DNA of 55,659 nt. It comes from Synergistaceae bacterium. GTDB taxonomy: Bacteria; Synergistota; Synergistia; Synergistales; Thermovirgaceae. Every line of letters begins with the position of its first letter. The first letter of the stretch is position 1. Below the pieces are notes generated by a model. That model saw only the letters and a list, made by a program, of their open reading frames with translations, ran no database searches and had not been told where the DNA came from. Made by a program: the position numbers and the translations under genes. This document shows positions 1 to 55,659 of the stretch, piece after piece. The DNA lies in contig JAAYDT010000060.1 of assembly GCA_012729145.1 (NCBI GenBank), forward strand, positions 1-55,659. Direction: 5' to 3'.

Positions 1-357
1 ATCCCAGAGGGCGATCCGAACACTTTTGGGGATCTCCCAGATCCTCAGTCTGGAACCCCTTGAGAGACCTGAGGGTGCCAGCTTTCCAGGAAGAGCCGAC
101 AGGGACAGTGAATGGAAGGTGAAGAGGCCGAAGGCCTTGACGTTGAAAAGGAACCCGGGAGCGGTCCTCGAAACCCACTGATAGAACACCTCCTCGCCCG
201 GAATGGCGTAGAAGGTACTGTCCACCTCGACGGTATCGAAGGAGTTCGAATAAAACTGAAGCCTTGAATTGGGGTCTTTTGCTTTCTCCGGGTACCAACC
301 GCTCGCCAGAAGCGACCGGTCAGACCATGAACAGGTCCCTACCCTAAGGTCATCCAT
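1..357 (-). CDS. DUF72 (YecE-like) protein, 3' part cut off by the window edge
   Basis: The first 119 residues of a DUF72-family protein, a TIM-barrel-like family of unknown biochemical role, read on the minus strand and run off base 1. Family marks visible: VGTCSWSD near residue 6, WYP near residue 21, an F-x-TVEVDSTFY segment near residues 39-48, and a W-x-x-RTA-x-GF followed by FNVKAFGLFT near residues 61-81. The ATG at 355-357 is preceded by GGAGG about 8 bases upstream. It is divergent from the aldolase gene, with 97 bases between them. The family call rests on the N-terminal third only; nothing can be said about the missing end. Confidence 0.85.
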   Translation of the reverse strand, partial: MDDLRVGTCSWSDRSLLASGWYPEKAKDPNSRLQFYSNSFDTVEVDSTFYAIPGEEVFYQWVSRTAPGFLFNVKAFGLFTFHSLSLSALPGKLAPSGLSRGSRLRIWEIPKSVRIALWD

Positions 358-379
358 TGCCTTGCCCTCCGAAAGAACA

Positions 380-410
380 TGGGGCATCCGCTTGCGATTC
401 TATTATAATG
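380..410. promoter_or_regulatory. AT-rich core of the divergent promoter region 358-454
   Basis: The 97-base gap between the DUF72 gene and the aldolase gene holds one clear -10-like element, TATAAT at 404-409. It sits in a nearly symmetrical attataat, so it reads as a -10 on either strand. On the minus strand a TTGCTA lies 15 bases upstream of it. On the plus strand no good -35 is visible. It probably drives one or both divergent genes. Confidence 0.4.
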
Positions 411-454
411 GAGTCCTGCCGATAGCAAAAAACCTTCTGAAAGGAAGTGCCGTC

Positions 455-1357
455 TTGGAACTGGAAGGGATCTACGCACCGATACCCACACCCTTTAACG
501 ACGACGGGAACCTTGACCTCGACGCGCTCTCCCTGAACTTCGACAAGTGGTTGAGAACACCACTTGACGGAATCGTCGCGAGTGGTTCCAACGGGGAGTG
601 GCCCCTCCTCAGTTTCCCTGAAAGGGCAGCTCTCTTCAAAGCCTGTGCGGACCTTTCCGGGGGGAGGCTCAAGGTAATAGCGGGGATTCACTGCCCGTCC
701 ACGAAGGAGAGTCTCGACCTCGGGATCGAAGCCGCAAGGGCAGGCTGTGATGCTGTCCTTGTGCTGCCTCCCCACTACTACAAGGGGCAGAACTCCAGGG
801 AAGGCCTTCTTGCATTCTTCCGGACCATCGCTGATTCGGTCCGTCTCCCGGTGGTTCTTTACAATATGCCCTCTAACACGGGTTTCAACCTTGCCCCTGA
901 TATTGTGGCCACTCTTTCAGAGCACCCGAATATCATCGGAATAAAGGACAGCTCCGGCGATATTGTACAGATCGCATCCATATGCCGGGATACCCCTGAA
1001 GACTTCGGGGTCTTTGCCGGATCGGGGAGTTTCTTCCTCCCCTCACTTGCCGTGGGGTGTTCAGGAGGTACCATGGGAGTTGCCAACCTCTTCGCCGACG
1101 CCTGCAGGGACATCCTTCTCTCTTTCCGAAAGGGGGATCTGGAACGTTCAAGGTCCCTGCAGCTCTCCATTATCGAGATAAACCAGGCTGTCACCAAATG
1201 GTTCGGTGTGCCCGGTCTCAAGGCCGCCATGGACCATGCGGGCCTTTACGGGGGCCCCGTCAGGCCTCCCCTCCTTCCGGTGGAAGGAAAGGTAAGGCAG
1301 GAGATAGGACGGATCTACGACTCTTTCAGATCAAATTACAGGGAGGTGTTATCGTGA
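455..1357 (+). CDS. dihydrodipicolinate synthase / N-acetylneuraminate lyase family aldolase
   Basis: A class I (Schiff-base) pyruvate-dependent aldolase of the DapA/NanA superfamily, 300 residues, the normal family length. Visible marks from the N-terminus: APIPTPF near residue 6, a GSNGEWPLLS loop where DapA has GTTGES, the catalytic tyrosine in LYNMPSNTGF, and the Schiff-base lysine in GIKDSSGD. The changed loop argues against a standard lysine-biosynthesis DapA and for a catabolic or sugar-acid aldolase; the substrate cannot be told from sequence. An open frame reaches back to 269, but the first good ribosome site (AAGGAAG) serves the TTG at 455, where homology begins. The flavoprotein gene overlaps its end by 4 bases, so the two are translationally coupled. 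Confidence 0.85.
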   Translation: MELEGIYAPIPTPFNDDGNLDLDALSLNFDKWLRTPLDGIVASGSNGEWPLLSFPERAALFKACADLSGGRLKVIAGIHCPSTKESLDLGIEAARAGCDAVLVLPPHYYKGQNSREGLLAFFRTIADSVRLPVVLYNMPSNTGFNLAPDIVATLSEHPNIIGIKDSSGDIVQIASICRDTPEDFGVFAGSGSFFLPSLAVGCSGGTMGVANLFADACRDILLSFRKGDLERSRSLQLSIIEINQAVTKWFGVPGLKAAMDHAGLYGGPVRPPLLPVEGKVRQEIGRIYDSFRSNYREVLS

Positions 1358-1902
1358 AGAAGATCCTTGGGATCCTGGGAAGTCCCCGGAAGGGAGGCAA
1401 CAGCGAGACCTTGACCGAAAGGGTCCTCGTCTGCGCCGGGGAAAGGGGAGCCATGACCGATGTAATACGCCTTCAGGGGCTGAAACTTTCCGGATGCATC
1501 GACTGCAGGAAGTGCTGGTCCAGGGGCTCCCCCTGCGTGATTGACGACGACATGGGAAAGGTCCACGACAGGATAAGGGAAGCGGACGTTCTTGTCTTCG
1601 CCTCCCCTCTGTACTGGTACACGTGGAGTTCACAAATGAAACCTGTCTGGGACCGCTTCCTCCCCTTCCTCCACGATGAGGCCGGTTGGGACCTCAAGGG
1701 AAAGAAGGCTGTCCTGGTGGCGACAGCCGGGGACGACAAACCAGATGCCTTCAACGGGATGGTCTTCTCTTTCAGGACGTCCTGCGAACTGCTGGGTCTT
1801 GACCATATGGAGCCTCTCCTCGCCCACGGTGTATACGAGGCTGGCGACGTAAACAGGGGTAAGTGGCTGGAGATGGCAGTAAAGACAGGAAGGTCCCTTT
1901 AA
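1354..1902 (+). CDS. NADPH-dependent FMN reductase-like iron-sulfur flavoprotein
   Basis: A 182-residue flavodoxin-fold protein. The N-terminal LGSPRKGGNS is the FMN phosphate-binding loop. A cysteine cluster near residues 48-62 (C-x2-C-x2-C and a further C before IDDDM) matches iron-sulfur or redox-cysteine flavoproteins of the FMN-reductase family common in anaerobes. SPLYWY near residue 90 is the second flavin-contacting segment. Expected role: soluble electron transfer or NAD(P)H-dependent reduction of small molecules; the partner is unknown. The GTG start overlaps the aldolase stop (GTGA), with GGGAGG 7 bases upstream, so the two genes form one operon. It ends at a long perfect inverted repeat. 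Confidence 0.85.
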   Translation: MKKILGILGSPRKGGNSETLTERVLVCAGERGAMTDVIRLQGLKLSGCIDCRKCWSRGSPCVIDDDMGKVHDRIREADVLVFASPLYWYTWSSQMKPVWDRFLPFLHDEAGWDLKGKKAVLVATAGDDKPDAFNGMVFSFRTSCELLGLDHMEPLLAHGVYEAGDVNRGKWLEMAVKTGRSL

Positions 1903-1903
1903 G

Positions 1904-1949
1904 GGTAGAAGAGGGGGCTTGCCCTGGCGGACAAGCCCCCTCTTCTACC
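1904..1949. terminator. 18-bp perfect inverted repeat between convergent genes
   Basis: Arms at 1904-1921 and 1932-1949 pair perfectly over 18 bases around a 10-base loop. The repeat begins just after the flavoprotein stop and covers the stop codon and last codons of the opposing NAD-kinase-like gene. There is no T-tract on either side, so it may be a bidirectional transcription barrier or an RNA-stabilising hairpin more than a classic intrinsic terminator. Confidence 0.6.
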
Positions 1950-3084
1950 TCTCCACCCGGAAAAGCGTCTCCTCACCGAGGCCGGTCACTACCCTTGTAT
2001 AGCCACATAGTTCAAGGTCAAGTAAAGGGTCACCGGTATCGACAAACAGGGCCTTGCCGAAAAGACCCTTCAGCTTTTCAGGAGTCCCAGCGACGAGGAT
2101 CCTCTCCTTGCCGACGACCCTTATCACCTCGGGGGTTACCTGAAGATTCCCCCTTCCAAGGATGAAACCCTGGCCTCCTATGACTGACAGGATAAGCCAG
2201 GTCCTTCCCGGTTCTGCCAGGTCCAGGATATACTTTCCCGGAAGGTCGGTCCCCAGAGTTTTTCTATCCCTGACGGCATCAACTCCCAGAAGCGAGTATT
2301 CGCACCCCATTCGCCTCATGACCGCTGCGGTCGTTGTTCCGGGGCCGACAAGGTACAGGTCTCCGGGCATCATCCTGGAGATGATCTCCTGAGCTATGCC
2401 GTCCAGTTCAACGGCAACGCTCTTTCCACCCCCCGCTTTCCCTCCCTGGAGGAACCTCCTCTCGGAAGGGACCAGGAGGTAGCCGAACAGGCTTGCCCTG
2501 AGAGTCCCTTTTCTGAACGCCTCTTCATCAATATCCATAACTTCCCGTTCCTCCAGGGCCACCTTCGCTCCGGACATGAACAGCCCGGCCAGTTCCCCGG
2601 CCATGGCGGGGTTTCGCCCGAAAACGGGCGAATGGATCTTGACCCCCGACGGGATACCAAGTGAGGGCACCCTCGTCCCTACCACTCCTGCAATATCCCT
2701 GGCCGTTCCGTCACCCCCGGCAAAGAGGATCATGTCCACACCGGATGCCTCCATTTTTCTCGCTGCCTCCATGGTGTCCACGGCCGAGGTGAACGGACCT
2801 GCCCCTATCGGTAGGACTTCCGTAGGAAGGCCGGCCCTCTCCGACTCCAAAGCGCCCATATCGCCGCTGCATGTCAGTATCCGGATATCATCCGCGATCC
2901 GCTTCAGAGCCTCGAGAGCCTCACGCACCCTCAAAGGTGACCTGGGGAGAGCTCCCATGGACAGCGCCCTCTCCAGGACCGCTCTTCCGTCGGTCCCCTT
3001 GAGGCCCACAGCCCCTCCCATACCAGCGACTGGGTTGACGATGAGGCCGAGTACCTTGCGGTCCCTGCTTCTTCCTTCTGTCAT
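1945..3084 (-). CDS. ATP-NAD kinase family protein (COG3199/AcoX-like)
   Basis: A 379-residue member of the diacylglycerol/NAD-kinase-fold family annotated as ATP- or polyphosphate-dependent NAD kinase (COG3199, AcoX-like). Marks: GLIVNPVAGMGG at the N-terminus, the nucleotide-binding FAGGDGTARD near residue 123, then GIPSGVK. Its C-terminal half (roughly 230-370) is the extension characteristic of this branch and not of classical NadK. It overlaps the GcvPB-like gene by 4 bases (ATGA). It is the last gene of the operon of two dehydrogenases and the P-protein-like subunits, so an inferred role is to supply NADP for that pathway. True NAD kinase activity has not been shown for most members of this branch. 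Confidence 0.75.
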   Translation of the reverse strand: MTEGRSRDRKVLGLIVNPVAGMGGAVGLKGTDGRAVLERALSMGALPRSPLRVREALEALKRIADDIRILTCSGDMGALESERAGLPTEVLPIGAGPFTSAVDTMEAARKMEASGVDMILFAGGDGTARDIAGVVGTRVPSLGIPSGVKIHSPVFGRNPAMAGELAGLFMSGAKVALEEREVMDIDEEAFRKGTLRASLFGYLLVPSERRFLQGGKAGGGKSVAVELDGIAQEIISRMMPGDLYLVGPGTTTAAVMRRMGCEYSLLGVDAVRDRKTLGTDLPGKYILDLAEPGRTWLILSVIGGQGFILGRGNLQVTPEVIRVVGKERILVAGTPEKLKGLFGKALFVDTGDPLLDLELCGYTRVVTGLGEETLFRVER

Positions 3085-4646
3085 CTCTCCTGGAAATAAC
3101 CGGTGTATTTTTTACTGTACTCCCGCCAGGTAATTGCCCATTTCCCTGGATCATCAAGGTATTCGTGATCGATATGATGGACCGTGCTGTTATGAGGGGC
3201 ATGCCTTATTACCTCGGGTTCCTCGTAGCACTCCCGGGAGATCTGCTCCATTATCTCAAGGTACTCGTCGATGTCGTCCCTTGAATAGGATTCGCTGGGT
3301 TCTATGGTAAAGGGTTCGGGGATAACCCAGGGTTCATGGCTTGCCCAGTAATGGGTCCCGAAATCGGCAATCCTCCTCTGCACGTCACCGGTTCCGAAAC
3401 CGGTCTCCTCCTTCAGTTTCTCCCAGCTGTAGCGGACCTGCTCTACCCTGCCCGGGTGCCTGGGGAAGCTGATGGAGCAGCCCCTTACCTTCAGCATCTT
3501 TTTCATAAAGTAGTTGTTGTTGAGTACGGCTATCCTCGAGGCCTCTTCCAGCCCATCAGCACCGAGGGACATTATCCAGGCGTAAGCCCTGAGAACTACC
3601 GGAGCCACCCCGAAGAAGGCCTTCACCTTTCCGCAGCTTTTGGGTAGGTTGAAATCCAGGAAGTACCTTCCGGTCCTCTCGTTCCTCCTGACCACCGGTA
3701 CAGGGAGGTAAACCCCCAGCTTCCTGTCCACCATGAGAAGGCCTGTGGCTGGACCTCCGCATCCGTGAGGAGAGGAGAAGGTCTTGTGCAGATTGAAGAA
3801 GGACATGTCGAAACCTGCCTCCCGGGCTCTTGCGATCCCCAGAAGTCCATTTGCGTTGGCCTGATCGTAGCAACAGAGTGCCCCCTTCTGGTGTGCGAGT
3901 TCAGTGAACTCCAGGATCCTGGAGTTGAAGATACCCGTGTCCTCGGGGTTGGTGAAGAATATGGCGGCCGTCTTTTCGGAAAGGGCGTTTTTGTAAGCTT
4001 CCAGATCAGGAAGCCCCTCCTCGTCGGGCGGAAGGATCACCACCTTGTACCCCTTTGCCTTGGGGACGGCCGCATCGGCGGGGTGCGAGAAGAGAGTGGT
4101 TATGATCTCGTCGCGCTGCTGGTCCTCGCCCCTGTCTCTGTGCCATGCCCTGACCATTGATACCATGGCTACCACCCCGTGGGTCCCCCCGCCGGGCTGG
4201 ACGCTGCAGCGGTCAAGTCCGGAGATCTCCCTGAACAGCTCCTCGGTGCGGTAGAAGATCTCCAGGATCCCCTGTACAGTGGAGCAGTCCTGGTAGGGGT
4301 GAAGGTCGGTGATCTTGTGGGATCTGGCAAAGACTTCGTTTATCTTTGGACTGTGCTTCATCGTACAGGTACCCTGCCCTATGTCTATGTTGGAGTCGGC
4401 GCCAAGGTTCTCCTGGGACAGGTGGTTGAAGTGCCTCACCACCTGGGGCTGGGCCATCTCGGGCAGGTTCGGCAGATCTTTCCGTCTCATGTTGCCCGGA
4501 ATGGACGAGAGGCCGTCACCAACGATCTGCTCTATCTCCTTTTCGGCTTCAGGCACCAGGATCCCCCGTTGCCCCTCGACGCTCAACTGATAGATTATGG
4601 GTTCGTTCCATCTCATGTGATGGAAAGGTCTTATTCTACTGGTCAT
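3081..4646 (-). CDS. GcvPB-like protein: PLP-binding subunit of a divergent glycine-decarboxylase-type P-protein
   Basis: In the glycine cleavage system the P-protein decarboxylates glycine with PLP and passes the aminomethyl group to lipoylated H-protein; in many anaerobes it is split into PA and PB. This 521-residue protein aligns with PB along its length: the CTMKHSPKINE segment near residue 94, QPGGGTHG near 150, and the PLP lysine K288 in FFNLHKTF. The loop after the lysine reads SSPHGCGGPATG, whereas canonical P-proteins have PHGGGGPG, so C296 and A300 replace glycines. About 20 extra residues follow the usual C-terminus. The ATG has GGAG 9 bases upstream. No H-, T- or L-protein gene is in the window. 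It may act on glycine or on a related amino acid. Confidence 0.75.
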   Translation of the reverse strand: MTSRIRPFHHMRWNEPIIYQLSVEGQRGILVPEAEKEIEQIVGDGLSSIPGNMRRKDLPNLPEMAQPQVVRHFNHLSQENLGADSNIDIGQGTCTMKHSPKINEVFARSHKITDLHPYQDCSTVQGILEIFYRTEELFREISGLDRCSVQPGGGTHGVVAMVSMVRAWHRDRGEDQQRDEIITTLFSHPADAAVPKAKGYKVVILPPDEEGLPDLEAYKNALSEKTAAIFFTNPEDTGIFNSRILEFTELAHQKGALCCYDQANANGLLGIARAREAGFDMSFFNLHKTFSSPHGCGGPATGLLMVDRKLGVYLPVPVVRRNERTGRYFLDFNLPKSCGKVKAFFGVAPVVLRAYAWIMSLGADGLEEASRIAVLNNNYFMKKMLKVRGCSISFPRHPGRVEQVRYSWEKLKEETGFGTGDVQRRIADFGTHYWASHEPWVIPEPFTIEPSESYSRDDIDEYLEIMEQISRECYEEPEVIRHAPHNSTVHHIDHEYLDDPGKWAITWREYSKKYTGYFQER

Positions 4647-4678
4647 ATGATGTTCACTCCTTTCTTCGGACCCAGCGC

Positions 4679-6070
4679 TCAGCAGAGGATATCCCCGAGG
4701 ACCTCGACAAGCCTGTCGATGTCTCTCATGGTTATCTTCTCGGTGATGCAGAAGAGGGCGCTTTGCCCAAGCTCCGGGAAGTCCTCCGAAAGGTCCTTCC
4801 CCCCGAATATGCCTCTTGAGAGGAGTTTTTCATTAATCTCCCCAACCTTCCTGCCGGTCCTGGTAAGATCGACCACGAACTCTTTGAAGCAGAACGCCGA
4901 CGGAGTGCTGGTGGACACGCCGGGAATCTCACCAATTACCTTCCTTGCGTAAAGGGAGCGCTGTATGATGACCTTCCCCAGGTCAGCCATTCCCTTAGGA
5001 CCCATGGAGGCTAGATAGACGGCCGCGGCTATTCCCCAGAGGGCCGCGTGGGTACCCACGAACTCCTTGGCGGTCTCTCTGTTGGCGAAGGATGTCCTCT
5101 CCCAGGCAACATCCCCGAAACCCCACTCTTTTCCGCTCGTAGGGGCTATCCCGAAGAGACGGGAGGGGTACTCTTCAACGTATTTCCTGTCGCTTCTGGT
5201 GCATATGAACCCTCCGACCCCTCCGCCATAGTTCATATGTATCCCAAGGGGCTGGATGTCCCCACAGGCTATATCTGCGCCGTACCTTGAGGGGGGCTGT
5301 ATCACACCAAGAGAGGACGGGTCAACGAAGACGACCGTCAGGGCCCCTGCTTCACGGGCCATCCGCGCTATCTTTTCGCCCTGGTCCTCTATCGCTCCCA
5401 GGTAGGAGGGATTCTCGAAATAGACAGCTGCAACGTCGGTTGCAAGTCTGGATCCCAGGTCCTCAAGGTCCAGGAGCCCTGAGTCCCTTTCCCAGCCGAT
5501 GATCTCGACTGACATAACGGGGTCGAGGTAGGTCTGGACAACCCGGAGCCTGTCGGGATTCATGTTGCCCGCCAGCAACGCCTTTTTGCGTCCCGTTATT
5601 CTGGATGCCATCCTGAGGGATGTGCTGGCTGCCTGTGCGCCGTCATAGGTAGGGACGTTGCAGACATCAAAGTCGAGAAGCTCAGCCATCATACTCTGGT
5701 ACTCGAAGAGGGCCTGGAAACGCCCGTGATCTTCGTAGGGTTCCCCCGCATAGGCTGTGAGGAACTCCGACCTTCCGATTATCTCATCGACCACTGCAGG
5801 AATGTGGTGGTCATAGCATCCGGCTCCGAGGAAACTGAGATATTCCCCTGAGGTAATGTTCCTTGACAGGATCCCTTCCACGTGCCTCTTGAGGTCCGCC
5901 TCGGCGGAGAACGGCACGGGAAGGTTCATTCTGCCCTTCATCCTGAGCTCGGCAGGGATGTCTGTCAGCAGTTCGTCGACACTATCCACACCTGTTTCTC
6001 TCAGCATCGCCTCCCGAATCCGCGGTTCCGAATTAGGGATATAGGGATAGACCCTTTTCTTTTCAGCCAT
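4679..6070 (-). CDS. GcvPA-like protein: partner subunit of a divergent glycine-decarboxylase-type P-protein
   Basis: This 463-residue protein aligns with the PA subunit: YIPNSEP near residue 10, SFLGAGCYDHHIPAVVD near residue 79, RSEFLTAY near 100, QALFEYQSMMAEL near 119 and YDGAQAAS near 142. Two stretches that are strongly conserved in glycine decarboxylases differ: AGEPYEDHGRFQ replaces the usual PYQPEISQGTLQ-type segment, and AKEFVGTHAAL (334-344) stands where TSNICTNQAL is expected. It therefore looks like a paralogue with an altered site. The start ATG at 6068-6070 has AGGAGG about 9 bases upstream; the open frame continues to 6145, but those codons overlap the upstream dehydrogenase. 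A 32-base gap separates it from the PB-like gene. Confidence 0.75.
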   Translation of the reverse strand: MAEKKRVYPYIPNSEPRIREAMLRETGVDSVDELLTDIPAELRMKGRMNLPVPFSAEADLKRHVEGILSRNITSGEYLSFLGAGCYDHHIPAVVDEIIGRSEFLTAYAGEPYEDHGRFQALFEYQSMMAELLDFDVCNVPTYDGAQAASTSLRMASRITGRKKALLAGNMNPDRLRVVQTYLDPVMSVEIIGWERDSGLLDLEDLGSRLATDVAAVYFENPSYLGAIEDQGEKIARMAREAGALTVVFVDPSSLGVIQPPSRYGADIACGDIQPLGIHMNYGGGVGGFICTRSDRKYVEEYPSRLFGIAPTSGKEWGFGDVAWERTSFANRETAKEFVGTHAALWGIAAAVYLASMGPKGMADLGKVIIQRSLYARKVIGEIPGVSTSTPSAFCFKEFVVDLTRTGRKVGEINEKLLSRGIFGGKDLSEDFPELGQSALFCITEKITMRDIDRLVEVLGDILC

Positions 6071-6096
6071 ATCCAATGACCTCCTGACCTGGCCGT

Positions 6097-6864
6097 TTAG
6101 GCTGTCCCGCCGCCGTCGACGACGAGGTTGGCGCCGGTGATCCATGGAGAGAGGTCGCTTGCAAGGAAATAGACCGCCATGGCGATGTCCTGGGGTGTAC
6201 CCAGTCTTTTCAGCGGCCTTTCAGCGCTCTCCCTGAGCCACTTCGTCTCGTCTATTCCCAGCTGCCTGGCCTCGTCCCGGAGAAGAGGAGTATCGGTATC
6301 ACCGGGAGAGACGGAATTGACACGAATATTCTGGGGGCCGTGATCGATGGCCATGGCCCTTGTCATATTTACCACACCGCCCTTGGCAGCGCAGTAGGAG
6401 ACGGCCTTCGGCCCCCCCTTGATCCCCCATCCGGAGGCTATGTTGACTATGCTCCCTCCTCCCCCCCTTGCCATGAAGGGGATAAGATGCCGGGAGACCA
6501 GATAAATACCCTTGAGAGTGACGTCTATGGAAAGGTCCCACTCTTTTTCTGTAAGCTGCACCACGTCCTTTCTCCTGATCATTCCGGCACAGTTGACCAG
6601 AATGTCCACCTGGCCGAAGCGGGCTATCACCGCGGAGGCCATATTCCTGCAGTCTTCGTCACTGGAGACGTCGCACCTTACAAAAAGGCTTCCCCTGCCG
6701 ATAGCGGCCTCGGCGGAACGCCCGCCAGCCTCGTCGATATCGGCAAGGACCACGGATGATCCCATCTCGGAAAGGAACCGGGCACACCCCAGTCCTATGC
6801 CCGAACTTCCTCCTGTGACAACGGCAACCTTTCCGTCTAGCCTGAAGATCTTTTCATCGATCAA
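6097..6864 (-). CDS. short-chain dehydrogenase/reductase (first of two in the operon by position)
   Basis: A classical SDR of about 255 residues. Visible: TGGSSGIG nucleotide loop near residue 17, NCAG (usual NNAG) near 90, catalytic serine in IASGWG, the YCAAK catalytic tyrosine-lysine pair, and a C-terminal ITGANLVVDGG. An aspartate in VVLADIDEAG at the end of the second strand suggests NAD rather than NADP preference. Substrate unknown; relatives oxidise sugar acids and hydroxy acids. I place the start at the TTG at 6862-6864 because AAGGAGG lies 8 bases upstream; an ATG at 6885 is possible, with a weaker site. It lies 27 bases after the second SDR's stop and precedes the GcvPA-like gene in one operon. 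Confidence 0.8.
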   Translation of the reverse strand: MIDEKIFRLDGKVAVVTGGSSGIGLGCARFLSEMGSSVVLADIDEAGGRSAEAAIGRGSLFVRCDVSSDEDCRNMASAVIARFGQVDILVNCAGMIRRKDVVQLTEKEWDLSIDVTLKGIYLVSRHLIPFMARGGGGSIVNIASGWGIKGGPKAVSYCAAKGGVVNMTRAMAIDHGPQNIRVNSVSPGDTDTPLLRDEARQLGIDETKWLRESAERPLKRLGTPQDIAMAVYFLASDLSPWITGANLVVDGGGTA

Positions 6865-6893
6865 CTGTTCTTCCTCCTTTTCCATTGGAGATC

Positions 6894-7634
6894 CTATTGG
6901 AGTCCCGCGGTCTCGCCGCCATCAATGGGTATGTTGGCACCAGTGATATAGGATGCCTGGCCGGATGCGAGGAATGCGAAGAGGGCAGCTACCTCTGAGG
7001 GATCCGCATGTCTTCTGATGGGGATCTTTTCGTTCACCTTGTCAAGCATCTCAGGGGTATATTCGGCTTTCTGCATGGGCGTAAGAACGTAGCCCGGACT
7101 GACCGAGTTGACCCTGACGAGGGGGGCGAACTCCAGCGCCATGGTCTTGGCCAGAAGGATAACGCCGGCCTTGGAAGCGTTGTAATCGGCATAGTAGGGG
7201 TGTCCCTCCATCCCGTTGGTAGAGGCTGTCATCAGGATCACTCCCCCTGATCTCATGCGCCCTGAAGCCTCTCTTGCGCAGAGGAACATCCCGGCCAGGT
7301 TGACCCTGAGGACCTTCTCCCACTGTTCAAAGGTAATATCGGCGAAACTGTTCCTGACGCTGATCCCGGCATTGGAAATGAGGATATCGATCCCACCGAG
7401 ACTGGAGTCCACCTCGTCGAAGGCCGAGGCGACCGATAAGGGGTCAGAGACATCCGTTCCCACCAGCAGCTCGACAGCCGGCAGTTCAAGTCGGACCCGC
7501 TCGAGAGCAACCCTGTCCAGGTCAAATATGGCAACCCTGGAACCCTCCTGGACAAACCTTAAGGCGGTGGCAAAACCTATGCCGCTCGCGCCTCCGGTGA
7601 CTACAACCCTTTTCCCCGCAAGATCCGGATACAT
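6894..7634 (-). CDS. short-chain dehydrogenase/reductase, first gene of the P-protein-like operon
   Basis: A 246-residue classical SDR: TGGASGIGF near residue 12, a DLD-type acidic end to the second strand (AIFDLDR), SNAG near 86, serine in MTASTNG, catalytic YNASK, and ITGANIPIDGG at the C-terminus. It is only moderately similar to the neighbouring SDR, so the pair is unlikely to be a recent duplication. The ATG at 7632-7634 has GGAGG 8 bases upstream; the longer open frame to 7748 would run through the operator and promoter. As first gene of the operon it lies directly downstream of the GTATAC operator and is probably controlled by the divergent GntR regulator. Confidence 0.85.
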   Translation of the reverse strand: MYPDLAGKRVVVTGGASGIGFATALRFVQEGSRVAIFDLDRVALERVRLELPAVELLVGTDVSDPLSVASAFDEVDSSLGGIDILISNAGISVRNSFADITFEQWEKVLRVNLAGMFLCAREASGRMRSGGVILMTASTNGMEGHPYYADYNASKAGVILLAKTMALEFAPLVRVNSVSPGYVLTPMQKAEYTPEMLDKVNEKIPIRRHADPSEVAALFAFLASGQASYITGANIPIDGGETAGLQ

Positions 7635-7653
7635 GCAAAGGCCCTCCTTTCGT

Positions 7654-7679
7654 AGTATACGTGGTATACTAGGTATACT
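7654..7679. promoter_or_regulatory. palindromic operator, probable GntR site
   Basis: AGTATAC and GTATACT face each other around GTG at 7654-7670, a perfect 7-3-7 palindrome, and a further AGGTATACT follows at 7671-7679. The site lies just downstream of the predicted start point of the dehydrogenase operon and 69 bases before the GntR start, where a local repressor is expected to bind. FCD-type GntR proteins bind palindromes of this general size. Confidence 0.65.
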
Positions 7680-7686
7680 ATATTCT

Positions 7687-7715
7687 TTTGTACCTCTTTT
7701 GAGGTTTTTAGTCAA
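7687..7715 (-). promoter_or_regulatory. probable promoter of the SDR/P-protein-like operon
   Basis: On the minus strand TTGACT (7710-7715) is followed after 17 bases by TACAAA (7687-7692). The -35 is good and the -10 is mediocre. The expected start point near 7680 places the GTATAC operator immediately downstream, which fits repression. Confidence 0.5.
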
Positions 7716-7747
7716 CAGCGTACAAGATCTCCCACGGAGGGATGACA

Positions 7748-8407
7748 ATGGGACCTAACGGAGCCGGACGTGACACAACTGCGACTGAACAGGTCTACCG
7801 GGAGTTGAGGAGACGGATCTTTCTCAAGGAGCTGAAACCCGGACAGAGACTTCCGGAAGCGGCTCTTGCCTCAACCCTTTCCGTGAGCAGAACCCCCGTC
7901 AGGGAGGCCCTCAGGATACTGGCTAATGAAGGCCTGGTGGATTTGATACCAAATTCGGGGGCGAGACTCGCTTCACCCTCTCTCGATGAGGTCAGGGAGA
8001 GCTACGAAGTGAGGGAGCACCTGGAGGTCATCGCCGCAGCAAAGGCCGCCAGGAACATCACCCCCGTCCAGCTCTGTCTCCTTGAAGAGGCCATTGACGA
8101 GGAGGAAGGGATCTTCGTTTCAAGAGACCTTGAAAGGTACCTCGAGGTCAATATCCGGTTCCACAGGATAATTGCCGAGGCCTCCAGGAACCGCACCCTC
8201 TCCGAGTACGTAGCAAATATTCTGGCAAGGACCTACGTCTACATGGTCTTCTTTGAATCATTTTTTGATTTTGACACCAACCCCAGCCTTGATGAACACC
8301 GCGAGATCGTTAAGGCTTTGAGGCAAAGGGACGAAAGTCTGACCGTCGATCTGATGAGAAAGCACGTCCATCTTTCCATGGAGGGATTAAAAAAGCCTCC
8401 TGAATAG
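7748..8407 (+). CDS. GntR-family transcriptional regulator, FCD (FadR-like) class
   Basis: A 219-residue regulator. An N-terminal winged helix (about residues 12-75) shows VYRELRRRIF, the LSVSRTPVREAL recognition helix and NEGLVDLIPNSGA wing. The rest is the helical FCD domain, which binds carboxylate ligands through metal-coordinating histidines: E-x6-R in YEVREHLE, NIRFHRII, and a late R-KHVH-L segment fit. Ligand unknown, likely a substrate of the adjacent operon. Two ATGs occur; the second (7748) is chosen because GGAGGG ends 6 bases before it, while the first abuts the ribosome site. It is divergent from the SDR/P-protein-like operon, with operator palindromes in between. Confidence 0.9.
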   Translation: MGPNGAGRDTTATEQVYRELRRRIFLKELKPGQRLPEAALASTLSVSRTPVREALRILANEGLVDLIPNSGARLASPSLDEVRESYEVREHLEVIAAAKAARNITPVQLCLLEEAIDEEEGIFVSRDLERYLEVNIRFHRIIAEASRNRTLSEYVANILARTYVYMVFFESFFDFDTNPSLDEHREIVKALRQRDESLTVDLMRKHVHLSMEGLKKPPE

Positions 8408-8477
8408 CGTATACACCACTTTTATCTATTTTTAGAAGTCAATATATCATTAAATTGCATCAAATTCGCTTTTTCTA

Positions 8478-8506
8478 TTGCAAGAACACCCTCTTTCTGA
8501 TATATA
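8478..8506 (+). promoter_or_regulatory. probable promoter of glutamine synthetase III
   Basis: TTGCAA (8478-8483), a 17-base spacer and TATATA (8501-8506) lie in a very AT-rich 130-base gap between the GntR gene and glutamine synthetase. A single GTATAC half-site sits further upstream at 8409-8414, just after the GntR stop, and could be a secondary target of the GntR protein. Confidence 0.55.
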
Positions 8507-8537
8507 CAGTTATCATTATCTGAAAGGGGTGTTTTCA

Positions 8538-10649
8538 TTGAAAGAGAAGCCTTCTGAGGTCTTCGGTATCAACGTTTTCAATGACCGGGCTATGAGGGAG
8601 AGGCTCCCGAAACAGATCTACCAGAAGCTGCAGGAGGCTGTCTCGGGCGGTGACAAGCTTGACTTCAACGTTGCCGAGATCGTTGCCACAGCCATGAAGG
8701 AGTGGGCCATCTCCAGGGGTGCCAGCCATTACACTCACTGGTTCCACCCCAGGACGGATCTCACCGCTGAGAAACACAACGCCTTTCTGACAGTGGACGA
8801 ATTCGGACTTCCCATGGACTCCTTCGGAGGCGGCGACCTGATCCAGAGCGAGCCCGACGCGTCATCCCTGCCTTCAGGAGGCATGAGGTCCACCTTCGAA
8901 GCCCGGGGCTACACGGCCTGGGACCCGACGAGTCCAGCCTTCGTCGTTAGCGGCGATCATGGAGGTACGCTTTGTATCCCTTCGGTTTTCATCAGCAACG
9001 ACGGAACCCCCCTTGATATGAAAACCCCTCTCCTTAAATCCCTTTCCCGGATAGAAACGGTTACCCTTCGGATCCTTAAGCTCTTCGGGAACCGGAACGT
9101 CCGGTGGACTCGTGTGACTATGGGCGCCGAGCAGGAGTTCTTCCTGGTGGACGAGAGAAAGGCCTCAGAGAGGCCTGACCTGCAGTACTGTGGAAGGACG
9201 ATAATGGGAGCGCCCACACCTAAGGGACAGCAGATGGAAGACCACTACTTCGGCTCAATACCCCCTAGGGTCCTTGCTTTCATGCAGGAAGTTGACCGCC
9301 ATATGAGCACCCTGGGGATCGTTCTCAAGACCCGGCACAACGAGGTGGCTCCCTGCCAGTTCGAGTTCGCACCCCAGTTCACCGAGGCAAACCTCGCAGT
9401 GGACCAGAACCAGATACTTATGGAGCAGATGCGTCAGATAGCTTCCCGCCACGGATTCCGCCTCCTCCTCCACGAGAAACCCTTCGCCCTGATCAACGGG
9501 AGCGGCAAGCACCTCAATTTCTCGATGATGGACAGCGAGGGTCGCAACCTCCTGAAGCCATCTTCAAGCCAGAGGAAGAACATCCAGTTCCTCACCCTGG
9601 TTTCGGGCCTGCTCCTGGGGATCTCCCGTTATGGAGGACTTCTGAGGGCCTCCATCGCCAACCCCGGGAACATGCAGAGGTTAGGAGGGAACGAGGCTCC
9701 CCCCGCCATCATGAGCGTTTTCCTGGGGGATGTGCTTACAGGCATTTTCGACCGCATCGAAGAAGGGCTTCCAGAGAACCTTCCCTCGAAGGCCTTTATC
9801 AACCTGGGGCTCAACCGGCTCCCTGATGTTCTTATGGACAATACCGACAGGAACCGTACTGCCCCCATAGCCTTCACGGGAAACAAGTTCGAGTTTCGTG
9901 CACCCGGTGCATCGCAATCACCGGCCGGTCCCATGACCATGATCCTGTCCCTCTGGACATGGGGGCTGGAGCAGATGGCGCAGATGATAGAATCCCGGAC
10001 CGGGGAAACGGACGTGGCCGATGCCGCCCTCGATGCTATCCGGAATGCCGTGCTGCAGAGCAGCAACATCAGGTTCGAGGGCAACTGCTACTCCCAGGAG
10101 TGGCACGTGGAGGCCTCCAGAAGAGGCCTCCCGATAGCACACAGCACCGACGAGGCCCTGGCCCTCTTCCTGGTCCCCGAGAACAGGGAGCTCCTCTCCG
10201 GCCTGGGCATCTTCTCTGATCGGGAGATCCAGTGCTACTACGAGACAAGGCTGGAGCAGTACGTGAAGACCCTGGAGATAGAGATGAACGTCATGGAGGA
10301 CATGATCCTTACAGGCGTCCTGCCAGCTATCACAAAGCAGATAGGATCGGAGACCTCGGCCTTCGAAAAGATCGCAGACTCTTTCAGGAAAGGCCGCCCC
10401 CCCCACTGGGAGAAACAGATCGATGAACTTGTCACCATCAAGGAGGGACTCCTGGAGGGGATCAACAGTATGACATCCCTGAGGGACAGCATTGGCCGGC
10501 TCGATCTTGAGAAGAGAGCAGAAATACTTTCCGAAAAGGGGGTTCCGGTCCTGGAGGGTGTCAGAGGCATGTGTGATATCGCAGAGAGGACAGTTTCCCG
10601 GGAGTTCTGGCCCTACCCCCGTTACAGCGAGATCCTTCTCTCTTTCTGA
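8538..10649 (+). CDS. glnN: glutamine synthetase type III
   Basis: A 703-residue ATP-dependent ammonia-assimilating enzyme of the GSIII (GlnN) type, which is much longer than GSI or GSII. Marks: HWFHPRTD-x-TAEKHN (near residue 74), MGAEQEFFLVD (metal-binding glutamates), KTRHNEVAPCQFEFAP, HEKPFA-x-INGSGKH (ATP site) and PASQSP-like NKFEFRAPGAS (glutamate site), then the long GSIII-specific C-terminal region. The TTG at 8538 has GGGGTG 7-8 bases upstream; an upstream TTG at 8478 lacks a site and falls in the promoter. It probably assimilates ammonia when the fermented amino acids run short. Confidence 0.93.
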   Translation: MKEKPSEVFGINVFNDRAMRERLPKQIYQKLQEAVSGGDKLDFNVAEIVATAMKEWAISRGASHYTHWFHPRTDLTAEKHNAFLTVDEFGLPMDSFGGGDLIQSEPDASSLPSGGMRSTFEARGYTAWDPTSPAFVVSGDHGGTLCIPSVFISNDGTPLDMKTPLLKSLSRIETVTLRILKLFGNRNVRWTRVTMGAEQEFFLVDERKASERPDLQYCGRTIMGAPTPKGQQMEDHYFGSIPPRVLAFMQEVDRHMSTLGIVLKTRHNEVAPCQFEFAPQFTEANLAVDQNQILMEQMRQIASRHGFRLLLHEKPFALINGSGKHLNFSMMDSEGRNLLKPSSSQRKNIQFLTLVSGLLLGISRYGGLLRASIANPGNMQRLGGNEAPPAIMSVFLGDVLTGIFDRIEEGLPENLPSKAFINLGLNRLPDVLMDNTDRNRTAPIAFTGNKFEFRAPGASQSPAGPMTMILSLWTWGLEQMAQMIESRTGETDVADAALDAIRNAVLQSSNIRFEGNCYSQEWHVEASRRGLPIAHSTDEALALFLVPENRELLSGLGIFSDREIQCYYETRLEQYVKTLEIEMNVMEDMILTGVLPAITKQIGSETSAFEKIADSFRKGRPPHWEKQIDELVTIKEGLLEGINSMTSLRDSIGRLDLEKRAEILSEKGVPVLEGVRGMCDIAERTVSREFWPYPRYSEILLSF

Positions 10650-10678
10650 GCAGCAGCCGGAAATGGTCCTTAACTCGA

Positions 10679-10705
10679 CGGGGGCGACCTGCTCAGGCGC
10701 CCCCG
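10679..10705 (+). terminator. G-C hairpin after glutamine synthetase
   Basis: CGGGGGCG at 10679-10686 pairs with CGCCCCCG at 10698-10705 around an 11-base loop, 29 bases after the glutamine synthetase stop. Only an interrupted T-rich stretch follows, so termination may be partial. It lies between two convergent genes. Confidence 0.5.
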
Positions 10706-10732
10706 TATTCGATTGTTCGATGTGGGAAGATC

Positions 10733-12571
10733 TCATTTAGAGCCGAAGAAGAACCGGAAATCCTCAGAGGAAAGCAGCAGCTGTCCATCCCTGATGCTGT
10801 AACTGCCAGGCCTCAGGTACCTGGCTACGCTCTCCAGCAGATATGGTTCCCTGACATCCGAGTACCAGGCCATCAGACGGGCCAGTTCCCTCGAGTGGGG
10901 CTGCTGACGGAAATGCTGATGGAGCATCATGAGCCCTTCGGCCAGCAACTCTCCCTTCTTCTGCTCCCTTGCGACCCTGATATTGTGATAGGCCAGTTCC
11001 CTCTGTGCGATATCCCTCACCATAAGGCGGCCTTCGGCCTTCTCTATGAGCTGCCTCTGCTCTGCAGCGTCGGCCGCCATGTGTGCCCTCCTCAAAAGCC
11101 TGTCGCCTCCCATTCCCCTGGCGAAGAACAGCAGCCCGGCAACAGCAACGGCGCACATGGTCAACCCCAGGGATCTCAGGATCCAGTCCTTTCTGATCTC
11201 AGTCCAGGAGAACCCGGAGGGAAGGACCTCCCTGTTGGCCAGACCAAAGGCCAGCGCCATCCACAGAGCATCCTCGATCCTGTGGAAAGGGCGGGTCCAG
11301 AGGGCGTTGAACCATATCAGGAACAGAAAAGATGAAGCCCAGACCCCTTCGGGGGATAGGGGACCCTCCCTCTTCAGCATCGAAAAGAGACATTTGAGCC
11401 ACCACGAACCCAGGGCAGCGAGGATAAGCCCGCCGAAGATCCCTGTCTCGCAGAACCACTGGAAGACCTCGCTGTGGGCCCAGTAGGTGTACTGCCACTT
11501 CATTCCCGGATGTTTCTCCAGCATCCTCCTCTGGGCCTCCAGGTAGTTCCACTTGTAATGCCCCAGCCCAACCCCGCTGACGGGGTGCATCCTGAACATC
11601 TCCGCGGTAGTGAGCCAGATGCTGTCACGTTTTCCCACGGTCTGGAAGTGCTCCACCATCTGGAAGGTCTTCATGACGAAGGCGTTACCCCGGCCGAACA
11701 GGAGGGTACCGGAAAAGGTCACAGTGAGAATGGCAATAATAACCGCCAGGCGCACCAGGACCTTCCTTGCACCCATTGACCTGACCAGGAGGAGTGAGAG
11801 GACGAAAAGCCCGAGGGCATAGGAGATAACTGCCGACCTGCTGGTGGAATTCCAGACACCCCAGGCGTTTACGGAAAACAGGAGAAGGCTGGGGGCCACG
11901 GTGGCCCATTTTTTCTCTCCTCCCTCTTCGTCGGTACCAACTCTCATGAATAGCCAGGAGGATCCCAGCATTGCTATGGCGACCCAGAGCCCGAACATGT
12001 TCTGCTGTCCCGTGTTCCCGATGTATTTTCCTGGCGTCGGATAGATAAAGGGGAAGAGATGGTGAATTTCACGGATCTGCAGCTCGGCAAAGATAACATT
12101 TACGGCACCCGCCAACGCTGCAAGCCAGAGAAGGAGATTCAGCCTCCTGCTGTCGAACCCGTTACGGGTTACAATATAGAAACCCCATAGGGAAGCGAAG
12201 AAGAACCACTCCCTTGTAAAGGTCGGCATGGACGTTACAGGGGCCCAGAGGGGCTGTAGGACAAGGAACAGCACAAGGAAGAGCCAGACCGCACCGAAGG
12301 GGTCCAGTACAAAACTGTTACGAACATCCTTTATGAAAGCTATCCTGGCGCCGGCCACGGCAACCAGCACACCTGCAGGCACAAATACAACAGCCCACTT
12401 CATGAGGTGCAGGGTCTCGAACCAGAAGGCACCTGAGAATACAAGGTTGGGGACAGATAGCACGAACAGGATAAGGACCGTGGCCACAGGGTCTGGAACA
12501 ATGCAGCCGCTTTCAGGCCGGAAGTGACAGATGTCTTTCCGGGGTACCTTGCTGCCGGCGATCTTGCTCAA
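10733..12571 (-). CDS. O-antigen ligase/polymerase-like polytopic membrane protein
   Basis: A 612-residue protein with about a dozen hydrophobic segments in the first 430 residues and a C-terminal soluble part rich in arginine and glutamate (about 470-612). The arrangement, a central W-G-F-Y-x-V-T-R-N segment and the later HPVSGVGLGHYKWNY motif near residue 325 are those of the Wzy_C/O-antigen ligase family, which acts on lipid-linked glycans at the outer face of the inner membrane. HPVSGVGLGHY is the most diagnostic motif. Start is TTG at 12569-12571 with GGGGTGAT upstream; an ATG nearby is out of frame. It follows dnaB by 26 bases on the same strand and may be read from that operon. Its actual glycan is unknown. 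Confidence 0.75.
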   Translation of the reverse strand: MSKIAGSKVPRKDICHFRPESGCIVPDPVATVLILFVLSVPNLVFSGAFWFETLHLMKWAVVFVPAGVLVAVAGARIAFIKDVRNSFVLDPFGAVWLFLVLFLVLQPLWAPVTSMPTFTREWFFFASLWGFYIVTRNGFDSRRLNLLLWLAALAGAVNVIFAELQIREIHHLFPFIYPTPGKYIGNTGQQNMFGLWVAIAMLGSSWLFMRVGTDEEGGEKKWATVAPSLLLFSVNAWGVWNSTSRSAVISYALGLFVLSLLLVRSMGARKVLVRLAVIIAILTVTFSGTLLFGRGNAFVMKTFQMVEHFQTVGKRDSIWLTTAEMFRMHPVSGVGLGHYKWNYLEAQRRMLEKHPGMKWQYTYWAHSEVFQWFCETGIFGGLILAALGSWWLKCLFSMLKREGPLSPEGVWASSFLFLIWFNALWTRPFHRIEDALWMALAFGLANREVLPSGFSWTEIRKDWILRSLGLTMCAVAVAGLLFFARGMGGDRLLRRAHMAADAAEQRQLIEKAEGRLMVRDIAQRELAYHNIRVAREQKKGELLAEGLMMLHQHFRQQPHSRELARLMAWYSDVREPYLLESVARYLRPGSYSIRDGQLLLSSEDFRFFFGSK

Positions 12572-12597
12572 TCATATCACCCCGTGACCATAAGACC

Positions 12598-13947
12598 CTA
12601 GGGTATCCAGGCCTGACTTGCAAAACGGGCATGTTCCTTGAAGAAGGTCAGCCTGACAGTACCGGTGGGGCCGTTCCTGTGCTTCGCGATGATGACATCG
12701 GCGGTGTTGTCGCTCTCCTCCGAGGGGGCATCGTAGTACCCGGAACGATAGAGCAGGATGACCAGGTCGGCGTCCTGCTCTATGGCGCCGCTGTCACGCA
12801 GGTCCGACAGCTGCGGCCTTTTTTCGGTCCTGGATTCGACTGCCCTCGAGAGCTGGGAGAGGGCGATCACGGGGACCTCGAGCTCCCTGGCGATCGCCTT
12901 GAGGGACCGGGAGATCTCGGCGACCTCCTGCTGTTTGCTCTCTGTCCTCTTGGTTAGCTGCATCAGCTGGAGGTAATCGACCACAATAAGGCCATTGGTT
13001 GCTTTCATGACCTGGGACCTGAACCGCCTGGACCTGGCCCGAAGTTCCAGGGTTGTGAGCACAGAGCTGTCGTCGATGAAAAAGGGCGCCCTTGAAAGAT
13101 CACCCGCGGCCGAGGCCAGCTTCTCCCAGGCGCTTTCATGGAACATCCCCGTTCGGAGATCGTGTACGTTGACCCTGGCCCTTGATCCCAGCATCCTCTG
13201 GACAAGCTGTTCTGCGCCCATCTCAAGGCTGAACATCAGCACAGGGATCCCCCTGTCTACGGAGGCGTGCATGGCAATGTCGAGCGCCAGGGCGGTCTTC
13301 CCCATGGAGGGTCTGGCGGCAATTATGTTAAGGCTGCCAGGCTGGAATCCTCCTGTGAGCCTCTCGAAATCGTCGAATCCGCTGGGCACCCCGGTGACGG
13401 AACTGTCGGGAGAGTGGAATTTCTCCTCTATGTCACGGAAGGTGGGACCGAGAACATCCCCTACCCTCCGGAAGGGTGTCTGGGTACCTCTCTGGGTTAT
13501 CTCGAAGACAGCCCTCTCGGCCTGGTCCATCACGTCCTCGATCTCCCTGTCCTCATTGTAGCCCAGCCTGGCCACCTCAGCCCCGACCTGGATCAGCCTT
13601 CGGTGAATGGACTTGTCCCGTACTATTCTTGCGTGATATTCGGCATTGGCAGTCGTGGGGACTGAATCCACGAACCCCGCGATGAATGCCTGCCCTCCCA
13701 GGGTAGCCGAAAGTCCCCTTCTCGACAGTTCGTCGAGGAAGGTCAGAGGGTCCACGGGTTTACCCTTCTCGGCCATCTCTCTCATTACCTGGAAGGCCTG
13801 ACGGTGGCTCCCGTCATAGAAGTCCTCGGGCAGAAGGGAGTCGAGGCATATGGTAAGGGCATCGCTGTCGAGGAGACAGGCCCCTACTACCGCCCTCTCG
13901 GCTTCGATGCTATGGGGCGGTATCCTCTCGAAGAGCTGGTCACTCAA
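12598..13947 (-). CDS. dnaB: replicative DNA helicase DnaB
   Basis: The hexameric 5'-3' helicase that unwinds DNA at the replication fork; 449 residues, the normal length. The N-terminal domain starts with PPHSIEAERAVVGACL. The RecA-like domain shows Walker A ARPSMGKTALAL (near residue 210), a Walker B-like VVDYLQLM, and SQLSRAVESR followed by LSDLRDSGAIEQDAD and VIIAKHRNGPTG, all DnaB signatures. The TTG start lies within the last codons of rplI (8-base overlap), which indicates translational coupling. Position after rplI is the widely conserved order. Confidence 0.97.
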   Translation of the reverse strand: MSDQLFERIPPHSIEAERAVVGACLLDSDALTICLDSLLPEDFYDGSHRQAFQVMREMAEKGKPVDPLTFLDELSRRGLSATLGGQAFIAGFVDSVPTTANAEYHARIVRDKSIHRRLIQVGAEVARLGYNEDREIEDVMDQAERAVFEITQRGTQTPFRRVGDVLGPTFRDIEEKFHSPDSSVTGVPSGFDDFERLTGGFQPGSLNIIAARPSMGKTALALDIAMHASVDRGIPVLMFSLEMGAEQLVQRMLGSRARVNVHDLRTGMFHESAWEKLASAAGDLSRAPFFIDDSSVLTTLELRARSRRFRSQVMKATNGLIVVDYLQLMQLTKRTESKQQEVAEISRSLKAIARELEVPVIALSQLSRAVESRTEKRPQLSDLRDSGAIEQDADLVILLYRSGYYDAPSEESDNTADVIIAKHRNGPTGTVRLTFFKEHARFASQAWIP

Positions 13948-14395
13948 CCCTTTCGTCCTCCACCTGAAGGATCATCTCTGCTTCAACTCCCTGATAAAGT
14001 CTTACGGAAAAGTTGTAGGAGCCCAACTCCTTCACAGGCGAGGGGAGTTTGATGTCCTTCTTGTCGACCGGCATCTTGTACCTTTCCTGGATGCTTTCTG
14101 CCACCTGGGCTGCTGTTACACTTCCGAATAGCTTCCCCTTCTCTCCTGCTGTCGCTCTGAGAACTACCTGCTTCCCCTGGAGAAGCGCCCTGTGGTTCCT
14201 GGCCTCCTCCTCTTCGCGTCTGGCCCTGACCTCTTTCGTTCTCTGGCGCTGGTTCCACTCTTCGAGCTTCTCCCTGGTCGCCTCTTCGGCCATCTTCCTG
14301 GGAACTAGGTAGTTCCTTCCGTAGCCTTCAGCCACATCGATGAGGTCGCCCTTTTTCCCCAGCTTGGGTATATCTGTCAACAGGATCACCTTCAT
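13940..14395 (-). CDS. rplI: 50S ribosomal protein L9
   Basis: bL9, 151 residues. It begins MKVILLTDIPKLGKKGD with the conserved GYGRNYLVPR near residue 23, followed by the long connecting helix of charged residues and the C-terminal domain LFGSVTAAQVAE. The ATG at 14393-14395 overlaps the stop of the DUF2232 gene (ATGA); a GGGGGGA stretch serves as ribosome site. An in-frame extension to 14434 lies inside the upstream gene and is not used. Confidence 0.97.
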   Translation of the reverse strand: MKVILLTDIPKLGKKGDLIDVAEGYGRNYLVPRKMAEEATREKLEEWNQRQRTKEVRARREEEEARNHRALLQGKQVVLRATAGEKGKLFGSVTAAQVAESIQERYKMPVDKKDIKLPSPVKELGSYNFSVRLYQGVEAEMILQVEDERVE

Positions 14396-15351
14396 GCTCT
14401 TCCCCCCCGAAACCTGGAACGCAGATCGAACCACATGTCAATAATACCTAAAACAAGAACTATCTGTGCAAGGAATGATACGACAAATACAAGCACTGTC
14501 AGGGCAACCCTTAAAAAACGGCCCAGGCCCCTTGCCTGCATGAAGGACCATCCTACGGCCAGCCCCTGGAAGAAGAAAAGAGCTGTAACCAGAAGGCGCA
14601 GGTTCAGAGCCGTCCTCTGCAGGAATGCCATTGAAGGGTAATAGGCCCCCGTCAGGTGGAGAGCCAAGGAGGCGATAAGCGCCCAGAAGATGCTCTTAGG
14701 GAAACGCCATCGGCTGAACTCGGGGAGTCCAGGGAGGGTCTCCCTGCCGAGCCTTTTCAGGACCGCGGCGCTTACAATATAGCTCAGGAAACAGTCAACC
14801 GTCGCAGCCATTACAAGGAGTGCAGGAAAGATCAAGGGGATCAGCGACAGAGTGGCGCGCATCTGCTCTTTCGCCAGGGAAAGCGCCTCCTCTGACATGC
14901 CCAGACCTGAGTAGAGCGAGGCGATCCTCTCGACCACGGGCATTATCTCCGCTTCCTCAAGGCCGAAGGGATTAATGCCGGTAAGTTTGATGGCTATTAC
15001 CATGAGGAGGAGCTTGCTCCCAATGGAGACAAGGATACCGTAAAGGACTATGTCAACGGCTCTCCCAAAACGTCTCCCCAGGGCCCCAAGGGCGATCCCG
15101 AGGAAGCCGAACCCGAAACAGAAGAAGAGAGCCCCCACCGCCCCTGTAAAGGCAGCCGTAATGACCGTAGCGACCGCAACACCAAGGACCGCCCTCCCAA
15201 GGCTGTGCCTGAGACCGAGAACAACAAGGGGGGCAGGACATACCAGCGAGAAGGCCATCCCTACTATGGGCAGGAAGTGGCCCGCCAGAAAAAGCATGGC
15301 TGAGAGGGCTACGAGAAGCGAAGATTCGACCAGAGCCCTGGTCCTGTCCAT
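14392..15351 (-). CDS. DUF2232 (YybS-like) membrane protein
   Basis: A 319-residue membrane protein with about eight hydrophobic segments, placed between rpsR and rplI, which is where YybS/DUF2232 proteins sit in many Firmicutes and related phyla. Function is unknown; the transporter-like (ECF S-component-like) topology at the N-terminus is typical of the family. A soluble loop at about 130-165 carries several glutamates. It overlaps rplI by 4 bases. A G-C hairpin separates it from rpsR. Confidence 0.8.
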   Translation of the reverse strand: MDRTRALVESSLLVALSAMLFLAGHFLPIVGMAFSLVCPAPLVVLGLRHSLGRAVLGVAVATVITAAFTGAVGALFFCFGFGFLGIALGALGRRFGRAVDIVLYGILVSIGSKLLLMVIAIKLTGINPFGLEEAEIMPVVERIASLYSGLGMSEEALSLAKEQMRATLSLIPLIFPALLVMAATVDCFLSYIVSAAVLKRLGRETLPGLPEFSRWRFPKSIFWALIASLALHLTGAYYPSMAFLQRTALNLRLLVTALFFFQGLAVGWSFMQARGLGRFLRVALTVLVFVVSFLAQIVLVLGIIDMWFDLRSRFRGGRA

Positions 15352-15375
15352 TACTTACAACCTCCCTAACAGAAC

Positions 15376-15403
15376 GGGGGGAGAAGCCTCGGCTCCTCCC
15401 CCC
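15376..15403. other. G-C hairpin between rpsR and the DUF2232 gene
   Basis: GGGGGGAG at 15376-15383 pairs with CTCCCCCC at 15396-15403 around a 12-base interior containing a small secondary stem. There is no T-tract on the minus strand, so this is more likely a partial terminator or RNA-stability element that lowers expression of rplI-dnaB relative to rpsF-ssb-rpsR. Confidence 0.4.
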
Positions 15404-15426
15404 GCGAGGAACACGGGTTATCGTCT

Positions 15427-15678
15427 CTACTCGGCGCTGTACGGAAGGAGCGCAAGGTAACGCACCCTTTTGATCGCTTCCGTGAGCTGCCTCTGGTGTT
15501 TGGCACAGTTCCCCGTCACCCTTCTGGGGACTATCTTTCCACGCTCGCTTATGTACTTCCTGAGTTTCTCAACATCCTTGTAATCTATGTGCTCGATCTT
15601 GTCCACACAGAACATGCAGACCTTGGGTTTCCTTCTCTTGTTTCTTTTGTTTCCGCTGTTCCTTGGTGAAAAGGCCAT
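15427..15678 (-). CDS. rpsR: 30S ribosomal protein S18
   Basis: bS18, 83 residues, with the conserved [18 protein letters not shown]-type core and [19 protein letters not shown]. Cysteines in KVCMFC and TGNC would let it bind zinc (C+ form). GTG and ATG starts are adjacent; the ATG at 15676-15678 is preferred because AGGAGG lies 6 bases before it and 3 before the GTG. S18 assembles with S6, whose gene heads the operon. Confidence 0.96.
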
Positions 15679-15713
15679 CACGATCCTCCTTCCCTTAAGC
15701 TGTTCTCTAGACG

Positions 15714-16199
15714 TCAGAAGGGGATATCAGCATCCTCCCCATCGTCCTTGGTGTCGTCCATCTCGGAGATATCCATTACGAAATCGTCACCGAAACCCTT
15801 CTCACGGAGGCTTCCGCCCCTTGATCCCTGATCGGGGTCGGGTGAGAACCCCTCACTGCTCTCCCTACGGGTTCCCAGGAATGTGACACCCTGGGCTATG
15901 ACCTCTGTCACCCAGCGCCTCTCTCCTGTTCCAGCCTCGTAGTTGCGAACCTGGATCCTTCCCTCCACGAGAACAGGGCTCCCCTTCCGGAGATATCTCT
16001 CGCAGTTCTCTGCCTGGGATCCCCAAACCACTACAGGGATGAAGTCCGCCTGGTCCTGGACTTCCCCGTCCCTGTTCTTCCACTGGCGATTGACGGCCAC
16101 CGTGAGCCTGGCAACAGCCTGCTTTGAAGTGGTATAGCGCACTTCCGGGTCCCTAGCCAGATTCCCCATTAAGATCGCCTTGTTGAAACCTCTGGCCAT
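15714..16199 (-). CDS. ssb: single-stranded DNA-binding protein
   Basis: A 161-residue SSB. The OB-fold covers residues 1-105 with [19 protein letters not shown] and GRIQVRNYE-type strands. A flexible acidic linker follows, then the DADIPF tail that recruits replication and repair partners. Start ATG at 16197-16199 has GGGAG 8 bases upstream; a GTG at 16208 would overlap the ribosome site. It lies between rpsF and rpsR, the standard arrangement. Confidence 0.96.
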
Positions 16200-16211
16200 C
16201 GGTATCACTCC

Positions 16212-16496
16212 CTAGGCTTCATCCAGTGCTATCACCAGGTGCCTCAGGACCTGGGTCTTGAGCTTCAGCAATCGTTCCAGTTCGCTGACCTGCGATGGTT
16301 CGAGACTGAAAGAGAGAACCGCGTAGAACCCGTCGGTCTGTTTCTGGATGGGATAGGCAAAACGCCTCTTCCCCCAGGAACTGCTCTTTTCGATCTCGCC
16401 TCCCAGGTTGCGCACGACCCCCTCTATCTCCTCCACAGCCGACTTATGATCCTCAAGATCGGCCTGGAAGATCGTAACCATTTCATACGGTCGCAC
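16212..16496 (-). CDS. rpsF: 30S ribosomal protein S6
   Basis: bS6, 94 residues: RPYEMVTIFQADL at the N-terminus, GGEIEKSSSWGKRRFAYPIQ in the middle, and the YAVLSFSLEPSQ-x-ELER-LKL-end typical of the family. The GTG at 16494-16496 is chosen: it gives the usual MRPYE start and lies 7 bases after GGAGGAGGT; a GTG nine bases upstream overlaps that site. First gene of the rpsF-ssb-rpsR operon, with its own promoter. Confidence 0.95.
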   Translation of the reverse strand: MRPYEMVTIFQADLEDHKSAVEEIEGVVRNLGGEIEKSSSWGKRRFAYPIQKQTDGFYAVLSFSLEPSQVSELERLLKLKTQVLRHLVIALDEA

Positions 16497-16524
16497 GTCA
16501 TTCACCTCCTCCCCTTGGCCTATG

Positions 16525-16546
16525 GTCTCCCCGGTTCCGGAGAGAC
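16525..16546 (-). promoter_or_regulatory. hairpin in the rpsF mRNA leader
   Basis: A 22-base segment forms a hairpin of up to 10 pairs (one G-U) immediately before the rpsF ribosome site, with CCGG/CCGG at the tip. Many bacterial rpsF leaders carry an RNA structure bound by the S6:S18 dimer for autoregulation; position fits this, but the diagnostic bulge was not confirmed. Confidence 0.45.
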
Positions 16547-16564
16547 AGGGACATACGGCAGAAC

Positions 16565-16593
16565 ATTATACGCTACGGAGAGTCTCCCGGCAA
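16565..16593 (-). promoter_or_regulatory. promoter of the rpsF-ssb-rpsR operon
   Basis: On the minus strand TTGCCG (16588-16593), a 17-base spacer and a perfect TATAAT (16565-16570). It lies across the stop region of the FtsB/DivIC-like gene and gives a leader of roughly 60 bases. Confidence 0.7.
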
Positions 16594-16878
16594 GGAGTCC
16601 TCCGACACCACCTCGATCCGGAAGATCTGCTCGCCAGGGTAGGTCAGGTTGAACTGCTCCCTTGCGAGGCGAGCCACACCCTCCGGGGTCCTGTAGAAGA
16701 TGATCTTCTCCCTGAGGACCTGTACATCCCTTGTAACGGCGACGAGGCGGTCCATCCTTTCATCGACGATGGACCCAAGCCTGCTTATCTTTTTTAGCTC
16801 CAGGATATAAGCCGTTCCGACGATCGCCAGGAAACAGAGACCTGCTGTTGTCAGGACCACCCAGCGCAGTCGGATCAT
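16573..16878 (-). CDS. septum formation initiator family protein (FtsB/DivIC-like)
   Basis: A 101-residue single-pass membrane protein: short basic N-terminus, a transmembrane segment at about 6-26, then a predicted coiled-coil stretch with hydrophobic heptads and REKIIFYRTPEGVARLAREQFNLTYPGEQIFR. That last segment, with ARE-x-FN-x-x-PGE, is the FtsB/DivIC signature. Such proteins link FtsL, FtsQ/DivIB and septal wall synthesis at division. It starts 2 bases after argS and ends over the rpsF promoter. Family assignment is good; which of the two names applies is not decided by sequence. Confidence 0.75.
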   Translation of the reverse strand: MIRLRWVVLTTAGLCFLAIVGTAYILELKKISRLGSIVDERMDRLVAVTRDVQVLREKIIFYRTPEGVARLAREQFNLTYPGEQIFRIEVVSEDSLPGDSP

Positions 16879-16880
16879 GC

Positions 16881-18560
16881 CTACATCTTCTCCGGTGCGC
16901 TTATCCCAAGCAGTGAAAGAGCGTTGGCCAGAACTGTCCGGGAGGCTTCAGCCAGAAGCAGCCTCGCTCCCTCCAGCTCCGCCCCCACCCCCAGTACCCG
17001 GTGGGCATTGTAGAAGGAGTGGAAGTCACCCGCCAGGTCGTAGGCATAGAAGACTATCCTGTGGGGGGCAAGGTCGTTCGCGGCCTTCTCCACTTCCTCG
17101 GGAAAGGCCGAGAGTCTCTTGACAAGGGCGATCTCCTCCGGTTCTACCAGGACGGAAAGGTCTGCCCCGGAGGGATCGGGGACTGTGATACCCCTGGCCG
17201 TCGCCTCCCTGAAGATGCTGTGAATCCTTGCATGGGCGTACTGGACGTAGTAAACAGGGTTGTCCGTGGAAGCGCTCTTGGCCAGGTCCAGGTCGAAGTC
17301 AAGGTGGCTGTCTGATCGTCTCATGGCAAAGAAGTATCTGGTGGCGTTCACTCCCACTTCGTCTATGACCTCCCTGAGGGTGACAAACTCACCCGACCTG
17401 GTTGACATGGAAACCTGCTCTCCACCCCTGAGGAGATTCACGAACTGGATAAGGAGGACCTGGAGATCCTCCTCCTTTCTCCCCAAAGCCTGCACTGCAG
17501 CCTTCATCCTCGGGATGTAGCCGTGGTGGTCGGCACCCCACACATCAATTACCATGTCAAACCCCCGGTCGAACTTGTCCTTGTGATAGGCTATATCGGA
17601 GGCAAAGTAGGTGGGGGCACCGTTGCTCCTGATGAGTACCCTGTCCTTGTCGTCGGAGAAGGCCGTGGCCTTGAACCAGGTAGCCCCATCTGCATCGAAG
17701 GCGAAACCGTTCTTCTTGAGGGTCTCCAGCATGCTCGGGACCCTTACTCCATCGTAGAGAGATTTCTCCGAGAACCAGACATTGAATTTTACCCCGAAAT
17801 CTTCGAGGTCCTTCTTGATACCTTCCAGGATGACCCTTCCTGCGTACTCAGTAAAAAAGGGCAGGGACTCCTTGAGGGGCATTCCAAGGAAACGCTCCCC
17901 TTCAGAATCCAGAACATTCCGTGCAAGATCGAAGATGTATCCTCCCTTGTAGCCATCCTCGGGGAAGGGAGCCTCCTCGGACCGGTCGCATATCTCAAAG
18001 TACCTTGACTGGGTTGATCTCCCCAGGAGCTCCATCTGGAGTCCTGCGTCATTGATATAGTACTCCCTCTCAACTTTCCACCCGGCAAAGGAGAGGATCC
18101 TCGCGCATATGTCGCCTACGGCCGCCCCTCTTCCGTGACCGACATGCAGGGGCCCCGTCGGGTTGGCGCTGACGAATTCGACCTGGACCCTGCGTCCTCC
18201 CCCGCTGTTGACCCTGCCAAAGTCAGGACCGCATCCCAGAATGTGCTCTACTGTCCCGGTCATCCAGGACCTTGAGAGGAAAAAGTTGATGAAACCCGGT
18301 CCCGCTACTTCGACCCTTTCCACGAGGGGGCTCCCCGGAAGAAGGGATACTATCCTGCGGGCCACATCCAGGGGTTTCTCCCCGAAGGTCCTCGCCCACT
18401 GCATCGCGGCGTTGGTTGCCCAGTCTCCCTGCCCCTCCCTTCTTCCCCTCTCTAGCTCAACGAGGGGTCTTGCCTCAAGGGGGATCCCCTTTTCGCAGGC
18501 GATCTTCCCTATGGATATCTCCAGCATTTCTGTAATAACAGCGACAATATCCTTTTTCAT
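16881..18560 (-). CDS. argS: arginyl-tRNA synthetase
   Basis: Class I aminoacyl-tRNA synthetase, 559 residues, usual length. N-terminal tRNA-recognition domain, then FVSANPTGPLHVGHGRGAA with the HIGH-type motif HVGH near residue 138, YINDAG, DVWGADHHGYIPR, and the degenerate KMSKS region VSMSTRSGEFVTL near residue 395, which is normal in ArgRS. The C-terminal DALR-type anticodon domain includes YVQYAHARIHSI. The ATG lies 20 bases after the DUF3857-like gene. Confidence 0.97.
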   Translation of the reverse strand: MKKDIVAVITEMLEISIGKIACEKGIPLEARPLVELERGRREGQGDWATNAAMQWARTFGEKPLDVARRIVSLLPGSPLVERVEVAGPGFINFFLSRSWMTGTVEHILGCGPDFGRVNSGGGRRVQVEFVSANPTGPLHVGHGRGAAVGDICARILSFAGWKVEREYYINDAGLQMELLGRSTQSRYFEICDRSEEAPFPEDGYKGGYIFDLARNVLDSEGERFLGMPLKESLPFFTEYAGRVILEGIKKDLEDFGVKFNVWFSEKSLYDGVRVPSMLETLKKNGFAFDADGATWFKATAFSDDKDRVLIRSNGAPTYFASDIAYHKDKFDRGFDMVIDVWGADHHGYIPRMKAAVQALGRKEEDLQVLLIQFVNLLRGGEQVSMSTRSGEFVTLREVIDEVGVNATRYFFAMRRSDSHLDFDLDLAKSASTDNPVYYVQYAHARIHSIFREATARGITVPDPSGADLSVLVEPEEIALVKRLSAFPEEVEKAANDLAPHRIVFYAYDLAGDFHSFYNAHRVLGVGAELEGARLLLAEASRTVLANALSLLGISAPEKM

Positions 18561-18579
18561 GGCTCCTCCCCGCTTTCGG

Positions 18580-20400
18580 TCACCTTTTCTTCATGGGTAC
18601 TGTGGTCCCGGTCCAACCCAGGCCCTGTCTAACGGCATTCGTCAGGGCCTGCCTGGCCTGTTCATCCAATCTCGCCGTTGAGACGACGGTCTTCTGCTCC
18701 GCCAGAAGGGTCCGTCCTCTCCTGACCCTCATGGACTCCTCCAGTTTGACCGTTCCTGATTCATAAGGTCGGGTCGCCGGCAGGACCATCACATCGAATC
18801 CTTCAGGGAGCCCTATACTGACTGACTGCTCGTAAACGAAGGGGAACCGGATACCCCCTCCCGCTCCTTTCTCTGCTATGGAACTTTGCCAGGGCATCAC
18901 CACTGAGGGCATCCTGAGCAGCAGGCCCTCACCTCCGGGTATGGCGATCCGGGCATTCAAGGGAACCTTGATCCTGAAACCTGTTCCTGCCGGTTCCATA
19001 AGGGCCCCTTCGAAAGAAAATCCGGGGATGGAGGGCCATGAAAAGGAGCCCAGGATCTCTGTGACCTGGTCCTTTTCGATGGACCCTTTTAGCTGTAATG
19101 TATCGACCCATGCACCCCTGGCGGTGATCACCAATTCTCCGGTGGCCATTCCGTCTGAAGATACATCAACGGTCCAGTCAAACGAAAGCCTGTGATCTCC
19201 CGGGCCGCCCGCGGGCAGTACCCTTCGTGATGGGGAGCTTCCCTCCAGGGAGTAGACTGTCCTCCCCCATAATCTGGGAGGCGTCGAGCCCGGTCTGGCG
19301 GCTTGTCCTATCTCGAACATGAAGGATTTTCCCGTAGGCGGGGTTAGCGAAAGGACCGGTCTTTCCCATGCCCTTACTGTGGCGGGCGACTGGTCTCCGA
19401 GGGGAACACGGGGATCCCAGAGGATCTCCACACCCCATCCGACCTTTCTCAGCCATTCTCCCAGAAGGAACGATGCCTCCCATTCTGTCCAGGGGCCTTC
19501 GGCTGGTATCCTTCCCGGGGTTCTGACGAGATCCGATGGGAGGGTCCTTTCCAGGCGGTCAGGATCGTTCATATACTCCATGATCCTGATCCCACTCCTT
19601 GTCCTGTCCTGGTCTCCCATCATGGAGACAACCCGGGAGGGGGGATCGGCTTTCAGGGAAGCGGCGACAGAATCTGCTTCAGAGAGAGAGTATCTCAGAC
19701 CCTTCCTCAGGCTGAAAAGCACCCAGCGCCCCCGGTCGGGGGAGAGAGAAGAGCCTTCTGACGCCGGGGTGTTGATCACGCTCCATGTGTAGATGTCCTC
19801 GGCCCCTCCCCTGCTAACCTGAGGGTCGGGAAGATTCTCGCTGAGCCAGACAGGTTCAGCACCGGACGGGACCGTCAGGGTGATCCTCTGTTCCCATTGG
19901 GGAAGATCCAGATCTATGGGGACAGCGTCCTCAAGGTTCATCCTCGTTGGGAAGACCTGGCGGTAGGACAGTGCAAGGATATTACCCTCAAAGTTGTTGG
20001 GGAGCCTCACCTCGATCATTTCGACTCCGTTCCTCTCTTTATCCCTCGGGATCAACGGGTACTGGATCCGGCGACTGGCGGGGTCGTAGAGAGCAGCCTC
20101 GGTGACTGAAGCCTCCCCTCCCTCGGGAACGACGATCTCCCAATTCCTCCATCTGTCCGGGAGACCTCCTCCTTCATGCAGGAAGATGATGGTGTTCCTC
20201 TCGGTACTCCCATCGGCAAGAAGACGGTAGCTGATGTCTCTCAGGACCACGAAACCTTTACCGGAACCAAGCACCTCCAGGGACGGAGCTTCATTCAGGG
20301 ACCTGGAGAGAAGGGCCGGAATATCCTGCCCATGGACGGTGCCGCAAAGGACTAGCATTATGGTCAGTACCAGTACAGGGAACAAGGATCTCGGTCTCAA
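18580..20400 (-). CDS. exported DUF3857-like protein of unknown function
   Basis: A 606-residue secreted protein. Residues 1-25 form a signal peptide (basic RPR, hydrophobic stretch, ending near VHGQ). The region about 45-200 has the FVVLRDISYRLLADGSTER opening and PNNFEGNILALSYR segment characteristic of DUF3857, a domain often found before transglutaminase-like domains, but I see no Cys-His-Asp transglutaminase core; the C-terminal half looks beta-rich. The start is TTG at 20398-20400, with GGGAG 8 bases upstream; the longer frame to 20466 would overlap secA's end. It lies between secA and argS. Function not known; an envelope role is likely from its export. Confidence 0.6.
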   Translation of the reverse strand: MRPRSLFPVLVLTIMLVLCGTVHGQDIPALLSRSLNEAPSLEVLGSGKGFVVLRDISYRLLADGSTERNTIIFLHEGGGLPDRWRNWEIVVPEGGEASVTEAALYDPASRRIQYPLIPRDKERNGVEMIEVRLPNNFEGNILALSYRQVFPTRMNLEDAVPIDLDLPQWEQRITLTVPSGAEPVWLSENLPDPQVSRGGAEDIYTWSVINTPASEGSSLSPDRGRWVLFSLRKGLRYSLSEADSVAASLKADPPSRVVSMMGDQDRTRSGIRIMEYMNDPDRLERTLPSDLVRTPGRIPAEGPWTEWEASFLLGEWLRKVGWGVEILWDPRVPLGDQSPATVRAWERPVLSLTPPTGKSFMFEIGQAARPGSTPPRLWGRTVYSLEGSSPSRRVLPAGGPGDHRLSFDWTVDVSSDGMATGELVITARGAWVDTLQLKGSIEKDQVTEILGSFSWPSIPGFSFEGALMEPAGTGFRIKVPLNARIAIPGGEGLLLRMPSVVMPWQSSIAEKGAGGGIRFPFVYEQSVSIGLPEGFDVMVLPATRPYESGTVKLEESMRVRRGRTLLAEQKTVVSTARLDEQARQALTNAVRQGLGWTGTTVPMKKR

Positions 20401-20447
20401 GAGTATCACTCCCTTGCGTCCGGGGAACAGGACGGTAGATTCGGTTC

Positions 20448-23111
20448 TCAGACATTCTTTCCGCAACAGTGCTTGTATTTTCTCCCGCTACCGCAGGGGC
20501 AGGGTGCGTTCCTCCCGATCTTGCCGCCGCTCCTGACAGGCTGGGGCCTGGCGGGACCTGTTCCCTGACCGTCGGGAACAGGCAGTGCAATATCCCTGGT
20601 CTCTTTCAGGGCATCCCGGTGCCTGGCAGGGGCCGACCCCTCGGACATCACGGAAACCCTGAAAAAATATTGTGCGAAGGAGAGGCGTACCCTCTCCATC
20701 ATCTCCTGGAAAAGATTATAGGATTCGAACTGATATTCAAGAAGGGGATCTTTCTGCCCTATTGCCCTCAGCCCTATCCCTCTCCGCAGTTCGTCCATGG
20801 CCAGAAGGTGCTCCTTCCAGGCCGAATCAAGAACGTTGAGGAGCAGGAACCTGATCATCTCGCTGGCGTTGAGGGCACCCATTTCTTCCAGCTTCTGGAC
20901 GAGCCTCCGGGAGACCTCTTCCATTATGGCAGCCCTTGATACCTCCAGGTCCTCCGGGGTCTGAACCCCTTCAAGGTGCCTCTCTATACCCGGCCAGAAG
21001 ACACCCTTAAGAGAGACAGCCACAGCCTGGGGCTGGGGTTCCTCCCCTTCGGGGAAGAAGCGCTCGATGATGCTTTCAAGGGCATCTTCAACCAGTTGAC
21101 GGCCATGCCCGGCAAGGTCCGGCTCGGAGAGGATCTTCCTGCGCTCCTGATAAATGGCCTCCCTCTGCTGGTTCATCACGTTATCATACATAAGAAGCTG
21201 GCGACGGATGTCAAAGTGGAACTCCTCCACCCGCTTCTGAGCCGTCTCTATGGCTTTTGTGAGAAGACCATGCTCTATGTATTCACCCTCCTCGAGCCCC
21301 AGCTTTTCCATGAACCCGCTTATCCGGTCGGAGCCGAAAAGGCGGAGAAGATCATCCTCGAGAGAGAGGTAGAAGGTGCTGCACCCGGGGTCTCCCTGGC
21401 GTCCACTCCTCCCCCGGAGCTGGTTGTCTATCCTTCGTGACTCGTGCCGTTCGGTTCCGATGATCTTGAGACCACCGAGCCTGACCACCTCGCCGTGCTC
21501 CCTGGAACACTCCTCCCTCATTTCGGAGAGGATCTCCTCGAAGGTTTCCCTGTCGGAAGCATGGTCAACTTCTCTTCTCTGGGCCTCCTCCCTGGCGAGA
21601 AAGAGAGGGTTGCCACCGAGGACTATGTCCGTTCCACGACCCGCCATGTTGGTCGCAACGGTGACCGCCCCAAGCCTTCCGGCCTGGGCGACTATATGGG
21701 CTTCCATTTCATGGTACTTGGCGTTCAGGATCCTGTGTTCGATCCTTCTTGACTTCAGTATCTTTCCAAGGATCTCGGAACTCTCGATGGAAGTCGTACC
21801 TATCAGGACGGGCTGACCCGTACGGTGGGTCTCTTCCACATCATCGGCCACGGCTGCGAACTTCTCCTGCCTGGTCCGGAATATCACGTCGGGGTTGTCC
21901 TTCCTGATCATAGGCATATGGGTGGGAATGACGACCACTTCCAGACCGTATATGTCCTTGAACTCCTCCTCCTCGGTAGCGGCGGTCCCCGTCATTCCAG
22001 CCACCTTCCTGTACATCCTGACGTAGTTCTGAAGAGTGATGGTGGCCAGGGTCTGGTTCTCCCTTCCCACGCTGACCCTCTCCTTGGCCTCGATCGCCTG
22101 GTGAAGCCCGTCGGAGTACCTTCTTCCAAACATCAGCCTTCCTGTGAATTCGTCGACGATGACTATCTCGCCATCCTTGTTTACGTAATGGACATCTCTC
22201 TGGAAGAGGTGGTGGGCCTTGAGAGCCTGGACAATCCTGTGCCCCAGTTCGGATCTCTGGTAGTCGGTGAACAGGTCGGGCAGACCAAGTACCTTCTCGC
22301 ACCTGGCGATCCCCGCCTCGGTAAGGGCCACGTTCCGCTCCTTCTCTTCGAGTTCGAAGTCCTCACCCTTGCGAAGCCTCCTGGCTACGTCGTCAGCCTT
22401 TCTGTAGACCTCCACGTTGTCCTCGGAGGGGCCAGAGATGATCAGGGGGGTCCTTGCCTCATCGATAAGAATGGAGTCCACCTCGTCGAGGATTATGAAA
22501 GAGTGCTCACGCTGAACAAGCTGGGAGGCGCTTACGGCCATGTTGTCCCTGAGGTAGTCGAAACCGAACTCGCTGTTGGTACCGTAAGTGACGTCCGCCT
22601 TGTAGGCCGCTACTCTCTCGGCCTGGTCCATGAAAGCGTAGATCACTCCCACGGAGAGTCCCAGAAATTTATATATGGGCCCCATCCACTCTGCGTCCCT
22701 TTGAGCCAGGTAGTCGTTGACGGTCACCAGGTGCACCCCTTCGCCCTTCAGCGCGTTAAGGACCACAGCAAGGGTTGCCACCAGGGTCTTGCCCTCGCCG
22801 GTCTTCATCTCGGCTATCTTGCCCTCGTGGAGCGCTATTCCCCCCATGAGCTGGACATCAAAGTGCCGGAGTCCCAGGGTCCTCCCTGACACTTCACGGA
22901 CGGCGGCAAACACTTCGGGTAGCAGTTCGTCCAGGGACTCGCCGCCAATTGCTCGTTCCCTGAAAAGGGGTCCCAGGTCGGCAAGATCATCATCCGAGAG
23001 GGCCTGCATTGACGGTTCCAGGGCGTTGATCCTCGAAACCGCGGAAGCGAAGCGTTTCAGGGTCCTTTCGTTCCGGTCGAGCCCCAGAGACTTTTTCAGT
23101 GCTTCTAACAT
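20448..23111 (-). CDS. secA: preprotein translocase ATPase SecA
   Basis: The motor of Sec protein export, 887 residues, full length. Marks in order: MKTGEGKTLVATL Walker A near residue 101, YGTNSEFGFDYLRDNM, ILDEVDSILIDEARTPLIISG (DEAD box), GMTGTA, TTSIESSE, NMAGRGTDI, GLKIIGTERHESRRIDNQLRGRSGRQGDPG, and a zinc-binding C-terminal APCPCGSGRKYKHCCG (C-x-C-x8-CC) that contacts SecB and lipids. ATG at 23109-23111 with GAGGTGA upstream. It has a strong promoter. Confidence 0.98.
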   Translation of the reverse strand: MLEALKKSLGLDRNERTLKRFASAVSRINALEPSMQALSDDDLADLGPLFRERAIGGESLDELLPEVFAAVREVSGRTLGLRHFDVQLMGGIALHEGKIAEMKTGEGKTLVATLAVVLNALKGEGVHLVTVNDYLAQRDAEWMGPIYKFLGLSVGVIYAFMDQAERVAAYKADVTYGTNSEFGFDYLRDNMAVSASQLVQREHSFIILDEVDSILIDEARTPLIISGPSEDNVEVYRKADDVARRLRKGEDFELEEKERNVALTEAGIARCEKVLGLPDLFTDYQRSELGHRIVQALKAHHLFQRDVHYVNKDGEIVIVDEFTGRLMFGRRYSDGLHQAIEAKERVSVGRENQTLATITLQNYVRMYRKVAGMTGTAATEEEEFKDIYGLEVVVIPTHMPMIRKDNPDVIFRTRQEKFAAVADDVEETHRTGQPVLIGTTSIESSEILGKILKSRRIEHRILNAKYHEMEAHIVAQAGRLGAVTVATNMAGRGTDIVLGGNPLFLAREEAQRREVDHASDRETFEEILSEMREECSREHGEVVRLGGLKIIGTERHESRRIDNQLRGRSGRQGDPGCSTFYLSLEDDLLRLFGSDRISGFMEKLGLEEGEYIEHGLLTKAIETAQKRVEEFHFDIRRQLLMYDNVMNQQREAIYQERRKILSEPDLAGHGRQLVEDALESIIERFFPEGEEPQPQAVAVSLKGVFWPGIERHLEGVQTPEDLEVSRAAIMEEVSRRLVQKLEEMGALNASEMIRFLLLNVLDSAWKEHLLAMDELRRGIGLRAIGQKDPLLEYQFESYNLFQEMMERVRLSFAQYFFRVSVMSEGSAPARHRDALKETRDIALPVPDGQGTGPARPQPVRSGGKIGRNAPCPCGSGRKYKHCCGKNV

Positions 23112-23163
23112 TCAGTTCACCTCGATCGGCATCAGGGACGGGGAGTTTTCCTTTCAGAGTGAC

Positions 23164-23192
23164 ATTATATTCCCCGCAGGGAGGGGCGTCAA
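23164..23192 (-). promoter_or_regulatory. secA promoter, overlapping the tnaA terminator
   Basis: Minus strand TTGACG (23187-23192), 17-base spacer, perfect TATAAT (23164-23169). The -35 shares its first two T's with the T-tract of the terminator that follows the tryptophanase gene. Confidence 0.75.
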
Positions 23193-23222
23193 AAAAGGGG
23201 GGGCGGCCAGGCCGTCCCCCCC
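23191..23222 (-). terminator. intrinsic terminator after the tryptophanase gene
   Basis: On the minus strand a G/C-rich hairpin (arms about 23210-23221 and 23197-23208, one G-U pair) is followed at once by six T's (23196-23191). It lies 10 bases beyond the tryptophanase stop. Confidence 0.8.
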
Positions 23223-23231
23223 GAGGGGTCG

Positions 23232-24629
23232 TCACTTCAGATCGAAAGGCTCAAGGTGGGCCAGGAAGTGGTGAAGCCCCTTGACGGGTGGTGCGTAGGT
23301 GACCTTCAGACCGTAGCGTATGCTGTCCCTGCGCTTGAAGACATTCACAATGGACTCGCCTACATACTCGATGTGGCTGTTGGTATAGGTCCTCCGGTTG
23401 ATGGCCAGACGAAAGAGCTCAAGCCTGGGAAGCATCATCTCTCCGGTCTTCTCGTCCTCTGTGGCAAAGGCCAGGGCTCCGAGTCCGATCCCCCTTATGG
23501 CCGCCTCACGGTATATCTCGATGCCCAGCACATCCGCCGGGTAGTGTTTCTGTGGGATGTGGGGGAGGAATGCCGCGGCGTCGATAAAGATGGCGTGTCC
23601 CCCTGCCGGTTTAACGTAGGGGACCCCGCCCTCCTCCAGGATATCGCCGAGATAGGCCACCTGGGCCACACGGTGTGCCAGGTACTGCTCGTCGGTCATC
23701 TCCCGAAGACCGAGGGCCAGAGCCTCCAGGTCCCTGCCCGCCAGCCCGCCGTAGGTGACAAAACCTTCGTAGAGGATGACCCGAGGGAGGAGCTTCTGGT
23801 ACATATCCTCGGTCCTGCAGCATATCATCCCTCCTATGTTGACCAGGGGGTCCTTCTTGCAGGATACGGTTATGGCGTCGACGCAGTCCATCATGGCCCT
23901 CAGGATCTGCGCCACGGACATATCGGCGCACTCCTTCTCCCTTACCTTGATAAAGTGGGCATTCTCCGCCATTCTTGCAGCATCAAGGAAGAAGGGGATC
24001 CCTTCCCTCTTCGCAACGGCCGAAACGGATCTCAGGTTACCCAGGCTTACCGGCTGGCCTCCACCGGAGTTGTTGGTGACGGTCACCATTATCAGGGGTA
24101 TCCTGTCCTTGCCGTAATGCCTGATAGTGTCCTCAAGCTTCCGGATGTCCACATCACCCTTGAAGGGGTGATCAGAGGAAGGATCGAAGGCGTCGTCAAC
24201 GACGCAGTCGACGGGATCGGCACCCATGTTGAAGATATGGGCCCGGGTAGTGTCAAAGGGCATGTTGAAGGGTACGATGTCGCCTTTCTTCAGGAGGGTT
24301 CCGAAGGCGATGTTCTCGGCAGCCCTCCCCTGGTGGGCCGGAATGACGTATTCGAAGCCCAGAACTTCACGGACGGAATCCTTCAGGGCAAAGAAGCTGT
24401 CGGCCCCTGCATAGGCTTCATCACCTCTCATCAGAGCCGCCCACTGCTGCTTGCTCATTGCCCCTGTGCCAGAGTCCGTCAGCAGATCGATGTAGATGTC
24501 ACGGGAAGTAAGGCCGAACATATTGAAATGGCCCTTCCTGAGGGCGTCCTCCCGCTGTGCCTGGTCCGGTACCGTGACAGGTTCCACCATCCTGATACGG
24601 AAAGGTTCAGGCTGTATCTTCCTAACCAT
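23232..24629 (-). CDS. tnaA: tryptophanase (beta-eliminating lyase family)
   Basis: PLP enzyme that splits tryptophan into indole, pyruvate and ammonia; 465 residues, family length. Visible: PEPFRIRMVEPV, IDLLTDSGTGAMS near residue 47, MRGDEAYAG, PAHQGRAAE, and the PLP lysine K259 in SCKKDP. Tryptophanase and tyrosine phenol-lyase differ at two sites: D126 in FDTTR matches tryptophanase (tyrosine lyase has threonine), and L383 stands where tyrosine lyase has a catalytic arginine. Both favour tryptophanase. The ATG follows AGGAGGT. A -10 lies about 80 bases upstream; an intrinsic terminator follows. No tnaC-like leader peptide or permease gene is adjacent. Confidence 0.82.
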   Translation of the reverse strand: MVRKIQPEPFRIRMVEPVTVPDQAQREDALRKGHFNMFGLTSRDIYIDLLTDSGTGAMSKQQWAALMRGDEAYAGADSFFALKDSVREVLGFEYVIPAHQGRAAENIAFGTLLKKGDIVPFNMPFDTTRAHIFNMGADPVDCVVDDAFDPSSDHPFKGDVDIRKLEDTIRHYGKDRIPLIMVTVTNNSGGGQPVSLGNLRSVSAVAKREGIPFFLDAARMAENAHFIKVREKECADMSVAQILRAMMDCVDAITVSCKKDPLVNIGGMICCRTEDMYQKLLPRVILYEGFVTYGGLAGRDLEALALGLREMTDEQYLAHRVAQVAYLGDILEEGGVPYVKPAGGHAIFIDAAAFLPHIPQKHYPADVLGIEIYREAAIRGIGLGALAFATEDEKTGEMMLPRLELFRLAINRRTYTNSHIEYVGESIVNVFKRRDSIRYGLKVTYAPPVKGLHHFLAHLEPFDLK

Positions 24630-24710
24630 CTAGCAAGACCTCCTACTTCTTTTCTTCGGCTCGGCTGAAGGTGCCTCTCGTGGTGCCAGGCTCGTCTTTC
24701 GCTTCAGTTA

Positions 24711-24716
24711 ATTATA
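24711..24716 (-). promoter_or_regulatory. -10 element of the tryptophanase gene in the 24630-24776 gap
   Basis: A perfect TATAAT on the minus strand, 82 bases before the tnaA start, with no convincing -35 at standard spacing. The leader between them contains a GGTGCC direct repeat and weak pairing potential, but no short ORF with tryptophan codons, so attenuation like that of E. coli tnaC is not supported. Confidence 0.5.
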
Positions 24717-24776
24717 GCACCCTTCATCCGACCATTTTGACCCGGGGGGACAGGGTCCATTTCCCTATACCGGGCT

Positions 24777-25319
24777 TCAGGTAAGGAGTTTTCTACCCTC
24801 GACCAGGTAGTCCATACCCGACCAGAGGGTGGCTATCATGGCGACCCACATGGCGGCCAGTCCACCTGGAAGGTTGAAGATCACCAGGAGGATCGCCACG
24901 ATCTGGGTAACGGTCTTCACCTTGCCTCCCCTGGATGCTGCGATGACAACCCCTTCCGAGGCGGCGACCAGCCGAAGACCGGTGACGAAGAACTCCCTGG
25001 AGATGATGACCACAACGATCCAGGCCGGCAATCGCTGAAGCTGCACAAGAGAAATAAGGGCTGCGATCACCAGGATCTTGTCGGCAAGGGGATCGATGAG
25101 CTTGCCGAGATTGGTCACCATTCCGTGCTTCCGGGCGAAGTACCCGTCAAAGGTATCGGTGAGGGCCGCTATGGTGAATACAAGTCCCGCGAGAACGTCT
25201 CCGAAGGGAAGTCCGAGAATGTTCCCGAACTGCCCCCTCAGGGTAAGGAATACCATGACGAGAGGGGCAAGAAATACCCTTGAGAGGCTCAGGATGTTGG
25301 GAAGGTTCCATACGGTCAA
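24777..25319 (-). CDS. pgsA: CDP-diacylglycerol--glycerol-3-phosphate 3-phosphatidyltransferase
   Basis: Membrane enzyme for phosphatidylglycerol-phosphate synthesis; 180 residues with about five membrane segments. N-terminal NLPNILSLSRVFLAP and the CDP-alcohol phosphotransferase signature at about residues 58-84: D-T-F-DG-x2-AR-x8-G-x3-D-x3-D. The following HGMVTNLGKLIDPLADK and FFVTGLRLVAA are PgsA-typical. TTG start at 25317-25319 with GGAGGTG 8 bases upstream. It follows the LIV transporter operon, separated by a hairpin. Confidence 0.92.
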   Translation of the reverse strand: MTVWNLPNILSLSRVFLAPLVMVFLTLRGQFGNILGLPFGDVLAGLVFTIAALTDTFDGYFARKHGMVTNLGKLIDPLADKILVIAALISLVQLQRLPAWIVVVIISREFFVTGLRLVAASEGVVIAASRGGKVKTVTQIVAILLVIFNLPGGLAAMWVAMIATLWSGMDYLVEGRKLLT

Positions 25320-25346
25320 GGCTCATACACCTCCAGTACCGCGTAA

Positions 25347-25372
25347 GGGGCCCTGTCTTATTTCAGGGCCCC
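25347..25372. terminator. hairpin between livF and pgsA
   Basis: GGGGCCCTG at 25347-25355 pairs with CAGGGCCCC at 25364-25372 around an 8-base loop, just after the livF stop. There is no T-tract on the minus strand, so it may reduce rather than block read-through into pgsA. Confidence 0.45.
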
Positions 25373-25379
25373 CGTTTTC

Positions 25380-26084
25380 CTACCCCCCCAGGTAGGCTTC
25401 CCGGACCTTTGGATCATCAAGCAGTTCTTTTCCTGTCCCGGAGAGAACTATCCTGCCCACCTCCAGGACGTATGCCGCGTCGGCTATCTTCAGGGCGGCA
25501 TAGGCGTTCTGTTCCACCAGGAGGACCGTCTTGCCCTCGCTGTTGATGGTCTGGATGATATCGAAGACCTCCTTGACAAGAAGGGGCGCCAGACCCAGAG
25601 AAGGTTCATCCAGCATCAGAAGACGGGGAGACCCCATGAGGGCCCTTCCGACAGCCAGCATCTGCTGCTCTCCTCCGGAGAGGGTACCCCCCTTCTGCCA
25701 AGTCCTCTCCTTGAGCCTCGGGAAGAGCTCGTAGACCCAGTCAAGGTCCCTGGCTATCCCGTCGGAGTCGCTCCTGCTGAAGGCACCCAGCATAAGGTTC
25801 TCCAGAACGGTCAGATGGGGGAGGATCTTCCTCCCCTCAGGGGCCATCATTATCCCTGACTTGACGATCTCCTCCGGGGCAAACCCCGATATCTCCCTCC
25901 CATCGAGCTGAATGGAGCCCTTGCTTTTCTTCACAATGCCAGCAATGGTCCGGAGAGTGGAGCTCTTGCCGGCACCATTGGCCCCTATCAGTGTGACTAT
26001 CTTCCCCTGAGGGACCTCGAGGGAGATACCCTTTATGGCGTGGATGCCGCCGTAATGAACATTGAGGTCTCTGATACTAAGCAT
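25380..26084 (-). CDS. livF: branched-chain amino acid ABC transporter, ATP-binding protein LivF
   Basis: 234-residue ABC ATPase of the LivF type: GANGAGKSSTLRTIAG (Walker A) near residue 33, LSGGEQQMLAVGRAL signature near 134, LLMLDEPSLGLAPLLV (Walker B) near 154, and the H-loop region replaced by VLLVEQNAY, as normal for LivF. Pairs with LivG to energise uptake of branched-chain or other hydrophobic amino acids. It overlaps livG by 8 bases. Confidence 0.93.
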   Translation of the reverse strand: MLSIRDLNVHYGGIHAIKGISLEVPQGKIVTLIGANGAGKSSTLRTIAGIVKKSKGSIQLDGREISGFAPEEIVKSGIMMAPEGRKILPHLTVLENLMLGAFSRSDSDGIARDLDWVYELFPRLKERTWQKGGTLSGGEQQMLAVGRALMGSPRLLMLDEPSLGLAPLLVKEVFDIIQTINSEGKTVLLVEQNAYAALKIADAAYVLEVGRIVLSGTGKELLDDPKVREAYLGG

Positions 26085-26865
26085 CTTGGATGAACTCCTC
26101 TCCCAGGTAGGCCTCGATGACCCTGGGGTTGGACTGGATCTCCTCGGGCTTGCCCTCGGCTATGGTCACCCCGTAATCGAGGACCCAGATATGCTCACAG
26201 ATGCCCATTACCACCTTCATATCGTGCTCTATAAGCAGCACCGTAAGGTCGAACCGGGACCGGATGTCCTTGACGAAGCCCATCAGCTCCTGGGTCTCGT
26301 TGGGGTTCATCCCGGCAGCGGGCTCGTCGAGAAGCAAGAAGGACGGGTCAGTAGCAAGGGCCCTTGCTATCTCCAGCCTCCGCTGTGCCCCATAGGGCAG
26401 GCCTCCGGACTCTTCGCCGGCGAGCTTCTGGAGTCCCACGGACTCGAGCAGGAACATGGCCTTGTCCCTTACCTCCCTCTCCTCCTTCCAGTAGGATGGA
26501 AGACTTAGAAGGGCGTGCCACCAGGAAGTGCTCTGGCGAACTCTCGCCCCAACCATTACGTTCTCCAGGACGCTGGCAGTGCTGAAGAGCCTTATGTTCT
26601 GGAAGGTCCTTGCTATGCCTGCAGAGCACACCTTGTGAGGAGCCCAGCCCGTTACGTCCTCCCCCCTGAAGAGTATCCTCCCTTCAGTGGGTTTGTAGAA
26701 ACCCGTCACCACGTTGAAACAGGTCGTCTTTCCGGCTCCGTTGGGCCCTATTAACCCGACAATGCTTCCCCTGGGTACACGGACCGAAAAATCCCTGACT
26801 GCGACAAGACCGCCAAAGCGCATCGTGAGCGCCTCTGTCTCTAGAATGAAATCACTGACCGGCAT
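26077..26865 (-). CDS. livG: branched-chain amino acid ABC transporter, ATP-binding protein LivG
   Basis: 262 residues: FGGLVAVRDFSV, Walker A GPNGAGKTTCFNVVTG, ARTFQNIRLF Q-loop typical of LivG, signature LPYGAQRRLEIARAL, Walker B LLLDEPAAGMNP, and H-loop LLIEHDMKVVM. The unusual LPYGAQRR in place of LSGGQ is normal for LivG. It shares one base with the livM stop (TGATG). Confidence 0.93.
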   Translation of the reverse strand: MPVSDFILETEALTMRFGGLVAVRDFSVRVPRGSIVGLIGPNGAGKTTCFNVVTGFYKPTEGRILFRGEDVTGWAPHKVCSAGIARTFQNIRLFSTASVLENVMVGARVRQSTSWWHALLSLPSYWKEEREVRDKAMFLLESVGLQKLAGEESGGLPYGAQRRLEIARALATDPSFLLLDEPAAGMNPNETQELMGFVKDIRSRFDLTVLLIEHDMKVVMGICEHIWVLDYGVTIAEGKPEEIQSNPRVIEAYLGEEFIQDA

Positions 26866-27914
26866 CAGGCTTCACCTCTCTTCCGGAAGAGGCCGAAGAA
26901 CCAGTCCCAGCTGAACTCCCGTCTTCCCATGATACCCTGGTGCCTGAAAAGAATAATGAAGAGAAGGGCCAGGGAGAATACCACCATTCGCATCCCGGGA
27001 ATACCGGGTATGGTCATGTTGCCCAGCGAAATGGGGTTCTCGACGAACCTCAGCCACTCAAGGAGTACCGTGATAACCACCCCCGCGAGGACTGTCCCCG
27101 TTATAGAACCAAGGCCGCCCGCAACAACTATCATGAGAACGTTGAAAGTGAGAATGAAAAGGAACATCTTCGGGTCTATGGTCGTCAGAAGACTGGCCAG
27201 AAGGGCCCCTCCGACCCCGGCGAAGAATGCACCGATGGTAAAGGAGGTCAACCGGTAGCGGAAGGTGTTTATCCCCATGGCCCTGGCAGCAACTTCATCG
27301 TCCCTTATGGCCTTGAGGGTATTCCCGAAGTTGCTCCTTACAAGGCGAATGATCACGAACAGCGTCAGCAGACACCATCCGTAATTCCACCAGAGGTTCG
27401 AGTATGACGGTATTCCCTTCAGCCCGAGCGCACCGTTGGTCACACGGGGCATATTGTTCGCCAGCACTCTTATGATCTCTGCAAAGCCAAGGGTAGCTAT
27501 CCCCAGATAATCCCCACCGAGCCTCAGTACGGGAAGACCTATCAGTATCCCGAAGAAGGCCGCCACCAGCCCGGCGATCACCACAGCCACCAGGAAGGGA
27601 GCATGAATGACCGAGAAGGGCCACATCGGAGCCTGGAGGAGGAACATGGCCTGCTTGTGTGCGGCAGGCAGAATGAGAAGAGAGCAGGTATAGGCCCCGA
27701 TGGCCATGAAACCGGCATGTCCCAGTGAAAATAACCCTGTGAAACCGTAGATGAGGTTAAGGCTGAGTGCAAGAATGATATTGACGGCGATCAGGTTCAT
27801 AATCTGGATCTTGTAGCCGTCAAGGTTGCCGCCGGCCCAGTAGAGGATGCCGGCCAGGAGAAGTACCGCAACGCCGTTAAGCGTGTAATTTCTCTTGAGT
27901 TTAGGGTCGATCAT
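26865..27914 (-). CDS. livM: branched-chain amino acid ABC transporter permease LivM
   Basis: 349-residue inner-membrane permease with about nine hydrophobic segments. LivM marks: LNLIYGFTGLFSLGHAGFMAIGAYT near residue 51 and the cytoplasmic coupling segment SNFGNTLKAIRDDEVAARAMGIN near residue 209. The ATG overlaps livH by 4 bases (ATGA). Confidence 0.92.
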   Translation of the reverse strand: MIDPKLKRNYTLNGVAVLLLAGILYWAGGNLDGYKIQIMNLIAVNIILALSLNLIYGFTGLFSLGHAGFMAIGAYTCSLLILPAAHKQAMFLLQAPMWPFSVIHAPFLVAVVIAGLVAAFFGILIGLPVLRLGGDYLGIATLGFAEIIRVLANNMPRVTNGALGLKGIPSYSNLWWNYGWCLLTLFVIIRLVRSNFGNTLKAIRDDEVAARAMGINTFRYRLTSFTIGAFFAGVGGALLASLLTTIDPKMFLFILTFNVLMIVVAGGLGSITGTVLAGVVITVLLEWLRFVENPISLGNMTIPGIPGMRMVVFSLALLFIILFRHQGIMGRREFSWDWFFGLFRKRGEA

Positions 27915-28804
27915 ACTTTATCCTCCAGCTTCTCACCCATTAATCCGGTAGGCATGATGAGAAGAATGATGATCAGAAGAACGAAGGCGAAAGCATCCCT
28001 GAAACCGGCCAAAGCGGGCATAAAGGCTACGATCATTATCTCCATGAATCCCAGGATCAGGCCTCCTATAACAGCGCCCTGAATTGACCCTATCCCGCCG
28101 AAAACAGCAGCTATAAATGCCTTGAAACCCGGGATAACCCCCATTACAGGCTGTAGCTGGGGGTATCTGAGCGCCCACATTATCCCTGAGGCTGCAGCCA
28201 GCGCAGAACCTATCCCGAAAGTGAGGGCTATGATCCTGTTGACGGAAACACCCATCAGGCGACTTGTCTCGATGTCCTTGGATATGGCCCTCATACCCAG
28301 TCCCGGTTTGGTCTTGTAAACGATGTACAGCAACCCCATCATCAGGACGAAGGAGAGGACAGGGACCACAATGGTCAGCGGAAGGATCCGGACCTTCCCC
28401 ACTACGATCACCTTTACCAGCCAGTCAGGCCTCTGGACCTGGCGGGGGATCGCCGAGAACACTACGATAGCGAAGTTCTGAAGAAAGAACGAAACCCCTA
28501 TCGAACTGATAAGGGCCGATATCCTTGGGGCGTTCCGAAGGGGTTTATAGGCTACACGGTCAACCATAATTCCTGCAAAGGAGGTGACTATGATCGCTCC
28601 GATTACTGCGATGAACCAGGGCAGACGGAACAGCGTTACACCCCAGAATACGAAATAGGCCCCCATCATGAATATCTCACCGTGAGCAAAGTTGATAAGC
28701 CTCAGGATACCGTAGACCATGGTATATCCGATTGCGATGAGGGCATAGAGGCTTCCCAGGGTAAGTCCGTTAAAAAAATGCTGAATGAACATTGCCAAGC
28801 TCAT
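27911..28804 (-). CDS. livH: branched-chain amino acid ABC transporter permease LivH
   Basis: 297-residue permease with about eight membrane segments. N-terminal LTLGSLYALIAIGYTMVYGI-type LivH opening, INFAHGEIFMMGAYF, and the coupling helix KTKPGLGMRAISKDIETSRLMGV near residue 165. It pairs with LivM. It lies 101 bases downstream of the binding-protein gene, beyond a hairpin. Confidence 0.92.
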   Translation of the reverse strand: MSLAMFIQHFFNGLTLGSLYALIAIGYTMVYGILRLINFAHGEIFMMGAYFVFWGVTLFRLPWFIAVIGAIIVTSFAGIMVDRVAYKPLRNAPRISALISSIGVSFFLQNFAIVVFSAIPRQVQRPDWLVKVIVVGKVRILPLTIVVPVLSFVLMMGLLYIVYKTKPGLGMRAISKDIETSRLMGVSVNRIIALTFGIGSALAAASGIMWALRYPQLQPVMGVIPGFKAFIAAVFGGIGSIQGAVIGGLILGFMEIMIVAFMPALAGFRDAFAFVLLIIILLIMPTGLMGEKLEDKV

Positions 28805-28833
28805 ATGAGCTCCCCCTTGTAATCACGTAAAAG

Positions 28834-28862
28834 GCGGGGGAGGAAAAGGTACCCTCCCCCGC
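28834..28862 (-). terminator. hairpin between the binding-protein gene and livH
   Basis: Minus-strand arms 28862-28853 and 28843-28834 pair over 10 bases around a 9-base loop, followed by CTTTTACG. A partial terminator at this position would give more binding protein than membrane components, a common arrangement in ABC operons. Confidence 0.65.
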
Positions 28863-28905
28863 ACAGACTCCGTTGACTCTCCCGTGGAGGGCGGCTCCGA
28901 AAAGC

Positions 28906-30144
28906 CTAGAGTTCAGGAGTGATCGTTGCTATGTACTGTTTCTTGCCATCCTTGATCTGCACGATACCGATGGGTTTCTCGGCGTCATGGGTCTCATTGA
29001 TGGTGGTGAGGCCCGTCACACCCTCGAAGTCCTTGGTAGCTGCCAGAGCAGCGGTGATGGCCTCGGGGTCGGCGCTGCCGGCCCGCTCTATGGCATCGAT
29101 AAGGATCATGTAGGAGTCATAGCCGAGAGCCGCATTGACGTTCGGGTCATCGGAGCGCTTGGCCATCCAGTTGTCGGTGAATTTCCTGGCGACAGGGTTC
29201 ATATCCTCCATCGAAGGATCATAGGGGAATGTGGTGTGTACGAACCCTTCGACTGCATCGCCGCCGATCTCCACTATCTGGGGGTTATCCATGGCGTCGC
29301 CACCCATGATCTGGAACTCGACACCGAGCTCCTGGGCCTGCTTCATGATGATGGCTCCCTCGGCGAAGTAGGCCGGAATGAACAGTATGTCGGGTTCTTT
29401 GCTGATGATCTCGGTAAGCTGGGCAGTGAAGTCCTGGTCACCGGAGTTGTAGTTGAGCTTGGAAACCATTTCGCCGCCCAGTTTCAGGAAGGATCTCTCG
29501 AAGAAGCCTGCAAGACCCACAGCGTAGTCGTTGGCAACGTCGGTCAGCAGGGCAGCCTTCTGCGCCCCTATGACCTTGTTGGCATACGTGGCGGCACCTG
29601 CGCCCTGCAGGGGATCGATGAAGCAGACGCGGAAGATATACTTCTTGCCCTGGGTAACCAGAGGGTTGGTGCAGGATGTCCCGACCATGGGGATCCCGGC
29701 ACTCTCTGCCACCTCACCGCCGGCCATGGCAAGAGAAGATCCGTAGGTGCCGATAACGGCGACGGCTTTCTCTCTTTCGATCAGGCGTTTGACGGCGTTA
29801 GCGGACTCGACCTTGTCGGACTTGTTGTCCACAACGAACAGCTCCACCTTGCGGCCGAGAACTTCGGGCTTCTCTTCGTGGGCCATCCTGACCCCGTCGA
29901 GCTCAAGCTGTCCGCCAAATGCGTTCTGACCCGTCAGCGGGAGGTATACTCCAACATGGATCGGGCCGGCATCCGCAACAGGCTCCTCTGCCGTTTCCTC
30001 CGCCGGTTCCTCGGCGGGCTCGGGAGCCGGAGCTTCGGCAGCTGGTTCCGGGGCCGGTGCCTCGGGGGCCTTCTGCCCCTGCATCATCATGAACCCTATG
30101 ACCGCGATGACCACGATCAAACCTAATAAGAGACCTTTCTTCAC
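28906..30144 (-). CDS. branched-chain amino acid ABC transporter substrate-binding protein, N-terminally anchored
   Basis: A 412-residue LivJ/LivK-type binding protein. The mature domain starts near residue 61 with IHVGVYLPLTGQNAFGGQ and shows the leucine-binding-protein fold motifs (VIGTYGSSLAMA, YNSGDQDFTAQL, GGDAMDNPQ, ALGYDSYMIL). The N-terminus is a hydrophobic segment (about 5-22) with no lipobox cysteine and no clear signal-peptidase I site, followed by a proline/alanine/glutamate-rich linker of about 35 residues. It is probably tethered to the membrane by an uncleaved anchor. GTG start with GGAGGTGA 7 bases upstream. First gene of the operon. Ligand not fixed by sequence. Confidence 0.9.
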   Translation of the reverse strand: MKKGLLLGLIVVIAVIGFMMMQGQKAPEAPAPEPAAEAPAPEPAEEPAEETAEEPVADAGPIHVGVYLPLTGQNAFGGQLELDGVRMAHEEKPEVLGRKVELFVVDNKSDKVESANAVKRLIEREKAVAVIGTYGSSLAMAGGEVAESAGIPMVGTSCTNPLVTQGKKYIFRVCFIDPLQGAGAATYANKVIGAQKAALLTDVANDYAVGLAGFFERSFLKLGGEMVSKLNYNSGDQDFTAQLTEIISKEPDILFIPAYFAEGAIIMKQAQELGVEFQIMGGDAMDNPQIVEIGGDAVEGFVHTTFPYDPSMEDMNPVARKFTDNWMAKRSDDPNVNAALGYDSYMILIDAIERAGSADPEAITAALAATKDFEGVTGLTTINETHDAEKPIGIVQIKDGKKQYIATITPEL

Positions 30145-30193
30145 TTATGCTCACCTCCAGATGATTGTTCACAGCACATCAGATTCTACACGA

Positions 30194-30218
30194 TCCTGCC
30201 TTGTTCAGGACATCAAGG
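30194..30218 (-). ncRNA. possible H-type pseudoknot in the liv operon leader
   Basis: In the leader RNA (minus strand) CCTTG (30218-30214) pairs with CAAGG (30203-30199), and the TCCTG inside that loop (30210-30206) can pair with CAGGA (30198-30194), which directly follows the first stem. Two interlocking 5-bp helices, with a possible extra G-U pair, are the shape of small riboswitch-type pseudoknots. It lies 50 bases before the GTG of the binding-protein gene. No known riboswitch consensus was recognised; chance pairing is possible. Confidence 0.35.
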
Positions 30219-30343
30219 AATACCCGACACCAAAGGGGCTACCACCTCTCTTCCCACAAAAGGCCGCTCCCGGGCGAACAGGCAATGTTCCCCACCGGCA
30301 GCGGGCATGGCCTTGACAATTACCTCTGTACTACACGCGGATA

Positions 30344-30349
30344 ATTATA
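30344..30349 (-). promoter_or_regulatory. -10 element of the liv operon
   Basis: TATAAT on the minus strand just after the nrdG stop, giving a leader of about 195 bases before the binding-protein gene. No strong -35 at standard spacing. The 30145-30354 gap otherwise holds only the leader with the pseudoknot candidate. Confidence 0.45.
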
Positions 30350-30354
30350 CTCTA

Positions 30355-31029
30355 TCAACGGATTATTGCATCCGGAAAGTTGATCTTCAACTTTTCCCTG
30401 TCGGGAGGGGTGCCTTTCTCCAGCGATGGGTCAAGGGTCCTGCCGCCCCGGAAGGGCTGTATTATCCAGGGTGACCCCGGCGGGATCTGGTCTCTCACCA
30501 CTTCGAGGTCCTCCAGACTCATCAGATCGGGGACGAAGGTGGTCCTGGTCTCATGGGGTATCCCCGACAGGGACAGTATCTCCAGGGATTCCCTGACAGG
30601 CCCGCCGCCATGTCCGGTGATCCTGGCGTACATTTTCCACGGGGCCTTCACATCCATGGATATGGAATCTACGAGCCCACCTGCCAGGACGGACCTTAAC
30701 ATCCCGGGCCTGCTCCCGTTCGTATCCAGCTTGATCCTGAGCCCTGTCACGCTTTTGAGTTCCGAGAGGAACTCCGGGAGCGAGTCATGGATAGTTGGTT
30801 CTCCACCGCTGATGACCACTCCGTCGAGAAAACCCGCCCTCTGTCTTATGTCCTCCAGTACTTCAGGGACAGGCAGTCTTCCTCCCGAAGGGGTCACCAG
30901 TTCAGGGTTATGGCAGTAGGGACACCGGAAGTTGCACCCGCAAAGGAAAAGGACCGGCGCCACATGACCGGTCCAGTCAATGAAGGAGATCCTGAGGTAT
31001 CCTCCCAGCGGGACCGGGAAACCTGTCAT
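30355..31029 (-). CDS. nrdG: anaerobic ribonucleotide reductase activating protein
   Basis: Radical-SAM activase that installs the glycyl radical on NrdD; 224 residues. FIDWTGHVAPVLFLCGCNFRCPYCHN carries the CxxxCxxC iron-sulfur motif (C30, C34, C37), followed by GGEPT near residue 75 and the KLDTNGS segment. It overlaps nrdD by 4 bases and ends the operon just before the liv promoter. Confidence 0.92.
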   Translation of the reverse strand: MTGFPVPLGGYLRISFIDWTGHVAPVLFLCGCNFRCPYCHNPELVTPSGGRLPVPEVLEDIRQRAGFLDGVVISGGEPTIHDSLPEFLSELKSVTGLRIKLDTNGSRPGMLRSVLAGGLVDSISMDVKAPWKMYARITGHGGGPVRESLEILSLSGIPHETRTTFVPDLMSLEDLEVVRDQIPPGSPWIIQPFRGGRTLDPSLEKGTPPDREKLKINFPDAIIR

Positions 31030-33173
31030 CCGATGCCAACCCTCTTCCTGTCCCGAAGCTCGCCCCTCTTTCCGGGGTTCCAGGATGATGTCCTGGTGAA
31101 ATACCCGGTAATACGGGTGATCCCGTCCACATCACTACTGCCGCAAACCGGACAGGCATCGAGAAGTCCCCTGTCCACCCGGCTGCAGTCGTTGCATATG
31201 GTGAATTCCGGACTGAAGGCGATCTGGGCATTCTCGGTTCCCTCGAAGACCTTTTTGACGAAAGAGGCAAGCGCCCCGGGATCGGGCCTGCGCTCTCCCA
31301 TCCAGACATGGGTTATGGCCCCGGCGTTTATCATGGGGTGGAAACGCCCCTCCTCGAAGACCCTGGTTGCGGGGTCGAGATCGGCATCATAGGCGAAGTG
31401 GGTGCTGTTGGTATAGTAGACCTCCCCCCGGTCGGGGTCTCCCTTGACGAACATTGGGGCCTGGTCCGGGAAGAACTTGAGGTCCAGCCGGGCAAGCCGG
31501 TATGCAGTACTCTCCGCCGGGGTCTGCTCCAGAACGATCTTGAGGCCCAGTCGTTCCGTCAGCTCCCGGCACTTCAGGTCCATGTACCTGGTCACGGCAA
31601 GTCCGAGATCCATGGCCTCGCGGTCTTCGTGCATTCTCTTCCCTGTAACGCAGTGGACCATCTCTTCCAGCCCGATGAGCCCTATCAGATAGCTGCTCTT
31701 TTTCAGCCTGATATAGGTCTCGCCGTCGTGATCCACACAGAGGACCGCCAGGGGCCCTTTGGAACCCAAGGCAAGCATCTCCGAGAGGAACTCCCTCTTC
31801 CTGACATGGGCAAGGGCGGCGGCCTCCATCATCCTGTCCAGGATCTCGAAGAGGCTATCCCTGTCACCACCGGCCCGATAGGCGATCCTTGGAAGGTTTA
31901 TCGTGACGTTCTGCAGGGCACAGTAACGCATCTTCCAGGGCGTGGCAGCCTCTCTCAGGTCATCCTCGGAGAGTTCGAAGCTGAGCCTGCAGCACTCGCT
32001 CAGCTTTGCCACACCCCCCCGGTCGAAAACGAAATAGGTACTCCCCTTCTCCGATGCTACCAGGCAGGCAAAACGAAGGAATTCTTCCCACCCTGGCTCC
32101 TGGAAGAAGCGGTCAGTTATGTGGAGAAGGGGCTTGGGGAAGAAAAAGGGCTGTCCGCGGCTGTCACCCTCCAGGTAGACCTCGAAAAGGGCTCTCAGGA
32201 AAAGTTTCGATTCCTCGGAGTACTGGCCGTAGGTCCTGCCCGTCGGCAACCCGCCGGGTCCCAGCGCCTGTACTTCCCTGAAATGATCGGGTATCTCGTA
32301 GTAGAGGTTGATATCGGTAAAGGCAACCTGCCCCCCCCTTCCCCCGGCGAGCTGGTTGAACTCGAAGATCAGCATCTGGGCAAGCTGCCTGACCTTTTCG
32401 TAGGGAAGCCCCGTCAGAAAGGGGGCAAAGAATACGTTCACCGCATCCCAGCCGATGGCTCCTGCAAAGTTGTTCTGCAGCACCGATGTCATCTTGAGAA
32501 TATGGGCGAGAAGAACATCGGGGTGCCTTGCAGGGGCAGAGACACTTGTGATGGAGGGCAGGTCAAGTCCGTACCTGATGACGTAGGCCATGCTCTGTCC
32601 TGAACAGTAGGGTCTGTTCACCATCCCGAGATCGTGAAGATGTATATCCCCCGCAAGGTGGGCGCGGGCCACCTCGCCCGGGAAGACCTTCTTGAGGGCG
32701 TACTCCTTGAGGATCATCTCCGCGATGGAGAGGTTGATCGACTCCGGGTTGTGGGATGTGTTGCTGTTCTCCCGGTTAGGGCTCAGCATCATCGATTCCA
32801 GGTCATAGACAGGCAGACCGAGCCGCGAATGGTCCGCGAGTTTAGCATCGAGACCGCGGAAGAAAAGCTTGACGTTGACCAGTTCCCGTATAGTTGAGGT
32901 CGTGACCCTCTCCTTACCGTGCCGGAGGATATCTGCCTCAACCTCAAGTGCGATCTCCTCCGCGGTGGCCGGGTCGACCCCTGCCTCCCTGATCAGGGCA
33001 TCGCGTATGCGGTAAGCGTTCCACGGTGAACGGTCCTCCTGGGCAAGAGCCTCGACCATGAGGGCCAGGTCAGTGGTCTCTCCCCTGCCGGAAAAGATGA
33101 GCATCTGCCTTCCCGCTGACAATTCCCCCTGGCTGTTACCTTCGACATGGGCAACGCTTTCGGGAGTCTTCAC
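31026..33173 (-). CDS. nrdD: anaerobic (class III) ribonucleoside-triphosphate reductase
   Basis: Glycyl-radical enzyme making deoxynucleotides without oxygen; 715 residues. An ATP-cone-like regulatory region lies at about 35-110. The barrel shows DLESMMLSPNRENSNTSHNPE, HLHDLG near 200, SVLQNNFAGAIGWDAVN near 250 and EVYLEGD. A C-terminal zinc site CNDC...CPVC (about 660-677) precedes the glycyl-radical loop RITGYF. GTG start overlapping the nrdR stop. It needs NrdG, encoded immediately downstream. Confidence 0.94.
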   Translation of the reverse strand: MKTPESVAHVEGNSQGELSAGRQMLIFSGRGETTDLALMVEALAQEDRSPWNAYRIRDALIREAGVDPATAEEIALEVEADILRHGKERVTTSTIRELVNVKLFFRGLDAKLADHSRLGLPVYDLESMMLSPNRENSNTSHNPESINLSIAEMILKEYALKKVFPGEVARAHLAGDIHLHDLGMVNRPYCSGQSMAYVIRYGLDLPSITSVSAPARHPDVLLAHILKMTSVLQNNFAGAIGWDAVNVFFAPFLTGLPYEKVRQLAQMLIFEFNQLAGGRGGQVAFTDINLYYEIPDHFREVQALGPGGLPTGRTYGQYSEESKLFLRALFEVYLEGDSRGQPFFFPKPLLHITDRFFQEPGWEEFLRFACLVASEKGSTYFVFDRGGVAKLSECCRLSFELSEDDLREAATPWKMRYCALQNVTINLPRIAYRAGGDRDSLFEILDRMMEAAALAHVRKREFLSEMLALGSKGPLAVLCVDHDGETYIRLKKSSYLIGLIGLEEMVHCVTGKRMHEDREAMDLGLAVTRYMDLKCRELTERLGLKIVLEQTPAESTAYRLARLDLKFFPDQAPMFVKGDPDRGEVYYTNSTHFAYDADLDPATRVFEEGRFHPMINAGAITHVWMGERRPDPGALASFVKKVFEGTENAQIAFSPEFTICNDCSRVDRGLLDACPVCGSSDVDGITRITGYFTRTSSWNPGKRGELRDRKRVGIG

Positions 33174-33640
33174 CTTTGACCATTCCTTTCATCGCGGAGT
33201 CTTGATATCTCCTCTACGAAACTGGATACGTCCGTGAATTCCCTGTAGACCGATGCGAACCTCACGTAGGCGACCTTGTGGATATCCCGAAGTTCCATCA
33301 TGGCAAGGGAACCTACGGTCATGCTCGAGACCTCGCCCTGGCCTGTCTCTCTAAGGGTCTCCTCGATCCGGGATACAGCCTCCTCTATCTGCTCCAGCGG
33401 GACGGGAAGCTTTTCGCAGGCCTTGGCAAAACCCTTGAGAAGCTTCTCCCTGTCAAAAGCCTCTCTCTGTCCGCTTTTCTTGACGATCCACAGCACGGGA
33501 CGATCCTCGAGCCTTTCGTAGGTGGTGAAGCGGTTCATGCATCCTGGGCACTCTCTGCGCCTGCGGATCACCCTTCCCTCGCTGGCGGTCCTTGTCTCGA
33601 GGACCCTGGTCTCCATCAGGCCGCACCTGGGACATCGCAT
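33170..33640 (-). CDS. nrdR: transcriptional repressor NrdR
   Basis: ATP/dATP-sensing repressor of ribonucleotide reductase genes; 156 residues. A zinc ribbon (MRCPRCG at 1-7 and ECPGCMNRFTTYER near 30-43) is followed by an ATP-cone domain (VKKSGQREAFDREKLLKGF). Two NrdR boxes lie over its promoter, so it controls its own operon. The ATG has GGGAG 9 bases upstream. nrdR-nrdD-nrdG overlap by 4 bases at each junction. Confidence 0.97.
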   Translation of the reverse strand: MRCPRCGLMETRVLETRTASEGRVIRRRRECPGCMNRFTTYERLEDRPVLWIVKKSGQREAFDREKLLKGFAKACEKLPVPLEQIEEAVSRIEETLRETGQGEVSSMTVGSLAMMELRDIHKVAYVRFASVYREFTDVSSFVEEISRLRDERNGQR

Positions 33641-33650
33641 GGCATCGGAC

Positions 33651-33697
33651 TCCCTATATCTAGGATGTTTTCAACATTATACCACTATATTTTGAGT
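33651..33697. promoter_or_regulatory. pair of NrdR boxes
   Basis: Two 16-base sites, 33682-33697 and 33651-33666, match the NrdR consensus (acaCwATATaTwGtgt) at 13 and 11 positions. Their start points are exactly 31 bases apart, the spacing reported for cooperative NrdR binding (three helical turns). The first fills the space between -35 and -10; the second covers the region just after the start point. Confidence 0.8.
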
Positions 33698-33702
33698 GTC
33701 AA
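33676..33702 (-). promoter_or_regulatory. promoter of nrdR-nrdD-nrdG
   Basis: Perfect TTGACA (33697-33702) and perfect TATAAT (33676-33681) on the minus strand, with a short 15-base spacer made entirely of an NrdR box. The short spacer may weaken basal activity. Confidence 0.7.
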
Positions 33703-33707
33703 CCCGT

Positions 33708-33739
33708 AAAAAAGGGCCTCGCCTTAGGCGGGGCCCTTT
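33708..33739 (-). terminator. intrinsic terminator after the yqeY-like gene
   Basis: A 10-bp G/C-rich stem (33714-33723 with 33727-33736, one G-U) with a 3-base loop is flanked by A/T pairs and followed on the minus strand by six T's (33713-33708). It ends the hit-rpsU-yqeY unit. Confidence 0.85.
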
Positions 33740-33765
33740 CTATTCTCTAAAAGATATCCATGTGT

Positions 33766-34227
33766 TCAGAGGGTATCCAGGAATCTGGCGGCAATACCGC
33801 GTATCCTTTCACCCTCGGCCTTGCCCTTGAGTTGGGCCATCGTTCTGCCCATGACCCTTCCCAGGTCCGAGGGTCCTTTAGCCCCCGTCTCGGCCGCAAC
33901 GGATCGGACCACGTCGAGGATAGTCCCGTCGTCCATGGAGGGTGGGAGGAAAGAGGAGAGAAGATCCGCCTCCTGCCTCTCTTCTTCTGCACGTCCAAGT
34001 GCCCCGACGGCCGAGAACTGCTCGGCGGCGTCCTTGCGCTGTTTCACGAGTCTCCGGACAACAGACAGGATGTCCTCGTCTGAGAGGGATCCCCCGCTCC
34101 GGCCCTTCTCGACCCTCGTGTTATCCAGGGCCGCCTTGAGCATTCTCAGTGGTACGAGGGAGCTCTGGTCCCTCGCTTTCATGGCCTTCACCATCTCGAG
34201 GTGGATCCTTTCCTCCAGCCCGGTCAT
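33766..34227 (-). CDS. GatB/YqeY domain-containing protein
   Basis: A 153-residue YqeY-family protein, related to the tail domain of the tRNA amidotransferase subunit GatB. Visible: ERIHLEMVKAMKARDQSSLVPLRMLKAAL at the start, LSDEDILSVVRRLVKQRKDAAEQF, and the C-terminal GPSDLGRVMGRTMAQLKGKAEG motif. A tRNA-related role is presumed, not proven. The start is the ATG at 34225-34227; the longer open frame runs through rpsU. It follows rpsU by 7 bases, a conserved pairing in many bacteria. Confidence 0.9.
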   Translation of the reverse strand: MTGLEERIHLEMVKAMKARDQSSLVPLRMLKAALDNTRVEKGRSGGSLSDEDILSVVRRLVKQRKDAAEQFSAVGALGRAEEERQEADLLSSFLPPSMDDGTILDVVRSVAAETGAKGPSDLGRVMGRTMAQLKGKAEGERIRGIAARFLDTL

Positions 34228-34234
34228 ATGCCTG

Positions 34235-34414
34235 CTACTTCCCCCTGCGTTTTCTCGAAGCGTCCTCTCTCTTCCTTTTCTTCGCCTCGCTGGGTTTCTC
34301 GTAATGCTTGCGCCTGCGCGCCTCGCGCAGGATGCCTCCCTTGGATACCTCTCGCTTGAAGCGCTTGAGAGCATCTTCGAGGGATTCGTTATCGCGTCGA
34401 ACGACCTGTGTCAT
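34235..34414 (-). CDS. rpsU: 30S ribosomal protein S21
   Basis: bS21, 59 residues, very basic. It reads [19 protein letters not shown], then [24 protein letters not shown], then a KKRKRED-type tail ending in RRGK. The conserved sequence and position before yqeY settle the call although the gene is short. ATG at 34412-34414 with a GGGGGGA run 6 bases upstream. It lies between the HIT gene and yqeY. Confidence 0.96.
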
Positions 34415-34445
34415 TTGCGTTCCCCCCCTTCTCTCTCACTCAGGG

Positions 34446-34787
34446 TTATCCCGGCGGCCACTGGAACACCCGTCCGGCGAGCAGGTGGACATGAAGATGG
34501 AACACGGTCTGTCCGGCTCCTGCCCCACAGTTGACCACGAGACGATACCCGCCTGCGCAAAGGCCCATGTCGCGGGCGACCCTGACCGCCGCATTCATTA
34601 ACGAGGACCATACCGAAGGATCTTCGACCTCATCGGCGGATCCCACATGCTGCCTGGGTATCACCAGAAGATGTACCGGTGCTCTGGGGTGGATATCGCG
34701 TATTACTATAACATCGGGATCGCTGTAAACGATATCCGCCCTTTCGCTTCCTTCGGCGATCCTGCAGAAAAGACAGTCGCGGCTCAC
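34446..34787 (-). CDS. HIT family nucleotide-binding hydrolase
   Basis: A 113-residue histidine-triad protein (HINT branch): CLFCRIAEGSERADIVYSD at the start, PVHLLVIPRQHV in the middle, and the triad QTVFHLHVHLL (H-x-H-x-H) near residue 93. Such proteins hydrolyse AMP-linked phosphoramidates. GTG start with GGGGAG 9 bases upstream. First gene of the unit with rpsU and yqeY. Confidence 0.93.
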   Translation of the reverse strand: MSRDCLFCRIAEGSERADIVYSDPDVIVIRDIHPRAPVHLLVIPRQHVGSADEVEDPSVWSSLMNAAVRVARDMGLCAGGYRLVVNCGAGAGQTVFHLHVHLLAGRVFQWPPG

Positions 34788-34896
34788 ATGATCAGCTCCC
34801 CGCTAAAAGAACACCCGCCACCTCGATGCTGGACGGCCGGGCCCAGGGGGCTTCCGACCCCCTTTGCGAAAGGGACACGGCAATATCTGGTAGGGA

Positions 34897-34905
34897 ATTA
34901 TATCA
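34897..34905 (-). promoter_or_regulatory. extended -10 promoter for hit-rpsU-yqeY
   Basis: TGATATAAT on the minus strand, an extended -10, overlaps the stop codon of mtaB. There is no good -35. The 34788-34896 stretch between it and the HIT start also holds a GGGGG/CCCCC hairpin near 34846-34863 without a T-tract, possibly the end of the mtaB transcript. Confidence 0.45.
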
Positions 34906-36216
34906 CACCATCCCGAGAAGGACCCCTTTTTTCGTATCTCCGGGGACAACCGTGGTGATCTCTCCCTGGAGAGCCTCTCCTGGGACCCTGACACGCAGAA
35001 AGTGACTGGAGAGACCCTGGACCACTCCCCCCTGGCTCTTCTCCACCAGGATCTCCACTTCCTCCCCCACCCATCGGCCTGCATAACGGTCCAGTAGTTC
35101 TGAAGCCATTGAAAGTGCCTGATCCATCCTTGAGCGTACCACCCGGGGGGGGAGACGACCATCGATAAGTGAGGCTGGTGTTCCCTCCCGCAGGGAAAAG
35201 GGAAATACATGGACCTTTCCGGCACCTGCTCTCTCGAGCATCTCCAGAGTGGAGAGGAAAGCCTTGTCGGTCTCCCCCGGGAAACCCACGATTATATCGG
35301 TGCTCAGGTGAAGGTCTTCTCCAAGGAAATACCTCGCCCTTCCAACAAGAGCCTCGAACTCTCCGGGGGTGTAGCCGCGGCCCATTTTTTCCAGGATGAC
35401 CGGATCGCCGCTCTGGAGCGGAATGTGAAGGTGGGGACAGAATTGAGGAGTATCAGCCAGAGCCTCAAGAAGATCCTCGGTCAGGCAGAAAGGCTCGAGG
35501 GACCCGAACCGGACTCTCTCGATCCCTTCCACTTGCCCGGTGCGCCTGACGATATCTCCCAGGGAGACTCCTGAGGTCCTGCCGAACATACCCAGATTGA
35601 TCCCAGTGAAGACGACTTCCCTGCACCCCGACAATGCAAGCATCCTCACCTCCTGGAGGATCTCCCCGGGGTGTCTCTCAACGGGCATCCCCCTCAGGTC
35701 CGGGATGATGCAGTAGGCACATCGATGATCGCAACCGTCCTGGATCTTTAGGAATGCCCTGGTCCTGGTCCTGCGTGCAGAAAGATAAAGAGGGTCCCAC
35801 TCCTTGAGATTCTGCACATCGACCCTTTCGATGCGTGGTCCCTCCGTGGGTCTCCCATGTTCTATCATCTCTGTCACTATCCCTGGGATCCTGAACTTGA
35901 GCCTGTTCCCTACCAGGCAGTCGACCCCCAGGTCCCGCGCCTCCTCCGGAGAGATCCTCTGGGCCCAGCACCCGGCGGCAATGATGATCCCGTCGGGGTT
36001 CTCCCGTCTGAGCCTCCTGAGGTTCTGCCTGCACTTCCTGTCCGCCTCGGAGGTAACGGAACAGGTAACGACAACAGCTGCATCGAACACTTCCTCATCC
36101 GTGAGGAGGGCACCAGCCTCCGTGAAGGAGCAGCCCAGGGCTTCAGATTCGAACAGGTTGGTGCGACAGCCCATGGGAAGGATCCGTACCCTCACCCCCC
36201 TGAGACGGTCATACAT
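34903..36216 (-). CDS. mtaB: tRNA t6A37 methylthiotransferase MtaB
   Basis: Radical-SAM methylthiotransferase that adds a 2-methylthio group to t6A37 in ANN-decoding tRNAs; 437 residues. N-terminal MTTase domain with cysteines in MGCRTN, VTCSVT and AAGCWAQR (second cluster), radical-SAM motif CDHRCAYC (near 160) followed by IIPDLRGMPVE, and a C-terminal TRAM domain (EEVEILVEKSQGG). MtaB rather than MiaB or RimO is suggested by the short TRAM and this neighbourhood with prmA, rsmE and dnaJ. The second ATG (36216) is chosen: GGAG is 6 bases before it and abuts the first ATG. Confidence 0.88.
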   Translation of the reverse strand: MYDRLRGVRVRILPMGCRTNLFESEALGCSFTEAGALLTDEEVFDAAVVVTCSVTSEADRKCRQNLRRLRRENPDGIIIAAGCWAQRISPEEARDLGVDCLVGNRLKFRIPGIVTEMIEHGRPTEGPRIERVDVQNLKEWDPLYLSARRTRTRAFLKIQDGCDHRCAYCIIPDLRGMPVERHPGEILQEVRMLALSGCREVVFTGINLGMFGRTSGVSLGDIVRRTGQVEGIERVRFGSLEPFCLTEDLLEALADTPQFCPHLHIPLQSGDPVILEKMGRGYTPGEFEALVGRARYFLGEDLHLSTDIIVGFPGETDKAFLSTLEMLERAGAGKVHVFPFSLREGTPASLIDGRLPPRVVRSRMDQALSMASELLDRYAGRWVGEEVEILVEKSQGGVVQGLSSHFLRVRVPGEALQGEITTVVPGDTKKGVLLGMV

Positions 36217-36934
36217 GGACATCTCCGTCCAACATCATGGAGAGTACAGCCACTGCAACGATCCCGGCGGTGTGGGACCTCATCACCCCGGGGCCAAGGC
36301 TGACCCTGCAGAAACCCTCTCTCTCCAGTATTACCAGCTCTTCTTCGGTCCAGTCCCCTTCAGGGCCCACGGCTACAGCCGCCCTGGAATGGGGGCGGGA
36401 CGCCAGTATGGCCTGGGCTGGACCTGTGACGGTGACAAACCTGTGGGAAGGAAGTTGAAGATAGGGGATGGATGATAGCGGGACCGGCTCCAGGATCTCC
36501 GGCGGATCCGCGCGACCACACTGTTTGGTGGCCTCCATGGCTATCCTTCTCCATCGCTCCATCCTGGACGTGATCTTTCCCGGAGGGATGCTCACCACTG
36601 ATCTTGAACACAAAAGGGGTACCAGGACCGAGACACCGGTTTCGACGGACTGTGCCACGAGCCTGTCAAAGGGATCGCCTTTCAGAAGCCCCGCCAGTAA
36701 CCAGATCTCTCTTCCCGAGCCCTCAGGGCTTTCCGAGATAACTACTCCTCTTGCCTCTCCCGAGGAAAGGTCCAGTCTCATCAGGATCTTCCTTCCGGGA
36801 AGAAGCCCCTCGAACAGGTCCCCGTCTCGGCAACGCCTTACCGAGAGGAGGTGATGACCCTCTCGGGGATCGAGGATCCACGTCGTGTCACTCTCCCGTA
36901 CCGATGACTCCAGCCTTACACGAGGAAGCGACAC
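36209..36934 (-). CDS. rsmE: 16S rRNA m3U1498 methyltransferase RsmE
   Basis: SPOUT-class methyltransferase, 241 residues. N-terminal PUA-like part with HHLLSVRRCRDGD, then LLAGLLKGDPFDRLVAQSVETGV, RWRRIAMEATKQCGR, and the knotted SAM site VAVGPEGDWTEEEL near 190 with SLGPGVMRSHTAGI at the end. GTG start with GGGGAG 7 bases upstream; it overlaps prmA by 47 bases and mtaB by 8. Confidence 0.93.
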   Translation of the reverse strand: MSLPRVRLESSVRESDTTWILDPREGHHLLSVRRCRDGDLFEGLLPGRKILMRLDLSSGEARGVVISESPEGSGREIWLLAGLLKGDPFDRLVAQSVETGVSVLVPLLCSRSVVSIPPGKITSRMERWRRIAMEATKQCGRADPPEILEPVPLSSIPYLQLPSHRFVTVTGPAQAILASRPHSRAAVAVGPEGDWTEEELVILEREGFCRVSLGPGVMRSHTAGIVAVAVLSMMLDGDVHV

Positions 36935-37775
36935 CCCACCACTCCCCCTTCCTGATCTCCCTTGTCGGTGCGAGACCGCCCGAGGGCAACACCTCCAGGA
37001 ATCTGTCCCTTTCCTTCAGCGTCAGACCGGAGAAGACAGCCAGGCCTCCCTCTGTCAGAAGTGCCGGTATAACCGGTATCATCGACACCAGGGGATCGAA
37101 AACGATATTCGCGCAGACAAGGTCCACCTTCCCCTGGATCCCTTCAAGGAGGTCTCCCGTACGGATATCCACCGCCTCGTCAGGTATGTCGTTAAGGCGC
37201 AGGTTCTCCCTCATCTCGGGGATAATGGCCGGATCGTTGTCAGTGGCAATGACGCCGGATGCCCCCATCCTGAGGGAGGCCACGGCCAGGATCCCCGATC
37301 CGGTACCAACATCGATGACCTTCATGCCCGGTTTGACCGTATGCTCCAGCAGCTCAAGGGCGATCTGGGTACTCTCGTGGTAGCCTGTCCCGAAAGCACT
37401 TCCTGGATATATGTAAAGAGGTGTTCTCCCTTCAGGCTCCTTCCCCTTATGCCATGGTGCCATCACTACGAACCTGCTGCCCACACCCAGGGGGGGGAAA
37501 GCATCTTTCCATGCCGTGTGCCATTGGCGGTTCTCTATCCGCCCCATATCAACGATCCTCACACCCGGCCAGGGTGAAATTACGTCCTGGACCCTTCCGA
37601 TCCAGAACCCCAGGTCCCTGGTGCTACGGAAATAGGCTTTAAGCGCAATCCTGCCCGGCAGTTCCTTTATCTCCGAGCCGATACTCCCCGAGAGATCGGC
37701 CAGGGCGGACAGATCCTCTTCGTTACCGTCCTGTCCTTCGAGCGTTATATACCACCAAAACCCCTCGACGCTCAT
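36888..37775 (-). CDS. prmA: ribosomal protein L11 methyltransferase
   Basis: SAM-dependent trimethylation of L11; 295 residues. An N-terminal substrate-recognition domain, then YPGSAFGTGYHESTQIALELLE near residue 160, the SAM loop VIDVGTGSGILAVA, and ANIVFDPLVSMIP (the usual NI-x-x-x-x-L motif). ATG at 37775 is preferred over the upstream GTG, which abuts the ribosome site. It follows dnaJ beyond an intrinsic terminator, so it may depend on read-through or on an unseen promoter. Confidence 0.9.
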   Translation of the reverse strand: MSVEGFWWYITLEGQDGNEEDLSALADLSGSIGSEIKELPGRIALKAYFRSTRDLGFWIGRVQDVISPWPGVRIVDMGRIENRQWHTAWKDAFPPLGVGSRFVVMAPWHKGKEPEGRTPLYIYPGSAFGTGYHESTQIALELLEHTVKPGMKVIDVGTGSGILAVASLRMGASGVIATDNDPAIIPEMRENLRLNDIPDEAVDIRTGDLLEGIQGKVDLVCANIVFDPLVSMIPVIPALLTEGGLAVFSGLTLKERDRFLEVLPSGGLAPTREIRKGEWWGVASSCKAGVIGTGE

Positions 37776-37810
37776 GACTTTGAACACCTCCGGTTTTTCG
37801 ACTCTAATAG

Positions 37811-37834
37811 AAAAGGGAGGCTCGCCCGCCTCCC
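37811..37834 (-). terminator. intrinsic terminator between dnaJ and prmA
   Basis: GGGAGGC/GCCTCCC arms (37815-37821 and 37828-37834) around a 6-base loop, followed on the minus strand by TTTTCTATT. It probably ends most of the hrcA-grpE-dnaK-dnaJ message. Confidence 0.75.
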
Positions 37835-37872
37835 GTCCATTGATAGTCTAGCATGTCATCCCTTTTATAACA

Positions 37873-38991
37873 TCACGAGAAGAGCTGCCGGATCCGATCC
37901 ATGAGGCCTGTCGACTGGATCGGAACATTCATCTCCTGGGCCAGGGCTTCTACAAGGGTCCTCTCCTTCTCGCTGAGGTCCCTGGGGACTTCGATAAAAA
38001 CATGGGCGTAAAGGTCTCCCCTTCCTGAACCCCTCAGGCGGGGCATGCCCTTACCCTTTACCCTGAAGGTCTTGCCTCCCTGGGTCCCCGGTGGGATCTC
38101 GATCCTGTCTGTCCCTTCAGGAGTCGGGACCTCGACGGAAGCTCCGAGCACGACCTGAGGATACTTCAGATCAAGCCTGGCATGCAGGTCATCCCTGTCT
38201 CTCTCGAATAGGGGGTGACTTTCGACCTTTATTGAGATGAAAAGATCTCCCGGAGGACCCCCCTGGGATCCCTCCATGCCCTCTCCCGCTACACGGAGTC
38301 TGGTCCCAGAATCCACTCCAGGCGGTATCCTGACCTCAACGGTGTGCCTGGTCCTGACCCTGCCGGACCCGCCGCAGTTGGCGCAACGGGAATCGATCTT
38401 CTTCCCGGAGCCGTTGCAATCCCGGCACTGGGAGACACTTACGAAGGTCCCGAAAGGTGTCCTCTGCTGGGTCTCCACCTGACCTGACCCGCGGCAGCTA
38501 GGGCAGGTCCTGACCTCCGAACCCGGCTCGGCACCTGAACCTCCGCAACGCCCGCAGGTCTCCTGCCTGGGCACCGACACTTCCCTGGTCACCCCACTGA
38601 AGGCATCTTCAAGGGATATGGAGAGGGACACCTCTATGTTCTCGCCCCTGACAGGTCCCCTGGAGGGACGTCCTGCACCGCCGAAAAAGCTGTCGAAAAT
38701 ATCCCCGAAAATATCCCCGAAGGGTCCGAACCCCCCGAAAGGAGCCCCTCCAGGAGGGGCATCCCCCAGGGTCCCGTACTGGTCGTAGGCTGCTCTCTTC
38801 TGGGGATCCTGAAGTATCTCGTAAGCAAGATTGATCTTCTTGAACCTCTCGGCAGCCTCGGCGTCACCGGGATTGGCATCGGGGTGATACTTCCTTACCA
38901 GTTTCCTGTAGGCCTTCTTGATCTCCTCCTGCGTGGCTTCCCGGGAGACCCCAAGGATCGCGTACAGGTCCCGGCTGTCCTCAGAGGGCAC
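37873..38991 (-). CDS. dnaJ: molecular chaperone DnaJ
   Basis: Type I Hsp40, 372 residues. J-domain at 1-75 with the HPD motif in [11 protein letters not shown], a G/F-rich stretch (about 80-115), four zinc-binding CxxCxGxG repeats (about 145-215; [32 protein letters not shown]), then the substrate-binding beta domains. GTG start with GGGAGTGA upstream, 13 bases after dnaK. It stimulates DnaK's ATPase. Confidence 0.97.
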
Positions 38992-39004
38992 TGGGTTTCA
39001 CTCC

Positions 39005-40831
39005 CTAGGACTTCCCGTTCTCTTCGAACTCAGCATCAACGGTTTCTCCGTCGGCGCTCTCCGATGGCTGTTCCGGACCTGCCCCCGGCTTACCGGCATC
39101 TTGTCCGTAAAGCCGGGTGGACATTTCGTGGAGACTTTTGGTCAGCTTTTCACATACCTTGCGGATCTCTCCGCTGTCCTCCCCTGCCAGGGCACTTCGG
39201 ACTTCCTCGATCTCTCCCTGGATACTGGCCCTCTCTGTGTCAGTAACCTTTTCGCCCAGATCTGTCAGCATCTTCTCCGTGCTGTATATCAATGAGTCGG
39301 CTTCGTTCCTTGCATCAACCAGTTCCTTCTTCTTCCTGTCGATCTCCAGGTTATCCTCTGCGGCACGGCGCATCTTCTCGATCTCCGCCTCGGAGAGCCT
39401 GGAGGACTGGATAGTCACATGCTGCTCCCTGGAGGTCCCCTTGTCCCTGGCGCTCACGTTGAGGATCCCGTTAACATCGATATCGAAGGTGACCTCTATC
39501 TGAGGCACCCCCCTGGGGGCAGGGGGTATCCCGTCGAGGAAGAATTTTCCCAGGGTGACGTTGTCCCCCGCCATGGCCCGTTCCCCCTGGAGGACATGTA
39601 TCTCCACCTGGGGCTGGCTGTCCGAAGCAGTCGAAAAGATCTGGCTCTTGGACACGGGTATGGCAGTATTACGATCTATGATCTTGGTGAAGACACCGCC
39701 CAGGGTCTCTATGCCAAGCGACAGGGGCGTTACGTCCACCAGGATTATGTCCTTGTGCTCCCCGGTGAGAATCGCGCCCTGGATAGCCGCTCCTACGGCA
39801 ACGCACTCGTCGGGGTTGATCCCCTTTGTGGGCTCCTTCCCGAGGAGTTCCATGATCTTTTTCTGGACCATCGGCATCCTGGTGGCACCGCCCACGAGAA
39901 GGACCTTGTTTATCTCCTCCCTGGTCAGCCCCGAATCGTTCAACGCCCTCCGGGTAGGCTCCACCACTCTCTCAAGCAGAGGACGGGTTATCTCCTCGAA
40001 ACGCGCCCTGGTAAAGGACATCTCAAGGTGCTTGGGTCCGCTGCTGTCGGCGGTTATGAAAGGGAGCGATATGGAGGTCTCCGACAAGGTCGAGAGTTCT
40101 ATCTTTGCCTTTTCTGCAGCCTCGCGAAGGCGCTGGAGGGCCATCCTGTCCCTGGAGAGGTCGATCCCCTCGTTCTTCCGGAAATCGGATACCATCAGGT
40201 CTACAATTTTCTGGTCCCAGTCGTCCCCACCCAGGAGGTTATCGCCTGAAGTGGCCAGGACCTCGATAACCCCGTCCTCGATCCCCACGTCAAGGACCGA
40301 TACGTCGAAGGTCCCTCCACCAAGATCGAAGACGAGTATCTTGTTCTCGCCACCCTTGTCCATACCGTAGGCCAGGGCCGCCGCGGTGGGCTCGTTGATT
40401 ATCCTGAGGACCTCAAGGCCTGCTATCTTTCCGGCATCTTTCGTAGCCTGCCGCTGGGCGTCGGTGAAATAGGCAGGTACGGTTATTACCGCCTGGCCGA
40501 TCTTCTCTCCCAGATATTCCTCGGCATCTCGTCTGAGCTTCTGCAGGATCATGGCCGATATCTGCTGCGGGGTCTGGGAGACGCCGTCGATATCGATCCT
40601 GTAGTCCGAGCCCATCTTCCTTTTGATAGAGGAGATGGTCCTCTCGGGGTTGACGATAGCCTGCCTCTTTGCAAGCTGACCGACCAGCCTGTCCTTGTCC
40701 TTTGTGAATGCCACTACCGATGGGGTCGTCCTCGCGCCCTCGGCGTTGGTAATGACCGTAATATGGTCGCCTTCCTTGACGGCCACACAGCTGTTAGTTG
40801 TTCCAAGATCGATGCCTATTACCTTTCCCAT
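39005..40831 (-). CDS. dnaK: molecular chaperone DnaK
   Basis: Hsp70, 608 residues. [17 protein letters not shown] at the start, [50 protein letters not shown], and [14 protein letters not shown] mark the ATPase domain; the substrate domain starts near [14 protein letters not shown]. The tail ends acidic but without the proteobacterial EEVKD. GGGGTGA precedes the ATG. Works with GrpE and DnaJ encoded alongside. Confidence 0.98.
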
Positions 40832-40889
40832 TCAGTATTCACCCCGCATGGATTTAAAAAATGAAGTTCCCTTGATGACCTTTGACCCC

Positions 40890-41525
40890 TCAGGCGGTTC
40901 TCCTGGCAACCCTTACCCGGGCGGCCCTGAGGACCTTTCCGGCGATGGTGTACCCCGACTGGATCTCCCCGGTCACGGTCCCGTCATCTACCCCCTCCGC
41001 GGTCTCTTCCACTGACACAGCTTCATGCACGGTGGGATCGAAGGGTCTGCCGACGGTCTCGATAGCTGAGACCCCCAGATCCTGGAGGACCGAAAAGAAC
41101 TGGTCCCTGACCATTTCGACACCCCTGAAGAAAGAATCCGGGTCGGACCTGTTGGCCGAAAGGGCCCTGTCCAGATTGTCAAGGACAGGGATAAGAGCAG
41201 CAGCAGCGCTCTCTCCAGCCATGGCCCTGAGTTTTTCCTGCTCGCGTTCGATCCGCTGGCGGAAGTTGAAGAAGTCAGCCCTGGCTCTGGCTACCGCGTC
41301 GCCCAGCTCCCTGTTCTCTTCACCCAGACGTTCCGCCAGGGCCTTTGCCGCCTCCAGTTCCGAAAGGAGCTCTTCATTCTCCGCTCGAGAGCTCTCCTTT
41401 GCCCCTTCCTCAAAAGGTTCATTCTGATCATTATCCCTGCAGTGATCCTTTGCGGACACTCCGGCCTCCCCATATTTCTTTTCAAAGGGAGCCCCGGGGT
41501 CCCTTTTCTCTCTGGGTCTTGACAT
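40890..41525 (-). CDS. grpE: nucleotide exchange factor GrpE
   Basis: A 211-residue GrpE: a charged N-terminus, a long coiled coil (about 45-110; NEELLSELEAAKALAERL), then ADFFNFRQRIEREQEK and the beta-wing with VLDNLDRAL, GVEMVRDQFFSVLQDLGV and the HEAVSV-x-x-T end motif. Releases ADP from DnaK. The hrcA stop is directly followed by its ATG. Confidence 0.95.
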   Translation of the reverse strand: MSRPREKRDPGAPFEKKYGEAGVSAKDHCRDNDQNEPFEEGAKESSRAENEELLSELEAAKALAERLGEENRELGDAVARARADFFNFRQRIEREQEKLRAMAGESAAAALIPVLDNLDRALSANRSDPDSFFRGVEMVRDQFFSVLQDLGVSAIETVGRPFDPTVHEAVSVEETAEGVDDGTVTGEIQSGYTIAGKVLRAARVRVARRTA

Positions 41526-42566
41526 TCAATGTACCTCCTCATCGCTTTTCACGTTCTCGTTCTTCCCGGCCAGAGTCTCCAGAACACGCTCAAGGACCGA
41601 GATGGACCTCTCGTAATCCATCCTTACCGGCCCTATGAGACCGACGACGGCCTTCCGACCGCCGGTGACGGTGGAAGCCATCACTATTGAGCAGTCTGGC
41701 ATCTTCAGCTCCGGGTTCTCGTCCCCTATGGTCACGCAGAGACCTCTTTCTGTAGAGCAGTTACGGACCAGCTTTCCGATCGACTCATCCTCCTCGAGGA
41801 GGGCCATGATGGTCTGGAGACGGCCCAGGTCGCTGAAGTCGGGGAGACCCAGTACATTGTGGGTACCGCCTGTGAAGAACTGGAAAGGCTGCTCCGTAAG
41901 CAGGCCATCCATCTCCTTCAGAGCCGACCGGCAACTATCTGCATATCGTTCAAGGGCATCCTCCACATAGGACTGGAGAGTTCCTCTTACCTCCGCCCAG
42001 GACCTGCCAATGGCTATTGTGGACACCCGTCGGGAAAGTTCGTCAAGGGCTTCCTGGGTCATGTCGCAGGGGAGGGTCACGGTCTTGTGGTGGATAAGCC
42101 CACCCCTGAGCACCAGCAGAACAAGTACCGTGCTGTGTCCCATTCGCAGGAACTCCACCCTTTGAAGAACCGTCTCCTGGGCTGGCCCCAGGGCAGCGAC
42201 GCCAATGTAACTGGTGATCCTCCCCAGGAGCCTTGTGGCGTAGACCAGGGCTTCCTCCACGTCTTTCCTCCGTCCACGTAATTCCCTGATCCACCCTTCG
42301 CTGACGGAGGGAAAGGGCCTCTGTCTTCTAAGGATCGCATCCACGTATACCCGGTATGCCTTTGGAGTGGGGATCCTTCCGGCGGAGGTATGGGGCTGGT
42401 AGAGATACTCCATCTCCTCCAGGTCAGCCATCTCGTTCCTGATGGTGGCTGCGCTACGGTCTCTCAGGAACTTTCTTGCGATGGTCCTGGAACCTATGGG
42501 TTCACCGGTCTTGATGTACTCGTAGACCACAGCCAGGACCACTTCAAGATGTCTTTCGGTCAACAC
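41526..42566 (-). CDS. hrcA: heat-inducible transcription repressor HrcA
   Basis: Repressor that binds CIRCE; 346 residues. N-terminal winged helix with EVVLAVVYEYIKTGEPIGSRTIARKF, SAATIRNEMADLEEMEYLYQPHTSAGRIPT, then the GAF-like domain. The open frame reaches an ATG at 42608, but that codon lies inside the CIRCE spacer, so I place the start at the GTG 42564-42566, about 10 bases after an AGGGGG ribosome site. First gene of the chaperone operon. Confidence 0.93.
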   Translation of the reverse strand: MLTERHLEVVLAVVYEYIKTGEPIGSRTIARKFLRDRSAATIRNEMADLEEMEYLYQPHTSAGRIPTPKAYRVYVDAILRRQRPFPSVSEGWIRELRGRRKDVEEALVYATRLLGRITSYIGVAALGPAQETVLQRVEFLRMGHSTVLVLLVLRGGLIHHKTVTLPCDMTQEALDELSRRVSTIAIGRSWAEVRGTLQSYVEDALERYADSCRSALKEMDGLLTEQPFQFFTGGTHNVLGLPDFSDLGRLQTIMALLEEDESIGKLVRNCSTERGLCVTIGDENPELKMPDCSIVMASTVTGGRKAVVGLIGPVRMDYERSISVLERVLETLAGKNENVKSDEEVH

Positions 42567-42595
42567 TTGGAAGCAACCCCCTGTTTTTTGATTTA

Positions 42596-42622
42596 TTAGC
42601 ACTCCCATTCACAGAGTGCTAA
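42596..42622. promoter_or_regulatory. CIRCE element
   Basis: TTAGCACTC (42596-42604), nine spacer bases, GAGTGCTAA (42614-42622): a perfect match to the CIRCE consensus, the binding site of HrcA. It lies in the leader of hrcA, just downstream of the promoter. Confidence 0.98.
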
Positions 42623-42642
42623 AGGGATCTCGCCCGAATGGT

Positions 42643-42671
42643 AGATTAGCAATGGCATCGTCTATTGTCAA
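42643..42671 (-). promoter_or_regulatory. promoter of the hrcA-grpE-dnaK-dnaJ operon
   Basis: TTGACA (42666-42671), 17-base spacer, TAATCT (42643-42648) on the minus strand. The start point near 42636 puts CIRCE at about +14 to +40. Confidence 0.7.
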
Positions 42672-42762
42672 CACTGGTCAGAAACTTGATGCCTCCATAA
42701 TGTGCTCTCATTGACCTAGAATAGGGCTGGGAAAAACATCCCTCTCTTCAGGAGGTTCCCCT

Positions 42763-43410
42763 TTGACGAAGAATAACAGGACAACGACAGTGATCCTGAT
42801 CAGGCACGGAGAGTGCGAAGGGAACAGGGAAGGTCTCTTCAGGGGAAGGACGAACTTCCCACTCAACGGGACCGGGAGGGAACAGGCACGGTCTCTGGCC
42901 GAAGCAATAAGTTACCTGTCCCCTTCAATGGTATTCTCGAGTCCGCTGACCCGTGCGACAGAAACGGCCACTATCATCTCAGAAAGATGCGGGGCCGAGA
43001 TGTCCATAAGGCAGGGGTTCAACAACATGGCCCTGGGCAAGTGGGAGAACAGGAAAAAGACCGATATCGAGCAGGAGTACCCCGAGGAGTGGAGACTATG
43101 GCTCTCTCACCCCGAAAGGCTTCAGATCGCCGGGGGAGAGTCCCTTCTTGACGTCAGGAGGAGGGCCTTCGCGAACCTGGATACCCTGGTCAAACACAAT
43201 TTGGGGGGCACTTTCGCGGTCGTGACCCACAGGGCAGTGCTCAAGCCGCTTCTGGCAGAGGTGCTGGACCTGGGTGATCCCTACTTCTGGAAGATCCACC
43301 TGGACACTGCTTCCTTTTCCGTCCTGAAACATGAGGAGGACAGGGGATACTGCCTTGTCTCGCTCAACCAGACATACCATCTGGAACGATTCATCAGCGA
43401 ATGGGTTTGA
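42763..43410 (+). CDS. histidine phosphatase family protein (phosphoglycerate mutase-like)
   Basis: A 215-residue member of the histidine phosphatase superfamily: LIRHGECEGNREGLFRGRTNFPLNGTGREQA contains the phospho-acceptor RHG; SSPLTRATETA, GKWENR and VVTHRAVLKPLL (second catalytic histidine) follow. Length and the lack of a mutase-specific insert suggest a phosphatase; near folP one might think of dephosphorylation in folate or cobamide synthesis, but this is only context. TTG start with GGAGG 7 bases upstream. Confidence 0.85.
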   Translation: MTKNNRTTTVILIRHGECEGNREGLFRGRTNFPLNGTGREQARSLAEAISYLSPSMVFSSPLTRATETATIISERCGAEMSIRQGFNNMALGKWENRKKTDIEQEYPEEWRLWLSHPERLQIAGGESLLDVRRRAFANLDTLVKHNLGGTFAVVTHRAVLKPLLAEVLDLGDPYFWKIHLDTASFSVLKHEEDRGYCLVSLNQTYHLERFISEWV

Positions 43411-43453
43411 GATGGATAAAGATTTTCACTCCGGGAAAGGGAGATCTTCCAGT

Positions 43454-44668
43454 ATGGGCATCTACAGGATAGAGATCGATAACGACAGTGATCTGGTCCA
43501 CCTGATACACACTACCGGAGCTGACGAGAGAAGCTTCTGCTTCTTCCAGCGCAAGAGCCGGATGCTGTCTTTCTTTATTTCCAACGTAGACTTTCGGGCT
43601 GCCAACGCCCTCAAGCAGGAACTGCTCTCACGGGGCGGGGACGCGATCGTCCACAGATGTGCGATCGAAGGTTCGATACCGACGTCGAACGTGGTGATCC
43701 TGGGCACCCTGAAAACCCTCGAGGACCTTTCTGACAAGCTCAGGTCCATGCCCTACTGGGGCCTGGACGGGATAAGGTCCGGCCTGGTCCAGGCGATCTC
43801 CTCGATCGGGATCAGGAGATGGAGACTGAATATCCCGGACCGGGAGGATCTGGAGCTGGGCGGAAGGACCAAGGTAATGGGTATTATCAACGTCACTGAC
43901 GATTCGTTCTACTCCGGAAGCAGGGTCGATGGACCGGAAAGGTGTGTCGAGATCGCCCTGAGGATGCACGAGGAGGGCGCTGATATACTTGATATCGGTG
44001 CCGAATCGACGCGGCCTGGTTCTTCCCCCCCAAGCCAGGAGGAAGAAGCATGTCGCCTGATTCCGGCAATAGCCGCCGTAAGAAGGGAGATCCCTCGAGC
44101 GATAATCTCTGCTGACACTTTCAGGACCGGGACCGCTGAGGCTGCCCTTGATTCAGGAGCCGATATTATCAACGATATATCCGGGGGGGCCTTCGATAAA
44201 ATGATGTTCCCCCTTCTGGCAAAGAGAGGAAACCCGTTCATAATAATGCACGCCAGGGATGTTCCAGGGGGGATGCACCATCCTGTATCCTACAAGGATG
44301 TGATAGGCGATATCCTTGCTTTCTTCTCCGGGCAGATACTGAAGGCCACCAAGGCAGGGGTGAACCTCGAACAGATAATACTGGATCCGGGGATAGGGTT
44401 CTCCAAGAACGCCGAGCAGAGCCTGGAGGTGCTCAAGGGAGTGGCCTCCTTCTCCACACTGGCAAGGCCCCTGCTCATAGGTCACTCGCGGAAGAGCACT
44501 ATCGGGAAGGTTCTGGGTCTGGAAAACCCCGAGGACAGGCTAGAGGGGACCCTTGCCCTGTCGGCCTTCTGTGCCATGAAGGATGTGGCCCTGATAAGGG
44601 TGCACGATGTGGCAGAGAATATAAGGGCCGTAAGGATGATCGGGGCTCTGAAAGGGGAAGGGATCTGA
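43454..44668 (+). CDS. folP: dihydropteroate synthase with N-terminal extension
   Basis: Joins p-aminobenzoate to the pterin diphosphate in folate synthesis. The DHPS barrel starts near residue 140 with KVMGIINVTDDSFYSGS, then ILDIGAESTRPGS, ISADTF, INDISGGAFD, and LIGHSRKSTIGK. About 135 residues before it form an extra domain of unknown role, seen in some anaerobes. Start chosen at the ATG 43454 (AAGGGAG 10 bases upstream); an ATG at 43412, immediately after the preceding stop, is also possible. The folK ATG shares its last stop base. Confidence 0.9.
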   Translation: MGIYRIEIDNDSDLVHLIHTTGADERSFCFFQRKSRMLSFFISNVDFRAANALKQELLSRGGDAIVHRCAIEGSIPTSNVVILGTLKTLEDLSDKLRSMPYWGLDGIRSGLVQAISSIGIRRWRLNIPDREDLELGGRTKVMGIINVTDDSFYSGSRVDGPERCVEIALRMHEEGADILDIGAESTRPGSSPPSQEEEACRLIPAIAAVRREIPRAIISADTFRTGTAEAALDSGADIINDISGGAFDKMMFPLLAKRGNPFIIMHARDVPGGMHHPVSYKDVIGDILAFFSGQILKATKAGVNLEQIILDPGIGFSKNAEQSLEVLKGVASFSTLARPLLIGHSRKSTIGKVLGLENPEDRLEGTLALSAFCAMKDVALIRVHDVAENIRAVRMIGALKGEGI

Positions 44669-45150
44669 TGCTAGCAGGTATCTCCCTTGGAAGCAATATT
44701 GGTGACAGGCTGGGCACCATCCGGCAGGCTTCACTTTTGTTAAAAGGCATGGGCATCCAGATCGTCGCTTCCAGCGACATTTTCGAGACAGCCCCCTGGG
44801 GGGTGAAGGAACAGCCCTGGTTCCTGAACGCGTGCCTCCTGGTGGATACCTCTGTCTCGCCCAGGGAACTGCTCTCCAGGCTGCAATCCATCGAAAACCG
44901 CCTTGGTCGGGTCTCAAGGTTCAGGTGGGGTCCCAGGGAGATAGATCTTGACCTCCTCTTCATGGATGGTCTTGCCGTGGACGAAGAAGACCTGGTCCTG
45001 CCTCACCCGGAGATGCATAACAGGTCCTTCGTACTGGTCCCTCTGAACCAGGTAGCACCCGACTGGGTCCACCCCCTTCTGCACAGGAGGGTGAGGGAGC
45101 TGCTCGGACAGGTCTCTGTCGAAGAGGTTCTGAGGATAACAGACTTTTGA
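44668..45150 (+). CDS. folK: 2-amino-4-hydroxy-6-hydroxymethyldihydropteridine diphosphokinase
   Basis: Pyrophosphokinase preceding FolP in folate synthesis; 160 residues. SLGSNIGDRLG, FETAPWGVKEQPWFLNACLLV, and the HPPK signature RWGPREIDLDLLFMDG near residue 87 with LPHPEMHNRSFVLVPL. ATG overlaps the folP stop (TGATG). Confidence 0.95.
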   Translation: MLAGISLGSNIGDRLGTIRQASLLLKGMGIQIVASSDIFETAPWGVKEQPWFLNACLLVDTSVSPRELLSRLQSIENRLGRVSRFRWGPREIDLDLLFMDGLAVDEEDLVLPHPEMHNRSFVLVPLNQVAPDWVHPLLHRRVRELLGQVSVEEVLRITDF

Positions 45151-45175
45151 ACTACCATTTTGGGGAGTGACGCCT

Positions 45176-45943
45176 TTGAGACCGAGCAAGCCTGGATACT
45201 TTGTCCCTGTCCGGTACCTGGCCGCCTTGATTATACTGATGCTTTGCGTTCTTGGTGCCACGGTGCCGGCATCGGCGCAGCACCTGAAAGTCCTTACGGT
45301 CCCTGGTCACCCTGTAAGCCTCATCCTTGAGACCAGCGAGGGGATAATTACTTCGGCGCTTCTCAGATCCCCCGCAGGGATACAGAAGATCCTCCCCCTT
45401 GAGGGTTTTGCCTACGCCGGTGAGACCTACACCGAACCATACGCCGATGGGGATTTCCGGAAGGATCTCCTCTGGACCATCACCTTTACAAGGCCTGGCG
45501 ACCGATCCAGGGGGTTATACCTCTGGATCGGTGTCACCACCCAGATCCAGAGGGCCTGGGTCATCATCAGTCCCCTGGGACAGACCTACTGGGACACGAT
45601 CCCGATGAAGATCTACGCCCCAAGAGGAACGGCCCTTTTCGTCTCCCCTAACCTGCCTGCCTATGATGACCTCCCCCAGTTCGGAGGGAACAGGACCCTG
45701 ACCTTCGTCTACACTATCGCCCTTACACCTGAGGGACCTAACTTCCAGCCCGTTCCCGAGGTTTACCGCCAGCTCTACCGGATCACGGCGACCATCAGGG
45801 ACGCAGAGCAGATAACCGAGCGCCGGGAGGCCTACTCCAGGCTGCTGGAGGACTACGAGGCCCTCTCCAGGGGGGGGAAACCCTCCACAGAAGTGATCCA
45901 GAACTTCACCTGGAAACGCATCCTTTACCTTGACTGGAAATGA
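45176..45943 (+). CDS. exported protein of unknown function
   Basis: A 255-residue secreted protein. Signal peptide at about 1-35 (hydrophobic core AALIILMLCVLG, cleavage near ASAQ). The mature part is rich in beta-strand-forming segments and aromatic residues, with no domain I recognise; the tail carries RREAYSRLLEDYEALSRGGK, a likely helix. Start is TTG at 45176 with GGGGAG 8 bases upstream; a GTG at 45167 overlaps that site. It follows folK by 25 bases and is the last plus-strand gene of the unit. Confidence 0.6.
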   Translation: MRPSKPGYFVPVRYLAALIILMLCVLGATVPASAQHLKVLTVPGHPVSLILETSEGIITSALLRSPAGIQKILPLEGFAYAGETYTEPYADGDFRKDLLWTITFTRPGDRSRGLYLWIGVTTQIQRAWVIISPLGQTYWDTIPMKIYAPRGTALFVSPNLPAYDDLPQFGGNRTLTFVYTIALTPEGPNFQPVPEVYRQLYRITATIRDAEQITERREAYSRLLEDYEALSRGGKPSTEVIQNFTWKRILYLDWK

Positions 45944-45979
45944 GAAATGAACCAGTGGCGGCCGTTCTCTTTCGCTGAT

Positions 45980-45999
45980 TGCCGACAGGTCCTTCGGCA
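45980..45999. terminator. weak hairpin between convergent genes
   Basis: TGCCGA and TCGGCA arms with an inner AGG/CCT pairing. No T-tract on either strand; a possible weak bidirectional terminator. Confidence 0.35.
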
Positions 46000-46000
46000 C

Positions 46001-46354
46001 TCACTCCACGACCAGAACGCCTGTCATGTTACCTGAGCGGTTGCACTCAGCCTTTACCTCGATCCGGGTCCCGGGTGCGAACCTGCCTATCGTCACTACT
46101 ATCCTTTCCCCGCTCCTGTCGCCCTGGCTTGCGTACCTGAGCTCCGCCGCTTCCCTTCCCCCGACCTTGACCTCCACCTCCTCAATGAAGTGAGAGGAAG
46201 TGTTGCCGACGACATGGCCGATCCATATTCCCAGTATTCCGTCATCCCGGGAATAATCCAGTTCTATCGATGTCGGGGGGTGAGCTGCGGCGTATGAGGC
46301 AGCAACAAGAAAAAGTACCGTCAGGATCGTTATCATCGAAGTCTTTTTTCTCAT
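46001..46354 (-). CDS. small exported beta-sandwich-like protein
   Basis: A 117-residue protein with a signal peptide (RKK, hydrophobic stretch, cleavage near AAA-HPP). The mature part opens with AHPPTSIELDYSRDDG and contains HVVGNTSSHFIEEVEVKVGG and VKAECN, resembling small periplasmic proteins with a desulfoferrodoxin-like or SoxY-like fold. Whether it binds metal is unknown; two mature histidines (HPP; SHF) and one cysteine could be ligands. It lies just downstream of the 2-oxoacid oxidoreductase. Confidence 0.6.
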   Translation of the reverse strand: MRKKTSMITILTVLFLVAASYAAAHPPTSIELDYSRDDGILGIWIGHVVGNTSSHFIEEVEVKVGGREAAELRYASQGDRSGERIVVTIGRFAPGTRIEVKAECNRSGNMTGVLVVE

Positions 46355-46394
46355 AGGTGTTCACCTTTCTGCTGAATTTTTACCACCCGGTCCT

Positions 46395-47255
46395 TTACTG
46401 GAAGGAGGCTATAAGATCCTCCACCCTCTCCGGTCCGTAGGCCCTCCTGCAGAGTGGAGTGTCATCACGGTGATAACAGCCCATGGAATCCTCGAAAGTG
46501 GGCCTTCCCTCGGTCTGATAGATGACCCCCAGGGGGTAGGGCGGCCCCTCCAGGGCCCGCTCCAAGGCAGACTTAAGGTCCGAGGGGTCATGATCTTCCG
46601 ACAGGTCGAATGTGTTCTTTTTGAACCAGGCGAAGGTATTGACCTTGTTGAAGGACACACAGGGCTGGAATATATCCACCAGTGAGTAGCCCTTGTGAAT
46701 TATCGCCTTTTTGATGATCTCCGTGGTCTGCTCCACGTTCCCGGAGAAGGCCCTTGCAACAAAGGATGCCCCCATCGAAACAGCTACTGCAACAGGGTTG
46801 AAGGGTTCCGAGAAGACCCCGTCCACCTGGATGGAGGTCTTGAAACCCACGGGGCTTGTCGGGGAGGCCTGCCCCTTTGTAAGGCCGTAGACCATGTTAT
46901 TGTGCACCAGGTTAGTAATATCTGGGTTTCTCCTTATAGTGTGGATAAAGTGGTTCCCGCCCTCACCGTACATATCCCCGTCCCCGCCGATGGCGATAAC
47001 CGTCATATCCCTGTTGGCGACCTTCATTCCCGTGGCATTGGAGATCGAACGTCCATGAAGACCGTTGAAAAAGTGCCCCTTCATGAAGTGAGGCATCTTG
47101 GCCGCCTGCCCTATCCCGGAAAAGAGGACCACTCTCTCCGGGGGAAGATCAAGGCCGGCAAGGGCTTTTTTCAGTGCTTCCATGATCTGGAAATCCCCGC
47201 ATCCGGGGCACCACTGGACGTCAATTCCTTCCAGGTCGTAGATCCTGTGATCCAT
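46395..47255 (-). CDS. 2-oxoacid:ferredoxin oxidoreductase, beta subunit
   Basis: TPP-binding subunit, 286 residues. WCPGCGDFQIMEALKKAL near residue 14, FSGIGQAAKMPHFM, the TPP/Mg motif GGDGDMYGEGGNHFIHT (about 92) and NNMVYGLTKGQASPTS. Four cysteines including WCPGC can hold an iron-sulfur cluster. Together with the alpha subunit it oxidises 2-oxoacids (from amino acids after deamination) to acyl-CoA with reduced ferredoxin. The exact 2-oxoacid cannot be decided. Confidence 0.9.
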   Translation of the reverse strand: MDHRIYDLEGIDVQWCPGCGDFQIMEALKKALAGLDLPPERVVLFSGIGQAAKMPHFMKGHFFNGLHGRSISNATGMKVANRDMTVIAIGGDGDMYGEGGNHFIHTIRRNPDITNLVHNNMVYGLTKGQASPTSPVGFKTSIQVDGVFSEPFNPVAVAVSMGASFVARAFSGNVEQTTEIIKKAIIHKGYSLVDIFQPCVSFNKVNTFAWFKKNTFDLSEDHDPSDLKSALERALEGPPYPLGVIYQTEGRPTFEDSMGCYHRDDTPLCRRAYGPERVEDLIASFQ

Positions 47256-47266
47256 CTCTCTCCCCC

Positions 47267-48994
47267 CTATCGAAGCATCTCAATGAGCTTTTCGGCAACC
47301 TTTTCGACGGGAACCTGAAGCCCACTGTACCAGAGAATACGGTCCTCGATGAGGAACCCCGTCTCCCTCCTGATCAGGTCAGCGAACTGCCCAGTGGCGT
47401 TGCCCTCGACAGCTATGACCCTTTCGGCCTTCTTGAGGTGACCGGCAGTTCCAGGATGAAGCGGGAACACCTGGTCGAAGTGAAGGTGGGCCGTCTCATC
47501 CAACCGGGCCTCCTGCAGGGCTTCCTCAACTATGTGATACATGGACCCCCAGGTCACCACCAGGTTCCTGTAGCTTTCAGGCCCCGAAATAACAGGCTCG
47601 AACACCCTCTCCAGGATGCCCCCCCTCTTCCTCTGCCGCTTGTCAACCATTCGGGGACGGAGTACGAAGTCCTCCTGGACATGTCCCACCTCATCGTGTT
47701 CATGGCTGTCGGTACCGACAAGTCCCTTGCCCAGACCGGGGACACTCCTGGGAGATATGCCGCTCTCAGTGACCTCGTACCTCCTGTAGTCGGCGCCGGA
47801 CTCAACGAGGTGCCTTTCAACATTCAGACCCTTGATTTCGAAGGGGGGAACGTTGTAGAAGGAGTTGAGCAGGTACTGGTCGGTAAGGATGAATACGGGG
47901 ACCTGAAATTCAGCAGCCAGGTTAAAGGCCTCGAAGGTCAGGCGAAATGCCCTTTCCATGCTCCCAGGAGCGAAGACCGCCCGGGGGATGTCGCCGTGGC
48001 CGCAAAACACCGCCAGGTTCAGGTCACCCTGTTCGGTCCTGGTCGCCATACCCGTGGCAGGTCCCGGCCGCTGACCGATATGGAGCACCAAGGGGATCTC
48101 CGTTATGCCCGCAAGGCTGACCCCTTCTGACATCAGGGAGAGGCCGCCCCCGGAGGTGCTCACCATGGCCCTGGCTCCACCGTAGGACGCACCCAGGGCT
48201 ATGTTTATGGCGGCTATCTCGTCCTCTGCCTGCTCCACAGCTACACCGTGGGACCTTGAGTGCCTTGCCATGAAGGTAAGGACTCCCGTGGCCGGGGACA
48301 TCGGGTAGGACGAGATAAGATCGCAACCTCCAGCGAGGGCCCCCAGAGAGACGGCGTCCGATCCGTTGATCATCATCTCCCCGGAAGCTTTCCCTCTCCC
48401 CCTAACCTCGACGGAGACCCTCCCCGAGGTTTCCAGCTCTCTGAAGAGTCCCATCCCCTTTTCAAGGGCCGAAAGGTTGCTGGTGACCACCCCTTCGGAC
48501 TTGGAGGAGAATTTTTCCCTGAGCAACCTTTCGGGGATCTCGGGAGGTATACCCAGCAGTCCCGAAATAAGTCCTGCCGCCACAACGCCGGTAAAGACCG
48601 GCCCCCCTGCTTCTCGCCCCTTCTCCATCAGAGGGACGTGGACGAATGTCCCTCCGGAATCCGAGAGCTCGTCCCTGATCTCTTCGGCATCTCCGAGAAT
48701 AAGGGTCTCCTGGGAGATGCGTCCCCTGATGTTCGCCCTTATCCCCCCGTTGAGGGGCAGCAGAATGTCGATCCTGTCGACAAAGGCTCTCACCCTTTCG
48801 GAGGAGACCCGTATCTCGGTTGAGTTGCTCCCCCCCCTGACCCTTGACATATACTCCCTGCTGGCGAAAACGTTGAAACCGGACTTCCTCAGGGAATCGA
48901 CCAGGATCTCCTCCACCGTCTGGACCCCCTGTCCTGCCGCACCGCACAAAACCAACGACACGTCGCTGTTTCCTTCTGCCGGGAAACGGAACAT
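47267..48994 (-). CDS. 2-oxoacid:acceptor oxidoreductase, fused gamma-alpha subunit
   Basis: A 575-residue fusion: residues about 10-180 are the gamma domain (CGAAGQGVQTVEEIL), and about 200-575 the alpha domain (POR_N pyrimidine-binding, with GSDAVSLGALAGGCDLISSYPMSPATG near 210 and EQAEDEIAAINIALGASYGGARAM). Partner of the beta subunit 11 bases downstream. The ATG at 48994 has GGAGGAG 5 bases upstream; a start at 49009 would overlap the site. No delta ferredoxin gene is adjacent, typical of the two-gene KorAB-like type. Confidence 0.9.
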   Translation of the reverse strand: MFRFPAEGNSDVSLVLCGAAGQGVQTVEEILVDSLRKSGFNVFASREYMSRVRGGSNSTEIRVSSERVRAFVDRIDILLPLNGGIRANIRGRISQETLILGDAEEIRDELSDSGGTFVHVPLMEKGREAGGPVFTGVVAAGLISGLLGIPPEIPERLLREKFSSKSEGVVTSNLSALEKGMGLFRELETSGRVSVEVRGRGKASGEMMINGSDAVSLGALAGGCDLISSYPMSPATGVLTFMARHSRSHGVAVEQAEDEIAAINIALGASYGGARAMVSTSGGGLSLMSEGVSLAGITEIPLVLHIGQRPGPATGMATRTEQGDLNLAVFCGHGDIPRAVFAPGSMERAFRLTFEAFNLAAEFQVPVFILTDQYLLNSFYNVPPFEIKGLNVERHLVESGADYRRYEVTESGISPRSVPGLGKGLVGTDSHEHDEVGHVQEDFVLRPRMVDKRQRKRGGILERVFEPVISGPESYRNLVVTWGSMYHIVEEALQEARLDETAHLHFDQVFPLHPGTAGHLKKAERVIAVEGNATGQFADLIRRETGFLIEDRILWYSGLQVPVEKVAEKLIEMLR

Positions 48995-49080
48995 ACTATC
49001 TCCTCCCAACTTTAAAAAGGAACGAAGTGTTATCTCGCATCAAACATACGGCCATGGGCCTGGGACATTACAGAACTGGC

Positions 49081-49092
49081 CTGACATGTCAG
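49081..49092. repeat. 12-base perfect palindrome upstream of the oxidoreductase operon
   Basis: CTGACATGTCAG between the copper-chaperone gene and the oxidoreductase gene; it could be an operator. A separate GTAAC-GGA-GTTAC repeat lies just beyond it at 49100-49112. No partner protein can be named. Confidence 0.35.
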
Positions 49093-49110
49093 TTATCCTG
49101 TGTAACGGAG

Positions 49111-49308
49111 TTACTTTGTTACGGGGTATCCGGCCTCTTCAAGGGCCTGGATAACCTCTTCGCCAAGGGGTGTTCCTGAGAGAATCCTCTTCTCCTCAAG
49201 AGAAACCTCGAAGTCAGTCACCCCCATCGACTCCAGAACCCCTGTTATCCTCTTGACGCAATGACCGCAGGACATGCCGGGCACCCTGTAGGAATGAACC
49301 TTTCTCAT
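49111..49308 (-). CDS. copZ: CopZ-like copper chaperone (heavy-metal-associated domain)
   Basis: A 65-residue single HMA domain: VPGMSCGHCVKRITGVLESMG holds the CxxC metal site (C14, C17), followed by VSLEEKRI and a typical EEVIQALEEAGYPV end. It delivers Cu(I), and starts directly after the copA stop (TGA then ATG). Confidence 0.88.
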   Translation of the reverse strand: MRKVHSYRVPGMSCGHCVKRITGVLESMGVTDFEVSLEEKRILSGTPLGEEVIQALEEAGYPVTK

Positions 49309-51480
49309 TCAGATATCCCCCTTCCTGATTGTAAGCGAGTTAAGCACCACCGAGATCGAGCTCAAAGCCATGGCCGCTTCTGCAATTGCAGGGTGGAGAA
49401 GACCCGCCATTGCGACCGGTACGGCAACAACATTGTACAGAAAAGCCCAGAACAGGTTCCTTGTAATTACCCTGAAGGTCCGGCGTGATATCCGGACACA
49501 CTCCAGGACCCTCGATACCCCCCCGCTCATCACGACTACGTCAGCACTGTCGATGGCGAGGTCGGTCCCGGAGCCTATGGCCATCCCTATATCGGCCCCC
49601 TTGAGGGCCGCGGCGTCATTTATCCCGTCGCCTATCATAAGCACCTTCCTGTCACCTGCCTGGTAGGTCCTCACTATATCAAGCTTGTCCTCGGGCCTGA
49701 CCCCTGAATGGACTTCAGTAATGCCTACCTGGAGTGCCACGGCCCTGGCTGTAGCCTCGTTGTCCCCCGTTACCATTACCGGGAGAAGTCCAAGGGACTT
49801 CATATCCTCCACGGCGGACCTGGAATCTTCCCTGACCCTGTCCTCTATGACGAAGAAGCCTGCGGCAAACCCTTCCCTGATCACCTCGACCACCGTCTTG
49901 CCTGTTTCGAGAAATTCAAAATAGGGTTCATAGGATGACGGTCTGCCGATTTCGTATCTCGCACCGAGAACCACTCCTGAGACTCCCTTGCCGGCGGTCT
50001 CCTCCACCTCCTCGGCGACCGGAAGGTCTCCACCGGCCGAGGCAGCTATTGCTTTCGCCAGCGGATGGCCCGAACTCTTCTCTATGGCAGCGGCCGCAGC
50101 AAGGTCTGAAGAGGAGAGGTTGTGAAATACGACCGAGGGGTTCCCCTCCGTCAGGGTACCTGTCTTGTCCATAAGCACGATACCGATGTCCTTGGTGGTC
50201 TGTATCGCTTCAGCGTTCCTTATCAAAAGCCCCCTCTTCGAGGCAAGCCCTGTCCCCGCCACCAGGGCCATCGGTGTTGCCAGTCCCAGGGCGCAGGGGC
50301 AGGCGATCACCATGGTCGCCACAAAGACGAAGACCGCGAAGGAGAGAGCGCTCTCCGTTTCAAGGACCCACGGGAAATAGGTCCTGATCGGGAACAGCAG
50401 TGGATAGAGCCTTTCGAACAGGAAGAACCAAAAAGTCCCCGCAGATACCGCGAGGACCGTCACGACAGGTACGAAAACCCTTGTTACGGCGTCAGCCACG
50501 GCCTGGATCGGAATCTTGGAACCCTGTGCCTCCTGGACCAGGGATACCATCCTTGAGAGGAAGGTATCCTCTCCGGTCCTTGTAACGGTTATGATCATCT
50601 CGCCTGTCAGGTTTGAGGATCCCCCGGTAACGGATGCACCCTTTTCCTTAAGCACCGGAATAGGTTCCCCGGTGATCATCGATTCGTCAACGGATGAACG
50701 TCCAGAGAGAACCTCGCCGTCGACGGGCACTCTGTCGCCGGGTCCCACTCTTACGGTCATCCCTTCGGCAACGGCCTCTATGGGGATACGCATCTCCTCT
50801 CCGTCAATCATCGCTCTGGCCTCGACGGCCCGGAGCTTGAGAAGGTTCTTGATCTCCTTGGCTGCCTTGTCCCTGAGTGAGGATTCGATAAATCTCCCCG
50901 AAATGTGCAAGGCCACTATCATCGCCCCGATGCTCCCGAAAGAGGCTATGGGGACCCCCATCACGTGCAGAAGGGTCGTGACCCAGGCAGATGCGGAACC
51001 CACAGATATCAGTGTATCCATGTTGGTGTGGAAGTGGGTCACGGCTATCCAGGCTCCCCTTATGCTCCCCCTTCCGACGTAGAAGACCACAAAACCGGCT
51101 GCAGCCAGCTCCACCAGGGGGAACCAGGGGAGGTGGGACCCTGTCATATGCAGCAGCATCAGGACCATGAGAGGCACTGTAACGACAAGGGCTTGCAGGA
51201 GATCCCTCCTGGAACGGAGGTACCTTATCCTGTCCACCTCCTCGGGCAGTTCGTCGGAGACACCGTAGCCCACTCTTTCGACGGCTTTTTTCAGTTCATC
51301 GAGGGAAACATCTCTCCCATGGACCACCAGAGCTGTCTCCGTAGCGAGGTTGACCGCGGCGAAATCTACCCCTTCGACCTTCCGAAGGGACCTCTCCACC
51401 GCTCCTGAGCATGCCGCGCAGGTCATTCCCGTTATCCTGAGGGCTGTCTTTTCCTTGTCGTTATTGCCGTTCTTTACCAT
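49309..51480 (-). CDS. copA: copper-translocating P-type ATPase
   Basis: P1B-1 Cu(I) exporter, 723 residues. One N-terminal metal-binding domain (ITGMTCAACSGAV near residue 19), eight membrane segments, the intramembrane CPC in VIACPCALGLATP, phosphorylation motif DKTGTLTEG, SSGHPLA (the HP motif) and GDGINDAAAL. Asparagine/tyrosine and methionine positions near FLYNVVAVPVAMAGLL fit copper(I). Start at ATG 51480 (AGGAGGT 8 bases upstream); the longer frame covers the promoter. Confidence 0.95.
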   Translation of the reverse strand: MVKNGNNDKEKTALRITGMTCAACSGAVERSLRKVEGVDFAAVNLATETALVVHGRDVSLDELKKAVERVGYGVSDELPEEVDRIRYLRSRRDLLQALVVTVPLMVLMLLHMTGSHLPWFPLVELAAAGFVVFYVGRGSIRGAWIAVTHFHTNMDTLISVGSASAWVTTLLHVMGVPIASFGSIGAMIVALHISGRFIESSLRDKAAKEIKNLLKLRAVEARAMIDGEEMRIPIEAVAEGMTVRVGPGDRVPVDGEVLSGRSSVDESMITGEPIPVLKEKGASVTGGSSNLTGEMIITVTRTGEDTFLSRMVSLVQEAQGSKIPIQAVADAVTRVFVPVVTVLAVSAGTFWFFLFERLYPLLFPIRTYFPWVLETESALSFAVFVFVATMVIACPCALGLATPMALVAGTGLASKRGLLIRNAEAIQTTKDIGIVLMDKTGTLTEGNPSVVFHNLSSSDLAAAAAIEKSSGHPLAKAIAASAGGDLPVAEEVEETAGKGVSGVVLGARYEIGRPSSYEPYFEFLETGKTVVEVIREGFAAGFFVIEDRVREDSRSAVEDMKSLGLLPVMVTGDNEATARAVALQVGITEVHSGVRPEDKLDIVRTYQAGDRKVLMIGDGINDAAALKGADIGMAIGSGTDLAIDSADVVVMSGGVSRVLECVRISRRTFRVITRNLFWAFLYNVVAVPVAMAGLLHPAIAEAAMALSSISVVLNSLTIRKGDI

Positions 51481-51518
51481 CTGGAGAGACCTCCTGTCGA
51501 CGGCATTGACCTCAAAGC

Positions 51519-51556
51519 TTGAGACAAGTATACCCTTTATGGTATATTTACTGCAA
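51519..51556. promoter_or_regulatory. overlapping divergent promoters with a shared palindrome
   Basis: Minus strand: TTGCAG (51551-51556), 18-base spacer, TATACT (51527-51532) for copA. Plus strand: TTGAGA (51519-51524), 17 bases, GTATAT (51542-51547) for the ArsF-like gene. Both embrace a palindrome TATACC-6-GGTATA (51529-51546), similar in outline to CsoR-type copper operators (TACCC-x4-GGGTA), so one regulator could control both directions. Confidence 0.6.
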
Positions 51557-51592
51557 GTTCCCATCATCACTCCAATAAGGTCGGGAGGGGTC

Positions 51593-52084
51593 ATGAACTA
51601 TAAAAAGACCGCAGGGTACCTGATCCTTTTGCTTGCCCTGGCCGGGCTTGTAAATGCTGGCCTTGATATTTACGGCGATATTGCTACTGGAGGGAGAGGA
51701 GACCGGGGTACAGTTACCGCATCGGGGTCAGGCTATCCCGAGGGCCCCTTGGAACTGGTCATCTACTTCTTCGAGGGGAATGCCCCCTGTTCGGTATGCG
51801 AAAGGATAAGGGGCATGACATATGAACTTTTCGAGTCGGACCCTGAAGATCTTTCGCTATTTTCCATAAGGGATGTGAACGTGGAGGAGAAGGGGAACGA
51901 GAGGTATGTTCTGGAGCTTGATCTCTTCTCCACCTCTGTTGTTCTTGCAGAGGAATCAGGGGGCAGGATATTCCGCTGGAAAAATCTTGCCGGTGTCTGG
52001 GACCTGGCCGGAGACAGTGAGGCTTTCAGGGATTACATGCTTCGGGAGATCGAGGCCTTCCGATCGGGAGGTGAGAACCGGTGA
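51593..52084 (+). CDS. ArsF-like thioredoxin-fold protein, membrane anchored
   Basis: A 163-residue protein with an N-terminal membrane segment (about 8-26) and a thioredoxin-like domain: LVIYFFEGNAPCSVCERI with a CxxC redox pair (C61, C64), then TSVVLAEESGGRIFRWKNLAGVWDLAGDSEAFRDYMLREIE. That tail and the CxxC match the family annotated as nitrophenyl nitroreductase subunit ArsF, found beside CcdA-type membrane proteins. Start at the ATG 51593 with GGGAGGGG 3-4 bases upstream. It overlaps the next gene by 4 bases. Confidence 0.65.
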   Translation: MNYKKTAGYLILLLALAGLVNAGLDIYGDIATGGRGDRGTVTASGSGYPEGPLELVIYFFEGNAPCSVCERIRGMTYELFESDPEDLSLFSIRDVNVEEKGNERYVLELDLFSTSVVLAEESGGRIFRWKNLAGVWDLAGDSEAFRDYMLREIEAFRSGGENR

Positions 52085-52761
52085 GCGTACTGACGGTCCT
52101 GTCAGCCCTCTGGCTCGGGGTACTGGCTTCAATAAGCCCCTGCCCGCTGGCAGCGAACATGGCCGCCTTTTCATTCATCCAGAAGGAAGGGCTTTCACCC
52201 CGCAGGGTCCTTGTCTCGGGGTGCCTCTACTCGGCAGGACGCAGCGTGGCTTTTGCCATTGCAGGAGTGATAGTGATCTCGGGGCTTCTGGCAATACCAG
52301 AGGCATCTATCTTCATGCAGCGTCACATGAACAGGATCATTGGCCCCATACTCCTGATAGTGGGCATCTTCGTCCTGGACCTCCTGGAGATCAGAAGGAG
52401 AAGACCCATCGTTGACAGTGTCTCATCAGGGGCCCCCTTCCGCGGCATGGCGGGCTCTTTCTTCATGGGAGTACTCTTTGCCCTTGCCATGTGCCCCGTA
52501 TCGGCCGCCCTCTTCTTCGGCGGACTGATCCCTCTGGCCACAGAGGTAGGGTCCCGGGTCTTCTTCCCGGCCCTCTTCGGCCTCGGGAGCGGACTTCCCG
52601 TAACAATCCTCTCCGTCATCTTTTCCATGGGGACCAGGGCCGTATCCAGGAGCATCGGAACGGTCTATAACTTGCAGAAGGTTATCCAGGCAGCCTCGGG
52701 GGTGCTCCTGATCCTTTTAGGCACTTACTTCTCCCTGACCTCCACCTTCGGGCTGCTCTGA
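52081..52761 (+). CDS. CcdA/ArsG-like membrane thiol-electron transporter
   Basis: A 226-residue membrane protein with six predicted membrane segments. Cysteines C20 in SISPCPLAANM and C139 in FALAMCPVSAALFFGG are the CcdA signature pair, which moves electrons from cytoplasmic thioredoxin across the membrane. Homologues beside ArsF-like proteins are annotated ArsG, an aromatic arsenical permease; I regard a CcdA-like electron-transfer role as at least as likely. GTG start overlapping the ArsF-like stop. Confidence 0.7.
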   Translation: MSVLTVLSALWLGVLASISPCPLAANMAAFSFIQKEGLSPRRVLVSGCLYSAGRSVAFAIAGVIVISGLLAIPEASIFMQRHMNRIIGPILLIVGIFVLDLLEIRRRRPIVDSVSSGAPFRGMAGSFFMGVLFALAMCPVSAALFFGGLIPLATEVGSRVFFPALFGLGSGLPVTILSVIFSMGTRAVSRSIGTVYNLQKVIQAASGVLLILLGTYFSLTSTFGLL

Positions 52762-52803
52762 AAGATCAACCAGGCTGCTTCGTCTGTGGAACCTCCGCTC
52801 TTC

Positions 52804-52832
52804 TTGTATCCCCATTGGGCCCCGGCTATAAT
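52804..52832 (+). promoter_or_regulatory. promoter of the zinc-ribbon gene
   Basis: TTGTAT (52804-52809), 17 bases, perfect TATAAT (52827-52832). It lies 42 bases after the CcdA-like gene and gives a leader of about 45 bases. Confidence 0.7.
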
Positions 52833-52883
52833 ATCCCTGAGGATACGACTATGTTCTACGATGACGCAGGGAGGTGTTGGCAA

Positions 52884-53057
52884 GTGAGGAAGTACAGATG
52901 TCTCCACTGCCGCCACGAGTTCGAAGTGGAGGACCTTTCACCGGGACTCAAGTGCCCGAAGTGCCTCAACCGGTTCGTTCAGCTGGTCGAGGGAGATCCG
53001 GTCAAGGGCAAGTCCTGGGGGAGCAAGAGTTTCAGCGTCCCCAAGAGAGGAGATTGA
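52884..53057 (+). CDS. small zinc-ribbon protein
   Basis: A 57-residue protein with two CxxC pairs: C-L-HC at the start and KCPKC about 15 residues on, forming a four-cysteine zinc ribbon of the rubredoxin/FmdB kind. A short basic tail follows. GTG start at 52884 with GGAGGTG 7 bases upstream; the longer open frame from 52815 would run through the promoter. Role unknown. It has its own promoter and terminator. Confidence 0.65.
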   Translation: MRKYRCLHCRHEFEVEDLSPGLKCPKCLNRFVQLVEGDPVKGKSWGSKSFSVPKRGD

Positions 53058-53094
53058 ATCGGTCAGGACCAGGCTCTTAACCAGAACAGGAAAA

Positions 53095-53114
53095 GGGGGC
53101 GGATATCCGCCCCC
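53095..53114. terminator. bidirectional intrinsic terminator
   Basis: A perfect 20-base palindrome (GGGGGCGGAT and its complement), followed on the plus strand by TTCTTTTTT and on the minus strand by CTTTTCC. It ends the zinc-ribbon gene and faces the cstA end at 53154. Confidence 0.85.
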
Positions 53115-53153
53115 TTCTTTTTTCCATGAAGCCAAGCCAAAACTTTCTGAAGA

Positions 53154-54767
53154 CTATTTCGCAGTGTCCTCCAGTTTCGGCCCCTTGCCCATAAGAGCGT
53201 CCCGAGCTTCCTTGAGAAGCATTACGGCGAGCACGATGAGGACCACCGAGAGCCCCGCCAGGAGCATGTTGTTGAGGTTGGACTTGATCAGAAGGAACAG
53301 GGCCGCGATGGTGGTCGCGATCATGAAGAAGAAGGGGTACATGAGGAACTTGTTCTCCTTCTTAAGACCGTTCTTGACCCAGACTGCGACGGCCAGAAGA
53401 GCAAGGGCGGCCACGAGCTGGTTCGATGCTCCGAAGATGGGCCAAATAAGGGACCATGCGGGCTTCCCGCCGGTTTTGTAGTAAAGAAGGAACAGTGCTC
53501 CAAGGACGCCTATCAGCGTCGCGACATACTTGTTAAGCTTCATGTCGAAGAATTCCTGCAGCTGGTACCTTGCAAGCCTGGTGGCCGTATCAAGGGAGGT
53601 CAACAGGAAGGAGTTGAGAGCGAGTAGGCCTAGCGACATGCCGACCTTGGGGCCGATGCCGATGAGGCTGGCGAACTGGCCTATGCCGTGGCCGTAGGTG
53701 ATGGTGGGGCCTCCCTGCATGATGCCACCGGCGACGACAACCGTACCGATGGCTATTACGGCTACCTGGCCCTCAAGAAGCATCGAGCCGTAGCCAACCA
53801 GCTGGGCGTCCTTTTCCGTCTTGAGCTGTTTAGACGTGGTACCGCTTCCTACCAGGGAGTGGAAGCCCGAGATGGCTCCACAAGCGACTATAACGAATAA
53901 CATTGGCCACATGTAGTTCGTACCTCCCCCGTAGAATCCCTTGAAGGCGGGGAAGTCCGTGGCGAACTTGGAGCCGAATATCATGCCTATTGCACCGATA
54001 AGGACTGAGAAGTAGAGCATGTAGGAGGCAAGGTAGTCGCGGGGCTGGAGCAGCAGCCATACCGGGAGGACCGAAGCAAGGAAGATGTAGACGGCAAGGA
54101 TCATCCTCCAGGTGTTGATGTCGAAATTGAAGTTGGCCTGCACCCAGTCAGAGTAGCTGCCGAAAAAGACCGCCCCTATGACAATGGGGACCATGATCAG
54201 GGTGGATACGGAAAGGGGGATACCCTTCTTGTAGACCATCACTCCGAAAACAAGTGCCATGAAGATGTAAAGAGTGGCGGAGAATGCAACGGCCGGGTCC
54301 GAAGCGAAGCTCCCTGCGGAGAGTTCAAGGAAAACAGCCACAACAAGGACAAGAGCGAGCCATGTGAAGGTGAGGAAGAGGAGCTTGCCTCGGCGGCCTA
54401 TCCACCTGTCAACGACCTCTCCCACAGAGAGACCCTTGTGGCGCATGGAAGAGACCAGTGCGCCCATGTCGTGGACACCTCCGAAGAATATTGAGCCGAT
54501 GACGCACCATAGGTAAGTAGGTAGCCACCCGAAAATGGCGGCCGCCGTTATCGGGCCCACGATAGGACCTGCCCCGGCTATGGAAGCGAAGTGATGCCCA
54601 AGAAGGACGGAAGGATGGGCAGGAACATAGTCCACACCGTCAAAATAGACCTCCGAAGGAGGTTTGTTCTCGTTGCTCAGCCCGTAAACCCGGGCCTGGA
54701 AGTTGCCGTAAGTAAAATAAGCTGCGACAAATAAGACTGCTGCTACTAGAAACATGATCGCAAGCAC
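53154..54767 (-). CDS. cstA: CstA-family carbon-starvation transporter
   Basis: A 537-residue polytopic membrane protein, about 14 hydrophobic segments. N-terminal YVPAHPSVLLGHHFASIAGAGPIVGPITAAAIFGWLP is the CstA signature (HHFASIAGAGP near residue 57), followed by FFGGVHDMGALVSSMRHKG. CstA proteins take up peptides or pyruvate; uptake of pyruvate or peptides fits this organism. GTG start with GGAGGTG 7 bases upstream, 6 bases after the preceding unknown gene. Confidence 0.93.
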   Translation of the reverse strand: MLAIMFLVAAVLFVAAYFTYGNFQARVYGLSNENKPPSEVYFDGVDYVPAHPSVLLGHHFASIAGAGPIVGPITAAAIFGWLPTYLWCVIGSIFFGGVHDMGALVSSMRHKGLSVGEVVDRWIGRRGKLLFLTFTWLALVLVVAVFLELSAGSFASDPAVAFSATLYIFMALVFGVMVYKKGIPLSVSTLIMVPIVIGAVFFGSYSDWVQANFNFDINTWRMILAVYIFLASVLPVWLLLQPRDYLASYMLYFSVLIGAIGMIFGSKFATDFPAFKGFYGGGTNYMWPMLFVIVACGAISGFHSLVGSGTTSKQLKTEKDAQLVGYGSMLLEGQVAVIAIGTVVVAGGIMQGGPTITYGHGIGQFASLIGIGPKVGMSLGLLALNSFLLTSLDTATRLARYQLQEFFDMKLNKYVATLIGVLGALFLLYYKTGGKPAWSLIWPIFGASNQLVAALALLAVAVWVKNGLKKENKFLMYPFFFMIATTIAALFLLIKSNLNNMLLAGLSVVLIVLAVMLLKEARDALMGKGPKLEDTAK

Positions 54768-54773
54768 GGTTTT

Positions 54774-55313
54774 TCACCTCCGAAAGAGTTTTTTCAGAAT
54801 CTCAAAAGGAGCCGGATTGCGAGGCTCTCCAGCAGCCACCCCCCTTCTTCCCGGATCGGGGACCCTCACCCTCATCGGGTCCAGACCTTCCTCCAGCCTT
54901 GACAGCACTACACCGGCGTTGTTGACGAGGGTTGAGAGGTCCGAGAACTTGCGGACAGAGTGGGGATCGCCGGGGCGATAGCACATGACCTCCACCCATC
55001 CGCTGAACCCCATAAGGAAATCCTTGTGCAAGGGGCTCCCCCAGGTGGCATTCCCGACAAGCAGTACACGGTGGGACATGACATCTTTCCCGGGTTTCCA
55101 TACCTCCAGCAACTCCCGGCCCATACTGTAACCTCCAGCAGCCGAAAGGATGTAGTCGTCCGAGTAGTAGCGGGCGACCTCTCCCATAAGGGAATCCTTT
55201 CTGAAGGTAACCCTTCTGTAGACTCCCTTCAGCCCCAGACCGGACCACTCTTCGAAACCGAATTCGCTCCAGAAGATGTCCAAAAGCTTCCTGTCGGAAA
55301 GAATAGCTTCCAA
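54774..55313 (-). CDS. unknown protein, first gene of the cstA operon
   Basis: A 179-residue protein, soluble, with no membrane segment. It opens with MEAILSDRKLLDIFWSEFGFEEW, contains GGYSMGRELLEVWKPGKDV and a NATWGSPLHKDFLMGFSGWVEVM stretch, and ends basic (LKKLFRR). I do not recognise the family. TTG start; ribosome site GGTGAT is weak. It ends 6 bases before cstA, which has its ribosome site in the overlap region, so the two are co-transcribed and perhaps work together. Confidence 0.55.
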   Translation of the reverse strand: MEAILSDRKLLDIFWSEFGFEEWSGLGLKGVYRRVTFRKDSLMGEVARYYSDDYILSAAGGYSMGRELLEVWKPGKDVMSHRVLLVGNATWGSPLHKDFLMGFSGWVEVMCYRPGDPHSVRKFSDLSTLVNNAGVVLSRLEEGLDPMRVRVPDPGRRGVAAGEPRNPAPFEILKKLFRR

Positions 55314-55336
55314 GATATCACCATCCGTTCGGATAC

Positions 55337-55366
55337 ATTATACGTAATACCATATCCAGTTGGCAA
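55337..55366 (-). promoter_or_regulatory. promoter of the cstA operon
   Basis: TTGCCA (55361-55366), 18-base spacer, perfect TATAAT (55337-55342) on the minus strand, just 23 bases before the TTG start of the unknown gene. Confidence 0.65.
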
Positions 55367-55537
55367 TCGTTTTTTAAGGTTTTCCCAAAGAAAAAACCGG
55401 CAGCCCCGGACTCCGCGGAGGGTCAGGTCATTCCCTGCTTAGAGAAATAGCACTTTTCCCGTTTATCCAGGTTATCCTACTATTTGAGCCATGTAAGGTC
55501 AAATGACCTTTAGGATGTCGCGCGTTCCCAGCGCCCC

Positions 55538-55567
55538 TTGCAAACCGGACCGCCTTCCGGATATAAT
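55538..55567 (+). promoter_or_regulatory. tRNA-Val promoter
   Basis: TTGCAA (55538-55543), 18 bases, perfect TATAAT (55562-55567), 16 bases before the tRNA. The 55314-55537 part of this gap holds only the cstA promoter and no ORF or RNA I can recognise. Confidence 0.75.
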
Positions 55568-55583
55568 GACCCGTGGCTTTCAG

Positions 55584-55658
55584 GGGCGACTAGCTCAGCG
55601 GAAGAGCGCTTCCCTCACACGGAAGAGGTCACAGGTTCGAACCCTGTGTCGCCCACCA
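55584..55658 (+). tRNA. tRNA-Val (anticodon CAC)
   Basis: Full cloverleaf: acceptor GGGCGAC/GTCGCCC, D arm GCTC/GAGC, anticodon arm CTTCC/GGAAG with loop CTCACAC (anticodon CAC, reads GUG), 5-base variable loop, T arm ACAGG/CCTGT with TTCGAAC, discriminator A and an encoded CCA. Length 75 bases with CCA. Confidence 0.96.
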
Positions 55659-55659
55659 C

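Follow-up and report, generated by a model that had tools for sequence, protein, structure and literature searches.

The closest described relative of the gene pair examined here is the ArsEFG system (profile models NF040494 and NF040495), whose function we take from the title of a work cited in PMC9144182. For copper, the closest precedent for a pairing of an ArsF-like protein with ArsG is ScsB-ScsC, of which the excerpts of PMC8900818 state that ScsC binds Cu(I) and that copper tolerance is modulated by ScsB and ScsC. In L. lactis, the copper-induced proteins with cop boxes include the nitroreductase YtjD/CinD (excerpts of PMC5578118 and PMC8941942). CsoR sites are given as TAC-X9-GTA in the excerpt of PMC3902906, and TTHA1953, which its authors place nearest to CstR, binds TACNNTACNNNNGTANNGTA and was assayed on an oligonucleotide holding TATACC-TT-GGTATA-like arms, according to the excerpts of PMC10318464. 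Among the open-licence literature matches listed, none dealt with ArsF/ArsG in connection with copper or with the copper genes of Thermovirga, which is a weak negative.

We analysed a stretch of 55,659 nucleotides from a member of the Thermovirgaceae (Synergistota), hereafter the window, in which copA-copZ and an arsF-arsG pair diverge from one palindrome. The features are as follows.

51480-49309, minus strand: copA, encoding a P1B ATPase of the Cu+ type, with a single HMA domain at the N terminus and the motifs CPC, YN and MxxSS
49308-49111, minus strand: copZ-like gene, encoding a 65-residue HMA chaperone with MSCGHC (PF00403, 43.2 bits)
51527-51556, minus strand: copA-copZ promoter, with -35 TTGCAG (51556-51551), an 18 bp spacer and -10 TATACT (51532-51527)
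51529-51546, no strand: operator-like palindrome with arms TATACC and GGTATA around CTTTAT (TATACCCTTTATGGTATA), 0 mismatches
51519-51548, plus strand: arsF-arsG promoter, with TTGAGA (51519-51524), an 18 bp spacer and TATATT (51543-51548)
51593-52084, plus strand: arsF-like gene, encoding an N-terminal membrane helix (residues 3-31) and a thioredoxin-like domain with CSVC (C66, C69)
52081-52761, plus strand: arsG-like gene, encoding a membrane protein related to DsbD_TM/CcdA, with invariant C21 and C138

Profile searches identified CopA as a Cu+ P1B ATPase (504.2 bits against the TIGR01511 cut-off of 397), and the copZ-like product, encoded directly 3′ of copA on the minus strand, scored under the NCBIfam CopZ cut-offs. 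The start of copA is probably 51480 and not the long-ORF start at 51594, because GGAGG precedes the former and the matches of homologues begin there. On the plus strand, the arsF-like gene and arsG overlap by 4 bases and keep the two-gene order of ArsEFG. ArsG exceeded the curated NF040495 cut-off (215.4 bits against 200), and the ArsF-like protein carries the expected CxxC but reached only 47.6 bits over residues 56-155 against the NF040494 cut-off of 60, and hence is called ArsF-like only. The locus further differs from ArsEFG in that no arsE was seen alongside the pair in the window, its neighbours being judged by eye, and in that the pair faces copper rather than arsenic genes, across a palindrome common to both sides. 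The pair is flanked by copA and by a zinc-ribbon-like ORF (judged by eye), and the ORF list of the window revealed no ArsR or arsenic gene adjoining it. That small zinc-ribbon-like ORF (52885-53057, plus strand) follows arsG, is kept in family f8 too (L157, 5516-5863) and is itself followed by a strong terminator-like hairpin at 53093-53116.

The two promoters stand face to face and overlap almost wholly within 38 bp. That of arsF-arsG matches the consensus at 10 of 12 positions, with TG ahead of its -10; that of copA-copZ has a -10 with 5 of 6 matches (TATAAT in the relatives G001 and G004) and a weak -35 with 3 of 6 (TTGCGA in several relatives), which was missed by the promoter scan. As the preliminary description had claimed, both -35/-10 pairs span the TATACC-N6-GGTATA palindrome at 51529-51546, each arm of which forms part of one -10, the left arm on the minus strand and the right arm on the plus strand. 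Allowing up to 2 mismatches, TATACCCTTTATGGTATA is the sole match in the window, against 0.36 expected, and the exact 18-mer at 51529-51546 is the single copy in the whole 1.78 Mb genome. Joint control of copA-copZ and arsFG is very probable. MerR/CueR-type control was set aside, the dyad covering the -10 elements and the spacers being 18 bp. In 30 loci, the 230 bases preceding copA contained no CopY-type box (TACA-N1..3-TGTA). The operator recalls that of the L. lactis CopR regulon in being of a type common to copper genes and a nitroreductase, and differs from it in form (cop box TACAnnTGTA against TATACC-N6-GGTATA) and in its regulator, which is of a different or unassigned family. Elsewhere, among the regions preceding copA in L127, L133 and L134, those of two f6 genomes contain a long hairpin with AATACCCCC arms, and that of G038 (L127) contains ATACCC-N5-GGGTAT, close to a classical CsoR site.

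The preliminary description had counted an unconserved neighbourhood among the results that would refute it, and conserved it proved to be. All ten genomes of the window's family have arsFG divergent from copper genes. Eight of them show both copA and copZ there; G001 shows copA, on a short contig that breaks off ahead of copZ, and G005 has copZ only. The exact ATACC-N6-GGTAT lies upstream of arsF in each of the ten, with 0 of 1000 dinucleotide shuffles reaching any of them, and the N6 differs between genera while the palindrome arms hold. In family f8, two genomes (G025 and G040) carry copZ opposite arsF with a one-mismatch site, matched by 4 and 5 of 1000 shuffles. By comparison, no site with one mismatch or fewer lies at the nine ArsF loci without adjoining copper genes (families f7, f9, f5 and f3); the first G056 locus (L045), in which ArsF was not found, was left out of the ArsF alignment and the site comparison, and L035 likewise has no ArsF. 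This conservation strengthens, short of proving, the suggestion of a joint role in copper handling.

The pair itself occurs more widely. ArsG scored at least 179 bits in 20 of 185 Synergistota genomes, a line that we drew ourselves where the scores drop to 80 bits, and 16 exceeded the cut-off. With translations named by eye, G017 and G026 show the order ArsR-like gene, arsF, arsG, ACR3-like gene; in G094 an ArsR-like gene and a permease precede arsF-arsG; at the second G056 locus, an arsenate-reductase-like ORF lies near arsFG; and in f7 arsFG adjoins a 2-oxoacid oxidoreductase gene, as in f1 and f8, but without copper genes. Since arsFG is found in arsenic and other contexts, it has no general link to copper, and it is the site that accompanies copper genes. 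The earlier wording that the pair acts on copper stress "rather than" on arsenicals was accordingly too strong family-wide, homologous pairs standing beside ArsR-, ACR3- or arsenate-reductase-like genes (by eye) in other Synergistota. In the window, the 2-oxoacid oxidoreductase gene (47267-49009, minus strand) adjoins copZ; as it neighbours arsFG in f7 and f8 too, the locus would be old, with copper genes having come or gone in between. In the ArsG tree the copper-linked rows clustered without forming one supported clade (2 changes), so that a single origin of the copper linkage is neither shown nor excluded by it. A plasmid search with ArsG returned 16 records, each below 60% identity.

The two proteins have the marks of a redox pair. 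The CxxC of the ArsF-like protein is invariant in 21 of 21 sequences, and its structure model (pLDDT 76) shows a single membrane helix and, after it, a thioredoxin-like domain that contains the CSVC; the best Foldseek matches are thioredoxins (best E 5e-4, probability 1.00); the VIA Z of about 8 is middling by that tool's grading, and its profile gave weak matches to PDB sequences (best 0.015). A thioredoxin fold is therefore predicted for it. In ArsG, the membrane cysteines C21 and C138 are conserved in 22 of 22 sequences, and its score of 25.2 bits against PF02683 (DsbD_TM) is a near miss, just under the gathering value of 27.1. The ArsG profile matched no PDB sequence up to E 1, and its structure model (pLDDT 39) was useless. 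As judged by analogy, ArsF-like and ArsG fit a transmembrane electron relay of the kind formed by DsbD/CcdA and their partners. Compared by fold, they share with ScsB-ScsC a DsbD-type membrane carrier and an extracytoplasmic thioredoxin-fold partner tied to copper, and differ from it in that ArsG is short and CcdA-like, without DsbD side domains, and the ArsF-like protein is membrane-anchored.

A search of the ten family genomes for further copies of the site gave 39, against 37 for a reversed-pattern control, and a genome-wide excess was rejected; only position and recurrence count. Of the 29 non-cop sites, 13 had promoter location, defined as lying in no ORF and at most 200 bases before the start of one, as did 4 of the 37 sites of the reversed pattern (Fisher p 0.0037). 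The 29 leave out all 10 cop sites, 6 of which scored as promoter, and 3 of the 4 control sites are one repeat in G007. Some cop sites count as coding for the automatic gene caller, whose versions of copA or arsF reach further upstream.

Copper repressors are known to control small Cys-rich copper peptides such as MymT. In the interval from a thiolase-like to an aminotransferase-like gene, 5 of 8 loci read (G000, G002, G004, G005 and G008) encode a Cys-rich peptide some 45 residues long, which is absent from the G003 locus and two G001 pieces. Its site is exact in G000, G004 and G005, has 2 mismatches in G002, and has 1 mismatch with a spacing of 7 in G008, and the GGTAT arm lies at the -10 of its promoter; a similar peptide in G007 has no site. 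The one peptide tested had no Pfam or NCBIfam match, and it may be metallothionein-like. The reading frame is unannotated, with CC, CC, CC and C motifs and a good -10 (L168, L178, L179 and L180-L185; contig C36 of G000, near 5097). A nitroreductase-family gene (PF00881) has the exact site, near its start codon, in 4 of 10 genomes and a site with 2 mismatches in G003 and G008 (spacing 7), nothing useful being found in G001, G006, G007 and G009. By analogy with other copper regulons, peptide and nitroreductase could both belong to a copper regulon. The site also precedes a lytic-transglycosylase-like gene in G000, G002, G005 and G008 (L235, L234, L233 and L174), and, in G006 and G009, Pyr_redox genes. 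The one Pyr_redox protein tested was nearest to TIGR03385 CoA-disulfide reductase, far under its cut-off, and these sites fit thiol or persulfide stress as well as copper, if not better. In G003, G006, G007 and G009 a radical-SAM-like gene has the site at its 3′ end; because the reading frame ends there, these copies were set aside as coding conservation (by eye).

The preliminary description had suggested looking for a CsoR gene elsewhere, and the genome yielded a single CsoR-family gene, a neighbour of rpsB on contig C12 (L001:1456-1770), the product of which passed the Trns_repr_metal domain cut-off (84.5 bits against 22.8) but lacks the copper-sensing His ligand. Comparison with 4adz and 4m1p revealed that both Cys are kept and that Tyr occupies the His column, leaving no Cys-His-Cys set; 7mq3, which we take to be a CstR though its entry labels it CsoR, has Ala in that column. 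None of 15 aligned sequences, read by eye, has His at the CsoR ligand column. The gene is present in 8 of 10 family genomes; its true loss from G001 and G008 was rejected in favour of a probable assembly gap, because the neighbouring rpsB is missing there too. A csoR-like gene beside rpsB, without the His ligand, recurs across the order. Upstream of the csoR-like gene, just after a likely -10, lies a recurring TATACCC-N-GTAT, spaced otherwise than the shared site. The shared site resembles the operators of S. lividans CsoR and TTHA1953 in having a TAC...GTA inverted repeat in a promoter, and differs in spacing and in context, being TAC-N8-GTA without G-tracts, which departs from the type 2 CsoR operator (TAC-X9-GTA with G-tracts) and from the N4 of the TTHA1953 core. 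Because the site fits neither type and the gene's own motif is spaced differently, the CsoR-like protein is a candidate only, though the leading one.

We lean, if only slightly, towards an explanation in which one repressor-type operator would run both divergent operons as a unit. A regulator bound to TATACC-N6-GGTATA would cover both -10 elements and shut both promoters, and an inducing signal, most likely an excess of Cu(I), possibly acting through metal-loaded or oxidised Cys, would release it. Cu(I) would then leave the cytoplasm by way of CopZ and CopA, and the CcdA-like ArsG would carry electrons through the membrane to the ArsF-like protein, anchored there and of thioredoxin fold. The latter may keep extracytoplasmic thiols reduced or hold or reduce the exported copper, a role akin to that proposed for ScsB-ScsC. 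The operator's regulon would be small, extending to the Cys-rich peptide and, in some genomes, to the nitroreductase. With 38 bp common to both promoters, only one of them could be bound by RNA polymerase at a time, so that the operons would be co-induced yet compete. Copper is the probable main signal, and for a contribution of ArsFG to copper tolerance through extracytoplasmic thiol chemistry we see the chances as evenly balanced.

The main rival reading replaces copper by thiol or persulfide stress, with a CstR-like protein controlling a reactive-sulfur or electrophile regulon that would include copA-copZ, arsFG, the nitroreductase and disulfide reductases. It is a tentative possibility, to which the sole CsoR-family protein lends itself, with its two Cys and its Tyr instead of His and with its gene in 8 of 10 family genomes, as do the arms in the oligonucleotide on which the CstR-near TTHA1953 was assayed (excerpts of PMC10318464) and the sites before Pyr_redox genes in G006 and G009. 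Copper genes are, however, the most conserved partners of the site, its N6 spacing is unlike the TTHA1953 core, and the motif of the candidate gene itself is spaced differently.

The copper reading must also be set against a chance association, in which ArsFG is an organoarsenical or arsenite module carried as a passenger opposite copA at an old locus and the site serves copA. ArsG does pass the arsenical permease model, homologous pairs occur with ArsR-/ACR3-like genes in G017 and G026 and, in G094, with an ArsR-like gene and a permease, and the f7 pair lies beside the same oxidoreductase gene with copper genes absent. But arsF has a promoter of its own, with a -10 in the second arm of the conserved site, the genes seen adjoining arsF include neither ArsR nor any arsenic gene, and the arsenic-type loci are without the site, and we consider a passenger improbable. 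Nor does the sharing of 38 bp by both promoters make it at all likely that they form an either-or switch, with the operons expressed under opposite conditions: a symmetric site over both -10 elements predicts joint repression, and the promoter of the Cys-rich peptide has the same arrangement singly.

The reading we favour, control of both operons by one copper-responsive operator, offers testable grounds for questioning the arsenic labels on annotated ArsF/ArsG-type pairs and would tie a CcdA-like carrier to copper efflux. It names a conserved operator with a candidate regulator, and points to a small Cys-rich peptide of no assigned family that may bind metal. More speculatively, and in our view rather doubtfully, ArsFG could be a general membrane thiol-reducing cassette moved among metal stress circuits by promoter exchange, associated with ArsR and arsenic genes in some Synergistota and with TATACC-N6-GGTATA and copA/copZ in the window's family and f8, where the copper version would have a His-less, CstR-like repressor of the CsoR family commanding a copper-and-thiol regulon that includes the new Cys-rich peptide.
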